NCBI GenBank assembly: GCA_009646425.1
Contig: WJBW01000002.1
Span: forward strand, 62,001-126,000
DNA: 64,000 nt
Direction: 5' to 3'
Source: Burkholderiales bacterium LSUCC0115
GTDB lineage: Bacteria > Pseudomonadota > Gammaproteobacteria > Burkholderiales > Burkholderiaceae_A
Shown here: piece after piece, positions 1 to 64,000 of the stretch
Numbering within the stretch: the first letter of the stretch is position 1
How the letters are laid out: each line of letters begins with the position of its first letter
Position numbers and translations under genes: made by a program
Notes under the pieces: model-generated
What the model was told of the DNA's origin: nothing
Databases searched by the model: none
What the model saw: the letters and a program-made list of their open reading frames with translations, nothing else

Positions 1-418
1 AGCCCACCGTGATACCCATGGCATAGGCCGCAATGGCCATGCCCTCGATGACGATGTGTGGGTTGTACCGCAGGATGTCTCGGTCTTTGAACGTACCCGG
101 CTCGCCCTCGTCGGAGTTGCAGACCAGATACTTCTGGATGGGCAGCTTGGCTGGCATGAAGCTCCACTTCAGGCCGGTGGGAAAGCCAGCGCCACCACGA
201 CCACGCAAGACGCCAGCCTTGACCTGGGCAATGACTTCTTCTGGGGTCATGCCTGGGCCGCCGTCGGCGCCCAGAATTTTCTTGAGCGCCTGATAACCAC
301 CGCGGGACTCGTAGTCCTTCAGGTGCCAGGCGTCCGGTGCCAGGTCCGCCAGGATCTGAGGCGATAGGTGACGACCATGGAAACAGGTGTCGATCACAGC
401 GATGTCAGCAGCACCCAT
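1..418 (-). CDS. nuoF: NADH-quinone oxidoreductase subunit F, 5' part only
   Basis: This is the N-terminal 139 residues of the 51 kDa NADH-oxidising subunit of complex I; the rest lies beyond the left edge. The subunit binds FMN and NADH and passes electrons to the iron-sulfur chain. The glycine-rich nucleotide loop [13 protein letters not shown] lies at residues 73-85, followed by the conserved stretch [14 protein letters not shown] at about 100-113. The start ATG shares one base with the nuoE stop (TAATG), which implies translational coupling. It is the last nuo gene in the window, transcribed from nuoA towards the left edge. Identification is secure; only the C-terminal 4Fe-4S part cannot be checked. 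Confidence 0.95.
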
Positions 419-969
419 TACGCGGCTCCTTTCTGACTGGCCTGCGCTCGCAACTCGTTGAGCAGCGCATCAATCTTGTCGTTGGACATCCAGCTGCACA
501 TGCGGTGGTTGTCCACCAGCATCACCGGCGAGTCACCGCAGGCGCCCATGCACTCGCCCTCTTTGAGCGTGAACAGACCATCGGCTGTGGTCTGGCCAAA
601 GCCGATGCCCAACTGGGCCTTGATGTACTCGGCTGCCTGATTGCCGTTGCGCAAGGCACAGGGCAGATTGGTGCAGACCGTGATCTTGAAGCGACCATGC
701 GGGCCGTTGTTGTACATGGTGTAGAAACTGGCGACCTCATGGACCGCAATCGGCGGCATACCCAGGTAGTGGGCAATGTCTGCCTCGATCTCTGGGGTGA
801 TAAAGCCACACTCGGTCTGAGCGATTCGCAGCGCTGCCATGACCGCAGACTGCTTTTGGTCGGCGGGATACTTGACGAGCTCGCGATCGATGAGTGCATA
901 GGCTGCATCCGACAGCTGGCTAACCGGTTGCTCACTGAGGGCCATCTGAGTGGGCTTGACGGTGCTCAT
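418..969 (-). CDS. nuoE: NADH-quinone oxidoreductase subunit E
   Basis: This is the 24 kDa thioredoxin-fold subunit of the complex I NADH module, 183 residues, which is near the usual length. It carries one 2Fe-2S cluster. The four cysteine ligands are visible as CTNLPC at about residues 99-104 and CMGAC about 40 residues later. The start ATG overlaps the nuoD stop by four bases (ATGA), and a GGAGAG ribosome site sits 8 bases upstream. It works with NuoF, encoded next in the operon. Nothing odd was seen. Confidence 0.96.
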
Positions 970-2219
970 CGGTCAATCTCTCCAAAGACGATGTCCTGGG
1001 TCCCGATGATGGTGACCACGTCAGCCAGCATGTGACCACGGGACATTTCATCAAGGGCCTGCAGGTGGGCAAAACCAGGGGCTCGAATCTTGACGCGGTA
1101 AGGCATGTTGGCGCCATCGCTAATCAGATAGATGCCGAACTCCCCTTTGGGGTGTTCGACCGCGGCATAACACTCGCCCTCGGGCACATGAAATCCCTCG
1201 GTAAAGAGTTTGAAGTGATGGATGAGCTCTTCCATGTTGGACTTCATCTCGACTCGGGCCGGCGGCGAGACCTTGTGGTTGTCCGTCATCACCGGGCCGG
1301 GGTTGTCCCGCAGCCACTTCACGCACTGGGCGATGATGCGATTGCTTTCGCGCATCTCGGCCATGCGGACCAGGTAGCGGTCGTAGCTGTCGCCCTCGGT
1401 GCCAACCGGAATGTCAAAGTCGAGCTGGTCGTAGACCTCGTAGGGCTGATGCTTGCGCAGGTCAAAGGCAATGCCAGATCCACGCAGCATGGGACCAGTA
1501 AAGCCAAGGGCCTTGGCCCGCTCGGGGCTGACCACGCCAATACCCACGAGTCGCTGCTTCCAGATGCGGTTGTCGGTGAGCAGGGTCTCGTATTCGTCGA
1601 CACACTTGGGAAAGCGCTGGGTGAAATCTTCGATGAAGTCGAGCAGCGAGCCAGACCGGTTCTCGTTGAGTTTGCGCACCGCACGCTTGCTGCGCAGGCG
1701 ATTGGGCGTGTACTGCGGCATGCTGTCTGGCAGATCACGATAGACGCCACCCGGACGGTAGTACGCCGCGTGCATGCGCGCACCCGAGACCGCCTCGTAG
1801 CAGTCCATCAGGTCCTCGCGCTCACGGAAGGCATACAGAAACACCGCCATGGCGCCAACGTCCAGACCGTGAGCACCAATCCACAGCAGGTGGTTCAGGA
1901 TGCGGGTGATTTCGTCAAACATGACCCGGATGTACTGGGCCCGAACGGGTACATCGACCCCCAAGAGCTTTTCAATGGCCATGACATAACCATGCTCGTT
2001 GCACATCATGGAGACGTAATCCAGGCGGTCCATGTAGGGTACCGACTGCAAGAAGGTCTTGGACTCGGCCAGCTTCTCAGTGCCACGGTGTAGCAGGCCA
2101 ATGTGCGGGTCAGCCCGCTGAACGACCTCGCCATCGAGCTCCAGCACCAGGCGCAAAACCCCGTGAGCAGCTGGGTGCTGCGGACCGAAGTTCAGGGTGT
2201 AGTTCTTAATGTCGGCCAT
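966..2219 (-). CDS. nuoD: NADH-quinone oxidoreductase subunit D
   Basis: This is the 49 kDa subunit of the complex I connecting module, 417 residues, full length. It forms the ubiquinone-binding pocket together with NuoB. The N terminus has the family signature [20 protein letters not shown] at about residues 10-29, and the C terminus ends in the typical [17 protein letters not shown]. Its start overlaps the end of nuoC by 14 bases and its stop overlaps nuoE by 4, so the whole nuo block is translationally coupled. The enzyme is peripheral, on the cytoplasmic side of the membrane. No missing motif was noticed. Confidence 0.97.
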
Positions 2220-2838
2220 AGCTCTCTTCTCGGATCACGCGCGGTGTGATGTCTCTGGGCTCAATGGTGACCGGCTGATAGACCACTCGCTTCTGCTCGG
2301 GGTCATAGCGCATCTCGACATAGCCAGACAGCGGGAAATCTTTTCGGAAAGGGTGCCCGATAAAGCCGTAGTCGGTCAGGATGCGGCGCAGGTCTGGATG
2401 ACCCTGAAAGGCCACGCCATACAGATCGAAGGCCTCGCGCTCATACCAGTTGGCAGCCGGCCAAACCTCGGTCAGTGAGTCCACGACGGGCATGTGGTCG
2501 TCTGGTGCAAAGACCCTCAGACGAATCCGACGGTTGTGCACGACGGACAGGAGATGGGTGACCACCGCAAACCGAGGGCCCTGGTACTGACCGTCTTTGT
2601 AACCCTGGTAGTCCACGCCACAAAGGTCGATCAGGGTCTCGAATTGAAGGTCTGGCTGATCGCGCAACAACAATGCGAGAGCCTGGTAGCTGCTGGCCGG
2701 CACGGTGACCGTCACCTCGCCATAACTCTCGGTCACTGTGAGATTGGGGGCCAGGCCATGTACCCGACCGACCAGCGGATTGGCTGCAGCGCCAGTGTCG
2801 GGGGCCTGTTCGGCAGCAGTGGTTTGGTTGGCGTCCAT
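2206..2838 (-). CDS. nuoC: NADH-quinone oxidoreductase subunit C
   Basis: This is the 30 kDa subunit of complex I, 210 residues. I chose the ATG at 2838, giving the N terminus [10 protein letters not shown]. The frame stays open further upstream, but that stretch overlaps nuoB in another frame and does not look like NuoC. The conserved C-terminal signature ending in [20 protein letters not shown], then a [18 protein letters not shown] block, is complete. NuoC and NuoD are separate genes here, unlike the fused NuoCD of enteric bacteria. The 3' end overlaps nuoD by 14 bases. Confidence 0.94.
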
Positions 2839-2858
2839 GAGGCGGTCTGGTTCCTGAA

Positions 2859-3338
2859 CTAGTCGCGCGCGATGGTGTTGGTGCGCTTGATTTTTTGTTG
2901 GAGCTGGATGATGCCGTAGAGCAAGGCCTCGGCCGTTGGCGGGCAGCCCGGCACGTAGATGTCGACCGGCACGATTCGGTCGCAGCCACGGACCACCGAA
3001 TAGGAGTAGTGGTAATAGCCACCACCATTGGCACAGGACCCCATGCTGATCACCCAACGGGGCTCGGGCATCTGGTCGTAAACCTTGCGCAAGGCGGGGG
3101 CCATCTTGTTGCAGAGGGTGCCAGCCACGATCATGACGTCAGACTGGCGGGGGCTGGGTCGAAAGACCACACCGAAGCGGTCAAGGTCGTAACGCGAGGC
3201 ACCAGCATGCATCATCTCCACCGCGCAGCAGGCCAGACCAAAGGTCATGGGCCAGAGCGAACCCGTGCGAGTCCAGTTGATGACCTGGTCAGCAGTGGTG
3301 GTGATAAAACCTTGTTTGAGAATGCCGTCGATCGCCAT
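2859..3338 (-). CDS. nuoB: NADH-quinone oxidoreductase subunit B
   Basis: This is the 20 kDa subunit that carries the terminal N2 4Fe-4S cluster and hands electrons to quinone. It has 159 residues, normal for the family. The cluster cysteines are visible as the tandem pair in LACCAVEMM (about residues 35-39), one in MGSCANGGG, and one in [11 protein letters not shown]. It follows nuoA after 27 bases and precedes nuoC after 20. Nothing is unusual in it. Confidence 0.97.
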
Positions 3339-3365
3339 GTTGTCTCGCTGTCTGCCGTTTTGCGT

Positions 3366-3725
3366 TTATTCCCAGTCCAGGGCGCCCTTCATCCACTCAT
3401 AGATGAAGCCCAGCACCAAGATGGCCAGAAAGACCATCATGGCCATGAATCCGAAGAAACCGATTTCTTTGAGACTGACCGCCCAGGGGAAGAGAAAGGC
3501 GATCTCGAGGTCAAACAGAATGAAGAGAATAGCGACGAGGTAATAGCGCACGTCGAACTGCATGCGGGCGTCTTCGAAAGCCTCAAAGCCACACTCATAT
3601 GGCGAGAGCTTTTGCGCATCGGGCCGGTGCGGGCCGATGAGAGCACCTAGCAGCATGGGACCTACGCCGACGGCGATGCCCACGAGAATGAACAACAGAA
3701 CCGGCAAATACGGCTCTAAGCTCAT
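3366..3725 (-). CDS. nuoA: NADH-quinone oxidoreductase subunit A
   Basis: This is a small membrane subunit of complex I, 119 residues with three predicted transmembrane helices (about 5-30, 60-85 and 88-112). The central loop has the conserved [21 protein letters not shown] chose the ATG at 3725 ([11 protein letters not shown]). It has an AAGGAG site 6-7 bases upstream, whereas an in-frame ATG 36 bases earlier has none. It is the first protein gene of the nuo operon and follows a tRNA-Leu gene by about 70 bases on the same strand, so the two may be co-transcribed. Confidence 0.94.
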
Positions 3726-3796
3726 AAGTCTCCTTTCAAGACTCCCCGGTACAGTCCGCAAGCCGACGGCTCGCAGCTGCTGCCTATTTGTTCGTT

Positions 3797-3881
3797 TGGT
3801 GCCGACGGCGAGACTCGAACTCGCACAGCTTTCGCCACTACCCCCTCAAGATAGCGTGTCTACCAATTCCACCACGTCGGC
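3797..3881 (-). tRNA. tRNA-Leu, anticodon GAG
   Basis: On the minus strand an 85-base tRNA runs from the acceptor GCCGACG at 3881 to an encoded 3' CCA at 3797-3799. The anticodon stem CTATC/GGTAG closes the loop TTGAGGG, so the anticodon is GAG, which reads CUC and CUU leucine codons. A long variable arm follows, as expected of a class II tRNA, and the T loop GTTCGAGTC is intact. It lies between secG and nuoA in the same direction. Confidence 0.95.
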
Positions 3882-3968
3882 ACGACGTTTTAATTACAGC
3901 TTGTTGTCTCCTTGGACCAGCCGCATTCTGCAAGAAGCGTCTGGCTACCATCTGGGTGCTACTGAATG

Positions 3969-4349
3969 CTACTTTTTGGGGATCTGATCGGCCGCCGTAG
4001 CAGGCTGGGGGGGCTTGTTGGCAGCCGCTCCCTGATCCTGCGCTGCGGGTACCGACGTCGATCCCGGAATAGACTCCATGATACCTGTTCCACCCGCCGG
4101 TCTGCGGATATCCCGGGCGCCAAACTGTGCCAAAGCAAGCGTGCTGGCAAAGAAGACCACGGCCATGATGGCGGTGGATCGAGACAGGAAGTTGGCCGAG
4201 CCACTAGAGCCGAACACGGAGCCGGCTGAGCCCGATCCAAAGGCCGCACCCATGTCGGCTCCCTTGCCCTGCTGTAGCAAGACCAGGACGATGATGGCCA
4301 AAGCCGCCACCACCTGCACCACCATTAGAAAACTGACAACCCAAGTCAT
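3969..4349 (-). CDS. secG: Preprotein translocase subunit SecG
   Basis: This is the small SecG component of the SecYEG inner-membrane channel, 126 residues. There are two hydrophobic segments (about 1-22 and 50-70). Between them is the conserved cytoplasmic loop LVLLQQGKGADMGAAFGSG, then a Gly/Ser-rich stretch. The C-terminal tail is rich in Ala, Pro and Gln and is poorly conserved in this family. It lies 17 bases after tpiA with an AAGGAAG ribosome site. The order tpiA–secG–tRNA-Leu–nuoA is familiar in betaproteobacteria. Confidence 0.95.
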   Translation of the reverse strand: MTWVVSFLMVVQVVAALAIIVLVLLQQGKGADMGAAFGSGSAGSVFGSSGSANFLSRSTAIMAVVFFASTLALAQFGARDIRRPAGGTGIMESIPGSTSVPAAQDQGAAANKPPQPATAADQIPKK

Positions 4350-4366
4350 CTTTATGCTTCCTTGCT

Positions 4367-5173
4367 CTAAGAATTCTGTTGGACCAGACCCAGGCTAGCG
4401 GCACGTGTGTTGGCCGCCTGCAGGATGCCGGTCATTTCTTTCACGTCCAGCGAGGCACCGCCCACCAGACCACCGTCGATATCCGGTTGGGCAAACAACT
4501 CTGCGCTGTTGGCGGCCTTGACACTGCCGCCGTAGAGAATGCGCATCTGGCCAGCCGCTTTGGCATCGAGCTGACCTAAGGCCTGCCGAATGGCAGCGTG
4601 CATGGCCTGGGCATCCGCAGCACTGGCTGTCTTGCCCGTCCCGATGGCCCAGATGGGCTCGTAGGCCACCGCCAGCTGCACCAACTCTTCGGTTTTGAGT
4701 CCCTTGAGGGCTGCCAACACCTGATCACAGACAACCTGGACGGCCAGACCCGACTCGCGCTGCTCCAGCGACTCACCCACGCAGAGGACAGGCATAACCC
4801 CGGCGGCCAGCAAGGCCTTGAGCTTGGCGCCAATCTGCTGGTCTGTCTCGTGGTGGCGGGCTCGACGCTCGGAGTGCCCGACCAGACAGAAGCCCGCCTC
4901 AAAGTCTTGCAGCATGGCCGTGCTGATCTCGCCCGTGTAGGCGCCGTTGGCTTGATCTGAACAGTCTTGGGCGCCCCAGAGAAAACCGGTGCCCTTGAGC
5001 CGAACAGCGGCCTGAAAAAGATAAGGCGCTGGTACAGCAAAGCCAGCCTGAATCGCACCGCCAGTCATGAGCAAGGCCGATGACTCGAGCAGCCCACTCA
5101 TGAGCTGCTCGTTGGCGACCATGTCGCCATTCATCTTCCAGTTACCCAGGGCCAAGGGCTTACGTGCGGTCAT
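4367..5173 (-). CDS. tpiA: Triosephosphate isomerase
   Basis: This enzyme interconverts dihydroxyacetone phosphate and glyceraldehyde 3-phosphate in glycolysis and gluconeogenesis. It has 268 residues, slightly longer than the usual 250. Catalytic residues are in place: Asn and Lys in GNWKMNG (about 11-17), His in VGHSERR (about 98-104), and Glu in AYEPIWAIGTG (about 170-180). The phosphate-binding ILYGGSVKAAN follows near residue 213. It starts 19 bases after the pnp stop, so it is probably on the same transcript. Confidence 0.97.
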   Translation of the reverse strand: MTARKPLALGNWKMNGDMVANEQLMSGLLESSALLMTGGAIQAGFAVPAPYLFQAAVRLKGTGFLWGAQDCSDQANGAYTGEISTAMLQDFEAGFCLVGHSERRARHHETDQQIGAKLKALLAAGVMPVLCVGESLEQRESGLAVQVVCDQVLAALKGLKTEELVQLAVAYEPIWAIGTGKTASAADAQAMHAAIRQALGQLDAKAAGQMRILYGGSVKAANSAELFAQPDIDGGLVGGASLDVKEMTGILQAANTRAASLGLVQQNS

Positions 5174-5192
5174 GACAGGCTGTCCCGTTGAC

Positions 5193-7334
5193 TTACTCAG
5201 CAGCGCCCTCGCCTGCTGCAGGCTGTCCCTCGGGGTTCTGCTCCAGCAGAGCCTTCATGGACAGACGCAGACGACCCTTGTCATCGGCCTCGATGACCTT
5301 GACGCGGACGACCTGGCCTTCTTTGACATAGTCAGAGACCTGGTTGACGCGCTCGTTGGCAATCTGGGAGATGTGCAGCAGACCGTCCTTACCGGGCAGG
5401 ATCTGAACGATGGCACCGAACTCGAGCAGACGCAGAACCGTACCCTCGTAGGTCTTGCCCACTTCGACTTCGGCCGTGAGCTCTTCGATCTTGGACATGG
5501 CGGCACGAGCGGCATCGCCAGAAGTGGCCGCAATGGTGATGGAGCCGTCTTCCTGAATGTCGATGGTGGTGCCGGTCTCTTCGGTGATCGAACGGATGGT
5601 GGCGCCACCCTTGCCGATCACATCACGGATGCGCTCGGGGTTGATCTTCATCTGATACAGACGGGGGGCAAACTCGGAGAGCTCGGAACGAGCCTCACCC
5701 ATCGCACCCTTCATCTTGCCCAGGATGTGCAGACGGGCTTCTTGGGCCTGGGCCAGCGCCACCTGCATGATTTCTTTGGTGATGCCCTGAATCTTGATGT
5801 CCATCTGCAGGGCCGTGACGCCGATCTCGGAGCCAGCCACCTTGAAGTCCATGTCACCCAGGTGATCTTCGTCACCCAGGATGTCGGTCAGCACGGCAAA
5901 CCGGCCACCTTCTTTGATCAGACCCATGGCAATACCAGCCACATGCGCCTTCATGGGCACGCCGGCATCCATCAGGGCCAGACAGCCGCCACAGACCGAG
6001 GCCATGGACGACGAGCCGTTGGACTCGGTGATCTCGGAGACCACGCGCATGGCGTAGGCGAAGTCCTCGGGGTTGGGCAGAACAGCCGCCAGAGCGCGCT
6101 TGGCCAGACGACCGTGGCCAATCTCGCGGCGCTTGGGCGTACCCACACGACCGCATTCGCCAGTGGCATATGGGGGCATGTTGTAGTGGAGCATGAAGCG
6201 ATCACGATACTCACCGGACAACGCGTCGATGATCTGCTCGTCACGGTTAGTACCCAGGGTGGCGACCACCATAGCCTGCGTCTCGCCACGGGTGAAGAGC
6301 GCGGAACCGTGGGTCCGGGGCAGCACGCCGGTGCGGATCTCGATGGGACGAACGGTGCGGGTGTCACGACCGTCGATGCGGGGCTCGCCATTGAGGATCT
6401 GGCCGCGAACGACGGCGGACTCCAGACCAAACAGGGTGTCGGCGATCAGGTTGCCGTCCAGGCTCTTGCCGGCAGCGGCCGACTCGGCGCTGACGGTCTC
6501 CTCGACCTTGGCGTAGATCTCTTTGATGCGCTGGGAGCGCTCTTGTTTGTTGCGCAGACCATAGGCCGCCTTGAGGTCGGCTTCGGCCAGGGCCTTGATG
6601 CGAGAGACCGCCTCTTCGTCTTTGGCGGCTGGCTGCCAGTCCCACTCGGGCTTGCCGGCCTTTTCAACCAGACGGTTGATGGCATCAATGGCGGCACGCA
6701 TCTGCTCGTGGCCAAAGACCACAGCACCCAGCATGACGTCTTCGGGCAGTTGATCAGCCTCGGACTCGACCATGAGAACAGCAGACTCGGTACCGGCGAC
6801 CACCAGGTCCATGCGGGAGTCCTTGAGCTGGCTCAGGGTTGGGTTGAGGACGTACTGGTTGTTGATGTAGCCAACGCGGGCCGCACCAATGGGGCCATTG
6901 AAGGGCACACCAGAGATAGCCAGCGCAGCAGACGCGCCGATCATGGCGGCGATGTCAGGGTCGACCTCGGGGTTGAGCGACATGACCGTCGCGACCACCT
7001 GGACTTCGTTGTAAAAGCCCTCGGGGAACAGCGGACGAATGGGACGGTCGATCAGGCGGCTGGTCAGCGTTTCTTTTTCGCTGGGGCGGCCTTCACGCTT
7101 GAAAAACCCACCGGGGATCTTGCCCGCAGCGTAGGTCTTTTCCATGTAGTCGACGGTCAGGGGGAAGAAGTCCTGGCCAGGTTTGGCCGACTTGGCCGCT
7201 ACCACGGTGGCCAGCACCACGGTGTCATCGATGTTGACGACCACAGCACCACCCGCCTGGCGAGCAATCTCACCGGTTTCTAGCGTGACAGTGTGTTGGC
7301 CGTACTGGAAGGATTCTTTTGCAATGTTGAACAC
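5193..7334 (-). CDS. pnp: Polyribonucleotide nucleotidyltransferase (PNPase)
   Basis: This is the 3'-to-5' phosphorolytic exoribonuclease of the RNA degradosome. With a GTG start at 7334 it has 713 residues, matching the family length. That GTG has an AAAGGA site 6 bases upstream. An in-frame ATG at 7370 would add 12 residues unlike any PNPase and has no properly spaced ribosome site. Two RNase PH-like domains are followed by a KH domain ([19 protein letters not shown], about 560-580) and an S1 domain (from about 620). It lies downstream of rpsO, the usual order, after an intrinsic terminator. Confidence 0.95.
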
Positions 7335-7424
7335 GTTTGTTCCTTTATCAATAGATTGCAAGCCACTCATCCACCTGCAGCCCCTGCGGGCCGACTACCC
7401 GACCTGGGCCAGGGAGACAGCAAC

Positions 7425-7460
7425 AAAAAAGCCAGCTCAGCTTGGTGCTCTGAACTGGCT
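7425..7460 (-). terminator. Intrinsic terminator after rpsO
   Basis: The minus strand has an 11-base-pair stem, AGCCAGTTCAG with CTGAGCTGGCT (one G-U pair), a short loop, and then six T residues. It starts 9 bases after the rpsO stop. It lies between rpsO and pnp, so pnp needs read-through or its own promoter. Confidence 0.85.
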
Positions 7461-7469
7461 GATCTGTCA

Positions 7470-7751
7470 TTACTTACGCAGGCCCAGACGCTCGATCAGA
7501 GAGCGGTAGGTTGGCAGGTTGGTGCGCTTGATGTAGTCGAGCAGCTTGCGACGGCGGCTGACCATTTTGAGCAGGCCGCGACGCGAGTGATGGTCTTTGG
7601 CATGCGATTTGAAATGCTCGGTGAGTTCGTTGATTCGGTTGGTGAGCAAAGCAACCTGGACTTCCGGGGATCCGGTGTCGCCCTGAGCACGGGCGAAAGA
7701 GGTGACGATTTCGGCTTTTTTAGCCGTTTTTTGAGGCGTAACGACGGACAT
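7470..7751 (-). CDS. rpsO: 30S ribosomal protein S15
   Basis: This is the small-subunit protein that binds 16S rRNA early in assembly, 93 residues against the usual 89. The core [15 protein letters not shown] (about residues 25-39) and the helical stretch [20 protein letters not shown] (about 54-73) are typical. It has an AAGGA ribosome site and its own sigma-70 promoter about 80 bases upstream, and it is closed by a strong terminator. S15 is known to repress its own translation in other bacteria; the roughly 70-base leader leaves room for that, but I did not identify the structure. Confidence 0.97.
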
Positions 7752-7830
7752 GTGGCATTCCTTTTAAGGGGTGGACTTGCGGTGCACCTGCCAGGGCACA
7801 CCGTGCTTTTTCAACAACTTGAGAGCGCCG

Positions 7831-7859
7831 AGTATAGGGGAATTCCCGTGGCAGCGCAA
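7831..7859 (-). promoter_or_regulatory. Sigma-70 promoter of rpsO
   Basis: On the minus strand the -35 element TTGCGC (7854-7859) and the -10 element TATACT (7831-7836) are separated by exactly 17 bases. The predicted start near 7824 gives a leader of roughly 70 bases before the rpsO ATG at 7751. Confidence 0.75.
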
Positions 7860-7911
7860 CAGGCCAGCCCGACCAAAGACTGTCTTGTCCCCCCACCACT
7901 GCCAAACAGCC

Positions 7912-7935
7912 GGGCCCGCCATCGCTGGCAGGCCC
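7912..7935 (-). terminator. GNRA-capped hairpin after leuA, no T-tract
   Basis: Starting about 11 bases after the leuA stop, the minus strand folds into a 10-base-pair stem (GGGCCTGCCA with TGGCGGGCCC) closed by a GCGA tetraloop. No run of T follows, so it is not a classical intrinsic terminator. It could protect the 3' end or mark a Rho-dependent end of the ilv–leuA transcript. Its function is inferred only from position. Confidence 0.4.
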
Positions 7936-7945
7936 TGGCCTGGAC

Positions 7946-9478
7946 TCAGGGCTGCTGGGGGTTGGCCTTGGGCGCCGTGGCCAGCCGGTTGAGGGCGTTG
8001 AGGTAAGCCCGGGCCGAGGCCACCACGATGTCGGGGTCAGCCCCCATGCCGTTGACGATCCGGCCATCTTTGGAGAGTCGCATGGTGACTTCGCCCTGCG
8101 ACTCGGTACCCGTGGTGATGGCGTTGACCGAGAAGAGGAGCAGCTCTGCCCCACTCTTGACCTGGTGCTCAATGGCGCGGACGGTGGCGTCGACCGGCCC
8201 ATTGCCCTGGGACTCGGAGGCGACCTCCTTGCCATCAATCGAGAAGACCACCTTGCTCACAGGCTTTTCACCCATCTCGGAGTGCTGCGCCAAGGAGACC
8301 AGCTTGAACTTGTCGTCTTTTTCCTCGACCTCCCCCATGACCAAGGCCTGGAGGTCCTCATCGAAGATCTCGGACTTGCGATCGGCGAGCTCCTTGAACC
8401 GGGCAAAGGCCTCGTTCAAGGCCTGCTCGCTCTCGAGTTCAATGCCAATGGCCTGCAAGCGCTGGCGGAAGGCGTTCCTGCCAGAGAGCTTGCCCAACAC
8501 AATGCGGTTGGCCGTCCAACCCACGTCTTCAGCCCGCATGATCTCGTAGGTCTCGCGATGCTTGAGCACGCCGTCTTGGTGAATGCCGGACTCGTGGGCA
8601 AAGGCGTTGGCGCCCACGATGGCCTTGTTGGGCTGAACCGGGTAGCCGGTGATCTGCGAGACCAGACGCGAGGCGGGGACGATCTGCGATGTGTCGATGT
8701 TGCTGTCACAGCCAAAGACATCCTTGCGGGTCTTCACGGCCATGACGATTTCCTCGAGGCTGGCGTTGCCAGCCCGCTCGCCCAAGCCATTGATGGTGCA
8801 CTCCACCTGACGGGCACCGGCCAAAACCGCCTGAAGCGAATTGGCCACAGCCATGCCCAGGTCGTTGTGGCAATGGGTCGACCAGACCACATTCTTGGCG
8901 CCAGGTGTCTTGGCAATGAGCTGCGCCATGCGATCGCCCCACTGCCCCGGCACGCTGTAGCCCACCGTATCGGGCACATTGATGGTGCGAGCACCCGCCT
9001 TGATGACCTCACCAAAGACCCGAATCAAAAAGTCGATGTCGGAGCGGACTGCGTCCTCGGCGGAAAACTCGACGTCATCGGTGAACTGGCCCGCGAACTT
9101 GACCGCTGCCACGGCAGCCTCGACGACCTGGTCGGGGCTCATGCGCAGCTTTTTCTCCATGTGGATGGGGCTGGTGGCGATAAAGGTGTGAATGCGCTTT
9201 TTGGCAGCCGGGGCCACGGCCTCACCAGCCGTCCGAATGTCCTTCTCGGTGGCGCGGGCCAATGAGCAGACCGTGCTGTCCTTGATGGATTCGGCAACCG
9301 CCCGGACCGCCTCGAAGTCACCCGGACTGGCTGCTGCGAATCCGGCCTCGATGACATCGACACGCAGGCGCTCGAGCTGACGGGCGATTCGGACTTTCTC
9401 GTCCTTGGTCATGGAGGCCCCGGGGCTCTGTTCACCATCTCGCAAGGTGGTGTCAAAAATGATCAATTGCTCAGTCAT
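7946..9478 (-). CDS. leuA: 2-isopropylmalate synthase
   Basis: This is the first committed enzyme of leucine synthesis, condensing acetyl-CoA with 2-ketoisovalerate. It has 510 residues, full length. The catalytic barrel shows [14 protein letters not shown] at about residues 10-23, the metal-binding HCHNDLGMA at about 201-209, and the loop GLGERAGNA just after. The C-terminal third is the regulatory domain expected to bind leucine. A good AAGGA site precedes the ATG. It is separated from pssA by a 268-base leader that may hold a leucine attenuator (see 9644-9739). Confidence 0.96.
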
Positions 9479-9550
9479 GGCTGCATCCTTTTTTATCGAC
9501 GTCGCACTGGTCCGGCTGCTGAAGTCAGGCTGGAATAAGCCTGGTGAGAC

Positions 9551-9569
9551 AACAAACCGGCAGCCCGGT
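9551..9569 (-). promoter_or_regulatory. Weak attenuator-like hairpin in the leuA leader
   Basis: On the minus strand ACCGG–GCTG–CCGGT forms a 5-base-pair hairpin followed by the T-rich TTGTTGT. It lies about 75 bases downstream of the small leucine-rich ORF and about 70 bases before leuA. It is the only terminator-like element I could find in the leader, and it is weak. Confidence 0.25.
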
Positions 9570-9643
9570 GCGAACTGGAAACTTGGTTGAGATTGTATGT
9601 CCGCTGAAGGCTTGGCTGGTGCGGACGGCCAGCGAGGGGGGTC

Positions 9644-9739
9644 TTAGGAGCGCGCGCGGCGCAGTCGACCCCGCTGAGCGGCTAGACCTAGCAGGCTCAG
9701 TAGGAAAACGGCAGAAAGGGCAAAGGTTTCGAATGCCAT
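9644..9739 (-). CDS. Possible leucine leader peptide before leuA
   Basis: This is a 31-codon reading frame in the 268-base gap between pssA and leuA, starting 7 bases after the pssA stop. The peptide begins MAFETFALSAVFLLSLLGLA and ends in an Arg-rich tail. Six leucines fall within 12 residues, and three of them use CTA, a codon that looks rare in this GC-rich genome. Enteric leu leader peptides also use CUA runs for attenuation. I infer a regulatory leader, but no strong terminator follows, so it may be chance. It could instead encode a tiny membrane peptide. Confidence 0.35.
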   Translation of the reverse strand: MAFETFALSAVFLLSLLGLAAQRGRLRRARS

Positions 9740-9746
9740 AGCCAGA

Positions 9747-10526
9747 CTATAAGTCTTTCTTTTCGGTGTCTGCAAACAAAACCACCTTGGCCCCGTGGGA
9801 TTTTTGCCACAGGAACACGGCATAGCCAGACAGCCCGTAGGCTGAGACCAGCAAGAAGAGCATGGATGGCGGGTCTTGCGAGATGAGCACCAACACCAAC
9901 GCACCCAGGGCAATGAAGATAAAGGGTACGCTTTTGCGCAGGTTGATGTCCTTGAAGCTGTAAAACGGCACGCTGCTCACCATGGTGACGCCTGCATAAA
10001 CGGTCAGCCCCCAGACCAGCCAGCGCAAATCCGTCACCGCATGGGTGATGAACCGGGTCTCGCGCAGGTCCGTGACCAGCCAGATCAACCCGGCCACCAG
10101 GGCTGCTGCCGCCGGGCTGGGCAACCCCTGGAAAAACCGCTTGTCGATAACTGCCGCGTTGGTGTTGAAACGGGCCAGGCGCAAGGCCGCACCCGCGACA
10201 TAAATAAAAGCAGCCAGCCAGCCCAGCTTGCCCATGCCCTGCAAGGCCCATTCGTAGGCAATGAGGGCCGGTGCCACGCCAAACGACACCATGTCCGCCA
10301 GGCTGTCGTAGTTGGCCCCGAAGTCACTCGTTGTGTTGGTCAGACGGGCCACCCGGCCGTCCAGGCTGTCGAGCACCATGGCGACAAAGATCGCTACCGA
10401 GGCCTGGGCGAACTGGTTGTTCATGGCCATGACAATGGCGTAGAAGCCACTGAACAGGCAGGCGGTGGTGAACAGATTGGGCAGCAGATAGATGCTCTGC
10501 CGCCGGCGTGGGTTACGCGTTTGCAT
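9747..10526 (-). CDS. pssA: CDP-diacylglycerol–serine O-phosphatidyltransferase
   Basis: This membrane enzyme makes phosphatidylserine from CDP-diacylglycerol and serine, the step before Psd. With the ATG at 10526 it has 259 residues; an ATG three codons earlier (10535) is also possible. The N terminus is basic ([19 protein letters not shown]). The CDP-alcohol phosphotransferase signature is seen as [20 protein letters not shown] with the following [11 protein letters not shown] (about residues 52-85). About seven hydrophobic segments follow. The start lies inside the end of psd, so the two are coupled. Confidence 0.94.
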
Positions 10527-11199
10527 GTCCCGCATCTTGGGCGTCGTCTGGCCAGAGTGCAAGCGCCGTGCTGTGGGCACTGACCTTCTCGTCCAGACTG
10601 ACCAAGGGACGTGAGCCAACCGGCATGTAGATGTCGACACGCGAGCCAAACCGAATAAAGCCGTAACGCATGCCCCGCTGAACCGAGTCGCCCTCTTGGA
10701 CGTAGCACAGGATTCGACGGGCAATGAGGCCGGCAATCTGGATACAAGTCAGAGAGCGGCCCTTGGCGTCCTGAATGACGATGGCATTGCGCTCGTTCTC
10801 GGTCGAGGCCTTGTCCAGGTCGGCATTGAAAAACTTGCCCGGAAAATACGCCACTCGCTTGATCTGACCTGCCACTGGGGCGCGGTTGGAGTGAACGTTG
10901 AAGACGTTCATAAAGACACTGATCTTCAGGCTGTCAGTCCCGGTGATGGGATCAGCGGCCTGACCCACAAAGACCACACGGCCATCAGCCGGCGAGGCCA
11001 CAGCACGGGGGTCTGCCGCCGGAATCCGGGCGGGATCCCGGAAGAACTGCAACACAAAAATGGCAATGACCCACAGCGGAATCGCCCAGGCCCCCGCCCC
11101 GAAGACGGTCGCCAAGACGGCTGCCGTCACCGAGAGGCTCAGGTAGAACCATCCCTCACGGGCAATGATGGGATGGGGGTACTGGGTGATGTCGCTCAT
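10513..11199 (-). CDS. psd: Phosphatidylserine decarboxylase proenzyme
   Basis: This enzyme converts phosphatidylserine to phosphatidylethanolamine. It has 228 residues, the short form of the family. The proenzyme cleaves itself at a Gly-Ser bond to create the pyruvoyl group; the site is visible in [11 protein letters not shown] at about residue 183. Two hydrophobic segments lie near the N terminus (about 15-50). The gene begins right after the ilvC stop and overlaps pssA at its 3' end, so membrane lipid synthesis shares a transcript with branched-chain amino acid synthesis. Confidence 0.94.
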
Positions 11200-12240
<1,041 letters not shown>

Positions 12241-12732
12241 TTAGACGCGCAGAATGCGCTCGCCACGGGAGATACCAGAGCTACCGGTTCTGACCGTTTC
12301 CAAAATGACATCGGCCTCTAGGGCCTCGATGAAGGCATCGAGTTTGGTGCTGTCGCCCGTGAGTTCGATGGTGTAAGTCTTGTCGGTGACGTCGATGATG
12401 CGGCCACGGAAGATGTCTGCCATGCGCTTCATCTCTTCACGCTCCTTGCCAACCGCCCGCACCTTGATCAGCATGAGCTCGCGCTCGATGTGCGGGTGAT
12501 CCGACAAGTCGATGACCTTCACCACCTCGATGAGGCGGTTCAGGTGCTTGGTGATCTGCTCGATGATCTCCTCGGACCCGCGGGTGACGATGGTCATGCG
12601 CGAGAGCGAGAGGTCTTCTGTGGGGGCCACCGTGAGCGTCTCGATGTTGTAACCACGGGCGGAGAACAGACCCACCACGCGAGACAGGGCACCAGGCTCG
12701 TTTTCAATCAACAGAGAAATAATGTGTTTCAT
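12241..12732 (-). CDS. ilvH: Acetolactate synthase small (regulatory) subunit
   Basis: This subunit activates the catalytic subunit IlvB and confers valine feedback inhibition. It has 163 residues, the standard length. The N-terminal ACT domain is plain: MKHIISLLIENEPGALSRVV, then the GLFSARGYNIETLTVAPTED block. An AAGGAG ribosome site precedes the start. The gene lies 12 bases after the large subunit gene, so both are made from one message. The name ilvN would be equally acceptable. Confidence 0.96.
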   Translation of the reverse strand: MKHIISLLIENEPGALSRVVGLFSARGYNIETLTVAPTEDLSLSRMTIVTRGSEEIIEQITKHLNRLIEVVKVIDLSDHPHIERELMLIKVRAVGKEREEMKRMADIFRGRIIDVTDKTYTIELTGDSTKLDAFIEALEADVILETVRTGSSGISRGERILRV

Positions 12733-12744
12733 CGCCTGGTCTCC

Positions 12745-14463
12745 TTAAAGGTCCTCTGAGCCGAGCAGCATCTCGGTCAGACCCTTGCCTGCCTGCACCA
12801 TGGGCCAGACGTTTTCAGTCTGGTCGGTGATGAAGTCCATAAAGACCAGACGATCTTTGAGGGCCAAGGCTTCTTTGATGGCCGGCTCAACGTCGGCGGG
12901 CTTCTCAATGCGCATGCCCACGTGGCCATAGGACTCAGCCAGCTTGACGAAGTCGGGCAGTGAATCCATGTAGGACTCGGAATAGCGCGAGCCATACTCG
13001 ATCTCTTGCCACTGCCGGACCATGCCCAGGTAGCGGTTGTTCAGGTTCACGATCTTGACCGGAATGCGGTACTGCTGGCAGGTCGAGAGCTCCTGAATGT
13101 TCATCTGAATCGAGGCCTCGCCGGTGATACAGACCACCTCGGAGTCGGGGTTGGCAAATTTGACGCCCATGGCATAGGGCAGCCCCACACCCATGGTGCC
13201 CAGACCACCGGAGTTGATCCAACGGCGGGGTTTGTCGAAGCGGTAATACTGCGCAGCCCACATCTGGTGCTGGCCCACGTCACTGGTCACAAAGGCATCG
13301 CCCTTGGTCAGACGCCAGACAGTCTCCACGACCGACTGGGGCTTGATGACCTCGGTGCTGTTCTTGTAGCCCAGGCAGTCGAGCTTGCGCCAGTCTTCGA
13401 TCTGCTTCCACCAGGATTCCAGATGCTTGGCGGCCGGCTTCTGACCAGCGACCATGGCTTCCTTCAACTGACTCAGCAGCTCGGCCATGACCTCTTTGAC
13501 ATCACCGACGATCGGCGTGTCGACCTTGACGCGCTTGGAGATGCTCGACGGGTCAATGTCCACGTGAATGATCTTGCGAGGGTTCTGGGCAAAGTGCTTG
13601 GGGTTGCCAATCACACGGTCGTCAAAGCGCGCGCCAATGGCCACCAAGACGTCGCAGTGCTGCATGGCCATGTTGCACTCGTAGGTGCCGTGCATGCCCG
13701 GCATGCCGAGAAACTTTTTGTCGCTGGCGCGGTAGGCCCCCAGACCCATGAGGGTGTTGGTGCACGGATAACCCAACAGGTCGACCAGTTCGTTGAGCTC
13801 CTCGGCTGCATTGGCCAGGATCACGCCACCGCCCGTGTAGATCATGGGGCGCTCGGCACCCAGGATCATCTGAACGGCCTTTTTTATCTGACCCGAATGG
13901 CCTTTGACCACGGGGTTGTAGGACCGCATGCTGACGGACTTGGGGTAGTCAAACTTGCAGCGATCGCGGGTGACGTCCTTGGGCACATCGACGAGCACGG
14001 GGCCGGGACGGCCGGTGGTGGCAATGTGGAAAGCCTTTTTCATGGTGGTCGCCAAGTCTTTGACGTCCTTGACCAAGAAATTGTGTTTGACACAGGGTCT
14101 GGTGATGCCAACGGTGTCGCATTCCTGGAAGGCATCGAGGCCAATGGCATGCGTGGGCACCTGACCCGAGATGATGACCATGGGAATCGAGTCCATGTAG
14201 GCCGTGGCAATACCGGTCACGGCATTGGTCAGGCCTGGCCCGCTGGTCACAATGCAGACACCGGTCTTTTTGCTGGAGCGCGAATAGGCATCGGCTGCAT
14301 GAACGGCCGCCTGCTCGTGTCGCACCAGAATGTGCTTGACCTTGTCCTGCTTAAAGATTTCATCGTAGATGTAGAGCACGGCGCCACCGGGGTAGCCAAA
14401 GAGGTGCTCAATCTTTTCTTCCTGGAGACACTTCACCAGGATTTCTGCGCCTGTCATTTCCAT
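12745..14463 (-). CDS. ilvB: Acetolactate synthase large (catalytic) subunit
   Basis: This thiamine diphosphate enzyme starts valine, leucine and isoleucine synthesis. It has 572 residues, full length. The catalytic Glu lies in VRHEQAAVHAADAYSR at about residue 49. The FAD domain is central. The ThDP-binding motif, usually GDG or GEG, reads GEA here (CITGEASIQMN, about residue 438), and the downstream NLNNRYLGMVRQWQ is normal. It is the first gene of ilvB–ilvH–ilvC–psd–pssA–leuA. The symbol ilvI is an alternative. Confidence 0.96.
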   Translation of the reverse strand: MEMTGAEILVKCLQEEKIEHLFGYPGGAVLYIYDEIFKQDKVKHILVRHEQAAVHAADAYSRSSKKTGVCIVTSGPGLTNAVTGIATAYMDSIPMVIISGQVPTHAIGLDAFQECDTVGITRPCVKHNFLVKDVKDLATTMKKAFHIATTGRPGPVLVDVPKDVTRDRCKFDYPKSVSMRSYNPVVKGHSGQIKKAVQMILGAERPMIYTGGGVILANAAEELNELVDLLGYPCTNTLMGLGAYRASDKKFLGMPGMHGTYECNMAMQHCDVLVAIGARFDDRVIGNPKHFAQNPRKIIHVDIDPSSISKRVKVDTPIVGDVKEVMAELLSQLKEAMVAGQKPAAKHLESWWKQIEDWRKLDCLGYKNSTEVIKPQSVVETVWRLTKGDAFVTSDVGQHQMWAAQYYRFDKPRRWINSGGLGTMGVGLPYAMGVKFANPDSEVVCITGEASIQMNIQELSTCQQYRIPVKIVNLNNRYLGMVRQWQEIEYGSRYSESYMDSLPDFVKLAESYGHVGMRIEKPADVEPAIKEALALKDRLVFMDFITDQTENVWPMVQAGKGLTEMLLGSEDL

Positions 14464-14589
14464 ATGTGGTCGGTCCTAAACAGTTCTAGTAATCCCCGAC
14501 CGCCGGCGCCACTCGCGAAGGGTTTAGAACGACTCTGGACCCCTGCCAGCGACACAGGCCTTGCGACGGGGCCTTGGAGCTGATGGATC

Positions 14590-14620
14590 GGCAGGGCGCG
14601 GGCCTTGTGGGCCCTGCCCT
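14590..14620 (-). other. Strong GC hairpin between the RDD gene and ilvB
   Basis: The minus strand folds as GGCAGGGC with GCCCTGCC, with an inner GGGCC/GGCCC extension around CACAA. It sits about 28 bases after the RDD stop and about 130 bases before ilvB. No T-tract follows. It may end the clpB transcript or belong to the ilvB leader; I found no leader peptide rich in Ile, Val or Leu here. The rest of the 184-base gap shows nothing I can name. Confidence 0.35.
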
Positions 14621-14647
14621 GACGGTTCAATCTGCAAGCCCGATAGT

Positions 14648-15079
14648 CTATCGAGAACGTGGCTGGTAGACAAGCCGGGTGCCGGCTGCCCAGTCATGCA
14701 GGGTCTGACGATCGGGCCGCAACAGGCCGACCACCAGCCAAAGGCCCGTAAAGACCGAGACCGGGCCCACCAGGCCCCGAATCAAGGCCTGGCGGACGGA
14801 GACCGGGCCGCCTGACTGGGCATCCACCAGGCGCAGGCCCAGGGTCTGCATGGGCAGGGTGACCCGTCCCTTGGCCCAGCCCCAGACAAAGTAGGCCAGG
14901 TAGGTGCTGAGCATCAGGACCTGCAGGCCGGTGCGCTTGAGCTCCTCATGACCGGGATGCCCCTGGTCCTGCCCGACGATCACGGCATAGAGAAAGCCCA
15001 AGACCAGGGTCGGGCCCAGCAGCAAGAAGCCCTCGTAGCCCATGCAGACAAAGCGCCGCCAGAGGCCGGCCGACTGCAT
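14648..15079 (-). CDS. RDD-family membrane protein
   Basis: This is a 143-residue inner-membrane protein. It starts SAGLWRRFVCMGYEGFLLLG, the Arg-containing first helix of RDD proteins, has a second helix around residues 55-75 and a third around 105-125, and ends with the common DRQTLHDWAAGTRLV. RDD proteins are widespread and mostly of unproven function; some affect ion or osmotic balance. The start overlaps the clpB stop by one base (TGATG), so expression probably follows clpB. Confidence 0.85.
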   Translation of the reverse strand: MQSAGLWRRFVCMGYEGFLLLGPTLVLGFLYAVIVGQDQGHPGHEELKRTGLQVLMLSTYLAYFVWGWAKGRVTLPMQTLGLRLVDAQSGGPVSVRQALIRGLVGPVSVFTGLWLVVGLLRPDRQTLHDWAAGTRLVYQPRSR

Positions 15080-17679
15080 CAGTGCACCACCCTCTCGAAG
15101 CTAAAGGCTCCGTCTTTGACATCCACCGGGACCACATCGTTGGGCCCAAATCGGCCCTCCAGAATCAGCCTGGCCACAGGGTTCTCGATCTGAGACTGGA
15201 TGGCCCGCTTCAGTGGCCTGGCCCCGAAGAGCGGGTCAAAGCCCACCTTGGCGATCTCATCGAGCGCCTCAGCAGAGACCTCGAGACGCAGGTCGCGCTC
15301 GGCCAGCCGAGCCGCCAGACGCTGCAACTGAATGTCCGCAATGCTGCGGACATTGGCGGCATCCAGGGCATGGAAGACCACGATCTCGTCGATCCGATTG
15401 ATGAACTCTGGTCGGAAATGGCCCTTGACCTCGGCCATGACGGCCTCTTTGATCTGGTCATTGGGCTGGCCAGCGAGGCGCTGGATTTCGGGTGAGCCTA
15501 GGTTGCTGGTCATGACCACCACTGTATTGCGAAAGTCCACCGTGCGCCCCTGACCGTCGGTCAGCCGGCCGTCGTCGAGCACCTGCAGCAGCACGTTGAA
15601 GACATCGGGGTGCGCCTTTTCCACCTCGTCCAGCAGAATCACGCTGTAGGGCTTGCGACGCACAGCCTCGGTCAGCGTGCCGCCCTCTTCATAACCGACA
15701 TATCCCGGCGGGGCCCCAATAAGCCGTGAGACCGAGTGCTTCTCCATGAACTCGCTCATGTCGATGCGAACCAGGTGCTCTTCGGAATCAAAGAGAAACT
15801 GGGCCAGCGCCTTGCAGAGCTCGGTCTTACCAACCCCCGTGGGCCCAAGGAACAGAAAGGAGCCATAGGGACGGTTGGGGTCGGACAGACCAGCGCGCGA
15901 GCGACGAATGGCATCGCTGACCAGGCGTACGGCCTCGTCTTGGCCTACCACCCGCTTGTGCAGGTGGGACTCCATGCCCAGCAGTTTTTCACGCTCGCCT
16001 TGCATCATCTTGGACACAGGAATCCCTGTGGCCCGTGAGACCACCTCAGCGATCTCCTCGGCTCCCACCTGGGTCCGCAGCAGCTTGGGTTTGCCGGCCT
16101 CGGCGCCCTGCTCCTTGGCATCTGCCGCCTTCAGGCGAGCCTCCAGCTCGGGCAGCCGGCCGTACTGCAGTTCGCTAACCTTCTGCCAGTCGCCCTTGCG
16201 GGTGAACTGCTCGATCTCCAGGCGCAGCTTTTCAATTTCTTCCTTGATGCTCTGTGAGCCCTGGACAGCCGCCTTCTCGCTCTTCCAGACTTCTTCCAGA
16301 TCGGCGAGCTCGCGCTCCAGACGCTCGATCTCTTGCTCGATGAGCTCGAAGCGCTTTTTGGAGGCCTCGTCTTTTTCCTTGCGAACCGCCTCGCGCTCGA
16401 TCTTGAGCTGAATCAGTCGACGATCGAGCTTGTCCATCACCTCAGGCTTGGAGTCGATCTCCATCTTGATGCGGCTGGCAGCCTCATCGATCAGGTCAAT
16501 CGCCTTGTCCGGCAGAAAGCGGTCGGTGATGTAGCGATGCGAGAGCTCGGCCGCGGCCACAATGGCCGGGTCGGTGATGTCCACACCATGGTGCAGTTCG
16601 TAGCGCTCTTGTAGGCCACGCAGAATGGCAATCGTGGCCTCAACGGTGGGCTCGCCCACCAACACCTTCTGGAAGCGGCGCTCCAGGGCGGCATCTTTTT
16701 CGATGTACTTGCGGTATTCGTCTAGCGTGGTCGCGCCAATGCAGTGCAGCTCACCGCGTGACAGGGCGGGCTTCAACATGTTGCCCGCATCCATAGCCCC
16801 CTCGGCCTTGCCGGCTCCGACCATGGTGTGAATCTCGTCGATGAAGACAATGGGATGAGCGCCCTGCTCGGCCATGGCGGCAACATCCTTGAGGACCGCC
16901 TTCAGGCGCTCCTCGAATTCGCCTCGAAACTTGGCACCGGCCAGCAGCGCAGCCATATCCAGACTGAGCACCTTCTTGCCCTTGAGGCCCTCGGGCACCT
17001 CGCCATTGACGATCCGCTGGGCCAAGCCTTCGACAATGGCCGTCTTGCCCACACCAGGCTCACCGATCAACACCGGGTTGTTCTTGGTCCGACGCTGAAG
17101 GATCTGAATGCAGCGGCGAATCTCATCGTCGCGGCCGATCACGGGGTCGAGCTTGCCCGCCAAGGCCCGCTCGGTCAGGTCGATGGTGTATTTCTTGAGC
17201 GACTCGCGCTGCCCCTCGGCATCAGCAGAGTCCACGCCCGATCCGCCACGGACCGCGTCAATGGCAAGTTCCAGGTTCTTGCGAGACAGTCCGTGGTCAC
17301 GCAGCAGCTTGGCGGCGTCGGACTTGTCATCGGCCAGGGCCAATAGAAAGAGTTCACTGGCAATGAACTGATCGCCACGCTTGCTGGCCTCACGGTCGGT
17401 CAGGTTGAGCAGTCGCTGAAGCTCGCTGCCAATGTGAATGTCGCCAGAGGCCTGCTGGACCTTGGGCAGACGCTCCAAGCCAGTCCGCGCGGCCTGGGTC
17501 AGCTTTTGAACGTTGACGCCGGCCCGCGAGAGCAGCGAGCGGCTGGGGCCATCGGCCTGTTCGAGCAGGGCCAACAGCAGGTGTAGTGGCTCAATGGCTG
17601 GGTTGTCTTGGCCGAGCGCCAGGCTCTGGGCATCGGCCAGGGCTTGCTGGAATCCTGTGGTGAGCTTGTCTAAACGCAT
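15079..17679 (-). CDS. clpB: ATP-dependent disaggregase ClpB
   Basis: This Hsp100 chaperone works with DnaK to dissolve protein aggregates after heat stress. It has 866 residues, full length. The order is an N-terminal Clp repeat domain (1-145), first AAA domain with GEPGVGKTA at about 206, a coiled-coil middle domain (about 405-525), and second AAA domain with GPTGVGKTE at about 607. An AAAGGA site lies 7 bases before the ATG. A sigma-32 promoter with near-perfect boxes lies 52 bases upstream, so heat-shock control is strongly indicated. Confidence 0.98.
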
Positions 17680-17731
17680 CTGAGCATCCTTTGATCAGGG
17701 TGTGGCGATCGACGCCACGGGTTACTCAGAT

Positions 17732-17759
17732 AAATGGGGCCGGATGGGGGAATTTCAAG
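17732..17759 (-). promoter_or_regulatory. Sigma-32 heat-shock promoter of clpB
   Basis: On the minus strand CTTGAAA (17753-17759) and CCCCATTT (17732-17739) match the sigma-32 consensus (CTTGAAA and CCCCATnT). The spacer is 13 bases, within the favoured 13-14. The predicted start is about 45 bases before the clpB ATG. It lies in the short gap after moaE on the same strand. Confidence 0.88.
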
Positions 17760-17806
17760 GCCGGGCCTCTGCCAAGCCCCTCCTGCGGTCGCGGCTGGCT
17801 ACAGAA

Positions 17807-18313
17807 CTAGGCCTTCTGCCACCGGTCGGCGGCCTTCTGATCGCTCTCTCGGGCGTCTACCCAGCGACTCTCCTGGCCCGGCAGTGCTTCTTTCTTCCAA
17901 AACGGTGCCAGGGTCTTGAGATAGTCCATGACAAAGGCACATGCCTGCAAGGCAGCCTCACGGTGAGCGCTGGTGACCCCCACAAAGACAATCTGATCAG
18001 CGGGCTTGAGCGGCCCCACTCGGTGAATCACCTTGACCCCAAACAAAGGCCAGCGTTCACAGGCCTGGTCGATGATCTCCTCGATGCTCTTTTCGGTCAT
18101 GCCGGGGTAGTGCTCCAGCGTGAGCATGGCCACGGCATCACCCTGGTTCAGGTCGCGCACGGTGCCCACGAAGCTCGCCACAGCGCCGACCCGGGTGTCG
18201 GGCTCGCCATCCGGCCTTGTTCGAAGGACCCGGAGTTCTGCACTGACATCAAAGTCGTGCTCGTAGACCTCTACGCGAGGGCTCTGTTGGGCTGAAGGGG
18301 TCTGTTGGCTCAC
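17807..18313 (-). CDS. moaE: Molybdopterin synthase catalytic subunit
   Basis: MoaE pairs with MoaD to insert the dithiolene sulfurs into precursor Z. It has 168 residues. Family blocks seen are VGAVASFVGTVRD at about 43-55, LEHYPGM at about 68-74, and the ending FVMDYLKTLAPFWKKE, which carries the conserved lysines. The start codon is GTG with no clear ribosome site, so the exact N terminus is uncertain. It is the last gene of the hom–thrC–moeA–moaD–moaE group. Confidence 0.94.
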   Translation of the reverse strand: MSQQTPSAQQSPRVEVYEHDFDVSAELRVLRTRPDGEPDTRVGAVASFVGTVRDLNQGDAVAMLTLEHYPGMTEKSIEEIIDQACERWPLFGVKVIHRVGPLKPADQIVFVGVTSAHREAALQACAFVMDYLKTLAPFWKKEALPGQESRWVDARESDQKAADRWQKA

Positions 18314-18339
18314 GGGGCGTCTGATGGGTCTGACCTGAA

Positions 18340-18591
18340 CTAACCGCCGGTGACCGGCGGGAAGAAGGCCACCTCGTCGCCATCCTGAATGGCGTGGTCT
18401 TCACCAGCCAGGGTCTGGTTGATGGCTGCCTTGAACCGAGCGGATTCCTGCAGACTCGCCCAGGCACCGCCACGCTGAACCAACTCGGCCCGCAGGGCTG
18501 CGACGGACTGGGCGGACGTCTGAAGCGACTCGCGGTCGACACCGGTCTGTTCACGCAACAAGGCAAAGAGGCGAAGGTTGATCTTGGGCAT
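18340..18591 (-). CDS. moaD: Molybdopterin synthase sulfur-carrier subunit
   Basis: This is a ubiquitin-like 83-residue protein that carries a thiocarboxylate on its C-terminal glycine for molybdopterin synthesis. It starts MPKINLRLFALLREQTG and ends FFPPVTGG, with the essential Gly-Gly tail intact. It sits between moeA and moaE on one transcript. Nothing odd was seen. Confidence 0.94.
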   Translation of the reverse strand: MPKINLRLFALLREQTGVDRESLQTSAQSVAALRAELVQRGGAWASLQESARFKAAINQTLAGEDHAIQDGDEVAFFPPVTGG

Positions 18592-18606
18592 CAGAAAACG
18601 GGGGGG

Positions 18607-19818
18607 CTAGCCGAGTAATCCAGGAAACCCAAGGTAGCGCACATGGTCACCTTTTTGAATTGGGGTTTTGGCGGGGATCTCCACCAAACCGCGCGAGCCA
18701 CTCACCGAGGACAGCAACTGGGAGTTCTGCTTGGGATGAATGGCCACACGGCCTTCATCGTCGATCCAGGCCCGCAGAAACTCCTGGCGCGCATCAGGCT
18801 TGGGCCAATCAAAGCCCGCCTCCAGCCAGACGGACTCGGGTATGGGATCGGCCACACCGCTGGCTTTGAGGATAAAGGGGCGCACCAGCATGACAAAGGT
18901 CACCCAGGCCGAGACCGGATTGCCCGGCATGCCCATGAAGCTGGCCTGCCCAATGCGCCCATAGGCAAAGGGCTTTCCTGGCTTCATGGCCACCTTCCAG
19001 AGGTCCAACTCACCCTGGTCCATCACGGCGGCCTTGATGTGGTCCTCCTCACCAACCGAGACCCCACCGCAGGTCAAAATGATGTCGTGGTCTTGGGCCG
19101 CGGCCGCCAGGGCATCGCGGGTGACCTGAAACTTGTCAGGCAGGCAGCCCAGGTCACTGACCTGACAGCCCAGTCCAGCCACCAAGCCCATGACCATGGG
19201 TCGGTTGCTGTCATAGATCTGACCTGACCCTAGGGCCTGACCAGGCTGACGCAGCTCGTTGCCGCTGGAGAAGACGGCCACCCGAAGGGGCTTGTAGACC
19301 ATCACTTGGGCATGACCAACAGAGGCGATCAATCCCAAGTCCGCCGCCGACAGCCGAATACCGGGCGCCAACACCTGCTGGCCTGTCGCCAAGTCCCCTG
19401 CCCTGGGTCGGATGTTGTCACCCGCAGCTGGCAGAACCGAAAAGACCACCTGACCATCGGGCTGCAGCGCAGCCTGCTCTTGCATGATCACGGCATCCGC
19501 CCCATCGGGGATGGGCGCGCCGGTAAAGATGCGAGCCACGCTACCGGCCGCCAATGGCTGACCGGGATCACCAGCCGCGATGCGGGCTGAGACTGGCAGT
19601 GGGCCAAAGGCATCTGCCGAAACCGACGCCTGTAGATCAGCCCGACGAACGGCATACCCGTCCATCTGGCTGTTGTCGAAAGACGGGACATCGAAGCCCG
19701 CAATAACCGGCTCGGCCAACACACGGCCCAAGGCCTGACCAATGGCGATCTGCTCAGTGGTCGGTGCGGGGGGCGCCTTTTCGATCAAAGCCCACAGCGC
19801 GTCATCTAGGCTTTTCAT
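18607..19818 (-). CDS. moeA: Molybdopterin molybdenumtransferase
   Basis: MoeA inserts molybdate into adenylated molybdopterin. It has 403 residues, the normal length. Typical blocks are SFDNSQMDGYAVR at about residues 45-57, RIFTGAPIPDGADAVIMQE at about 93-111, and the ILTCGGVSVGEEDHI nucleotide-type loop near 248. A proline-rich C-terminal domain completes it. It lies 12 bases after thrC. Its partner mogA is in this window too, at 56783. Confidence 0.95.
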   Translation of the reverse strand: MKSLDDALWALIEKAPPAPTTEQIAIGQALGRVLAEPVIAGFDVPSFDNSQMDGYAVRRADLQASVSADAFGPLPVSARIAAGDPGQPLAAGSVARIFTGAPIPDGADAVIMQEQAALQPDGQVVFSVLPAAGDNIRPRAGDLATGQQVLAPGIRLSAADLGLIASVGHAQVMVYKPLRVAVFSSGNELRQPGQALGSGQIYDSNRPMVMGLVAGLGCQVSDLGCLPDKFQVTRDALAAAAQDHDIILTCGGVSVGEEDHIKAAVMDQGELDLWKVAMKPGKPFAYGRIGQASFMGMPGNPVSAWVTFVMLVRPFILKASGVADPIPESVWLEAGFDWPKPDARQEFLRAWIDDEGRVAIHPKQNSQLLSSVSGSRGLVEIPAKTPIQKGDHVRYLGFPGLLG

Positions 19819-19830
19819 CCCTTGTCCTTC

Positions 19831-21276
19831 TTAAAGGAGAGCCTGCTCGGCAATGCGAGCTTTGAGTGCCTCAACGTCCTGGGTGACGGCCACCACCCGT
19901 TGGGGTAGAGACTCCAGCTGCTCGAGACCGGCACGGCGAGGAGCGGGCCTACCCAGAGCCTCCTCGATGGTCTGACCGAACTTGGCCGGCAGGGCCGTCT
20001 CGAGAACCAGCATGGGCTCACCCGCCCGTAGGTATTGCCGTCCGACGTTGATGCCATCGGCTGTGTGCGGATCAATCACGCGGTTGTACTTCGCGTCAAT
20101 GTCGGCAATGGCCGCCAAACGCTGCGCATGGCTGCTCTCGCCGGCGACCAGGCCAGACGCAGCCATCCGATCCCGAACGGTCTGGTTGTCGGCTAGGCTG
20201 AACTGCCCTGTGGACGAGAGCTGACGCCAGAGGTCGGCCAGGGCAGCTGCATCCCCGTTGAGCATCTCAAAGACATAGCGCTCAAAGTTAGACGCCTTGC
20301 TGATGTCCATGCTGGGGCTGCTGGTCACATAGGTCTCGGTCGACCCGCGAGGCCGATAGACCAGGCTGTTAAAAAACTCGGCCAGTACATTGTTTTCGTT
20401 GGTGGCGACCACCAGACGCGAGAGGGGCAGGCCCATGCGCTTGGCCACGTAGCCCGAGAGCACATTGCCAAAGTTACCCGACGGCACACTGACCGCCACG
20501 GCATCGCCCATCTTCAGGCCGTACTGACGCACCGCCTGAAAGTACCCGGCAAAGTAGTAGACCACCTGAGCGGTGATGCGCGCCCAGTTGATGGAGTTCA
20601 CCGTACCGATCCGGTATTTGGACTTAAACGCCAGGTCAGCCGAGACCGCCTTGACCATGTCCTGGCAGTCATCAAAGCTACCCGGCACCGACCAGTTGTG
20701 GATATTGGGGTCCTGCAGCGAATACATCTGGGCGCGCTGAAAATCGCTCATGCGTCCCTGAGGCGAGAGCATGAAGACATTGACGGCTTTTTTGCCACGC
20801 ATGGCGTACTCGGCGGCACTGCCCGTGTCGCCGCTGGTCGCCCCCAGGATGTTCAAGGTCTGACCGCGACTGGTTAAGACGTACTCAAAGAGTTGGCCCA
20901 GCATCTGCATGGCCATGTCTTTGAAGGCCAGTGTTGGACCATTGGAGAGTTCGAGCAAGGCCAGTGGAGCACCCTGCTCGACGCCCAGCGGCGTGAGAGG
21001 TGCGATGGCCTTGGAATGAAAGGTCTGCTCGGTGTAGGCGGCAGCCGCCAGGCGCTCGACGACCTCAAATGGCAGGTCATCGGCAAAGCGGTGCATGACA
21101 CGAGCGGCCAGTTGGGCATAGCTCAGGCCAGACCAGTCGACCAACTCCTGGGCACTGACCTGCGGAATGGCCTGCGGCATGGCCAGACCGCCGTCAGGTG
21201 CCAGACCCTCGAGCAGGATGTCGGTAAAACTGCCCAGTCGAGTGTCACTGCGGGTTGAGCGGTACTGCAGGCTCAT
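19831..21276 (-). CDS. thrC: Threonine synthase
   Basis: This PLP enzyme converts O-phosphohomoserine to threonine. It has 481 residues, the longer proteobacterial/yeast form. The N-terminal block begins [11 protein letters not shown] and continues to GLAPDGGLAMP. The PLP lysine is in PTLAFKDMAMQMLGQ at about residues 113-127. The phosphate loop LGATSGDTGSAAEYAM follows near 144. The start overlaps the hom stop by four bases (ATGA). The product of Hom is its substrate after the homoserine kinase step; thrB is not in the window. Confidence 0.96.
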   Translation of the reverse strand: MSLQYRSTRSDTRLGSFTDILLEGLAPDGGLAMPQAIPQVSAQELVDWSGLSYAQLAARVMHRFADDLPFEVVERLAAAAYTEQTFHSKAIAPLTPLGVEQGAPLALLELSNGPTLAFKDMAMQMLGQLFEYVLTSRGQTLNILGATSGDTGSAAEYAMRGKKAVNVFMLSPQGRMSDFQRAQMYSLQDPNIHNWSVPGSFDDCQDMVKAVSADLAFKSKYRIGTVNSINWARITAQVVYYFAGYFQAVRQYGLKMGDAVAVSVPSGNFGNVLSGYVAKRMGLPLSRLVVATNENNVLAEFFNSLVYRPRGSTETYVTSSPSMDISKASNFERYVFEMLNGDAAALADLWRQLSSTGQFSLADNQTVRDRMAASGLVAGESSHAQRLAAIADIDAKYNRVIDPHTADGINVGRQYLRAGEPMLVLETALPAKFGQTIEEALGRPAPRRAGLEQLESLPQRVVAVTQDVEALKARIAEQALL

Positions 21277-22625
21277 GCAAAGGTCTCCACTCGCAGCACG
21301 GTCGCTGGGGCCAGGACAGTGTTCAACTGCTCGATCTGGGAGATGGCCAGGCGCATCTGCCGCTCTTGGCAGACATGGGTGAGCAAAATGACATCGGTCT
21401 GGTCTTCGCCCTCAGCCGGCTCGCGTTGAATAAAGGCGTCGATCGAGATACCACTGTCAGCCAGGATGCGGGTGATGTCGGCTAGCACGCCTGGCTGGTC
21501 GGCGACCCGCAGTCGCAGGTAGTAGCCTGACTCGATCTCCGCGATGGGCAGCACGGCCAGGTCATTCAACTGATCCGCTTGGAAGGCCAGGTGAGGCACG
21601 CGATCAGCGGTGGGACTGTCCAGGCCACGGGCCAGGTCGACCAGGTCAGCCACCACAGCACTGGCGGTGGGCTCACTGCCAGCCCCTTTGCCGTAGTACA
21701 GGGTGTGGCCTACCGCATCGCCCTTGACCAGTACTGCGTTCATGGCGCCTTCTACGTTGGCGATCAGGCGCTTTTCGGGGATCAGGGTTGGATGGACTCG
21801 CAGCTCCACGCCGTTGCTGCGACGCTTGGTGATCCCCAGCAGTTTGATGCGATAGCCCAGTTGCTCGGCGTAGCGAATGTCTTGGGACTGCAGCTTGGTG
21901 ATGCCCTCGATGTGGGCCTGGTCAAACTTGACCGGCATGCCAAAGGCAATCGACGACATCAGGGTGATCTTGTGAGCAGCATCCACACCCTCGATGTCAA
22001 AGGTCGGGTCGGCCTCGGCATAACCCAGTCGTTGGGCTTCCGCCAAGACGTCGGCAAAGGGCAGGCCCTTGTCGCGCATCTCCGACAGAATGAAGTTGGT
22101 CGTGCCGTTGATGATGCCGGCCACCCATTCAATGCGGTTGGCGGTGAGTCCTTCCCGCAGGGCCTTGATGATGGGAATACCGCCAGCCACGGCCGCCTCA
22201 AAGCCAATGCTCACGCCCTTGTCCTGCGCCTGACCAAAGAGCTCGTTGCCGTGGACAGCGAGCAGCGCCTTGTTGGCGGTGACCACATGCTTGCCATTGG
22301 CAATCGCCGTCTGGACCAACGTCTTGGCAAAGCCATAGCCGCCAATCAATTCGACCACCACATCCACATTGGGATCAGCCGCCATGACCATGGCATCGGC
22401 AAAGACCTTGGGTTCGGGCTGTCCGGTAGCCGCCACGGCCTTGGCCATCGCCTGTGCCTTGTCCTGGTCCAGATCGGCCAGCGCTGTGATCAGCACGTCG
22501 CGTCCAGCACGCCGGCGAATCTCGTTGGCATTGCGGGTGAGCACCGCATGGGTACCGCCACCGACCGTGCCCAGGCCGGCCAGGCCGACCCGCAGGGCTG
22601 GCTTGACAGAATTGGTTGCGCTCAT
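21273..22625 (-). CDS. hom: Homoserine dehydrogenase
   Basis: This enzyme reduces aspartate semialdehyde to homoserine, the branch point to threonine and methionine. It has 450 residues. The NAD(P)-binding loop [11 protein letters not shown] is at about residues 13-23. The catalytic core has [12 protein letters not shown] near 118 and [16 protein letters not shown] near 147. A C-terminal ACT domain (about 360-430) is present, so feedback control by threonine is likely. It overlaps both neighbours by four bases. It is not fused to an aspartokinase. Confidence 0.96.
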
Positions 22626-23836
22626 GAGTCTGACCCCTCTTCTTGGGGCACCTTGATGAGCCCATCTTTTTTAAACATGTCTTTGATACCGCGAACCGCC
22701 TGGCGAATCCGATGCTCGTTTTCGATCAGGGCAAAGCGCACGTGCGTGTCACCGTATTCGCCAAAGCCGATGCCGGGTGAGACCGCGACCTTGGCCTCGA
22801 TGAGCAGCTTTTTGGCGAATTCGAGTGAACCCATTTGGAGGTAGGCGTCGGGAATCTTGGCCCAGATGTACATCGAGGCTTTGGGGATCTCGACGGGCCA
22901 GCCCGCCTCGATTAGGCCCTTGGCCAGCACATCGCGTCGACGCTGATAGCTCTGACGAACCTCTTCAACGCAATCCTGCGGTCCCTCGAGAGCAATGACG
23001 GAGGCCACCTGAATGGGCGTGAAGGTACCGTAGTCGTGGTAACTCTTGATGCGCGCCAGGGCACTGACTAGCTCTTTGTTGCCGACCATAAAACCAATCC
23101 GCCACCCCGCCATGTTGTAGGACTTGGACAGGGTGAAGAACTCGACAGCCACGTCACGGGCCCCGGGCACCTGCATGATGGAAGGCGCCTTGTAGCCATC
23201 GAAGGTGATGTCCGCGTAGGCCAGGTCATGCACCACCAGGATATCGTGCTCCTTGGCCAGGGCCACGACACGCTCGAAGAACTCCAGCTCCACGCAGCGG
23301 GCCGTGGGATTGCTGGGAAAGCCCAGAATCATCATCTTGGGCTTGGGAATGGACTCGCGAATGGCGCGCTCCAATTCCTCAAAGAAATCCACATCACCGG
23401 TCATGCGCACGCTGCGGATGTCTGCGCCGGCGATGATCGCACCGTAGATGTGAATGGGGTAGGACGGGTTGGGCACCAAGACCGTGTCACCCTTGTCCAG
23501 GGTGGCCAGCATGAGGTGGGCCAGGCCCTCTTTGGAGCCAATGGTAACGATGGCCTCGGACTCCGGGTCTAGGCTCACGCCGTAGTGACCCTGGTACCAA
23601 TTGGTGATGGCTTTACGCAGGCGCGGAATGCCCTTGGAGACCGAGTAGCCGTGGGTGTGTTCCTTCTGGGCGACCTCGACCAGCTTCTCGACGATGTGCG
23701 GCGGCGTGGGCCCATCGGGATTACCCATGCTCATGTCGATGATGTCCTCGCCACGGCGTCGGGCGGCCATCTTCAGCTCACCGGTGATGTTAAACACGTA
23801 AGGTGGCAGGCGTTCGATGCGTGGGAAGGGCTTCAT
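22622..23836 (-). CDS. AlaC-type PLP aminotransferase
   Basis: This is a class I/II aminotransferase of 404 residues from the ATG at 23836. The N terminus [20 protein letters not shown] and [15 protein letters not shown] match the AlaC/YfdZ group, which makes alanine from pyruvate and glutamate. The PLP lysine is in [15 protein letters not shown] near 240. An in-frame ATG at 23911 is unlikely, because a promoter with a perfect TTGACA lies between the two. It heads the hom–thrC–moeA–moaD–moaE operon. Substrate specificity is inferred from family only. Confidence 0.9.
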
Positions 23837-23858
23837 GATTGGGGCGGTCTTCTTCGAG

Positions 23859-23870
23859 AAAGTCAGAAAA
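23859..23870 (+). repeat. 12-base direct repeat, copy 1
   Basis: AAAGTCAGAAAA occurs here, in the 5' leader of the aminotransferase operon. The second identical copy is at 23913, 54 bases away, about five helical turns. The copies bracket the predicted promoter at 23883-23911, so they may be operator half-sites. The function is unknown. Confidence 0.6.
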
Positions 23871-23882
23871 TTGGGTAAAACC

Positions 23883-23911
23883 AGTACTTTAGCCGATAGC
23901 AGGGCTGTCAA
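23883..23911 (-). promoter_or_regulatory. Sigma-70 promoter of the aminotransferase–hom–thrC–moe/moa operon
   Basis: On the minus strand TTGACA (23906-23911) is a perfect -35 box. A 17-base spacer leads to AGTACT (23883-23888), a fair -10 box. The predicted start near 23877 leaves a leader of about 40 bases before the ATG at 23836. Confidence 0.6.
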
Positions 23912-23912
23912 A

Positions 23913-23924
23913 AAAGTCAGAAAA
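23913..23924 (+). repeat. 12-base direct repeat, copy 2
   Basis: AAAGTCAGAAAA is repeated here, just upstream of the -35 box of the leftward promoter and 21 bases before the start of the rightward Mth938-domain gene. It is identical to the copy at 23859. Confidence 0.6.
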
Positions 23925-23944
23925 GTCTGCTAGGCTCGTTCCCA

Positions 23945-24424
23945 ATGGTGACCAAATTGCAGGCCGACGCCCCTCCCAGCAGCGCTGGTGGCGCCCCTGT
24001 CACCCTCGTCACTGGGTACGACGCCCAGAGCATCCACCTCAATGGCCAGCCCTGGCGACAGTCTGTCCTGCTCATGCCCGGTCAGCCCCCCATGCCAGCC
24101 CCCTGCACAAGCTTCCAGGATCTAGACGCCAAGACCCTTCGTGGTATTCGTCAGGCAGCACCCCAAGTCTTGATCATTGGATCAGGCGATCGGGGGCAGT
24201 TGCTCCCCCCCCACTTAGCAGCGGTGCTCATGTCGCGCTCCGAGGAGGACGACCTGCTGGCTCTGGCCACGCCAGGGGCCGATGCACCCCCGGTCGGTGT
24301 GGAGTCCATGGACACCCATGCCGCCTGTCGCACTTACAACCTGTTGGTAACCGAGGGCCGTCAGGTGGCGGCCCTGTTTTTTCTAGGAGATGCGCTTGAG
24401 CCTGATTCGCCTGCCCTCGCTTGA
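23945..24424 (+). CDS. Mth938-domain (DUF498) protein
   Basis: This is a 159-residue cytoplasmic protein of the Mth938/NDUFAF3-like fold. Typical features are a first strand region GYDAQSIHLNGQPW (about 25-38), PQVLIIGSGDRGQLLPPHL near 78-97, and the conserved end ESMDTHAACRTYNLLVTEGR near 121-140. In mitochondria a relative helps complex I assembly; the bacterial role is not established, though nuo genes are in this window. Its 3' end overlaps bcp by about 30 bases, so the two are coupled. Confidence 0.85.
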   Translation: MVTKLQADAPPSSAGGAPVTLVTGYDAQSIHLNGQPWRQSVLLMPGQPPMPAPCTSFQDLDAKTLRGIRQAAPQVLIIGSGDRGQLLPPHLAAVLMSRSEEDDLLALATPGADAPPVGVESMDTHAACRTYNLLVTEGRQVAALFFLGDALEPDSPALA

Positions 24425-24854
24425 GATCCAGACCACGCTGGGTCCGATTAACCTGTCTGCCTACGTCGGCCATCAGCTGGTGGTCTATTTCTACCCCAAA
24501 GACGACACGCCAGGCTGCACCATCGAGGGCCAGGATTTTTCGGCCGCACATCCCGACTTTCTGGCCGCGGGCACACAGGTTATTGGCGTGTCACGCGACA
24601 GCCTGGCTTCTCACGAGAAATTCATCGCCAAGTACGGTCTGACGATCGCCCTGGTGGCCGACACCGATGAGTCGCTCTGCAAAGCCTTTGATGTCATCAA
24701 GACCAAGAACATGTACGGCAAGCAGGTGCTGGGCATCGAGCGTTCCACCTTTTTATTCGATGCCAAGGGTTCGCTGGCCAAAGCCTGGCGTGGCGTGAAG
24801 GTACCCGGCCACGTCGAAGAGGTGCTGGGCGCTGCCCGGGCCCTCCACCAGTAA
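24396..24854 (+). CDS. bcp: Thiol peroxidase, BCP/PrxQ type
   Basis: This peroxiredoxin reduces hydroperoxides with thioredoxin. The peroxidatic cysteine is in FYPKDDTPGCTIEGQDF at about residue 41. The resolving cysteine five residues on, found in the E. coli protein, is absent; a cysteine in ESLCKAFDV further on could serve, as in other PrxQ subgroups. I favour the TTG at 24396 because AGGAG lies 6 bases upstream. The ATG at 24390 touches that site with no spacing and would add two residues. It overlaps the Mth938-domain gene. Confidence 0.9.
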   Translation: MSLIRLPSLEIQTTLGPINLSAYVGHQLVVYFYPKDDTPGCTIEGQDFSAAHPDFLAAGTQVIGVSRDSLASHEKFIAKYGLTIALVADTDESLCKAFDVIKTKNMYGKQVLGIERSTFLFDAKGSLAKAWRGVKVPGHVEEVLGAARALHQ

Positions 24855-24886
24855 GTTCACAACCATTACAGAGGATCCGACATCCC

Positions 24887-26542
24887 ATGCCCTTGCCCAA
24901 GGCCCCCACCAAGCCCGCTACCAGCCTTAAACGCGACGAGGCCGTTCTGGCCAAAGCGGCCCGGCCCAAGAAGGCAGCCAAGCCCGCAGAGGAAGACACT
25001 GAGTTGGTAGTGCCTCCGTCGGCCAAGGTGGTGCCTCTGCAGCCCACCAGCCCGCGCCCCGGCCCTTCCAAGGCCGTCGCTGCCAGTGTCAAAGCAGGTC
25101 TGCCCGTGCCAACCCAGGGTGCCGCCAAGCACAAGAAAAAGGGCCCTGCTGGGCCTAAGAAGATGTTTGTACTGGACACCAACGTGCTGATGCACGACCC
25201 CATGAGCCTCTTCCGGTTCGAGGAGCATGACGTCTACCTGCCCATGACCACGCTCGAGGAGCTCGATGGTCACAAGAAGGGTATGAGCGAGGTGGCCCGC
25301 AACGTAAGGACCGTGTCGCGCAACCTGGATGCCCTGATCGAGGCTCAGGCCGGTGCTGAACAGCACCTCGACCGCGGCATCGCGCTCGATGGCATCGGCC
25401 ACAGCGACGCCACCGGTCGCCTGTATTTTCAGACTGAGCAGTTGGAGATGCCGAGCATCACCGGACTGGCCACCTTCAAGGCAGACAACCTGATTCTGGG
25501 CGTGGTCAAGGCCCTCAAGGTGAAGCAGCCCAATCGCGAGATCGTCCTGGTGTCCAAAGACATCAACATTCGGATCAAGGCCCATGCCATGGGCCTGCCA
25601 GCCGAGGACTATTTCAACGACCAGGTCATCGACGATGCCGACCTGCTCTACACCGGCAGCCTGCAACTGCCGCCTGATTTCTGGGAGACCCACGGCAAGA
25701 ACATGGAGTCTTGGCAGCAAGGTGGCACCACCTTCTACCGAGTCACCGGGCCCATGTGTACCGGGTTTCATGTCAACCAGTTCTTGTGGGACGAGAGTGC
25801 CAACCCCCTGCACGCCACCGTTACCGAGGTGACCGGTCGCACGGCTGTTCTGCAGGTGCTGCGCGACTACAGCCACACCAAGAACGCCGTCTGGGGCATT
25901 ACCGCAAGAAACCGCGAGCAGGCCTTTGCCCTGTCCTTGCTGATGAACCCAGAGATTGACTTTGTCACCCTGCTGGGTCAGGCCGGTACCGGTAAGACCC
26001 TGTTGGCCCTGGCGGCCGGACTGGCGCAGACCCTAGAGACCAAGATCTACAGCGAGATCATTGTGACCAGGGCCACGGTGTCGATTGGCGAAGACATCGG
26101 CTTTCTGCCGGGCACCGAAGAAGAAAAAATGCAGCCCTGGATGGGGGCCCTGGAGGACAACCTAGAGGTCCTGAACAAGGGCAGCGGTGTTGGTGGGGAA
26201 TGGGGTCGGTCGGCCGCTACCGATCTGATCAAATCCCGAATCAAGGTGAAGTCGATGAACTTCATGCGCGGCCGCACCTTCATCAACAAATTCCTGATCA
26301 TTGATGAGGCCCAGAACCTGACACCAAAGCAGATGAAGGCCCTCATCACCCGAGCGGGTCCTGGCACGAAGGTGGTCTGCATGGGCAACATCGCCCAGAT
26401 CGATACGCCTTACCTCACCGAAGGCTCCTCGGGCCTGACCTACACGGTGGATCGGTTCAAGGGCTGGGCCCACGGTGGGCATGTGACCCTGCAGCGAGGC
26501 GAGCGCAGCCGACTGGCCGACTTCGCATCCGATATTTTGTAA
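24887..26542 (+). CDS. phoH: PIN domain–PhoH family ATPase
   Basis: This is a 551-residue fusion of an N-terminal PIN ribonuclease domain and a C-terminal PhoH helicase-like ATPase (YlaK/PhoH2 type). Residues 1-85 are a Lys/Ala/Pro-rich, probably disordered tail. The PIN domain starts MFVLDTNVLMHDPMSLF near 88. The Walker A LLGQAGTGKTLLALAAG is near 365 and the Walker B FLIIDEAQNLTPKQM near 467. Family members act on RNA in stress; the exact target is unknown. It is the third gene after the Mth938-domain gene and bcp. Confidence 0.92.
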   Translation: MPLPKAPTKPATSLKRDEAVLAKAARPKKAAKPAEEDTELVVPPSAKVVPLQPTSPRPGPSKAVAASVKAGLPVPTQGAAKHKKKGPAGPKKMFVLDTNVLMHDPMSLFRFEEHDVYLPMTTLEELDGHKKGMSEVARNVRTVSRNLDALIEAQAGAEQHLDRGIALDGIGHSDATGRLYFQTEQLEMPSITGLATFKADNLILGVVKALKVKQPNREIVLVSKDINIRIKAHAMGLPAEDYFNDQVIDDADLLYTGSLQLPPDFWETHGKNMESWQQGGTTFYRVTGPMCTGFHVNQFLWDESANPLHATVTEVTGRTAVLQVLRDYSHTKNAVWGITARNREQAFALSLLMNPEIDFVTLLGQAGTGKTLLALAAGLAQTLETKIYSEIIVTRATVSIGEDIGFLPGTEEEKMQPWMGALEDNLEVLNKGSGVGGEWGRSAATDLIKSRIKVKSMNFMRGRTFINKFLIIDEAQNLTPKQMKALITRAGPGTKVVCMGNIAQIDTPYLTEGSSGLTYTVDRFKGWAHGGHVTLQRGERSRLADFASDIL

Positions 26543-26545
26543 GGG

Positions 26546-27097
26546 CTACAGGCCGCTCAGAATCGCCTGACGCTGTTTGGCGTACTCGGCTTCGGAGATG
26601 AGTCTTTTGGCGCGTAAGTCATCTAGTCGGGCCAGACGCTCTTGAACCGGTAGCGCTCGGCTGGCTCGGATGTCCGCCGTGGCAGCCTGCTCCTCGGCTC
26701 GCTTGACCGAGGCCGCCTGGCGGGCTGGCAGCACCGTCTTGCGATCGGGATCGGTCGCATCAACAATGACTACACCCTCACAGTCGTGCTTGAGGCGATT
26801 GACCACGGATTGCTTCTTGCGGGTGGCATCGGTCTCGATCACGCCCATGATGGGCGCTGCGATCACACCGACCACCACGCCAGCAGCCACTCCCGCTCCA
26901 CCGCGCGCCAGGTCACGGTCCTCAAAGTTCTTGGCCATCTTGCGAGCCTGCTCACACTCTGCCGTGTTGTAGAGCGGTGAGCGCGTATCGAGGGTTGAGG
27001 CGTATTCCTGTGGGTTGATGCTGCTGCAGGCGGTGAGTGCAACAACCAGTCCCATTGATAGCAGTCGGGGAAGGGACGAGTTGATCGACGTCAGCAT
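26546..27097 (-). CDS. Predicted lipoprotein with glycine zipper and SHOCT-like C terminus
   Basis: This protein has 183 residues. A signal peptide ends in the lipobox LVVALTACSS, so the mature N-terminal cysteine (about residue 24) should be lipidated. A glycine-zipper stretch GVAAGVVVGVIAAPIMG lies at about 69-85, as in outer-membrane-associated stress lipoproteins. The last 30 residues (RLARLDDLRAKRLISEAEYA) look like a SHOCT oligomerisation motif. I recognise no exact family and give no function. It ends 3 bases after the phoH stop, so the two genes converge with no terminator visible between them. Confidence 0.75.
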   Translation of the reverse strand: MLTSINSSLPRLLSMGLVVALTACSSINPQEYASTLDTRSPLYNTAECEQARKMAKNFEDRDLARGGAGVAAGVVVGVIAAPIMGVIETDATRKKQSVVNRLKHDCEGVVIVDATDPDRKTVLPARQAASVKRAEEQAATADIRASRALPVQERLARLDDLRAKRLISEAEYAKQRQAILSGL

Positions 27098-27127
27098 GTC
27101 GTTATTTTAGTCGGACTACACAAAAGG

Positions 27128-27970
27128 CTAAATCACGGCCAGAGGCTGCTTGCTTCGGGGCGGCGGAAAGATTCGGTCCATGGCGGCCAGTTCATCGGCT
27201 GCCAGCTGGCGCTCCACTGCCGCAAAGTTCTCCGTGATGCGCGCCAGGGTGACCGACTTGGGAATGGCGCAGACCCGACCAGACCGAACCACCCAGGACA
27301 AGGCCAGTTGCGCGGCGGTCAGCCCCATGGAACTCGCCAATGCAGCCAGTTCGGGATGGGAGGCCAACTCGCCAGAGCCCAGAGGGGTGTAGGCCATCAG
27401 CGGCATATCTCGCTGTTGCATGGCGGGTAGAAGGTCAAACTCGGGGCCTCGGGCCATCAGGCTGTAATAGACCTGGTTGGTCAGGCAGCCCTTTTCGGGG
27501 GCAATGCCCATCTGCTTCTCGACGGCGAGCCACTGGGCCAGATCATCCGTATCAAAGTTGCTCACTCCCCAGCGCTTGATCAGCCCCGATTCCTGGAGAG
27601 TCAGGAAAGCCTCGATGGTCTCGGCATAGGGATGACGGCTGTGCCAGTGCAGCAGGTAGACGTCGATCTGTTCCAGCCCCAAACGGTCTAGGCTGCGCTG
27701 ACAGGCGGTGATGGTCTGCTTTCGACTGGCATTGGACGGCAGAACCTTGGAGACCACCGTGATGCGGTCACGCATGTTGCGGCCAAAGGCCTTGAGTGCA
27801 GCGCCAACCACCTGCTCGCAGGCACCGTCAGCATAGAGTTCGGCCGTATCGATCAGTCGGTAGCCCACTCGAAGGGCATGCAGAATCGCGTCAACCTCGG
27901 ACACGAAGCTGGCCCGCCGCTCACCCATGTTCCAGGTGCCAAGGCCAATGAGAGGGATCTGAGTAGTCAT
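27128..27970 (-). CDS. Aldo/keto reductase
   Basis: This is a 280-residue NADPH-dependent oxidoreductase with a TIM-barrel fold. Catalytic residues are recognisable: Asp and Tyr in LIDTAELYADGACE (about 39-52), Lys in VVSKVLPSNAS (about 74-84), and His in YLLHWHSRHPY (about 105-115). KRWGVSNFDTDDL follows near 133. The late block IPKSVTLARITENFAAVE is the cofactor phosphate site. It resembles the DkgA/YeaE group; the real substrate cannot be told. It appears to be a single-gene unit. Confidence 0.9.
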   Translation of the reverse strand: MTTQIPLIGLGTWNMGERRASFVSEVDAILHALRVGYRLIDTAELYADGACEQVVGAALKAFGRNMRDRITVVSKVLPSNASRKQTITACQRSLDRLGLEQIDVYLLHWHSRHPYAETIEAFLTLQESGLIKRWGVSNFDTDDLAQWLAVEKQMGIAPEKGCLTNQVYYSLMARGPEFDLLPAMQQRDMPLMAYTPLGSGELASHPELAALASSMGLTAAQLALSWVVRSGRVCAIPKSVTLARITENFAAVERQLAADELAAMDRIFPPPRSKQPLAVI

Positions 27971-27986
27971 GACGTGAGCCTAACGT

Positions 27987-28062
<76 letters not shown>

Positions 28063-28073
28063 ATAGAGAAGAG

Positions 28074-28101
28074 ATTACAACTTAAGACTCAAACCAAACA
28101 A
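28074..28101 (-). promoter_or_regulatory. Promoter of tRNA-Ala(CGC)
   Basis: On the minus strand TTGTTT (28096-28101) and TGTAAT (28074-28079) are separated by 16 bases. The predicted start is only about 5 bases before the mature tRNA end, which is short but acceptable. It falls in the gap between the amidohydrolase stop and the tRNA. Confidence 0.5.
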
Positions 28102-28103
28102 CA

Positions 28104-29078
28104 CTATTTCAGCCCAAACACCCTAACGGCATTCTCAAATGCCACCTTCTTGACCGTCTCGGGCCGCAAATAAGGGAACAAGCCCTCTCTAAATTCCTTC
28201 ATGACATCGTTATACCGATGTTCATCCGGGGCATGAGTGTCACTGCCCACCATAAATCTGTCGGGAAACTGCTCAATGGTTTTGAGCCAATTGTCCTTGG
28301 GGCCGGCGGATCCACTGAAGGCCTGCGCAGCCTCTTTGTCATTCAGGATGCTGCCCTTTCGGGAGAGATCAAGATAGAGATTGGGGTGCTTCGCCAATAG
28401 ATCCCGAAGCAGGGGCTGCTTCGAATAAGGCAGGCTATGCGACAGAATCGTATTCACCCTGGGAAACTCCTGCAGATAGCGCTCCAAGTCAGCCAAATTC
28501 CCGGGGTCGGCCTGCATGTGAAATTGAATAAACGCGCCGTGCTTGTTCGCCAATTCGTACATTTTTCTTACAACCGGGTTGTCGAACTTCACCTTGCGCG
28601 CGAACTGGTGGGTGGAGAACGACTGAGAATTGTCGATGTGCAGCTCTCCAAATCCGTATGCCTGGCGGCTCTGTAGCAACTGATCCGCCACGGCAAACAT
28701 TTCTTCAAAGGCCACACTTTTTGGGTCTACGAGACCAGTGGGGCCAGAGGAAAAAAATACACGGGTGAATTCCTCCTGTCCGAGACCGAAGAAATATCTG
28801 GATCCCAGACTCTTGCGAACCTCATCTGGAGTGGGCGACTTGTCCGAGGCTCGTCCCACGCCCCCACCCCAACGAACCTTGTTGCGATCCATCTGGGCCT
28901 GATGATCAGACAGAGACATCCCAACCAGGTGCATGTGAACGTCTGCAATCGGGACTGACTTGGCCAGCTCTACCGATTCGGGGACGATCGCTGCAGTCAT
29001 ACCGTGCGAGCAGATGCCCCAGAGGCCAACCCACAGAAGACTCCGAAGAACGACTAAACCAGGCTTACGATGGTGCAT
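28104..29078 (-). CDS. Exported amidohydrolase-superfamily protein
   Basis: This is a 324-residue TIM-barrel metal hydrolase of the amidohydrolase 2 type. Metal-site residues appear as IADVHMHLVG (about 44-53), FIQFHMQAD in the middle, ILSHSLPYS near 215, and MVGSDTHAPDEH near 277. A hydrophobic segment at about 8-30 (LVVLRSLLWVGLWGICSHG) suggests a signal peptide, so it probably acts in the periplasm. The substrate is unknown. Codon use and base composition look more AT-rich than the neighbours, and its flanks are AT-rich, which hints at transfer. Confidence 0.8.
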   Translation of the reverse strand: MHHRKPGLVVLRSLLWVGLWGICSHGMTAAIVPESVELAKSVPIADVHMHLVGMSLSDHQAQMDRNKVRWGGGVGRASDKSPTPDEVRKSLGSRYFFGLGQEEFTRVFFSSGPTGLVDPKSVAFEEMFAVADQLLQSRQAYGFGELHIDNSQSFSTHQFARKVKFDNPVVRKMYELANKHGAFIQFHMQADPGNLADLERYLQEFPRVNTILSHSLPYSKQPLLRDLLAKHPNLYLDLSRKGSILNDKEAAQAFSGSAGPKDNWLKTIEQFPDRFMVGSDTHAPDEHRYNDVMKEFREGLFPYLRPETVKKVAFENAVRVFGLK

Positions 29079-29363
29079 TCAGGCCACCAATGTGTATGAG
29101 ATGGACGATAGCCTGAGGCGAAGGCTTCCCACCGTCAAGAACGGGCCGAGACTGTCCTAGACGCTCCGCATCATTTCAAGGCGCCCCTCGCGCCGTGATA
29201 TTGAAAAATACTAGCTTCATAAAAAACTATATGTCACTGATTTTAAACATTTTTATATTATTTTGTTGCAGCGCACTTGCTTTTGGTGCATCGCGTCATT
29301 ACAGTTCATCTCATAGAAGTGCTGTGAACAAGTACGCTCAAACCCAAACCGAAAGGAAACACC
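29079..29363. other. 285-base intergenic region, partly very AT-rich
   Basis: This gap separates the leftward amidohydrolase from the rightward phasin. From about 29195 to 29280 it is strikingly AT-rich (runs such as TTTTTATATTATTTTG) against a GC-rich background. It ends in TTGTTGCAGCGCA. It must hold promoters in one or both directions, probably with an UP-like element for the phasin gene. I see no convincing paired -35/-10 boxes. Confidence 0.6.
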
Positions 29364-29927
29364 ATGATCTCCAACGCCGCTATCGCTGAAAAAGCTGTTG
29401 ATTCCGCCAAGCAAGCCCAAGCCGTTGCCATCCAGATGGCTGCCCGCTCGCTCGAGGCCGTCGAGAAGTACATCGAACTGAACCTGCAAGCTGCCAAAGC
29501 CAGCCTGGCTGACGTCGCAGAGACCTCTGCTGACCTGATGAAGGTCAAGGACGTCAACGAGCTCGCCGCTGCTGTCCAGGGTGTTGCTGCTCCTACCGCT
29601 GCCAAGGTTCAGTCTTATGGCCGCAATGTCTATGCCCTGAACACCGAAATCGCTGGCGAGTTTGCCAAGGTGGCCGAGGCCCAGATCGCTGCCGCCAACA
29701 AGCAGTTCGCTGCTGCCATCAACGACATGACCAAAAATGCACCCGCCGGTACCGAGGGCATGGTTGCTCTCGTGAAATCGGCCTTCGCTGCCTCGAACAC
29801 CGCTTTTGATGCCATCTCCAAGGCCACCGCTCAGGCCAAAGAAATGGTTGAGAGCAATGTTGAAGCTGCCGTGAAAGCTGGCGAAGCTGCCGTCGGCACC
29901 GCTACCAAGCGTCGCGCTGCCAAGTAA
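29364..29927 (+). CDS. phaP: Phasin family protein (polyhydroxyalkanoate granule coat)
   Basis: Phasins coat polyhydroxybutyrate granules and limit their size. This one has 187 residues, is almost all helical and Ala-rich, and begins MISNAAIAEKAVDSAKQAQA. The family core EAVEKYIELNLQAAKASLAD lies at about 31-50. The Ala/Lys-rich C terminus ending TKRRAAK is typical. The ribosome site AAAGGAAA is strong, a clear terminator follows, and codon use is highly biased, so it is probably abundant. No PHA synthase is in the window. Confidence 0.93.
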   Translation: MISNAAIAEKAVDSAKQAQAVAIQMAARSLEAVEKYIELNLQAAKASLADVAETSADLMKVKDVNELAAAVQGVAAPTAAKVQSYGRNVYALNTEIAGEFAKVAEAQIAAANKQFAAAINDMTKNAPAGTEGMVALVKSAFAASNTAFDAISKATAQAKEMVESNVEAAVKAGEAAVGTATKRRAAK

Positions 29928-29946
29928 GCTTTAAGCGATCCAAAAC

Positions 29947-29982
29947 AAAAACGCCGCAGGAGCAATCCTGTGGCGTTTTTTA
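29947..29982 (+). terminator. Intrinsic terminator after the phasin gene
   Basis: ACGCCGCAGGA pairs with TCCTGTGGCGT around a GCAA loop, with flanking A and T runs that extend the stem and form the T-tract. It begins about 20 bases after the stop. Confidence 0.9.
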
Positions 29983-30049
29983 TTGTTCTGCTTCAGAGTA
30001 GCCCGCAAACGAGTCCAAACTTTACTGTGCCATTGGCCAGGAGACTAGC

Positions 30050-30409
30050 TTGACGAGCCTATCACCTAGCATCGCCATCCTTTTAACCGTTGGACTGCTC
30101 GTCTTGTCCAACGTATTCATGACCTTCGCCTGGTATGGCCACCTGAAGAACCTAGCCACAGCCCCACTCTGGGTCGCCATTGGCGTGAGCTGGTCCATTG
30201 CCCTGCTGGAATATGCCTTACAGGTGCCCGCCAACCGGCTGGGCTACATGCACCTGAGCCTAGGGCAACTCAAGATCATGCAAGAGGTCATCACGCTATG
30301 CGTCTTTGTGCCCTTCTCCATGTACTACATGCAGCAGCCCTTTAAGCTCGACTATCTATGGGCTGGCCTGTGCCTGGTGGGCGCGGTCTACTTTATTTTT
30401 AGGAGCTAA
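30050..30409 (+). CDS. DMT-type DUF486 membrane protein
   Basis: This is a 119-residue protein with four predicted transmembrane helices (about 8-28, 35-55, 72-92 and 98-117). Conserved blocks are FMTFAWYGHLK (about 23-33) and VPANRLGYMHLSLGQLKIMQ (about 63-82), as in the DUF486 family of small drug/metabolite transporter relatives. The function is unknown. I chose the TTG at 30050 because AGGAGA lies about 6 bases before it; the next in-frame ATG would cut off most of the first helix. Confidence 0.85.
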   Translation: MTSLSPSIAILLTVGLLVLSNVFMTFAWYGHLKNLATAPLWVAIGVSWSIALLEYALQVPANRLGYMHLSLGQLKIMQEVITLCVFVPFSMYYMQQPFKLDYLWAGLCLVGAVYFIFRS

Positions 30410-30476
30410 CAGGGCGTGAGAGTCGTCGATACATGCTCAACTGACCCGTTTTCTGCCTGCGATCCAACACCAAGAT

Positions 30477-30552
30477 TGGCGTCCCCTAGGGGATTCGAAC
30501 CCCTGTACTCACCGTGAAAGGGTGATGTCCTAGGCCTCTAGACGAAGGGGAC
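30477..30552 (-). tRNA. tRNA-Glu, anticodon TTC
   Basis: This is a 76-base tRNA on the minus strand starting GTCCCCTTCGTCTAGAGGCC. The anticodon stem CACCC/GGGTG brackets TTTCACG-type loop bases with anticodon TTC. The T loop GTTCGAATC and an encoded 3' GCCA are present. It lies 36 bases downstream of tRNA-Ala(GGC) and is probably cut from the same precursor. Confidence 0.95.
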
Positions 30553-30588
30553 CCGTTGGACTGTTACAGCGTGTTTCTTTGGTGTGTT

Positions 30589-30664
<76 letters not shown>

Positions 30665-30683
30665 ATGCACCAAAGAATCCGAG

Positions 30684-30712
30684 ATGCTAATGGAATTCGA
30701 AATGCTTGTCCA
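30684..30712 (-). promoter_or_regulatory. Promoter of the tRNA-Ala–tRNA-Glu pair
   Basis: On the minus strand TGGACA (30707-30712), a 17-base spacer and TAGCAT (30684-30689) lie just ahead of tRNA-Ala(GGC). The predicted start is about 13 bases before the tRNA. Confidence 0.55.
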
Positions 30713-30758
30713 GTCGAGGCGACGCCGACAGCCCCCTGCGTGCTAGCATCAAGTCACC

Positions 30759-31613
30759 ATGACTGCTCAGCTGATCGACGGGCTCGCGCTGGCCCAGCAA
30801 ACACGCGCGCAGGTGGCCCAACGTGCCGCCGCCTTTGAACAAAAATCTGGCCGCAAGGCCGGCCTGACGGTTGTCCTGGTTGGGGAAAATCCCGCATCTC
30901 AGGTCTATGTCCGCAACAAGGTCAAGGCCTGCGAGGCGGCTGGCATGAAGAGTGAACTCATCATGCTGCCGGCTGATACCAGCCAGGCTGCCCTGCTCAC
31001 CAAAATTGACCAACTCAACGCCGACACCAGCGTCGACGGCATCCTGGTCCAACTCCCCTTGCCCTCCCAAATCGACAGCCACCGGGTGATCGAGGCGATT
31101 GCGGCCGACAAGGACGTCGACGGCTTTCATGTGGCCAACGCCGGTGCCCTGATGACTGGCGCGCCTCAGTTCACGCCCTGTACGCCCTATGGCGTCATGA
31201 AAATGCTGGAATCCATTGGCACACCGATCCGCGGGGCCCATGCAGTCATCGTGGGCGCCAGCAATATAGTCGGCAAGCCCATGGCCATGCTGCTGCTGGC
31301 CGCTGGCGCCACCGTCACCATCTGCAACAGCAAGACCCGCGACCTACCCGCCATGACCCGTCAAGCCGATATCCTGGTGGCCGCTGTGGGTAGACCAAAA
31401 CTCATTGACGCCAGCATGGTCAAACCCGGTGCCGTGGTCATCGATGTTGGCATCAACCGACTCGATGACGGCAAGCTGGCTGGCGATGTCGACTTTGAAT
31501 CCGTCAAACCCGTGGCAGGGGCCATCACCCCGGTGCCCGGCGGCGTCGGACCCATGACCATCGCCATGCTCTTGGTCAACACCATGGAATCTGCTGAAAG
31601 AAGACTCGTATGA
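30759..31613 (+). CDS. folD: Methylene-THF dehydrogenase / cyclohydrolase
   Basis: This bifunctional enzyme of one-carbon metabolism oxidises 5,10-methylene-THF and hydrolyses the product to 10-formyl-THF. It has 284 residues, full length. Signatures are the active-site stretch [13 protein letters not shown] with the catalytic Lys (about 49-61), [14 protein letters not shown] near 90, the NADP loop [17 protein letters not shown] near 163, and the ending [15 protein letters not shown]. It overlaps the next gene by four bases (ATGA). Confidence 0.97.
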
Positions 31614-33727
31614 ACGCTCCTGTCCTTCGTCCCGAAATCGCCGCCCTGCTGGCCGTTGAACAGCCACCACGCTACGACGGTCTCACCCCCGACAACTGCT
31701 CTGCAGCGGTGGACCAGTTCATCGCTGCAGCCCGTCAGACCCTGGAACAAGTGGTCACCGACCAAACGCCCGACACCTGGGCTGCCGTGATGGCTCCCCT
31801 GACCAGTGCCACCGAGCAGCTCTCGCGCACCTGGTCGGCCGTTCATCACCTCAACGGCGTCATGGACAGCCCCGAATGGCGTGAGTTGACCAACAGCAAG
31901 CTGGAGGCCGTCACCGGCTTCTGGTCTGAGGTGGCCCAGGATGAGCGGCTTTTTGCCAAGATGAAGCGCGTTGCCAGCAGCCCAGATGTCAAAGGCCGGC
32001 CCGCCCGTGAGCAGGCCCTGGCCCATGCCCTGCGGGACTTCAAGCTGGGCGGTGCAGAGCTGTCCGCCGACCAGAAACCCATTTTTGCCAAGCAGTCCAC
32101 CCGGCTGGCCCAGCTCTCACAGAAGTTCTCCGAGCAACTGCTCGACAGCACCAATGCCTCCGTCGTCACCATCACCGACGAGTCCAGACTCGATGGCCTG
32201 CCCGAGCATGTCGTAGCCGCCGCGAAGGCCGAGGCCGACAAACGGGGGGTGAGCGGCTACGTGCTCACCCTGCAGCAACCCAGCCTGGTGCCCTGTCTGC
32301 AGTTCGCCAAGGACCGCGCCCTTCGCGAGGAGCTCTATGGCCTGCAGGCCCGGCGCGCCTCTGAGTTGGCCGCCGAAGGCCCCAGCCACGACAACACGCC
32401 GGTCATGGGCGAGATCCTCGCCCTGCGTCAGCGTCAGGCTCGGCTGCTGGGCTTTGGCAGCTCAGCGGAACTATCGCTGGCTTCAAAGATGGCCGACAGC
32501 CCTCAGCAGGTCATCGACTTTCTGCAAGACCTGGCCAAGCGCGCTCGTCCCAGTGCTGAGCAAGATCTCGCTGAATTGCGCGCCTTTGCCGCCAAGGAAT
32601 TGGGCATTGCAGACCTGCAACCCTGGGATGTCTCTTACGCCAGCGAGCAGCTTCGTCAGGCGCGTTATAACTTTTCAGAGGACGAGGTCCGCCAGTACTT
32701 TCAGTTGCCCAATGTGCTGACCGGTCTGTTTGGCCTGGTCAAGCGGCTCTTTGGTGTTCAGATTCAGCCAGCAGCCGAGCAGGCCAAGACTGCCATCTGG
32801 CATCCAGACGTTCAGCTCTTTGCCGTCTACCGAGACGATCGCTGCATTGGACATCTGTTCCTAGACCTCTACGCCCGTTCCACCAAACGCGGTGGGGCCT
32901 GGATGGATGACAGCCGTGGCCGTCGCATCAGCGGCAGCACCCTGCAGACTCCCGTCGCTCTGCTGACCTGCAACTTTGCCGCGCCCACCAGTGACTCGCC
33001 CACGACACTCAGCCACGACGATGTCATCACCCTGTTCCACGAGTTTGGTCACGGCCTGCACCACCTGCTCACCGAGGTCGACGAACTCGAGGTCAGTGGC
33101 ATCAATGGCGTGGAGTGGGACGCCGTGGAACTGCCTAGTCAGTTCATGGAGAACTTCTGCTGGGAGTGGGCCAACCTGCAGGCCATGACCGCCCACACCA
33201 AGACCGGCGAGTCTCTGCCGCGCGACCTCTACGACAAGATGGTGGCCGCCCGTAACTTTCAGAGCGGGCTCTTCATGCTGCGTCAGATCGAGTTCTCGCT
33301 CTTTGACATCCTGATCCACCAGAGCACAGCAGACCTGGCCGACATCGACACAGAGGATGCCGCGGCTGTGTTGGCCGCAGGCCAACGCATCATGCAGATT
33401 CTGAACACCGTGCGTGATGAAGTCGCTGTGATCAAGCCTCCAGCCTTCAATCGATTTGCGCAGAGTTTTAGCCACATCTTTGCCGGAGGCTACGCGGCCG
33501 GCTACTACAGCTACAAGTGGGCCGAGGTGCTGTCAGCCGATGCCTACGCCGCCTTTGAGGAAGTCGGTGAACAGGCCTACGACCAGGTCGGCGCTCGATT
33601 CCTAGCCGAGATTCTCTCGCGCGGTGGGTCCCGGCCGGCCATGGCCTCATTCAAGGCCTTCCGAGGCCGCGAGCCGTCCATCGAGCCTTTGCTTCGTCAC
33701 AATGGCCTGACCCAGGCAGCCGCCTGA
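31610..33727 (+). CDS. prlC: Oligopeptidase A (M3 family metallopeptidase)
   Basis: This cytoplasmic zinc peptidase degrades short peptides, including cleaved signal peptides. It has 705 residues. The zinc site [11 protein letters not shown] is at about residues 476-486, with the third ligand Glu expected in the following [10 protein letters not shown] region. The substrate-contact block [20 protein letters not shown] lies near 624. The start overlaps folD, so it is translationally coupled. It belongs to the PrlC/oligopeptidase A branch rather than dipeptidyl carboxypeptidase Dcp, judged from overall resemblance only. Confidence 0.92.
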
Positions 33728-33749
33728 TGTCCGGGGCTGCAACGCGCTC

Positions 33750-34415
33750 GTGAAGCCGGCGGTTGTTCTACTCAGTGGCGGGTTGGATTCGTCCACCTGC
33801 CTGGCCCTGGCCAGGTCCCAGGGCTTTGACTGCCATGCCCTGTCCTTTGACTATGGCCAGCGTCAACGTCAGGAGCTGGCAGCGGCCCAAGCGGTGGCCC
33901 AGACCATCGGCGTGGCCAGCCATCGCATCTTGAACCTGGACATGCGAGCCATTGGTGGTTCAGCCCTCACCAGCGACATGGCCGTGCCCAAGCACCGCAG
34001 TGCTGACGAGATAGGCCATGGCATCCCGGTGACCTATGTACCGGCCCGAAACACCATCTTTCTAAGCTACGCCCTGGGCCTGGCCGAGGTGCTCAAAGCC
34101 AATGACATTTTTATTGGTGTGAACGCACTGGACTACAGCGGCTACCCAGACTGCAGACCAGCTTTCATCCAGGCCTTTCAGACCATGGCCAACCTGGCCA
34201 CAGCAGCCGGCGTGAGTGGCCAGTCGCCCATGACCATCCACACCCCGCTCATCGACATGACCAAGGCCCAGATCGTCCGCACGGCACTCGAAGTTGGCCT
34301 GGACATCGACATGACCTTCAGCTGTTATGACCCTTCCGCCGATGGCGAGCCCTGCGGGGCCTGCGATGCCTGCCTGCTAAGGGCCAAGGGCATTGCCGAG
34401 GCACAGTCCACATGA
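33750..34415 (+). CDS. queC: 7-cyano-7-deazaguanine synthase
   Basis: QueC turns 7-carboxy-7-deazaguanine into preQ0 in queuosine synthesis. It has 221 residues. The ATP-pyrophosphatase loop [15 protein letters not shown] is at about residues 7-21. The zinc-binding cysteines lie at the C terminus in [20 protein letters not shown]. The start is GTG at 33750; the ATG at 33727 is out of frame. The stop overlaps xth by four bases. No other queuosine gene is in the window. Confidence 0.95.
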
Positions 34416-35209
34416 CACGACTGGCCTCCTGGAATCTCAATTCACTCAAGGTTCGGCTGCCGCATCTGCTCGATTGGCTGGCCACCGAGAAGCCCGATGT
34501 GATCGGCCTGCAGGAACTCAAACTGGTCGACGAAAAATTCCCACGCGACCAAATCGAAGCCTCTGGCTACGACTGCTACTTTGCCGGCCAGCCGACCTAC
34601 AACGGTGTGGCCATTCTGACCAGACGAGAGACCGTTGCGTCAGTGGAAGATGTGAGGGTCAACGACCCGCGCCTGCCCGATGACCAGAAACGCCTGATCG
34701 CAGCCACGCTGGGCTTCAAGAACGGCACGAGTCTTCGGTTTGTTAACGGGTACATGCCCAACGGCAGCGAGGTGGGCAGCGAGAAGTACGCCTACAAGCT
34801 CGCCTGGTTTGCAGCCCTGACCGAGCGTCTGCGAGAAGAGCTCGCCCATCACCCTGCCCTGGCCCTGGTGGGTGACTTCAACATCGCCCCCGCTGATCTG
34901 GACGTCCACGATCCCAAGGCTTGGTACGAAAAGATTCTCTGCTCCACACCGGAGCGAGAAGCCTTTCAAGCCCTGATCGATCTGGGTCTGACCGACAGCT
35001 TCCGACACCATCACCCCGAGCTTGAGAAGGCCTTCAGCTGGTGGGACTACCGAATGGCAGGCTTTCGTCGCAACCTGGGCCTTCGCATCGATCACATCCT
35101 GCTCACAGAGCCCTTGCTGGCCCAGTGCAACGCCGCTGGCATCGACAAGACCTCACGTGCCCTGGAGCAGCCATCGGACCATGCCCCGGTCTGGGCGAAT
35201 TTGATCTAG
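34412..35209 (+). CDS. xth: Exodeoxyribonuclease III
   Basis: This is an AP endonuclease and 3' exonuclease of base-excision repair. It has 265 residues. Catalytic motifs are [12 protein letters not shown] (about 5-16), [12 protein letters not shown] with the metal-binding Glu (about 32-43), [16 protein letters not shown] (about 152-167), and the ending [10 protein letters not shown] then PSDHAPVW. The start overlaps queC (ATGA). Nothing odd was seen. Confidence 0.96.
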
Positions 35210-35212
35210 CCC

Positions 35213-35237
35213 AAGGTCGGGGCCCAACCCTGGCCTT
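35213..35237 (+). terminator. Possible hairpin end of the folD–xth transcript
   Basis: Right after the xth stop, AAGGTCGGGG pairs with CCCTGGCCTT (two G-U pairs) around a short loop. No T-tract follows, and the hairpin ends 12 bases before the next gene, so it may be only partly effective. Confidence 0.3.
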
Positions 35238-35249
35238 ACACTGCCTGCT

Positions 35250-35996
35250 GTGAACTTTCCTGTTTCTGCCCTGTTGATCGGCCTGTGGTCCTCGGCCCAC
35301 TGTCTGGCCATGTGTGGCGGCCTGGCCATTGCCGCTGGCCAAAACACACGGGGTCGTCGATGGACCGACGGCCTGCAGATGCTCATCTGGCAATTGGGCC
35401 GTGTAGGCAGTTACGGACTGATGGGACTCCTAGCAGGTGGCTTTGGCGGGTTCTTCTTAAGCCTAGGACCGGTTGAACTGACCCAGCGCATCGCCATGGT
35501 CTTGGCCAATCTGCTGCTGATTGGCCTGGGCCTGCACTTGGCCAGGGTCTCAAGCACCATTCTGGTCTTGGAGCGCATGGGTCAGATCGTCTGGCAATTC
35601 ATCGCACCGTTGGCGCAAAAGACCCTGGTGCCGGTTCGATTTGATGGGGTCTTGCCAGCGCCACCCATCTGGATGGACTGGCTGCGCAGCCTGCGAGCGG
35701 GACTGCTCTGGGGCTGGCTGCCCTGTGGCCTGACGACCAGCATGGTGGTGACCGCTGCCGTATCTGGCTCTTCACAGTCCGGCGCGCTGTGGATGGTCGC
35801 CTTTGGGCTGGGCACCATCCCTGCGCTGTGGCTGACCGCCATGGCCTCGTCTCAGCTCGCTCGATTCATTCGACACGATGGTTTTCGTCTGACCATGGGA
35901 TGGCTGATGATCGCCTTCGGCCTCTGGGGCCTGGCCCGCGCCCTGCAACTGGTATCCGTGCCCTGGCTAGACGCCTTTTGCATCACGGTCCGGTAA
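35250..35996 (+). CDS. TauE/SafE-family protein at the cbb3 locus
   Basis: This is a 248-residue inner-membrane protein with about six helices. The N terminus has SSAHCLAMCGGLAIA (about residues 14-28), the His-Cys-Cys motif seen in the heavy-metal-associated branch of this family. A second cysteine motif, GLLWGWLPCGLTTSM, is near 150-164. Members of this branch sit next to ccoI/ccoS in many bacteria, and copper supply to cbb3 oxidase is the likely role. The start is GTG. The link to copper rests on context and motif, not direct proof. Confidence 0.85.
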   Translation: MNFPVSALLIGLWSSAHCLAMCGGLAIAAGQNTRGRRWTDGLQMLIWQLGRVGSYGLMGLLAGGFGGFFLSLGPVELTQRIAMVLANLLLIGLGLHLARVSSTILVLERMGQIVWQFIAPLAQKTLVPVRFDGVLPAPPIWMDWLRSLRAGLLWGWLPCGLTTSMVVTAAVSGSSQSGALWMVAFGLGTIPALWLTAMASSQLARFIRHDGFRLTMGWLMIAFGLWGLARALQLVSVPWLDAFCITVR

Positions 35997-36008
35997 ACAG
36001 CCTGAACC

Positions 36009-38462
36009 ATGCAGACCGACAGACCCCTTAGCCTGCGCTGCTTTCATTGCGGTGAGCCGGTCCCCAACAACACCCACTGGACAACTCGCATAGACGGCAC
36101 CGACCAGCCCATGTGCTGTCTGGGCTGTCAGGCCGTGGCCCAGGCCATCGTGGATGCCGGTGCGCAGGTCTACTACAAACAGCGAACGGTGACGGGTGTC
36201 GATCAGCAGATGCTGGACCAGCTCTCGCCATGGGCCACCCTGATTGAGGATCCCGCCTGGGCCGCCCGACATGTGCAGACCAGTGCCAGTGCCACAGCCA
36301 GCCCTACCGACAAGATCTCAACCACCACACTGGCCATTGAGGGTCTGCGATGTGGGGCCTGTGCCTGGCTGATCGAAAAAATTCTCTATGCGCAGCCGGG
36401 GGTACTCTCTGCCGCGGCCAATGCCACCAGCGCTCGGCTAACCCTGCGCTGGCGGCCCGAGCTCACAAACCTGAAAACCCTGGGCCAGACGCTTCTGAGG
36501 TATGGCTATGCCATGTTGCCGATTGGCTCAACGGCATTAGAGCAGCAACGTCAGGCCCAGACTCGCACCAGCAACCGCAGACTCTTCGTGGCCGGACTGG
36601 CAGCCGCTCAGGTGATGATGCTGGCCACCCCGGAGTACACCGCCTTTGATGAATTAGAGCCGAGCACCATCGTCATGCTCCGGCTGGCCGCTCTGATCAT
36701 CACCCTGCCCACCTTGCTCTACGCTGGGGCGCCCTTCTTTTCATCAGCCCTACGCGCCATTCGGCTGAGACAGGTCAACATGGACGTGCCCATCTCCATC
36801 GGCCTGCTGCTGGCCTTCTTTGGGAGCTTGGCGGCCTCTTGGATGCAGGCCCGACACGTCTACTTCGATTCGGTCTGTATGTTCCTGTTCTTTGTGCTGG
36901 GCGCTCGCTCGATTGAACAGCTCATCACCAAGCGGGCCCTGGCCAAACGCGAGCGCATGGCGCTGCAGACGCCCTTGCTGGCCAACCGTCTGTTGCCGGC
37001 ACCCGGACAGGTGCCAGCCTGGCAACTGCAACCGGGCGATGTGATCGAGGTTGCCAGTGGCCAGGCCTTTGCCGCCGATGCCGAACTCATCGACCACGCC
37101 ACCGAACTGGATTTGTCCTCACTCACTGGCGAGCTCACCCCAGTCAGCCTGGCAGTGGGCCAGCGATGTCCAGAGGGCGCCATCAACCTGGGCGTGAGTG
37201 TCCGGGCGCGTGTGCTGACCGATGCAGCCGCAGGCTCACTGGCACGGCTCTCACAACTGGCAGAGCAGGCGGCTGCCCAACGCCCCCAATGGACCCAGTG
37301 GGCCGACCGGGTGGCAGCCCATTTCACCGTTGGTCTCTTGAGCCTGGCCGCAGTCGTTCTTGGCCTTCACCTGTGGCTGGGCCACCCGGTTGAAGTCTGG
37401 CTGCCCACGCTGGTGGCCGTGTTGGTTGTCTCTTGTCCCTGCGCCTTGTCAGTTGCGGGCCCCGCTGCCTATGCGGCCTCCCTGGCAGGACTCTTGGAGC
37501 GCGGAATCGTGCTGGCCAACCCGACGGTCATCCAGACCAGCTGGCGTCTCACCGATGTGGTCTTTGACAAGACCGGAACGCTCACCCAGCCAGCAGAGGC
37601 CCAGATTGTCTCCAGCAGTCAAGAACACTGGCCGCTGTTGGCGGCTCTGACGCGACACAACCACCATCCATTGGCCCAGGCCATCTACCGCCAAGCCATG
37701 CGCCGCCAGGCCGCCGGTCAGACTGAGCCGCCCCTGACGCAGGTGCAAGCGATGGCAGGGCTTGGCATCCAGGCCACGCTCGGTGACCAGCAGATCCGAT
37801 TGGGCTCGGCCTCCTTCGTGACCTCGGGTGCTCAGCCAACAGGGCTATCCAGCCTAGACCGCAAGGCCAGTGTGTTTCTAGCCATCGATGGCCAGCTGCT
37901 GGCCTCACTGGCCTTTGAGGACAGCCCACGAGACGACAGCCAAGCCGTCTTGAACGAGCTACGCGGACAAGGCCTTCAGACCTGGCTCATGAGTGGTGAC
38001 ACGCCAGATCGGGTGAGGCAATTGGGCGCGCAGCTTGGCTTTTCACCGGACCATGTATTTGCCACCTGCTCACCGGATGACAAACAAGCCCGGCTCAAAG
38101 CCTTGCAGGCCAAAGGGCGTGTGCTGGCCATGGTCGGCGATGGCATCAACGATGCGCCCGTGCTCGCCCAGGCGGACCTCTCGATCGCCGTGGCCGGCAG
38201 CGCGCCGCTGGCCCTTCAGCGGGCGGACTGCTACCTTCTAGCCCCAAGGCTCAGCGGCGTCAGCAGCCTGCTGCAGGTCGCGCAGAGGACGCGGGTGATT
38301 CTGAGGCAGAACATCACCTGGGCGATCGGATACAACCTGCTGGCCATTCCGGCAGCCGCCCTGGGTTATCTGCCCCCGGTCTGGGCCGCCTTGGGCATGG
38401 CCAGTTCCTCGCTGATTGTCATGATCAATGCCGCTAGACTGCTGCCCAAACATCCCAGCTAA
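36009..38462 (+). CDS. ccoI: Copper-transporting P1B-type ATPase for cbb3 assembly
   Basis: This copper pump is needed to assemble the CuB site of cbb3 oxidase (also FixI or CopA2). It has 817 residues. A Cys-rich N-terminal unit (CFHCGEP, then CCLGCQAV, residues 10-45) precedes an HMA domain with GLRCGACAWLIEK near 113. About eight helices follow. The ion-path SCPCALSVAGPAAYAA is near 475, the phosphorylation site DKTGTLT near 519, HNHHPLAQA near 553 and GDGINDAPVLAQAD near 709. It follows the TauE-like gene by 12 bases. Confidence 0.95.
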   Translation: MQTDRPLSLRCFHCGEPVPNNTHWTTRIDGTDQPMCCLGCQAVAQAIVDAGAQVYYKQRTVTGVDQQMLDQLSPWATLIEDPAWAARHVQTSASATASPTDKISTTTLAIEGLRCGACAWLIEKILYAQPGVLSAAANATSARLTLRWRPELTNLKTLGQTLLRYGYAMLPIGSTALEQQRQAQTRTSNRRLFVAGLAAAQVMMLATPEYTAFDELEPSTIVMLRLAALIITLPTLLYAGAPFFSSALRAIRLRQVNMDVPISIGLLLAFFGSLAASWMQARHVYFDSVCMFLFFVLGARSIEQLITKRALAKRERMALQTPLLANRLLPAPGQVPAWQLQPGDVIEVASGQAFAADAELIDHATELDLSSLTGELTPVSLAVGQRCPEGAINLGVSVRARVLTDAAAGSLARLSQLAEQAAAQRPQWTQWADRVAAHFTVGLLSLAAVVLGLHLWLGHPVEVWLPTLVAVLVVSCPCALSVAGPAAYAASLAGLLERGIVLANPTVIQTSWRLTDVVFDKTGTLTQPAEAQIVSSSQEHWPLLAALTRHNHHPLAQAIYRQAMRRQAAGQTEPPLTQVQAMAGLGIQATLGDQQIRLGSASFVTSGAQPTGLSSLDRKASVFLAIDGQLLASLAFEDSPRDDSQAVLNELRGQGLQTWLMSGDTPDRVRQLGAQLGFSPDHVFATCSPDDKQARLKALQAKGRVLAMVGDGINDAPVLAQADLSIAVAGSAPLALQRADCYLLAPRLSGVSSLLQVAQRTRVILRQNITWAIGYNLLAIPAAALGYLPPVWAALGMASSSLIVMINAARLLPKHPS

Positions 38463-38465
38463 GAC

Positions 38466-38678
38466 ATGGAAATTCTCGGCCTTCTGATCTTTATCAGCCT
38501 GATCGTCATTGCGATCGTGATCTGGCTGTTTTTCAAAATGTCGTCATCAGGACAATTCGACGACCTGGAGGCCCCGGGACGCCGCATCCTGATGGACGAC
38601 GACAGCGGCGTGCCCCCGGAGGCAGCAAAGACAACCCATCGGCACTCAGCCCCCACTCAAAACGACCAGCAGAACTAA
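38466..38678 (+). CDS. ccoS: cbb3 oxidase assembly protein CcoS
   Basis: This is a 70-residue single-helix membrane protein needed for cofactor insertion into cbb3 oxidase. It begins MEILGLLIFISLIVIAIVIW. The conserved SGQFDDLEAPGRRILMDDD (about 28-46) follows the helix. The tail is longer than usual and hydrophilic. It starts 3 bases after the ccoI stop. Confidence 0.93.
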   Translation: MEILGLLIFISLIVIAIVIWLFFKMSSSGQFDDLEAPGRRILMDDDSGVPPEAAKTTHRHSAPTQNDQQN

Positions 38679-38767
38679 CCCCTCCGGGCCCAGGCACCCA
38701 GTTTTCGAAGTCCTGTCCTAGACAACTAATGGTTGTAACCAAGCGCTAGACTCGGGTTTTCCCATAT

Positions 38768-38781
38768 TTGATGAAGATCAA
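38768..38781 (+). promoter_or_regulatory. FNR/Anr box upstream of ccoN
   Basis: TTGATGAAGATCAA is a perfect match to the FNR/Anr consensus TTGAT-N4-ATCAA. Its centre (38774.5) lies about 41.5 bases before the start predicted from the -10 box at 38804, the class II activator position. It points to oxygen-limited induction of the oxidase genes. Confidence 0.9.
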
Positions 38782-38803
38782 GGCGAATATGCGGACAAAG
38801 GCA

Positions 38804-38809
38804 TAAAGT
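38804..38809 (+). promoter_or_regulatory. -10 box of the ccoNOQP promoter
   Basis: TAAAGT is a fair sigma-70 -10 element. There is no good -35 box at the matching place, as expected where FNR/Anr overlaps that position. The predicted start is near 38816, about 24 bases before the ccoN ATG. Confidence 0.55.
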
Positions 38810-38839
38810 GCCTAAACTCATTCTAGGGGGGTTGTATCC

Positions 38840-40318
38840 ATGGCAGCAGTTCTCGACCAAGTCGGTCACGTTCAGGCCCGCACCGGCGGCGCCCATGACA
38901 CGCAAGACACGTATAACTACCGCATACCCAAGCTCTTCGCTTTTGCCACGGTCCTCTGGGGCATTGTCGGCATGTTTGTTGGGGTCTGGATCGCCGCACA
39001 GCTGGCCTTCCCCACCCTGGCCGAAGGCATCTCCTGGCTGTCATTCGGTCGCCTGCGCCCCCTACACACCAATGCGGTGATCTTTGCCTTTGGTGGCAAC
39101 GCCCTGTTGGCCACTTCTTATTACGTGGTCCAGCGCACCTGCCACGCTCGCCTGTTTGGCGGTAGCCTGGCCGAGTTCACCTTCTGGGGCTATCAATCGG
39201 TGATCGTCCTGGCAGCCATTACCCTGCCCCTGGGACTCACCAGCAGCCACGAATACGCTGAACTGATTTGGCCCATTGACCTGCTCTTAGCCGTCGTGTG
39301 GGTGGCTTATGCCATCGTGTTTTTTGGCACCCTGTGGAAGCGCAAGATCGACCACATCTATGTGGCCAACTGGTTCTATGGCGCCTTTATCCTGACGGTG
39401 GCTCTGCTGCACATCGTGCGCAGCGCTGCTATTCCCGTGAGCATGACCCAGGCCTACCCAGTCTTTGCTGGCGTACAAGACGCCATGGTCCAGTGGTGGT
39501 ACGGCCACAATGCGGTGGGCTTTTTCCTGACCGCAGGCTTTCTGGGCATGATGTATTACTTCATTCCCAAGCAGGCTGAGCGCCCTGTCTTTTCCTATCG
39601 CCTGTCGATCGTTCACTTCTGGGCCCTGATCTTCACCTACATGTGGGCCGGCCCTCACCACCTGCACTACACCGCCCTGCCCGACTGGACCCAGTCTCTG
39701 GGGATGGTGTTCTCGCTGATTCTGCTGGCTCCTAGCTGGGGCGGCATGATCAACGGCATCATGACCATGTCAGGCGCCTGGCATAAACTGCGCAACGACC
39801 CGATCCTGAAGTTCTTGATCGTCTCGGTCTCGTTCTACGGCATGTCCACCTTTGAAGGCCCCATGATGGCCATCAAGACCGTGAACGCCCTGTCTCACTA
39901 CACCGACTGGACAATTGGCCATGTGCACTCCGGTGCCCTGGGCTGGGTGGGCTTTATCTCTATTGGCTCCATGTACTACCTGATCCCCCGCCTGGTCGGT
40001 CGCACCAGCATGTTCAGCGTTAAAGCCATTGAGTTGCACTTCTGGATTGCCACGATCGGCATCGTGCTCTACATCGCCGCGATGTGGATCTCGGGTGTCA
40101 TGCAGGGTCTCATGTGGCGCGCCCTGAACGACGATGGTTCGTTGACCTACACCTTCGTCGAGAGCGTCAAAGCCAGCCTGCCCTACTACCTGATTCGTCT
40201 GGCTGGTGGCGTGCTCTACCTGAGCGGCATGGCCGTCATGGCCTGGAACGTGATCATGACCGTTCGCAACCCACAACCCGTGAACGCCAGCATTCCTGCT
40301 GTCGCTCACCACGCCTGA
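38840..40318 (+). CDS. ccoN: Cytochrome c oxidase cbb3 subunit I
   Basis: This is the catalytic heme-copper subunit of the high-affinity cbb3 oxidase, with 492 residues and about 12-14 helices. Metal-site histidines are seen in [11 protein letters not shown] (about 72-82), [13 protein letters not shown] (about 217-229), [16 protein letters not shown] (about 271-286) and the heme pair [13 protein letters not shown] (about 354-366). A purine-rich ribosome site (AGGGGGG) precedes it. It heads ccoNOQP–ccoG–ccoH behind an FNR box. Confidence 0.97.
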
Positions 40319-40334
40319 TCATCGGAGAATAAAC

Positions 40335-40952
40335 ATGGGATTTCGTCACGACGTCATTGAAAAGCGCCCGGCGCTGCTCATCGTTCTGGTGCTCATCGTG
40401 GTGGCCATTGGCGGCCTGGTGGAGATTGCACCGTTGTTTTTCCAGAAGTCGACCACCCAGCCAGTCGCTGGCATGCAGCCCTACACGGCCCTGCAGTTGG
40501 CTGGACGCGACCTATACATCCGCGAGGGCTGCGTAGGCTGCCACTCACAGATGATTCGCCCCTTCCGGGCCGAGACTGAGCGCTATGGTCACTACTCGGT
40601 GGCTGGTGAATCGGTCTACGACCGCCCCTTCCTGTGGGGCTCCAAGCGCACCGGACCAGACCTGGCTCGCGTCGGTGCCCGCTACTCTGACGAGTGGCAC
40701 CGCGTCCACCTGATCAATCCCCGCGATGTGGTGCCGGAGTCGGTCATGCCAGCCTACCCCTGGCTGGAAGGCGCCCCCGTGGTCATGCCTGACATTCAGG
40801 CCCGCATGAAGACCATGCGGACTATGGGCGTGCCCTACACCGACGAGCAGATCGCCAAGGCCCCCGAAGAACTCAATGGCAAAACTGAGATGGAGGCCAT
40901 GATCGCCTACCTGCAGTCGCTGGGCTTGGCTCTGAAGGACAAGCGCTCATGA
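40335..40952 (+). CDS. ccoO: Cytochrome c oxidase cbb3 subunit II
   Basis: This is the membrane-anchored mono-heme cytochrome c subunit, 205 residues. One N-terminal helix (about 14-35) is followed by the heme site [14 protein letters not shown] at about residues 63-76, with axial Met residues expected in [13 protein letters not shown] near 133. Its stop overlaps the ccoQ start by four bases. It passes electrons from CcoP to CcoN on the periplasmic side. Confidence 0.97.
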
Positions 40953-41122
40953 ACGATCTGCATGCGGCCCTCACCGTTTTGTTCTTTCTGGTCTTTATTG
41001 GCATCGTGGTCTTCACCTACAGCAAAGGCCAGAAAAGCAAGATGGACGAGGCTGCCCAGATTCCCCTGAAAGACGACCTGCCGGTCGGCGCTCAACAAAC
41101 TCATAAAACGCACGAAGGCTGA
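40949..41122 (+). CDS. ccoQ: cbb3 oxidase subunit CcoQ
   Basis: This is a 57-residue single-helix protein between ccoO and ccoP. It begins [20 protein letters not shown] and continues into [20 protein letters not shown], the usual CcoQ layout of one helix followed by a short charged tail. The ATG overlaps the ccoO stop (ATGA), and the stop is 5 bases before ccoP. CcoQ stabilises the oxidase complex. Its small size makes it easy to miss in automated annotation. Confidence 0.93.
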
Positions 41123-41127
41123 ACATC

Positions 41128-42033
41128 ATGGCTGATTTCACCAGTAACTTCTGGAACCTCTTTGTCATCGTTATCACGATCATCAGCATCCTGGCCTGCG
41201 GGGTCTTTCTTTACTTCCTGTCCCGCACCAAGATTCAGGTCAAGGACGGCAAGGTCGAGACCACTGGCCACACCTGGGACGAGAACCTACAAGAGTTCAA
41301 CAATCCCCTGCCCCGTTGGTGGATGGTTCTCTTTTATCTGACCATCGTCTTTGGTTTTGCTTACCTGGCGCTGTTCCCAGGCCTCGGTAATGTCAAGGGT
41401 GTCCTGGGCTGGAGTTCCACCGGCGAATACGACAAAGAGGTCGCCAAGGCCCACGAGAAGTACGGTCCGATCTACGCCAAATACGCGGCAACAGCCCTTG
41501 AAGAGGTCGCCAAAGATCCTGCCGCCATGGCGATCGGTCAGCGGATCTTCGTGAACAACTGCGCCCAGTGCCACGGGACCGACGCCCGCGGTGGCAAAGG
41601 CTTTCCCAACCTGACCGACAAAGATTGGCTCTACGGTGGTGACAGCGTGGCCATCAAGACGACCCTGCTCGAAGGCCGCAACGGCATGATGCCCCCGATG
41701 GCCGATGCCGTGGGTGGCCCCGCTGGCGTTGAGAACGTGGCCAACTACGTCCTGAGCCTCTCTGGCAGCCCTCACGATTCGATCAAGGCTGCGGCAGGCA
41801 AGGAGCTCTTTGCAGCGTGTGCCGCCTGCCACGGTGCCGAAGGCAAGGGCATGACCGCCATGGGTGCGCCCAACCTAACCGACAAGATCTGGCTCTATGG
41901 CGGCACGGTAGCCAGCATCAGCGAGACCATCAACAAAGGCCGTGCTGGCGTTATGCCCGCCTGGAAGGACATCCTTGGCGAAGAGAAGGTCCACCTGGTC
42001 TCGGCCTACGTCTATAGCCTGTCCAACAAGTAA
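41128..42033 (+). CDS. ccoP: Cytochrome c oxidase cbb3 subunit III
   Basis: This is the di-heme cytochrome c subunit, 301 residues. Two N-terminal helices (about 8-30 and 60-80) anchor it; between them is the conserved TWDENLQEFNNPLPRWW. Heme sites are NCAQCHGTDARGGKGFPNL (about 145-163) and ACAACHGAEGKGMTAMGAPNL (about 230-250). It receives electrons from soluble cytochrome c. The next gene, ccoG, begins immediately at its stop codon. Confidence 0.97.
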   Translation: MADFTSNFWNLFVIVITIISILACGVFLYFLSRTKIQVKDGKVETTGHTWDENLQEFNNPLPRWWMVLFYLTIVFGFAYLALFPGLGNVKGVLGWSSTGEYDKEVAKAHEKYGPIYAKYAATALEEVAKDPAAMAIGQRIFVNNCAQCHGTDARGGKGFPNLTDKDWLYGGDSVAIKTTLLEGRNGMMPPMADAVGGPAGVENVANYVLSLSGSPHDSIKAAAGKELFAACAACHGAEGKGMTAMGAPNLTDKIWLYGGTVASISETINKGRAGVMPAWKDILGEEKVHLVSAYVYSLSNK

Positions 42034-43491
42034 ATGGCGCAAGGACCCGCGGAGCCAACCGCCCAAACAAACGAATCACAGGTCGTAGAGCAGACGGTTC
42101 TGCTCTACGCTGCGGGCAAAAAGATCTACGCCCGCAGCATCGCGGGTCACTTCAACAATTGGCGCTGGGCCTTTGTCTTTCTCACCCAGGTGCTCTACTA
42201 CATCACGCCATGGCTGACCTGGACGGAACGTCCAGCGGTCTTGTTTGATCTAGAGGCCCGGCGGTTTTACATCTTTGACCTGATCCTGGTGCCCCAGGAT
42301 TTCATCTACCTAACGGCCCTGCTGCTGCTCTCGGCCTTTGGACTCTTTCTGTTCACCGCCGTAGCAGGCCGACTCTTCTGTGGCTACGCCTGTCCTCAGA
42401 CGGTCTACACCAGCATCTTCATGCAGGTCGAGCGTTGGATCGAAGGTGATCGGCATGTCCGCATGCGGCACGACAAGGAATGGTCGCTGGCCAAACGCAT
42501 GCCGCGCAAACTGCTGAAGTGGCTGGCTTGGGCTGCGATTGCCCTGTGGACCGGCTTTACCTTTGCTGGTTACTTCACACCCATTCGTGACCTCGGTGCC
42601 AGTGTGATCGGTCACGGTGCCGCCCTGGGCTTTTGGCAATGGTTCTGGATGCTGTTCTACAGCTTCTTCACCATGATGCAGGCCGGCTTCATGCGCGAGC
42701 AGGTCTGCAAATACATGTGCCCCTATGCCCGATTCCAGAGCGCCATGTTTGACCGCGACACCCTGATCGTCAGCTATGACAACGCCCGTGGTGACCCACG
42801 CGGCAAACGGGCCAAGCACGAGGACTACAAGGCCGCGGGCAAGGGTGACTGCATCGACTGCGGCGTCTGCGTAGAAGTCTGCCCCACCGGCATCGACATT
42901 CGCGATGGCCTGCAGTACGAGTGCATTGGCTGTGGCCTATGCGCGGATGCCTGCAACAGCATCATGGACAAGATGCAATACCCCAGGGGTCTGGTCCGCT
43001 ACACCTCCATCAATGCCCTGGACCGCAACTACACCGCCGCAGAGGTCAAGAAGCACTTCTTCCGGCCCCGGGTCTTGATTTACAGCACCATCTTGCTGAC
43101 CATCACGGTGGTGGTGTTGACCTCACTCTTCATGCGCACCCCCCTCAAAGTCAACGTCATTCGCGACCGTGGTGCCTTGGCGCGCGAGGTCGAGGGCGCC
43201 TTCATTGAGAACACCTATCGACTGCAGATCAACAACACCGGCAACAATGCCCATGTCTTCCTGATCAAGCCCGTTGGCAAAGATGGCCTCGAGAACCTGA
43301 AGGCCCTGGGTGACATCAAGGTTGATGTCGCTGGTGGTGCCGTCAAGACCGCCATCATCAGCGTGCAGATGCCGATTGACCAGGCCAATGCCCTGACCAA
43401 AGGCTCTCATCCCATTCAGATTCAGGTCCAGTCACTCGATCAACCTGATTTGAAGGTCAGCGAGAAGGCTGTCTTCTTTACGCCTCGCTAG
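42034..43491 (+). CDS. ccoG: cbb3 oxidase accessory protein CcoG (RdxA/FixG)
   Basis: This is a 485-residue membrane protein with two 4Fe-4S ferredoxin sites. About five helices are present (for example around 55, 95, 170, 200 and 350). The membrane-side CGYACPQTVYTSIFMQ (about 114-129) is typical. The cluster cysteines are CIDCGVCVEVCPTG (about 273-286) and CIGCGLCADACN. It reduces copper during cbb3 assembly according to work on relatives. It abuts ccoP with no spacer. Confidence 0.95.
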   Translation: MAQGPAEPTAQTNESQVVEQTVLLYAAGKKIYARSIAGHFNNWRWAFVFLTQVLYYITPWLTWTERPAVLFDLEARRFYIFDLILVPQDFIYLTALLLLSAFGLFLFTAVAGRLFCGYACPQTVYTSIFMQVERWIEGDRHVRMRHDKEWSLAKRMPRKLLKWLAWAAIALWTGFTFAGYFTPIRDLGASVIGHGAALGFWQWFWMLFYSFFTMMQAGFMREQVCKYMCPYARFQSAMFDRDTLIVSYDNARGDPRGKRAKHEDYKAAGKGDCIDCGVCVEVCPTGIDIRDGLQYECIGCGLCADACNSIMDKMQYPRGLVRYTSINALDRNYTAAEVKKHFFRPRVLIYSTILLTITVVVLTSLFMRTPLKVNVIRDRGALAREVEGAFIENTYRLQINNTGNNAHVFLIKPVGKDGLENLKALGDIKVDVAGGAVKTAIISVQMPIDQANALTKGSHPIQIQVQSLDQPDLKVSEKAVFFTPR

Positions 43492-43511
43492 TCTTGAGCC
43501 AAGCCAAGCGA

Positions 43512-44003
43512 ATGAGCCAATTCGACCCCAACCCAAAAGAGATCTGGTGGAAGCAGCCCTGGCCCTGGATCATTCTGGGCATGCTGGGCAGCGTGGTGGT
43601 CGCCAGTATGGTCACCATTGTCATTGCCATGAAGACCCAGGACACACTGGTCGACTCCGACTACACCAAGGCCGGCAAGACCATTAACCTCAGGCTGGAA
43701 AAAGACCAGACGGCTGAACGCTACGGCGTGAACCTGGTCCTTCAGGCCCTACCCTCCCCCGATGGCTACGTTTTACTGACCGCGACCTACAAGGCGGCAG
43801 ACCCGGCGGCGGGACAACCCAAGTTTCTTCGACTCAACCTGTCCCACCCAACCCTGGCCAACCAGGATGTCTCGGTAGCCCTGATTCAAAGGGGGCCGGG
43901 GGAGTATCGAGCCCAGGTCTCTGACCTGGCCAAAAGCCATTGGCACTACACAGTCGAAGATCCTGATGCACAATGGCGCGTAAAAGGACGCTTGGAAAAC
44001 TAA
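43512..44003 (+). CDS. ccoH: FixH/CcoH family protein
   Basis: This is a 163-residue protein with one N-terminal helix (about 16-40, WIILGMLGSVVVASMVTIVI) and a periplasmic beta-rich domain. SDYTKAGKTINLRLEKDQ is the typical FixH block after the helix. It helps assemble or stabilise cbb3 oxidase. I prefer the ATG at 43512; an in-frame TTG at 43494, just after the ccoG stop, would add six residues, and neither has a clear ribosome site. Confidence 0.9.
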   Translation: MSQFDPNPKEIWWKQPWPWIILGMLGSVVVASMVTIVIAMKTQDTLVDSDYTKAGKTINLRLEKDQTAERYGVNLVLQALPSPDGYVLLTATYKAADPAAGQPKFLRLNLSHPTLANQDVSVALIQRGPGEYRAQVSDLAKSHWHYTVEDPDAQWRVKGRLEN

Positions 44004-44004
44004 T

Positions 44005-44343
44005 ATGACGTCCAAAGGAGACCCAGCCGTGAACCAGTCCATCGACATCATCGAGGGCGTGCGTGACGTTCGTCAGACACCCTGCATGGCCCGTGCAGCC
44101 ATGAGCATCGCCTGGCCCTCTTTTCTATCAGCCGCTGCCCTGACCGGCCTGTTTTTCTCATCGGTTGATCCCAATGAACTCATCGTCTTCGGTCAATACA
44201 TCGACATCGGAAGGCGTGAGGCCTACGGGTTGGGCTTCATGGTCTTTTGGGGCTTTTCGGCTCTGGCCAGTGGCATGACCTATTTGTTGGCTAGACCCCC
44301 CAAGTCAGACCTGCTCTGCGGTCACTCCAACGACAATTCCTGA
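44005..44343 (+). CDS. Uncharacterised small membrane protein after ccoH
   Basis: This is a 112-residue protein that I do not recognise. It has two hydrophobic segments (about 35-52, PSFLSAAALTGLFFSSV, and about 74-93, YGLGFMVFWGFSALASGMTY) with a charged N terminus of about 30 residues. It starts 1 base after the ccoH stop and so belongs to the oxidase transcript. Its 3' end overlaps the convergent ntrC gene by 22 bases. A role in oxidase assembly or stability is a guess from context alone. Confidence 0.65.
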   Translation: MTSKGDPAVNQSIDIIEGVRDVRQTPCMARAAMSIAWPSFLSAAALTGLFFSSVDPNELIVFGQYIDIGRREAYGLGFMVFWGFSALASGMTYLLARPPKSDLLCGHSNDNS

Positions 44344-45866
44344 ATCTTTCGAGTAATCGTATTTCGGCCAACGCCCAATAGGCTGGCCGCCTCAAGGCGC
44401 TTGCCACGGGTTTTTTCCAAAGCGGTGCCATAAACCACCCGCTCGAACTCGGCTGACAGTCGATCAAACAGCTGCCCGTCGTCCTGGCCAGACCGAATAG
44501 ACGAGACCAGTTCAGCCCGCAACAACTCTCGCCAGTCGGCACCCGCCTCACCGAGCGCGGCGCCCTGCACCGGCACGGGCTGATGGCCAATCCCAGTTGC
44601 GCTGTGACCGCCCAGGGCCGGCTGCGTGCCAGGCATGCCATGGGCAGCCAGTGGTGCCGGCGTCACAGTACCGCCTACGAAGACACGCGCCGAGGCAGGG
44701 ACGCCACCGCCCATATCGCGGAACTCGGGCGGCAGGTCGGCCAGGGCCACCTGGTGGCTTGGCGCCATGACCGTGATCCAGTGACAGAGGTTTTCGAGTT
44801 GACGGACGTTGCCGGGAAACGGGTGCTGCTGGACGACCGCCATGGCTTCGGCGGAGAGCTGCTTGGACTCCACCGACAGGCTCTTGGCCGAGCGCATGAG
44901 GAAGTGCTGAATCAAGCCGGGAATGTCCTCACGGCGTTCGCGCAAGGCTGGCAGGCGCAGACGAATCACGTTGAGGCGGTGAAACAGATCCTCTCGAAAC
45001 TTGCCCTCGGCCACCCGTTGCTCCAGATTCTGATGGGTGGCGGCAATGACCCGGACATTGGACTTGAGGGCCTGCTGACCACCCACCCGGTAATACTGGC
45101 CGTCCGACAGCACCCGCAGGAGTCGAGTCTGCAGGTCCAGGGGCATGTCACCAATCTCATCCAGAAAAAGGGTGCCACCATCGGCCTGCTCAAACCGCCC
45201 CTTGCGAGTCGCCTGAGCGCCGGTGAACGAGCCGCGCTCGTGGCCGAAGAGCTCGGACTCCAACAAGTCATGCGGAATGGCAGCCGTGTTCAGCGCCACA
45301 AAGGGCTTGTCAGCCCGTGGGCTGTGACGATGCAAGGCATTGGCCACCAACTCCTTGCCCGAGCCAGACTCGCCCGTGATCAAGACGGTGGCGGATGACT
45401 GAGACAGCCGGCCAATGGCACGGAAGACCTCCTGCATGGCTGGGGCCTGCCCCAACATCTCCAACGGCACTTCGACCGCAGCCGACCGAGCCGGCCCATC
45501 GCCTGCAGACTCCTTGACCGCGCGTTGAATCAGGGCGGTTGCCACATCAATGTCAAAAGGCTTGGGAAGGTACTCAAAGGCGCCGCCCTGAAAGGCATTC
45601 ACCGCACTGTCCAGGTCACTGAAGCCCGTCATGATGATCACGGGCAGGTCGGGCAGTCTGGCCTTGACCTTCTCAAGCAGTTCCAGACCGGAGTCCCCAG
45701 GCATGCGAATGTCGGATACCAGGACCTGCGGAGTGTCCTCTTGCAAGGCCCGCATGGCGTCATTGGCCGACTCAAAGAGCCTGACCGGCAACTGGGCACG
45801 GCTCAGTGCCTTCTCAAGTACCCATCGAATCGATGCATCGTCATCCACAACCCAGACTGGCTTCAT
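44322..45866 (-). CDS. ntrC: Nitrogen regulation response regulator NtrC
   Basis: This sigma-54 activator is phosphorylated by NtrB. It has 514 residues. The receiver domain has [14 protein letters not shown] and the phospho-Asp in [10 protein letters not shown] near 54. The AAA domain has [14 protein letters not shown] near 172 and [14 protein letters not shown] near 236. The sigma-54 contact loop reads GSFTGA instead of the common GAFTGA. A Fis-type helix-turn-helix ends it ([19 protein letters not shown]). It follows ntrB by 18 bases and converges on the cco cluster. Confidence 0.95.
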
Positions 45867-45884
45867 TCAACAATCCTTTCGTGC

Positions 45885-46961
45885 TCAGAGACGCATGGGG
45901 TCACCAATTGGTAACAAGATCTGAAACGAGGTTCCACTGCTGTCGGACTTGCAATCAATGGCTCCACCATGCTGGTGCACTATCGTCTGAGCAATAGTCA
46001 GGCCAAGTCCGTGACCTTTTGGGTTACCAGACACCAAGGGGTAGAAGATTTCGTCCCGGATGGCCTGAGGAATCCCTGGCCCGTTGTCGGTAATGCTCAG
46101 GGCGAGCGCCAACCGATAGCGTTGCCGATGCAGGGTCACCTGTCGCGCCGCGCGCGTTCTCAGGATCACCTCACCAGTCTGGTGCGAACGCGCAGGATCC
46201 GTGATGGCCTGAGCTGCGTTGCGCACGATGTTGAGCACCAACTGAATCAGCTGCTCTTGGTCCGCCTGAACCTCTGGCAGGCTGATGTCGTAGTCCCGAC
46301 GAATGCTCAGGCCTTGAGTAAATTCCGAGAGCACCAGGGTGCGAACGTGCTCCAGCACCTCGTGGATGTTGACAGGCGAACGGGTCAGTCGGCAACGCAC
46401 AGGCGCCAGCATGCGATCCACCAGGCCCTGCAGCCGGTCCGACTCCTTGATGATGATCTGGGTGTACTCGCGAAGCTCGTCCGTCGGCAACTCCGCATTT
46501 AACAACTGTGCCGCACCACGAATACCACCCAGTGGATTCTTGACCTCATGACCCAGGTTACGAAGCAGCGACTGGTTCATTTGCTGCAAGACCGCCTGAC
46601 GCTCCTCTCGGTCAATCCGAATCAGGGCGTCGTTGTCCCGAAGCTCAATAGAGGCCAGCAGACCTGGCTCATCCAGACCCAAGACGGTGGTCTCGAGTGG
46701 CTCGTCATCGGGCTCTGCATTGGCTGAGCGCCAGACCACCTGCATGCGTCGAACCGTCAGGCTTCTCTCCTGTGCATCTCGCAGCACCTGGTCCACCTCG
46801 TTGGGGTTGGCCAGCAAGTCACGCAGGTGTTGGCCCACCAAGACCTGGGCTGACTGACCCAACAACGCCTCGGCGGCCGCATTCACGCGTGAGACCCGAC
46901 CGTCTGTCGCAATCAACAGAACGGCCGTGGTCAGCAGGTCAAAGGGGTGGGGTTCTCGCAT
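45885..46961 (-). CDS. ntrB: Nitrogen regulation sensor kinase NtrB
   Basis: This soluble histidine kinase is controlled by PII and phosphorylates NtrC when nitrogen is scarce. It has 358 residues: PAS domain (about 1-110), the H-box LGHEVKNPLGGIRGAAQLL (about 137-155), N-box NIVRNAAQAI, and G-boxes DNGPGIP and GHGLGLTIAQTIVHQHGG. The ATG at 46961 directly follows the glnA terminator and has no purine-rich ribosome site, so its expression may be unusual. There is no membrane segment, as expected for NtrB. Confidence 0.95.
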   Translation of the reverse strand: MREPHPFDLLTTAVLLIATDGRVSRVNAAAEALLGQSAQVLVGQHLRDLLANPNEVDQVLRDAQERSLTVRRMQVVWRSANAEPDDEPLETTVLGLDEPGLLASIELRDNDALIRIDREERQAVLQQMNQSLLRNLGHEVKNPLGGIRGAAQLLNAELPTDELREYTQIIIKESDRLQGLVDRMLAPVRCRLTRSPVNIHEVLEHVRTLVLSEFTQGLSIRRDYDISLPEVQADQEQLIQLVLNIVRNAAQAITDPARSHQTGEVILRTRAARQVTLHRQRYRLALALSITDNGPGIPQAIRDEIFYPLVSGNPKGHGLGLTIAQTIVHQHGGAIDCKSDSSGTSFQILLPIGDPMRL

Positions 46962-46965
46962 GGAT

Positions 46966-46994
46966 AAAAAAAGGGGGCGATTGCTCGCCCCCTT
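46966..46994 (-). terminator. Intrinsic terminator between glnA and ntrB
   Basis: On the minus strand AAGGGGGCGA, loop GCAA, TCGCCCCCTT, then five or more T. This is a very strong 10-base-pair stem. It ends only 4 bases before the ntrB start codon, so it occupies the place where a ribosome site would be. It should separate abundant glnA mRNA from rare ntrBC read-through. Confidence 0.93.
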
Positions 46995-47044
46995 CGTTGG
47001 TCTACAGAGCCAGACGTCGAAGGCTGGCGAGCAGATCAGCTGCC

Positions 47045-48457
47045 TTAGATCGAGTAGTACATGTCGAACTCAACCGGATGGGTGGTCATGCGGAAACGCG
47101 TGACTTCTTCCATCTTGAGGTTGATGTAGGCATCGATCATGCCGTCGGAGAAGACACCACCGCGGGTCAAGAACTCGCGGTCTTTGTCCAGACACTCCAG
47201 GGCCTGATCCAAGGAGGAACAGACGGTGGGGATCTTGGCATCTTCTTCGGGTGGCAGGTCGTACAGGTTCTTGCTGGCAGCCTCGCCCGGGTGGATCTTG
47301 TTCATCACACCATCCAGACCAGCCATCAACAGCGCCGAGAAGGCCAAGTAGGGGTTGGCCGTGGGATCTGGGAAGCGCGCCTCGATACGACGGGCCTTGG
47401 GGCTGGCCACGTGGGGAATCCGGATGGAGGCAGAACGGTTCCGTGAGGAGTAGGCCAGTTTGACCGGCGCCTCGAAGCCAGGCACCAGACGCTTGTAGGA
47501 GTTGGTACCTGGGTTGGTGATGGCGTTCAGGGCACGGGCGTGCTTGATCACACCACCGATGTAGTACAGGGCGAACTCAGACAGGCCGGCATAGCCGTTG
47601 CCAGCAAACAGGTTCTGGCCGTCTTTCCAGACCGACTGGTGAACGTGCATGCCGGAGCCGTTGTCACCCACCAGAGGCTTGGGCATGAAGGTCGCCGTCT
47701 TGCCATAGCTGGCTGCCACGTTGTGCACGACGTATTTGAGGATCTGGGTCCAGTCAGCACGCTGAACCAGGGTGGAGAACTTGGTACCGATTTCGCACTG
47801 GCCAGCACCGGCCACCTCGTGATGGTGGACCTCAACGGGCACGCCCATCTGCTCCAGAATCAGACACATTTCCGAACGGATGTCCTGGAAGGAATCAACG
47901 GGGGGAACGGGGAAGTAACCGCCTTTGACAGCAGGACGGTGACCCAGGTTGCCGCCGTCGTAGTCGGTATTGGTCGACCAGCTGGCCTCTTCGGACTTGA
48001 TCTTGACGCCGCTACCAGACATATCGGCAAACCAGGTCACGCCATCAAAAATGAAGAACTCTGGCTCCGGGCCGAAGTAGGCGGTATCACCCAGACCGGA
48101 GGACTTCAGGAAGGCCTCAGCGCGCTTGGCGATCGAGCGGGGATCCAGGTCGTAACCCTTGCCATCAGATGGCTCGATGACATCACAAGTCAGGATCAGG
48201 GTGGACTCTTCGCGGAAGGGGTCCATCACAGCGGTCGAAGGATCGGGCATCAGCAGCATGTCAGAGGCTTCAATGCCCTTCCAGCCAGCGATCGAGGAGC
48301 CATCAAAGGCATGACCGGATTCAAACTTGTCTTCGTCTACCTGGTGGTGAGGCACCGATACGTGCTGCTCTTTTCCACGGGTGTCCGTGAAACGGAAGTC
48401 GATGAACTTGACCTCGTTGTCCGAGATCATTTTCAAGACGTCTTTGGGTGTAGCCAT
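47045..48457 (-). CDS. glnA: Glutamine synthetase, type I
   Basis: This enzyme makes glutamine from glutamate, ammonia and ATP. It has 470 residues, full length. Signatures are [20 protein letters not shown] (about 51-70), the metal and ammonia site [16 protein letters not shown] near 209, [18 protein letters not shown] near 263, and the adenylylation tyrosine in NLYDLPPEE near 398, so control by GlnE is likely. A sigma-54 promoter with three NtrC sites lies upstream and a strong terminator downstream. Confidence 0.98.
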
Positions 48458-48518
48458 CGCTAAGCTCTCCTGATCGCAAAATGAGTAAGTCGAAAAATAG
48501 AAGGTACGGCTTTAAAGA

Positions 48519-48534
48519 TGCATGAAACATGCCA
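48519..48534 (-). promoter_or_regulatory. Sigma-54 promoter of glnA
   Basis: On the minus strand TGGCATGTTTCATGCA matches the sigma-54 consensus TGGCACG-N4-TTGCA at all but two defined positions. The essential GG (48532-48533) and GC (48520-48521) are at the required 10-base spacing. The predicted start is near 48508, about 50 bases before the ATG. Confidence 0.88.
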
Positions 48535-48585
48535 ACCGAAAAACGACCAGTGAGAGCGCATTCTGCGCCAGACGCACCCTTTTAA

Positions 48586-48602
48586 TGCATTAATATGGTG
48601 CA
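48586..48602 (-). promoter_or_regulatory. NtrC site 1 upstream of glnA
   Basis: TGCATTAATATGGTGCA matches the NtrC consensus TGCACY-N4-TGGTGCA with one or two differences. Its centre is at about -86 relative to the predicted sigma-54 start. Confidence 0.8.
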
Positions 48603-48605
48603 TAT

Positions 48606-48622
48606 TGCACTATATTAGTGAT
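48606..48622 (-). promoter_or_regulatory. NtrC site 2 upstream of glnA
   Basis: TGCACTATATTAGTGAT has a perfect left half-site and a weaker right half. Its centre is exactly 20 bases from site 1 and 20 bases from site 3. Confidence 0.7.
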
Positions 48623-48625
48623 TAT

Positions 48626-48642
48626 TGCACTTTAGTTGTGCA
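48626..48642 (-). promoter_or_regulatory. NtrC site 3, overlapping the hemW stop
   Basis: TGCACTTTAGTTGTGCA differs from the NtrC consensus at one defined base. It is centred about 126 bases before the predicted start. Its right half contains the last codons and stop of hemW (48632 onwards), so the operator and the coding sequence share bases. Confidence 0.82.
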
Positions 48643-49882
48643 AAAAGAGCTCTTGCAGGTCGTTGAGGAAATCCAGCCCTTTGGCAGAGGGACGCCAGTA
48701 TGATACATCCGCTGACAAGAGCCCTTTGGCCACCGCCTGCTGCACACCGGGCAAGACCGTCTCCAAGGGCAGGCCGGTGCGCTCCCGGTACAAAGCGGGG
48801 GAGAACCCCTCTACCAGACGCAGACCGTTGAGCATGAACTCAAAAGGCAGTTCACTTGGTTCAACGGCTACCCGTCGTCGATGAGAGCCATCGCGCCGAG
48901 CCACCGCAGCCATGTAATCCTGCGGTCGACGCAGACAGTTGTGTCGACTGACCGTTAAGCCTGCACCGATGGGGCCCGGGATGGGGTTGGCGATGGGATC
49001 CACGGCGGTATTTGTGCTCTGTGCTGAACCGGATGTATCGGCATGGGCACTGAGCTTGCTGTGAGCCCCCGCACCAATACCCAGGTAGTCGCCAAACTGC
49101 CAATAGTTCAGGTTGTGGGCGCAGCGCTGACCCGGCTTGGCGTAGGCCGAGACCTCGTAGCGTTCAAGTCCTGCCTGGGCCAGTTGGTTCATCAAGGCCA
49201 ACTGCATGTCGTAGATCAGATCGTCTTCCGGCAGCACCGGCGGCTTGTTGGCGAAGACCGTATTAGGTTCGATGGTGAGCTGATAGAGCGAGAGGTGTCC
49301 CACACCCAGCGAGAGACCCATTGCCAGGTCATCGCAGGCCATCTGGAGGGTCTGACCTGGTAGGCCATACATCAGGTCCAGGTTGACCCGATCAAAGACC
49401 TGGGTGGCCTGCATCACCGCATTCTGCGCCTGCTCTACTGTGTGGACCCGCCCCAAAGCCGCCAAGCTCTGCGCATGGAAAGACTGCACGCCCACCGAGA
49501 GTCGATTGATGCCCGCCTGTCGATAGCCCAGCCAATCAGCCTGATCCCGCCCTGCCCCCGGATTAGCCTCCATGGTGACCTCGATACCAGGCAGCCAAGC
49601 CAAGCGAGCACGGCAGCCTGCTAGCAATTGGTCGATGGCCTGGGGCGAGAAGACATTCGGCGTGCCACCACCAATAAAAACTGCAGAGATTGCGCGCCCC
49701 CAGACCAAGGGCAAGGCCTGCTCGAGATCGGCCAAGAGCGCTTCGATGTATTGCTGCTCAGCGCTGACCAGGTCGAGCCCGTCTCGCGAGAGGCCATCGA
49801 GGCCATGGGAATTAAAGTCACAGTAAGGACACTTCTGCACACACCACGGCAGGTGGATATAGAGCGTCAGGCTACCGGTCAA
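48632..49882 (-). CDS. hemW: Radical-SAM heme chaperone HemW
   Basis: HemW carries heme to respiratory proteins; it is often mislabelled as coproporphyrinogen oxidase. It has 416 residues. The radical-SAM cluster motif is LPWCVQKCPYCDF (about 11-23), with the extra binding stretch AVFIGGGTPNVFSP near 70. HemN's N-terminal extension is missing, which supports HemW. It is the last gene of rph–rdgB–hemW. Its final codons overlap an NtrC site that serves glnA. Confidence 0.93.
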   Translation of the reverse strand: MTGSLTLYIHLPWCVQKCPYCDFNSHGLDGLSRDGLDLVSAEQQYIEALLADLEQALPLVWGRAISAVFIGGGTPNVFSPQAIDQLLAGCRARLAWLPGIEVTMEANPGAGRDQADWLGYRQAGINRLSVGVQSFHAQSLAALGRVHTVEQAQNAVMQATQVFDRVNLDLMYGLPGQTLQMACDDLAMGLSLGVGHLSLYQLTIEPNTVFANKPPVLPEDDLIYDMQLALMNQLAQAGLERYEVSAYAKPGQRCAHNLNYWQFGDYLGIGAGAHSKLSAHADTSGSAQSTNTAVDPIANPIPGPIGAGLTVSRHNCLRRPQDYMAAVARRDGSHRRRVAVEPSELPFEFMLNGLRLVEGFSPALYRERTGLPLETVLPGVQQAVAKGLLSADVSYWRPSAKGLDFLNDLQELFLHN

Positions 49883-49891
49883 GGGTCCGCC

Positions 49892-50509
49892 TCAAGCTTC
49901 TGGACGCAGAAGGAATGCCTTTTCTGCCCGCAGCTGGTTCATCAACTCTGCAAAGGCCTTGCCTCGATGTGAGCGAGCGTCTTTTTGGTCAGGGGTCATC
50001 TGGGCAGCGGTGAGACCCAGCTCTGTGTCCAGGAACACGGGGTCGTAGCCAAAGCCCTGTTCGCCTTTGATGGCATCGGACACCTGGCCATGCCAACGAC
50101 CCATCGCAATGACAGGATCGGGGTCATGGGCGTGTCGAACAAAGACCAGACAGCAGACAAAGTGCGCATCACGGACAGTGGCCCGCCGACTCAGCAGGTC
50201 ATCGAGAAGACCCTGACAACCACGGTCCTTCAGGTAGCGCGCGGATTGCACGCCTGGCGCCCCACCCAGTGCATGAACCACAAGACCGGAGTCATCGGCC
50301 AGGGCCGGTAGACCGGTGAGCTGGGCCGCGTGCCGCGCCTTGCGAAGTCCATTCTCAACAAAGGTCTCAAAGGGTTCATCGGTAGGCTCAACACCCAGCG
50401 AAGACTGCAAGACCAAGTCGAACGAGGACCAGTCCGTGGAGAAGCCTCGGAACAAACGCATGAACTCCTGCGCCTTACCCGCATTGCCCGAGGCCAAGAC
50501 CCAGCGCAT
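49892..50509 (-). CDS. rdgB: XTP/dITP pyrophosphatase
   Basis: This house-cleaning enzyme hydrolyses deaminated purine triphosphates. It has 205 residues. It starts MRWVLASGNAGKAQEFMRLF, with the substrate-binding LASGNAGK motif, and has LPALADDSGLVVHALGGAPG (about 68-87), GEQGFGYDPVF near 150 and SHRGKAF near 183. It starts 5 bases after the rph stop, a pairing also seen in other bacteria. Confidence 0.96.
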   Translation of the reverse strand: MRWVLASGNAGKAQEFMRLFRGFSTDWSSFDLVLQSSLGVEPTDEPFETFVENGLRKARHAAQLTGLPALADDSGLVVHALGGAPGVQSARYLKDRGCQGLLDDLLSRRATVRDAHFVCCLVFVRHAHDPDPVIAMGRWHGQVSDAIKGEQGFGYDPVFLDTELGLTAAQMTPDQKDARSHRGKAFAELMNQLRAEKAFLLRPEA

Positions 50510-50514
50510 CTGCC

Positions 50515-51342
50515 CTAACCCTTCAGCGTGGCCTGCAACTGCTCTGGCTTTTGCATGAGTTCCGCCTGTAAGGCATGCAGACGTTGCAGACCGGACTCGC
50601 CCAAGGCCAGCATGGCATCGAGCTCGCGCCGGCTAAAGGCCTCACCCTCGGCCGTGCCCTGGATCTCAATCAAACCACCCGAGGCCGTCATCGCAATGTT
50701 CATGTCGGTGTCACAGCCGGAGTCTTCCAGGTAGTCCAAATCCAGCAGCGCCCGGCCGGCCACCAGCCCCACCGAGACAGCAGCCACACGGTCCTTGAGG
50801 GCCGCACGAATGCGCTGAGCCGCCGCCGCATCGGTCTGCCGTAAAGCCAATGTCTCCAAGGCATCAAACACGGCCAGACAAGCGCCGGTCACACTGGCCG
50901 TGCGGGTACCGCCGTCGGCCTGCAAGACATCGCAGTCCACCGTGATGGTTCGCTCACCCAGCGCCTGCAGGTCTACCACTGCACGCAGGCAGCGGCCGAT
51001 CAAGCGCTGAATCTCCATGGTGCGCCCGCCCTGCTTGCCTTTGGCGGCCTCACGGTCACTGCGGGTGTGAGTAGATCGGGGCAACATGCCGTACTCCGCC
51101 GTCACCCAGCCCTGGCCTTTACCCTTGAGGAAACCGGGCACACGATCCTCGATGGATGCACAGCACAGCACCTTGGTCTGACCAAAACTCACCAGAACCG
51201 AGCCCTCGGCATGACAGGTGTAACGCCGATGCAGACTGACCTGACGCAGTTGATCATCACGGCGTGCACTGCCCTGACCGGCCTGTTGGTCGTCGCCTGC
51301 ACAGCGGGTTTGCGGAAGCGGCTGGTTGTCCTGACTGTTCAA
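50515..51342 (-). CDS. rph: Ribonuclease PH
   Basis: This phosphorolytic exonuclease trims tRNA 3' ends. From the TTG at 51342 it has 275 residues, about 35 more than usual, with an extra low-similarity N terminus before [14 protein letters not shown] chose TTG because AAGGAG lies 7 bases upstream; the GTG at 51348 is only 1 base from that site. Core motifs [19 protein letters not shown], the [17 protein letters not shown] block and [12 protein letters not shown] are intact. It is transcribed away from yicC. Confidence 0.93.
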
Positions 51343-51413
51343 AAACACTCTCCTTGCTGGGTCTCGTCTTGCTGACTGGGTTTGCTGATGGCAGACCTTA
51401 CAATACCCGCATC

Positions 51414-52319
51414 ATGAATACCCTCAGCATGACCGGCTTCGGAGCCGCCAGCCAGCCCACCGCCCTCGGCCTGTTGCAGATCGACATCAAGAGTGTCAAC
51501 AGCCGCTTTTTTGAGTTCAACGCGCGACTGCCCGAGGAGTGTCGAAGTCTAGAGGCTGGCCTTCGGGAGAGCCTCGCGCGTGCCGTGTCCCGCGGCAAAG
51601 TGGATCTCAGGATCTATTTGTCTCGAGACCAAGCACCTCAGCCCGCAGCCCCCAGCATCCGCGAGCCCTTGGTCAAGCAGCTGTTGGCCGTCAGCCATCA
51701 GGTCCAGACGCTCTCCAACCAGACCGTGGAGCCGTGGCGCATGGTCGACCTGCTTCGCTGGCCGGGTGTCATGGTCGAGACGCCCGCAGACCCAGAGGCT
51801 TTCGCCCAGGCTGTCAACGACTGCTTTCAGGCCGCAGTGCTCGCCTACCAGGCCTCCAGGCAGCGTGAGGGACACGCATTGGGCCAGACCATTCTCGACA
51901 AGACCAGGGCACTCGAAGCCTTGTGCTCGACAGCCACCGAGCAACTGCCAGAGGCCTTGACGGCCCAGACCGAACGCGTAGCCAGCCGGCTTCAAGAGGC
52001 TTTTGCCAGCATGACCGAGGTCGACCGTCAGGCCATGATCGAGGAGCGCATCCGGCAGGAGGCCAATGCCGCTGCCATCCGCTCCGATGTGACCGAGGAG
52101 CTGGACCGCCTGAAGGCGCATCTGGCTGAAATGGCGCGCGTCATCCAGAGCAGCAAAGACCACAGCCTGGGCAAGCGTCTGGATTTCCTGACCCAGGAGT
52201 GCCACCGTGAGGCCAACACCCTAGGGTCCAAGTCACCAGGGTTGGCCCTGACGCAGACGGCCATGGAGATGAAGCTGCTGATCGAGCAGATCAAAGAACA
52301 GGTGCAAAACATTCAATAA
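51414..52319 (+). CDS. yicC: YicC family endoribonuclease
   Basis: YicC-type proteins were long called stress-induced; relatives are now described as endoribonucleases. It has 301 residues from the ATG at 51414 (MNTLSMTGFGAASQ). The signature SVNSRFFEFNARLPEE lies at about 29-44, and the end block FLTQECHREANTLGSKS with IEQIKEQVQNIQ closes it. A possible -10 box TACAAT at 51399 would give a very short leader. The stop overlaps gmk by one base (TAATG). Confidence 0.93.
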   Translation: MNTLSMTGFGAASQPTALGLLQIDIKSVNSRFFEFNARLPEECRSLEAGLRESLARAVSRGKVDLRIYLSRDQAPQPAAPSIREPLVKQLLAVSHQVQTLSNQTVEPWRMVDLLRWPGVMVETPADPEAFAQAVNDCFQAAVLAYQASRQREGHALGQTILDKTRALEALCSTATEQLPEALTAQTERVASRLQEAFASMTEVDRQAMIEERIRQEANAAAIRSDVTEELDRLKAHLAEMARVIQSSKDHSLGKRLDFLTQECHREANTLGSKSPGLALTQTAMEMKLLIEQIKEQVQNIQ

Positions 52320-52900
52320 TGGCTGGGCGTCTCATCATCCTCTCGGCACCCTCTGGCGCCGGCAAGACCAGTCTGGTCAAGGCCCTTCTAGAGGACAGCA
52401 GCCTTCAACTGCGGCTGTCCATCTCGACCACCACCCGCCCACCGCGCCCCGGAGAGGTCCACGGCCGCGAGTACTTCTTCACCGATGTCCCAACCTTTGA
52501 GCAGCGCATTGCGCAAGGCGAATTCCTGGAGTGGGCGCGCGTCCATGACAACCTCTATGGCACGGCGGCCGCGGACGTCCAGGCCGCTTTGGACCGGCAG
52601 GACCGACTGCTGCTGGAGATTGACTGGCAGGGAGCAGCCCAGATCAGGGCGCGTTTCGCACCTCATCAGCTGATGAGCATCTTTATCCTGCCGCCGTCTT
52701 TGGCCGAACTGCGGCGCCGCCTCGAGAACCGGGGTCAGGACAGTCAGGCTGTGATCGACCGCCGAGTGGCTGCAGCCGAGGCCGAAATGGCCCACGCCGA
52801 TGAATTCGATCATGTTATTATGAATCAAGACTTTAGCGTGGCTTTGGCCGAGCTCAAGCGTCTCATCCGCCACCACGACAGCCCCACCCAACCGGAGTAA
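52319..52900 (+). CDS. gmk: Guanylate kinase
   Basis: This enzyme phosphorylates GMP to GDP. It has 193 residues. The P-loop [17 protein letters not shown] is at about residues 8-24, the GMP site [19 protein letters not shown] at about 37-55, and [17 protein letters not shown] near 134. It overlaps yicC by one base and leads rpoZ by 8. Its location next to rpoZ and spoT is conserved in proteobacteria. Confidence 0.97.
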
Positions 52901-52908
52901 AGACCACC

Positions 52909-53115
52909 ATGGCCCGTATCACCGTCGAAGACTGCCTGCATCAGATCAACAACCGCTTTGAGTTGGCCCTGGCCGCCACCTACCGCGCCCGCCAGCTGGC
53001 TCAGGGTGCAACGCCCAAGGTACCCGATCAAAAGGACAAACCCACGGTCACGGCCCTGCGCGAAGTCGCCGCCGGTCAGGTGGGTCGTGAAATGCTGCGC
53101 AAGGTGCCCATCTAA
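52909..53115 (+). CDS. rpoZ: RNA polymerase omega subunit
   Basis: This is a 68-residue subunit that helps RNA polymerase assembly and forms part of a ppGpp site. It begins [20 protein letters not shown] and has [16 protein letters not shown], then [12 protein letters not shown], all typical. It sits directly before spoT, whose product controls ppGpp. Confidence 0.97.
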
Positions 53116-53130
53116 GCCAAGCACCAGCGT

Positions 53131-55434
53131 ATGGGCGACCACTCCCTTCGTTCGCCTGTTGTCATCACGCCCCGCGAACTACTCGCGCGGGCGCATTACC
53201 TAGATAAATCCGATCAGAAGCGCCTCACCGAGGCCTTCCATTTCAGCGATGCCGCTCACCTGGGTCAAACCAGGCAGTCGGGCGAGCCCTACATCACACA
53301 CCCCCTGGCCGTTGCCGAGGTCTGCACCGATTGGCACCTGGATGCCGACGCCCTGATGGCGGCCCTGCTGCATGACACCGTAGAGGATTGCGGTGTCACT
53401 CGGCAAGAGATCGCCGAGAAATTTGGCACCACGGTCTCGGCCCTGGTCGATGGCCTGACCAAACTCGACAAGCTCGAATTCAAGAACCGAGAGCAGGCGC
53501 AGGCGGAGAACTTTCGCAAGATGCTGCTGGCCATGTCAGATGACGTTCGGGTCATTCTGATCAAGCTGGCCGATCGGCTTCACAACATGCGAACTCTGGG
53601 TGTGGTGTCCGCCGAGAAGCGGCAACGCATTGCCCGAGAGACGCTGGACATCTATGCGCCCATTGCCCATCGACTGGGCCTCAACGAAGTCTTTCGCGAC
53701 TTCGAGGACTTGTGTTTTGCGGGGCTCTATCCAGATCGCTTCCGAATCCTGAACCAGGCCCTGCAGGCCGCCCGCGGCAATCGCCGTGAGATCGTCGCTC
53801 GACTCGAGAACGCGATTCGCGAACACCTGCCCAAGTTTCAGATCAAGGCCGAAGTCACCGGCCGCGAGAAGAGTGTCTTCTCCATCTATCAGAAGATGAA
53901 GGAGAAACGTCTGAGCTTTGCCGAGGTCTTGGACATCTATGGTTTTCGGATTCTGGTCGACAGCCCATCGGACTGCTATCTGGCGCTGGGTGCTCTGCAT
54001 GCCCTGTTCAAGCCAGCCCCCGGCAAGTTCAAGGACTACATCGCCCTGCCAAAGTCCAACGGCTACCAGTCTCTTCACACCGTGGTGGTTGGCCCGCAGG
54101 GCACCCCTCTTGAGTTTCAGATACGAACCCATCAGATGCACCAGGTGGCCGAGGCTGGAGTGGCGGCCCACTGGCTCTACAAAGAGTCGGATCACGCGTC
54201 GGCCTCACCGCTTCAACGCAAGGCCCATGAGTGGATGAAATCCCTGCTCTCAGTGCAGACGAGAGATCCGGGGGACTTCCTTGAGCACGTCAAGATTGAT
54301 CTCTTTCCCGACGTTGTCTACCTGTTCACACCCAAAGGTGAGATCAAAGAACTGCCTCGGGGCGCCACACCCATCGACTTCGCCTACACCGTCCACACTG
54401 ACATCGGCAACCGCTGCGTGGCGGCCCTGGTCAACGGCCAGGCCAAGCCGCTCGACACAGAACTGCGAAACGGCGATGTGGTTCGCATCGAAACCCGCCC
54501 AGAGGCAACACCTCATCCAGGATGGCTCGGCTTTGTCCGAACCGCCAAAGCCCGAGCAGAGATTCGCCACAACCTCAAGACCAACACCCAGGAGCGAGCC
54601 ATTGGCTTCGGTCGCCGGCTATTGGACAACGCACTGCGTGCGATTGGCTCGACGGGCGTCGAAGACGAACAACTCAACTGGACCGGCCTCTTTCACGAGA
54701 CCACCGCCAACGACAAGAACGGGGTCTATGAATCCATCGGCCTTGGGCTGACCCTGGCCCACGTCGCAGCACGGCGACTGCTGCCAGCCGACGGCCTCTC
54801 GGCCACCACCGGTCAGCAGGGTGTCGAGCCCGATGCCCTCGCCGCCTCGCCTGCCACTAAGACGCGACAATTGAGCGAGACGGCTAGACAGGCCCTTCGG
54901 TTGTCGGAGCAGCACCTGACCCACCAGGCCGTTGGGATCACCATCAATGGCGCTGAGGGCACTGCCGTTCAATATGCCCACTGCTGCTACCCCATCGCGG
55001 GTGACAACGCCGTCGGTTATATGCGCGGAGGAACTGGGCTACAGATTCATCGAGCCAGCTGCCCCACGGCCAGACGTCAGCAAGACAAGGACTCCAGTCG
55101 ATGGGCCGAGATCAGCTGGGGGGATCCTCTCTATCGAGACTTTGAGACGCACCTAGACATCGAGGTCAGTGACAGCCCTGGTGTGCTGGCCAAAGTGGCC
55201 TCCGCCATCTCAGCCAGCGGCGCCAATATTGTGGACATCAGCATCGAGCAGCACGGCACCGGCTTTGCCCGTCTTCGGGTGGCCATCGAGGTCAAACACC
55301 GCCAGCATCTGGCCGATGTCCTGCGCCGAGTTCGGCGCAATGCCGTGGTGACCAAGGCCAGCCGGATCACCCGCGCCAAGGCCGGCGATCTGCTGGCCGC
55401 TCGATCAGCTGCCCGCAATCGTCATTCGGTCTAA
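53131..55434 (+). CDS. spoT: Bifunctional (p)ppGpp synthetase/hydrolase SpoT
   Basis: This stringent-response enzyme has 767 residues. The hydrolase HD site is intact (ALLHDTVEDCGVT, about 82-94, and KLADRLHNMRTLG, about 145-157). The synthetase domain has DIYGFRILVDS near 272 and PKSNGYQSLHTVV near 305. The motif that marks bifunctional enzymes, usually RFKD, reads KFKD here (about 298-301). TGS (about 385-450), a Cys-rich HCCYPIAGD region near 618, and a C-terminal ACT domain follow. The 3' end overlaps convergent pmbA by 30 bases. Confidence 0.95.
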   Translation: MGDHSLRSPVVITPRELLARAHYLDKSDQKRLTEAFHFSDAAHLGQTRQSGEPYITHPLAVAEVCTDWHLDADALMAALLHDTVEDCGVTRQEIAEKFGTTVSALVDGLTKLDKLEFKNREQAQAENFRKMLLAMSDDVRVILIKLADRLHNMRTLGVVSAEKRQRIARETLDIYAPIAHRLGLNEVFRDFEDLCFAGLYPDRFRILNQALQAARGNRREIVARLENAIREHLPKFQIKAEVTGREKSVFSIYQKMKEKRLSFAEVLDIYGFRILVDSPSDCYLALGALHALFKPAPGKFKDYIALPKSNGYQSLHTVVVGPQGTPLEFQIRTHQMHQVAEAGVAAHWLYKESDHASASPLQRKAHEWMKSLLSVQTRDPGDFLEHVKIDLFPDVVYLFTPKGEIKELPRGATPIDFAYTVHTDIGNRCVAALVNGQAKPLDTELRNGDVVRIETRPEATPHPGWLGFVRTAKARAEIRHNLKTNTQERAIGFGRRLLDNALRAIGSTGVEDEQLNWTGLFHETTANDKNGVYESIGLGLTLAHVAARRLLPADGLSATTGQQGVEPDALAASPATKTRQLSETARQALRLSEQHLTHQAVGITINGAEGTAVQYAHCCYPIAGDNAVGYMRGGTGLQIHRASCPTARRQQDKDSSRWAEISWGDPLYRDFETHLDIEVSDSPGVLAKVASAISASGANIVDISIEQHGTGFARLRVAIEVKHRQHLADVLRRVRRNAVVTKASRITRAKAGDLLAARSAARNRHSV

Positions 55435-56766
55435 CAAAATAGAGCCTGTGGTCTTGGTGCCGCGGGTGATCTGATCGCTGCCGACGGCCACCAATCCCGC
55501 GTACATCTCTTTCAGGTTACCGGCGATGGTGATCTCTTCTACTGGATGCACGATCTGCCCGTTCTCCACCCAGTAGCCAAAGGCGCCACGGGAGTAATCA
55601 CCCGTCAAGCCGTTAACCCCCTGGCCCATCACTTCGGTCACCAGAAGCCCCTTGCCCATGGTCTTGATCAAGGCCGCCAGGTCGTCTTTGGGCTTGGTGA
55701 GTCGACTGCTCAGGCGCAGGTTATGGGCGCCGCCAGCATGACCAGTGGGCTGCATGGACAGCTTGCGCGCTGTGTACATGGACAGAAAGTAGCCCTGAAC
55801 CACGCCACGATCGACGAGTTTGCGAGGACAGACGGCTACGCCCTCGTCATCGAAGGGTGCGCTGCCAGCGGCAGCCGGAATAAAGGGGTCTTCATCGATC
55901 TCGATGTGGTTTGGAAAAATCTGCTGGCCCTTGGCATCGAGCAGAAAACTTGCACGCCGATAGAGCGCAGACCCACTGAGTGCATGAACCAAGGACCCCA
56001 TGAGCCCAACCGCGAGTGGGGCCTCGAAGATCACGGGCCACTGCCCGGTCGGAATCTTTTTCGCGCCGAGCCGAGACAGGGCCCGTCTGGCGGCGTAGCG
56101 CCCAATGTCCTGCGGGCTGGCGAGCTCCTCGGGCCTGCGGCTGGTGCTGTACCAGTCATCGCGCTGCATGGCGTCGCCCCGCTGGGCAATAGGCGCCACC
56201 GAGAGCCAGTGACGGCTGTAGGGATAGCCACCTGAAAAACCGGCAGTGTTGGCACTGAAGAACTGGCCATGGCTGGCGGACACACCCGCGCCTTCGGAGT
56301 TTTTGATCAGTGGGCTCACCGATCTAGCCGCAGCCTCGGCCACCAAGGCCATGTCAGCGGCCTGTTCCGGACGAACCGACCAGGGGTGGAATAGATCAAG
56401 AGACCGCTGCTCAGCGGGCTGATAACGCTTCTCTGGTAAACCCGAAAACGGATCTTCTGCAGTGTGACTGGCGATGTCTAGGGCCCGTTTGACTGCAGCG
56501 GCCAAGGCCTGATCCGACAAATCGGAGGTCGTGGCATGGCCACGCCGATGGCCCTTGTAGACCGACACCGCCGCACTGCGGTCCCTGGTCTGCTCAATGG
56601 TCTCCAATGAGCCCATGCGCACACTGAGCGACAGACCGGCATGCTCCGAGACTTCAGAAGAGGCGTCGGTCGCACCATACTGCCGGGCCATCTCAAGCAG
56701 CTTGTGCGCGATTCCTGCAAGGGCTGGCTGGTCGTAGTAAAAAGGCGTTTGATTTGTCTTTGTCAT
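55405..56766 (-). CDS. pmbA: Metalloprotease-related protein PmbA/TldE
   Basis: TldE partners TldD in proteolysis, for example microcin maturation and CcdA degradation in E. coli. It has 453 residues from the ATG at 56766 (MTKTNQTPFYYDQP). Typical blocks are VRMGSLETIEQTRDRS near 50, KGHRRGHATTSDLSD near 70, and LLVTEVMGQGVNGLTGDYSR near 385. It lacks the zinc motif of TldD, as expected. The frame is open further upstream but would overlap mogA. Only 16 bases separate the two divergent starts. Confidence 0.92.
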   Translation of the reverse strand: MTKTNQTPFYYDQPALAGIAHKLLEMARQYGATDASSEVSEHAGLSLSVRMGSLETIEQTRDRSAAVSVYKGHRRGHATTSDLSDQALAAAVKRALDIASHTAEDPFSGLPEKRYQPAEQRSLDLFHPWSVRPEQAADMALVAEAAARSVSPLIKNSEGAGVSASHGQFFSANTAGFSGGYPYSRHWLSVAPIAQRGDAMQRDDWYSTSRRPEELASPQDIGRYAARRALSRLGAKKIPTGQWPVIFEAPLAVGLMGSLVHALSGSALYRRASFLLDAKGQQIFPNHIEIDEDPFIPAAAGSAPFDDEGVAVCPRKLVDRGVVQGYFLSMYTARKLSMQPTGHAGGAHNLRLSSRLTKPKDDLAALIKTMGKGLLVTEVMGQGVNGLTGDYSRGAFGYWVENGQIVHPVEEITIAGNLKEMYAGLVAVGSDQITRGTKTTGSILLDRMTIAGS

Positions 56767-56782
56767 AACCGAGAATAGTGCC

Positions 56783-57367
56783 ATGAACCCACACAGCAAT
56801 ACGCGTACAGCCCGCATCGGCATGGTCTCGATCAGTGATCGAGCCTCCACTGGGGTCTATCAAGACCAAGGTCTGCCTGGCCTGAAGGACTGGCTCAGCA
56901 GAGCCCTGACGACGCCCTGGGAGGCCATTGAGCGACTCATTCCAGACGACCAGTTCACCATCTCTCAGACGCTGGTCGACCTGGTGGACAAAGAGGCCTG
57001 TGACCTGGTGCTGACCACAGGGGGTACTGGCCCCGCCAAACGAGATGTCACCCCCGAGGCCACCCTGGCTGTGGCCGACAAGGAACTGCCCGGCTTTGCC
57101 GAACAGATGCGTCAGATCTCTCTGCAGTTCGTACCAACCGCCATCCTGTCCCGACAGGTGGCCGTGGTGCGGGGTCAGGCCCTGATCATCAACCTGCCCG
57201 GCCGTCCCAAATCCATACAAGAAACCCTAGAGGGACTGCGCGATGAAAAGGGAGAGATCAAGGTTCCGGGTATCTTTGCGGCCGTACCGTATGGACTGGA
57301 ACTGATTGGTGGACCCAGCCTTCACACAGACGAATCGATCTGCCGGGCCTTTCGTCCCAAGAAATAA
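56783..57367 (+). CDS. mogA: Molybdopterin adenylyltransferase
   Basis: MogA adenylates molybdopterin before MoeA inserts molybdenum. It has 194 residues. The family motifs IGMVSISDRASTGVYQD (about 12-28), DLVLTTGGTGPAKRDVTPEA (about 74-93) and LIINLPGRPKSIQETL (about 134-149) are clear. It stands alone on the plus strand, away from moeA/moaD/moaE at 17.8-19.8 kb. Its 3' end overlaps the convergent aminotransferase by 46 bases. Confidence 0.94.
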   Translation: MNPHSNTRTARIGMVSISDRASTGVYQDQGLPGLKDWLSRALTTPWEAIERLIPDDQFTISQTLVDLVDKEACDLVLTTGGTGPAKRDVTPEATLAVADKELPGFAEQMRQISLQFVPTAILSRQVAVVRGQALIINLPGRPKSIQETLEGLRDEKGEIKVPGIFAAVPYGLELIGGPSLHTDESICRAFRPKK

Positions 57368-58587
57368 CCCGCCAGTCGATCCAAGCCCTCTGACAAGACC
57401 GAGATGGGCTTGGGAAACGACACGCGCAGATAGCGCTCGGCTTGATGGTCACTGAAGTCACGGCCCGGGGCCAGTAGAACCCCCAGCTCATCACAGGCCT
57501 GCAGGCACAGCGCGTAGCTGTCCTCGGTCACGGCCGAGACATCACAGTAGGCATAAAAAGCCCCGTCTGGTTTGGCTGGAACGGACAGACCCATCTGAGC
57601 GAGTCGCGGCAAGACGTAGGCCGCCTGCTCTGCATAAGCCTGTCGGTATGTCTCGACAATCGCTCGGGTCTGCGGCGTAAAAGCCGCCAAGGCCGCCTGC
57701 TGAGGCAGGCTGGCCGGCGAGATGAACAGGTTCTGAGCCAGGCGCTCCACCGCCTCAATCAAAGGCGCAGGGGCCACCATCCAACCCAGACGCCAGCCCG
57801 TCATCGAGTAGGTCTTGGAAAAGCTGTTGATGGAGATGATGTGCTCGCCGAACTGCAGCAGGCTCTTAGGCTGCTCTTCAAAACAGAGGCGCAGATAGAT
57901 CTCATCGGCGATAAACCACCCGCCTCTGGCTCGCACCACCTGATCAATGGCCCGCGCCTGTTCCAAAGGCAGCAGACACCCCGTTGGGTTGGCTGGTGAG
58001 GCCAGCAGGAGCGCCTTGGTCTTGGGTCCCCAGGCCGCAACGACCTGCTCAGCGGTGGGTGCGAAATGGTTCTCAGGGCTCACCACGATGGGCTTTGGAA
58101 TGCCACCCATGGCCGCGATGAACTGCCGGTTACAGGGGTACCCAGGATCGGCGATCAGAACCTCGTCACCCGGGTTCAGAATCGCTCCGATCGTCAACAG
58201 CAGCGCAGCCGAGGCACCCGCCGTCACAGCAATCCGGCTTGGATCGATGGTCAGTCCATCTCGATCGGCATAGTCCTGCGCAATCGCCTGACGAAGGGCC
58301 TGGTTGCCGATCGCATCGGTGTAGTGCTGCTGGCCGCTGGACAGCGCCTGCTGAGCAGCATGAACAATGGGCGCCGGTGTGGGGAAGTCGGGCTCCCCCA
58401 CCACCATGCTCACGGTCTGAATCCCCCGTGCCCGAACGGCATGGGCCCGCGCAAGGATGGCCATGACATGAAAAGGCCGGGTTTCGAAGGCCCGATCAGA
58501 GAGTCGCGGCCAGGCATCCGCGCGCGGGGCGCTGGTCAGAGTAGCGGCCGCATTCGCTTGTGTAAGAGTCGGTTGATTGGCAGACAC
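57322..58587 (-). CDS. Class I PLP aminotransferase
   Basis: This is a 421-residue fold-type I aminotransferase with a GTG start. The first 30 residues are low-complexity. VSMVVGEPDFPTPAPIV (about 60-76), the PLP site SPANPTGCLLP near 196, IADEIYLRLCFEE near 226 and the Schiff-base lysine in SINSFSKTYSMTGWRLGWM near 259 are present. It is in the aspartate/alanine aminotransferase superfamily; the substrate is not clear. It is distinct from the AlaC-type enzyme at 22.6 kb. It follows relA by 7 bases. Confidence 0.9.
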   Translation of the reverse strand: MSANQPTLTQANAAATLTSAPRADAWPRLSDRAFETRPFHVMAILARAHAVRARGIQTVSMVVGEPDFPTPAPIVHAAQQALSSGQQHYTDAIGNQALRQAIAQDYADRDGLTIDPSRIAVTAGASAALLLTIGAILNPGDEVLIADPGYPCNRQFIAAMGGIPKPIVVSPENHFAPTAEQVVAAWGPKTKALLLASPANPTGCLLPLEQARAIDQVVRARGGWFIADEIYLRLCFEEQPKSLLQFGEHIISINSFSKTYSMTGWRLGWMVAPAPLIEAVERLAQNLFISPASLPQQAALAAFTPQTRAIVETYRQAYAEQAAYVLPRLAQMGLSVPAKPDGAFYAYCDVSAVTEDSYALCLQACDELGVLLAPGRDFSDHQAERYLRVSFPKPISVLSEGLDRLAGYFLGRKARQIDSSV

Positions 58588-58594
58588 GATCGCC

Positions 58595-60655
58595 CTAGTC
58601 TCTCACGACCGATCGCACACCTGGCAGACCCCGCAAGGCTATCAGGCAATGGTCTAGCTGGGCGGCATCTTCGACCTGGACCTCTGCACTAAGGGTCAGG
58701 CTCTCACTGGTCTGGTGGGTGGTCAGTCGACCCAGGCTCACCCGCTCCTTGATCAAGGTCTCCGTCATCAGCCTCATAAAGCCATCCCGACGGTCGGCCC
58801 GAAGGGTGATGCCAACCGCATAGGTGGGGCGAGCCCCAGACGAGGCAGACGATGCAGAGGGGGGGCTTCCCCAACTGGTCTCAATGACGCGATCAGGCTG
58901 GGCCGCCATCATACGAGCCAGCGTCGGGCACTGGGCCCGATGCACCGTCACCCCCCGGCCGCGGGTCACAAAGCCTGTGATGGGATCGGGTGGCAGTGGC
59001 CGGCAACACTTGGCGAAATGCGTCAGCATCCGGTCTACGCCCACCACCAGGACCTGGCCCTTGCCGGCGGTCGGTCGCGTGCGCTGAACCCTGGCCATGA
59101 GGGTCTGCTCAACCTCCTGCTCGTGGGCTGCGAGTGCCTCCGACGTGGGCACTGGGTCCTCTGGCAGACCAGCCTCTGGTGCAGAGGCGCCCTTTTCCTC
59201 AGCCTCGAGTGCGTTGAAGTAGGCTCGCACCTTGGACCTGGCTCGGTTAGTCTTGAGATAGCCCAGCTCAGGCTGCAGCCAATCGCGGCTGGGAGTTCCT
59301 AGCTTGACGGTCAGCAACTCAATGGTCTGACCGGTGGCCAGAGGGGTCTGCAGCGTGATGATCTGACCATCGGCCTTGGCCCCGCGACATCGATGACCCA
59401 ACTCTGTGTGCAGAGCGTATGCGAAATCCAAGGCGGTGGCACCGGCGGCCAGCTCCACAATGCGAGCCTGAGGGGTCAGGACATAAATCCGATCCGATGA
59501 GAGTCGAACCTGACCGACGGCATGCCCCCAATCCAACATCTGACGAAGCCACTGAATCTGCTGCTCATGTCCAGCTTGAGGTCCGGACCCTGAGGAGGCC
59601 ACTGCCGAACCACCGGTCTCTTTGTAACGCCAATGGGCGGCCACGCCGTACTCCGCACGCAGGTGCATGTCGTGGGTTCGAATCTGAACCTCAAAGGGTC
59701 GATCCTGTTCATCGAGCAAGACGGTGTGCAGCGACTGGTAACCATTGGGCTTGGGTCGAACAATGTAGTCGTCAAACTCATCGGTCATGGGGCGATAGGC
59801 TGCATGCAATTGGGCCAAGGCTTCATAGCAGTCAGACTGCGTCTTCACCAGAATGCGAAAGGCGCGTAGGTCCCGCAGGTCGTCAAAGGCCAGCGTCTTC
59901 TGGCGCATCTTGTTGTAGATGCTGTAGAGGTGCTTGGGACGACCGGCGACCTGGGCCTGCAGACCCGCCTCTTGCATGAGCCGGTTGAGTGCAGAGATGG
60001 TGCGTTGGACAAAGGCCTCGCGCTCGGACCGTTTCTCATCCAGCCAAGCAGCGATCTGCTTGTAGACCTTGGGCTGGGTGAATCGGAAGGCCAGGTCCTC
60101 CATGGCCCACTTGAGCTGCCAGATGCCCAATCGATTGGCGAGTGGGGCCTGGACCAGCATGGTCTCTTGACCCAGCTGCAGCGCCTGGTCGTGAAGCCCT
60201 GTCTCATCGTCCTGCCGCAGGGCCTGCGCCATGTCCTCGAGTCGAACCTGGTGAAACGCCAGCCTGGCAATGACCACCCGGATGTCATCGGAGAGCGCCA
60301 GGATCATGCGGCGCAGGGTCTCGATCTGGTCTTGGCGCCCTGCAGATGGCTCGGCACCAGCCTGCCCTGATCCCAGCTGACCCCTCATGCTGGCCAGTCG
60401 ATCAAAGCCCTTGAGCAGGCCCGCGACATCCTCACCCCACCGGGCGATCAAGGCTTTGTCTGAAACGGCCCTTTGAAGGGCCACGGGGTAGATAAGGCAG
60501 GCCGCCTGACTGGCCTCGTCTAGACCGAGGCTTGCAACCCAGTCTGCCGTTCGGCCAGCTGCCAAAAAAGCCTGCTCACTGGACCAGCCGGCAGACTGCC
60601 AGTCCTGCGACTGCCGCCAGGCGTGGGCCTGGGCCAGAAGCGTGGGCTCGGACAA
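58595..60655 (-). CDS. relA: GTP pyrophosphokinase RelA
   Basis: This is a ribosome-linked (p)ppGpp synthetase of 686 residues. The N-terminal hydrolase-like domain has lost the HD motif (ARWGEDVAGLLKGFD near 71). The synthetase domain has LYSIYNKMRQKTLAFDDLRD near 240 and the acidic EFDD motif near 289, followed by PKPNGYQSLHTVL; EFDD is the mark of synthetase-only RelA. TGS, a CCRPLPPDPITGF zinc-finger-like region and an ACT domain follow. The start is TTG at 60655 with no clear ribosome site, so the N terminus is uncertain. Confidence 0.93.
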   Translation of the reverse strand: MSEPTLLAQAHAWRQSQDWQSAGWSSEQAFLAAGRTADWVASLGLDEASQAACLIYPVALQRAVSDKALIARWGEDVAGLLKGFDRLASMRGQLGSGQAGAEPSAGRQDQIETLRRMILALSDDIRVVIARLAFHQVRLEDMAQALRQDDETGLHDQALQLGQETMLVQAPLANRLGIWQLKWAMEDLAFRFTQPKVYKQIAAWLDEKRSEREAFVQRTISALNRLMQEAGLQAQVAGRPKHLYSIYNKMRQKTLAFDDLRDLRAFRILVKTQSDCYEALAQLHAAYRPMTDEFDDYIVRPKPNGYQSLHTVLLDEQDRPFEVQIRTHDMHLRAEYGVAAHWRYKETGGSAVASSGSGPQAGHEQQIQWLRQMLDWGHAVGQVRLSSDRIYVLTPQARIVELAAGATALDFAYALHTELGHRCRGAKADGQIITLQTPLATGQTIELLTVKLGTPSRDWLQPELGYLKTNRARSKVRAYFNALEAEEKGASAPEAGLPEDPVPTSEALAAHEQEVEQTLMARVQRTRPTAGKGQVLVVGVDRMLTHFAKCCRPLPPDPITGFVTRGRGVTVHRAQCPTLARMMAAQPDRVIETSWGSPPSASSASSGARPTYAVGITLRADRRDGFMRLMTETLIKERVSLGRLTTHQTSESLTLSAEVQVEDAAQLDHCLIALRGLPGVRSVVRD

Positions 60656-60659
60656 GGCA

Positions 60660-61238
60660 TCAGCGGCCCAGCAGCCGCTCCTCGATGAGTCCGCAGAGCA
60701 GATGGCCCATGATCAGATGACCCTCTTGAATCTGGGGCGTGTGGTCGGAGGGCATGTTCAGTGTGACGCTGCTCAGAGGTCCCAGATCACGTGGGTCACG
60801 GCCCGTGAGCGAGATGGTCTGCAGCCCCTTGTGCTGTGCAGCCTCGAAGGCCAGCACCACGTTCTTGGAGCGGCCTGAAGTGGACAGTCCCACCAGTACG
60901 TCTCCAGCCTGGCCAATCGCCTGCACCTGCCGGGCGAAGACCTGCTCAAAGCCGTAGTCGTTGCCAATGGCTGTCAATGCGGAGGTATCGGTGTTCAGCG
61001 CGACTGCGGCCAGCGGGGATCGCTCTTTCAAGAACCGTCCCACCAACTCGGCCGCAAAATGCTGGGCCTCGGCCGCGCTGCCGCCATTGCCAGCAAACAG
61101 AATCTTCTTGCCAGTCGACAAGGCCTCAACACAGAGGTCTACGGCCTGCTCCAGACGAGTCTGGAGGGCGGTATCCGCCTCCAAGTCGATGACCAGCTGA
61201 CGGCTGGCGGCCAGAGAGGTCAGGATGGCGGTGCTCAT
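60660..61238 (-). CDS. gmhA: Phosphoheptose isomerase (SIS domain)
   Basis: GmhA converts sedoheptulose 7-phosphate to heptose 7-phosphate for lipopolysaccharide core synthesis. It has 192 residues. The substrate loop FAGNGGSAAEAQHFAAELVG (about 48-67) carries the catalytic Glu, LVGLSTSGRSKNVV is near 118-131, and the late catalytic His lies in IQEGHLIMGHLL. The related DiaA initiation protein is an alternative, but the GNGGSAAEAQHFAAELVGRF signature fits GmhA better. It lies between typA and relA, 2 and 4 bases from each. Confidence 0.87.
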   Translation of the reverse strand: MSTAILTSLAASRQLVIDLEADTALQTRLEQAVDLCVEALSTGKKILFAGNGGSAAEAQHFAAELVGRFLKERSPLAAVALNTDTSALTAIGNDYGFEQVFARQVQAIGQAGDVLVGLSTSGRSKNVVLAFEAAQHKGLQTISLTGRDPRDLGPLSSVTLNMPSDHTPQIQEGHLIMGHLLCGLIEERLLGR

Positions 61239-61240
61239 GA

Positions 61241-63061
61241 TCAGGCCGCCTCCTCGCGGGCTGCCCGACGACGCTCATGCTCCACCAGGTGACGCTTGCG
61301 AAGTCGAATGCTCTGCGGCGTGATCTCGACCAGCTCGTCGTCTGCGATGAATTCCACCGCCTTTTCCAGCGTCAACTGAATGGGGGTGGTCAGGTCGATG
61401 TGCTCGTCCTTACCGGAGGCCCGCACGTTGGTGAGCTTTTTCTCTTTGACCGGGTTGACCACCAGGTCATTGTCCCGAGAGTGAATACCGATGATCATGC
61501 CCTCGTAGAGTCGCTCACCAGGGGCGACAAACATACGGCCTCGCTCCTGCAGCTTCCACAGCGCATAGGCCACCGCATCGCCATCGTCTTGAGAGATCAG
61601 CACACCGTTGCGACGCTCGGCCAGTTCGCCCTTGTAGGGACCGTACTCGTCAAAGATGTGGCTCATCAAGCCGGTACCACGGGTAATGGTCAGGAATTCA
61701 CCCTGAAATCCGATCAGACCACGGGCGGGAATACGGTATTCCAGTCGAACACGGCCTTTGTCATCCGGCACCATGTCCAGCAGGTCACCCTTGCGAAGGC
61801 CCAGGTTCTCCATGACGGGACCCTGGTGCTCCTGTTCGACGTCCACGGTCAGCATCTCGTAGGGCTCCAGACGCTCTCCGCTCTCGCTGGTCTTCATGAC
61901 CACTCGGGGACGCGAGACCGCTAGTTCATAGCCCTCACGGCGCATGTTCTCCAGCAGAATCGTTAGGTGCAGTTCGCCACGTCCCGAGACCAAGAAGGTG
62001 TCGGTGTCAGCACCAAACTCAACGCGCAGGGCGACGTTACTCTTGAGCTCCCGCTCAAGACGCTCCCGCAGCTGACGGCTGGTGACGAACTTGCCCTCCT
62101 TACCGGCCAAGGGTGAGCTGTTCACCATAAAGTTCATGCTGAGGGTGGGTTCGTCCACCTTGAGCATGGGGAATGGCTCTACCGCTGAAGGATCACAGAC
62201 CGTGGTGCCAATGTTCAGATCCTCAATGCCGTTAATCAGCACGATGTCACCGGCTAGAGCCTGATCGACCACCTGCCGATCCAGGCCTTTGAAGGTCAGG
62301 ACCTGGTTGATCTTGGCCTTCTTGGGGCTGCCTTCTGGGCCGTCTTGAATGATGACATCCTGAAGCGGACGGATCGTGCCACGGGCCACACGGCCAATGC
62401 CAATCTTGCCCACATAGCTCGAATAGTCGAGCGAGCAGATCTGCAGCTGCAGGGGCGCACTGGTGTCGTCGTCACGCACCGGAACATATTTGAGAACGGC
62501 CTCGAAGAGCGGCCGCATGTCGGTGCCAGGATTCTTGTGATCGAGCGTCGCCCAGCCGTTCAGAGCCGAGGCATAGACCACCGGAAAATCGAGCTGCTCT
62601 TCAGTGGCGCCGAGCTTGTCGAACAAGTCAAAGGTCTGGCTCACCACCCAATCAGGGCGGGAGCCGGGACGGTCAATCTTGTTCACCACCACGATGGGCT
62701 TGAGCCCCTGGGCCAATGCCTTGCGGGTCACGAAACGGGTCTGAGGCATGGGGCCTTCGACGGCATCCACCAGCAGCAGCACACCATCGACCATGGACAA
62801 GACGCGCTCGACTTCACCACCGAAGTCGGCGTGGCCCGGGGTGTCGACGATGTTGATGTGGGTGTCCTCGTAGGTCACTGCACAGTTCTTGGCGAGGATG
62901 GTGATGCCACGCTCCTTCTCAAGGTCATTGGAGTCCATGACCCGTTCGGCAACCGCCTGGTTGGATCGGAAGGTTCCGGACTGAGACAAGAGTTTGTCGA
63001 CCAATGTGGTTTTACCGTGGTCAACGTGGGCAATGATGGCAATGTTGCGCAGCTGGCGCAT
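61241..63061 (-). CDS. typA: Ribosome-associated GTPase TypA/BipA
   Basis: This is a translational GTPase of 606 residues, full length. G1 is [16 protein letters not shown] (about 9-24), G3 [16 protein letters not shown] (about 73-88), G4 NKIDRPGSR (about 128-136). EF-G-like domains III and V and the family-specific C-terminal domain ([17 protein letters not shown] near 539) are complete. It helps ribosome assembly and stress growth. It follows truB by 9 bases and leads gmhA by 2. Confidence 0.97.
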
Positions 63062-63070
63062 AGAGACTCC

Positions 63071-64000
63071 CTAGTGAAAAAGTAGTTGCGCGACAAGCCG
63101 CGCGGGCCATAGCCTGTGATCGATCACCTGACCAGTGCCCAGAAAATGTTGTTCGGTATCGTAAAGACGGAACTTGTCAGGCGAGTGACAGCCGGCCGAC
63201 GCCAGTACCTGTGACAGCCTTTCGGCCTCGAAGTCGATCGAGCGGCCAAAGGACAGCTCTTGTGCCTCGGCTGGTGACAGGACGACGGTGGGCCAGTGTT
63301 CGGCCAGGGCATCTACCGGCAGCAGACACGCCTCGCGGTCTTGCAGCACCATCGCATCCAAGGCCTCCAGGCTGATGGCCTGCTCAATTTGGAGACTGCC
63401 CACCCCAGTGCGGCGCAACGCAGCCAAATGGGCCCCACAGCCCAATTGATGACCAATGGTCTGGGCCAGTACCCGGATATAAGTGCCTTTGGAGCAGCGC
63501 ACGCGAATCACAGCGATGGGCGAATCGAACGACAGCAGGTCGATCTGGTGGATGTGGATCTGCCGAGCGGGCTTGTCCACCGTCTGGCCTGCACGGGCGT
63601 ATTCGTAGAGGGGGCGGCCCTGGTGTTTCAGGGCTGAATACATGGGTGGCTTCTGGTCTTGCGAACCCAGCTGGGCGACCAGCACCTGCTCCAGCTCAGC
63701 ACGCGTCACGCAGACAGCCTGACGACTCACGACCTGGCCTTCGGCATCTCCTGTATCGGTCTCTTGCCCCAAAGCCACCGTCGCCACGTAGGTCTTGTCG
63801 GCGTCCAGTCCCTGCTGGGCAAACTTGGTCGCCTCTCCAAACAGCACAGGCAGAATGCCACTGGCCATAGGATCCAGGGTCCCGCCGTGGCCGGCTTTGA
63901 GCGCACCAAAGAGTCGCTTGGCAGCCGAGAGCGCCTGCGTAGAAGACGGGCCCACGGGCTTGTCCAAGACCAACACGCCATTTAAGGCCCTGCGGGGCAG
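63071..64000 (-). CDS. truB: tRNA pseudouridine-55 synthase, 5' end beyond the window
   Basis: TruB makes pseudouridine 55 in the T loop of tRNAs. At least 309 residues are visible. The frame is open to the right edge, and the residues before the first possible start (LPRRALNG, then VLVLDKPVGPSS) match the usual TruB N terminus, so the true start lies outside; a GTG at 63976 is unlikely. The catalytic Asp is in AGHGGTLDPMASGILP, and YVATVALGQETDTGD is the typical second block. A C-terminal domain with HWPTVVLSPAEAQ is present. Confidence 0.94.
   Translation of the reverse strand: MPRRALNGVLVLDKPVGPSSTQALSAAKRLFGALKAGHGGTLDPMASGILPVLFGEATKFAQQGLDADKTYVATVALGQETDTGDAEGQVVSRQAVCVTRAELEQVLVAQLGSQDQKPPMYSALKHQGRPLYEYARAGQTVDKPARQIHIHQIDLLSFDSPIAVIRVRCSKGTYIRVLAQTIGHQLGCGAHLAALRRTGVGSLQIEQAISLEALDAMVLQDREACLLPVDALAEHWPTVVLSPAEAQELSFGRSIDFEAERLSQVLASAGCHSPDKFRLYDTEQHFLGTGQVIDHRLWPARLVAQLLFH

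Follow-up and report, generated by a model that had tools for sequence, protein, structure and literature searches.

The glnA enhancer is a model for bacterial gene activation at a distance. In the E. coli glnALG operon, the sigma-54 element of glnAp2 is preceded by two strong tandem NtrC dyads, which are 32 bp or three helical turns apart and lie roughly on one face of the DNA. Two DNA-bound NtrC dimers recruit further subunits to give the active hexamer, and NtrC also represses E. coli glnAp1. The required number and spacing of NtrC dimers are known mainly from this enteric three-turn arrangement. The usual glnA enhancer of Burkholderiales is of the same kind; among 34 genomes from families of the order other than the one described here, a dyad pair is found 30 bp apart in 20 and 31 bp apart in 9 (29/34), and the typical centres in these 34 families are at about -127 and -97, i.e. 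three turns. In Burkholderia cenocepacia, a member of this order, glnA is strongly NtrC-dependent (PMC5491218). A search of the open-access literature turned up no account of NtrC arrays with two-turn spacing.

The locus described here comes from a 1.84-Mb Burkholderiales genome (G000, of genus g1, in the genome comparison) and was analysed in a 64-kb window, the whole stretch of DNA under study, with a GC content of 60%. It carries a geometric variant of the textbook NtrC/sigma-54 enhancer, and the geometry is lineage-specific to one small Burkholderiales family. The genes hemW, glnA, ntrB and ntrC, assigned with NCBIfam models above cut-off, follow each other in this order on the minus strand, and the features are as follows.

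48632–49882, minus strand: hemW, radical SAM heme chaperone (TIGR00539 above cut-off), the upstream neighbour of glnA on the same strand
48632–48634, minus strand: hemW stop codon TAA, read from the sequence, within the distal dyad and preceded by the codons TTG CAC AAC
48626–48642, minus strand: distal NtrC-like dyad, centre -126 (16.0 bits, rank 2 in the window), holding the last hemW codons and the stop; plus strand TGCACTTTAGTTGTGCA, minus strand TGCACAACTAAAGTGCA
48606–48622, minus strand: middle NtrC-like dyad, centre -106 (12.0 bits, rank 7 in the window); plus strand TGCACTATATTAGTGAT, minus strand ATCACTAATATAGTGCA
48586–48602, minus strand: proximal NtrC-like dyad, centre -86 (19.0 bits, rank 1 in the window); plus strand TGCATTAATATGGTGCA, minus strand TGCACCATATTAATGCA
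48573–48589, minus strand: fourth NtrC-like dyad, centre -73, TGCATTAAAAGGGTGCG (15.3 bits, rank 3 in the window)
48519–48534, minus strand: sigma-54 -24/-12 element TGGCATGTTTCATGCA (TGGCATG-TTTC-ATGC-A), predicted start near 48508
47045–48457, minus strand: glnA, type I glutamine synthetase, the predicted controlled gene (TIGR00653 above cut-off)
45885–46961, minus strand: ntrB (glnL), sensor kinase (NF008293 above cut-off)
44322–45866, minus strand: ntrC (glnG), 514 aa (TIGR01818 above cut-off)

Because ntrB and ntrC adjoin glnA and rpoN is encoded elsewhere in the same genome, the predicted identity of this region as an NtrC/sigma-54 enhancer of glnA is secure by homology. Taken as a whole, the locus is very probably an NtrC-dependent enhancer of the glnA-ntrB-ntrC operon that takes the form of a re-spaced three-dyad array. 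Its operon, dyad type, sigma-54 element and tandem upstream dyads placed roughly on one face are shared with E. coli glnALG, but where glnAp2 has two strong dyads 32 bp apart, here there are three with 20-bp steps and a weak middle one. Gene, promoter and a distal site near -127, the common position across the order, are likewise shared with the usual Burkholderiales enhancer, whereas the 30–31 bp dyad pair, typically at -127/-97, is replaced here by -126/-106/-86. The main dyads are thus 20 and 20 bp apart, with 40 bp between the outer pair, instead of the 30–32 bp of a three-turn two-site enhancer.

The initial annotation had described three NtrC sites at exact 20-base steps ahead of a near-consensus sigma-54 promoter, and for this genome the sequence bears it out. 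The dyads start at 48586, 48606 and 48626, in steps of exactly 20, and a GG-N10-GC element of the -24/-12 type lies upstream of glnA at 48534–48519, so placed that the start predicted near 48508 puts the dyad centres at -86, -106 and -126. All three are tandem dyads of the TGCACYA-N3-TRGTGCA type and lie upstream of this start in the range expected for a glnA enhancer, roughly 70–200 bp, and at 10.5 bp per turn their centres spread over about 70 degrees, which agrees with the proposed phasing on roughly one face. The consensus given for them, TGCACY-N4-TGGTGCA, was correct in position but is only approximate, with 1, 3 and 1 mismatches and no exact match. The sigma-54 element is identical throughout in G000 and its nearest relative, G002, and the flanking block is also kept in G002. 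The fourth dyad at 48573–48589, which had been missed, follows the proximal dyad at a 13-bp step and overlaps it by 4 bp, sharing TGCA; the -73 and -86 dyads are probably not occupied together. It is absent from G002 and from other genus members, and may have arisen by chance. Steps of 13 bp like that of -86/-73 also occur in G039, G052, G431 and G480.

Comparison with related genomes shows that a near-two-turn ladder is kept within the genus. The exactness of the 20-base step, however, does not extend beyond this genome, as the steps of its relatives are 19–20 and then 20–23 bp. In genus g1, the -126/-106/-86 arrangement of G000 recurs in G002 (with -85) and G005 (with -107), its outer sites recur in G004 and G010, and a similar ladder lies further upstream in G008 and G009. 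In the same family, genus g2 has sites at -157/-118/-96, and genus g3 has weaker sites, mostly half-sites, with 20-bp steps. Three full dyads at exactly 20/20, with up to three mismatches allowed, were found in 1 of 399 Burkholderiales genomes, namely this one, in a search whose pattern leaves out the relatives' steps of 19, 21 or 22. Counted as pairs, a spacing of 19–23 bp is present in 11 of the 20 family genomes versus 5 of 64 others (Fisher p=2e-5), one of 28–34 bp in 3/20 versus 48/64 (p=2e-6), and one of 38–42 bp, the commonest in the family, in 13/20 versus 6/64 (p=2e-6); these p-values overstate the evidence because genomes of one family are not independent. Half-site pairs counted without the matrix give the same division, at 19–22 and 40 bp in the family and 30–31 bp in the rest of the order, each far above shuffles. 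Among 30 class members outside the immediate group, counted by eye, 21 have a 29–33 bp pair and 5 a 19–22 bp pair; two-turn spacing is therefore unusual, yet it arose more than once. Sporadic 19–22 bp pairs of this kind occur in G417, G442, G449 and G480, which share with the sister genera g2 and g3 a dyad spacing of about two turns upstream of glnA, but have two or three sites only, in a geometry other than that found here. Tandem duplication as the origin of the ladder was rejected, since TRF detected no tandem array and unit identity is only 12–13/20.

Upon nitrogen limitation, NtrB would phosphorylate NtrC, and NtrC~P dimers would occupy the two strong outer dyads at -126 and -86, four turns apart. 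The weak middle dyad at -106 might then be filled with the help of contacts to both neighbours, and the three dimers, on roughly one face of the DNA, would form or seed an AAA+ hexamer. DNA looping would bring this hexamer into contact with the sigma-54 RNA polymerase on the -24/-12 element, where it would open the promoter. In evolutionary terms, the family would have started from the order's common enhancer, with two sites three turns apart, and shifted its spacing to steps close to two or four turns; within this genus the distal site would mostly have stayed at -126, over the 3′ end of hemW.

The comparison also bears on the occupancy of the middle site. With its promoter-proximal half, RGTGCA, the middle dyad is a good match in G000, G002, G003, G004, G005 and G010, while its other half has degenerated more in some of these than in others; in G003, G004, G007 and G010 the middle site is a half-site or undetected, and three-dimer occupancy is therefore not required genus-wide. 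It is conceivable, although we hold it the less probable reading, that activation depends on the outer pair at -126/-86, 40 bp or four turns apart, and that the dyad between them is a site in decay or a half-site due to chance. The scores of the outer dyads (16.0 and 19.0 bits versus 12.0 for the middle one) are consistent with this, as are G004 and G010, in which only the 40-bp outer pair exceeds 5 bits, and G007, which has a 40-bp pair and no middle site; 38–42 bp is also the prevailing spacing of the family, and a 39-bp pair stands at the torF-glnK-amtB promoter of the same genome. On the other hand, G003, G004, G005 and G010 retain the RGTGCA half of the middle site close to the expected register, and G008 and G009 have a strong middle site (16 bits). 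The middle site may be a weak one filled cooperatively, or what is left of a site inside a four-turn outer pair. The torF-glnK-amtB promoter (G000:C9, L176 1480–2830), a second predicted NtrC/sigma-54 promoter in this genome, precedes genes for a TorF-family porin, GlnK and AmtB; its two dyads, each scoring 16.5 bits, lie at about -145 and -106, a distance of 39 bp, and its sigma-54 element is TGGCACG-N4-TCGC.

That the dyads are a chance cluster, or sites of another regulator binding TGCAC-N7-GTGCA, is scarcely credible, even though single sites at the tolerance of the initial annotation occur at chance frequency. With up to three mismatches, its consensus has 49 matches in the window versus 51.8 ± 9.3 expected from shuffles; this is no enrichment, so that single-site evidence at this tolerance is nil and significance rests in the array. 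Two Markov models, each used to simulate 2 Mb of sequence, produced no triple with 19–22 bp steps, while strict TGCAY-N7-RTGCA occurs five times in the 1.84-Mb genome, twice at this array, and its control pattern not at all. Dyads upstream of glnA are moreover conserved across the class, E. coli included. The matrix behind the bit scores and ranks has 17 positions and derives from 62 sites in front of glnA in the order's other families, picked at 29–32 bp spacing, which is a reservation about it; as a positive control, it places the sites of E. coli glnA at -140 and -108. It is also unlikely that some of the dyads serve in repression, whether through competition of NtrC at -86/-73 or because NtrC, as at E. 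coli glnAp1, stops readthrough or a hidden sigma-70 promoter in the hemW–glnA interval. The overlapping -86 and -73 dyads should exclude each other, and similar 13-bp overlaps exist in G039 and G052; however, a search of the array region found no sigma-70-like promoter, the -73 dyad is missing in G002 and other congeners, and the dyads lie too far upstream for blocking the sigma-54 promoter. A search of the glnA leader for a riboswitch or other RNA family found none. Elsewhere in the genome, an isolated strict dyad, TGCACTCTTGTCGTGCA (14.3 bits; G000:C2:165863, L138 1501–1517), falls inside a long ORF of the opposite strand; it precedes a TAXI-type TRAP transporter gene by about 330 bp and is probably due to chance.

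NtrC itself varies in the linker between its AAA+ and HTH domains, measured from the PGNVRQL to the RNT motif. The linker has 141 aa here and 93 in E. coli by the same measure, the latter together with the 32-bp dyad spacing. It is 87–94 aa long in 21 genomes, in 19 of which the best dyad pair is at 30–31 bp, and 103–175 aa long in 42 genomes, where 30–31 bp is the best pair in 3 and three or more dyads are present in 20. Outside the order, G431 has a long linker (112) and no 30-bp pair, while G449, with a short linker (93) and a 20-bp step, is an exception to the association and excludes a long NtrC linker as a necessity for 20-bp spacing. The 30–31 bp geometry thus appears to track short-linker NtrC, but in a way confounded by ancestry: genomes with this arrangement mostly form one group in the GlnA tree, and the association may go back to one split in their history. 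That enhancer geometry co-evolves with NtrC, long linkers (103–175 versus 87–94 aa) releasing the strict 30–31 bp two-dyad enhancer into arrays that step by two, three or four turns and hold as many as three or four dyads, the 20/20 ladder included, is a hypothesis and a rather doubtful one; if it is true, all three dimers of the hexamer could be DNA-bound in the 20/20 ladder. This possible linker connection and the spacing series are the parts worth following. A natural series of two, three and four turns, in many cases at a fixed promoter distance and with varying linkers, would permit a direct test of the spacing rule.

The distal site includes the hemW stop codon, as had been noted, with TAA at 48634–48632 inside 48626–48642. 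The further claim that operator and coding sequence constrain each other is right as to the overlap, but the constraint is slight and loose, since stop placement varies and the HemW tail is tolerant. Of the 10 genus members, 6 (G000, G002, G004, G005, G009 and G010) have the stop within the distal dyad, and the others have it elsewhere. hemW-glnA adjacency was considered as a family-specific trait and rejected; it is also found in families f4 and f10, and predates the family. LFLP or LFLA is the C-terminus of most other HemW proteins, whereas the half-site TGCAC, written xTG CAC, encodes Leu-His (or Met-His) at the end. In the loci that were read, His at this position of HemW is confined to genus members, three LFLH cases tallied under other genomes being taken for further copies of this one (L136, L137 and L173), and those genus members that retain Pro carry TGCCC, a weaker half-site. 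The operator therefore appears to have drawn one substitution in a tolerant tail, a small, readable case of an operator half-site arising within the 3′ end of a coding sequence. In G003, hemW has lost the usual stop; its reading frame crosses two NtrC sites and terminates within the third one, giving the C-terminal tail ...NKPKKSKLVQIVAQ.
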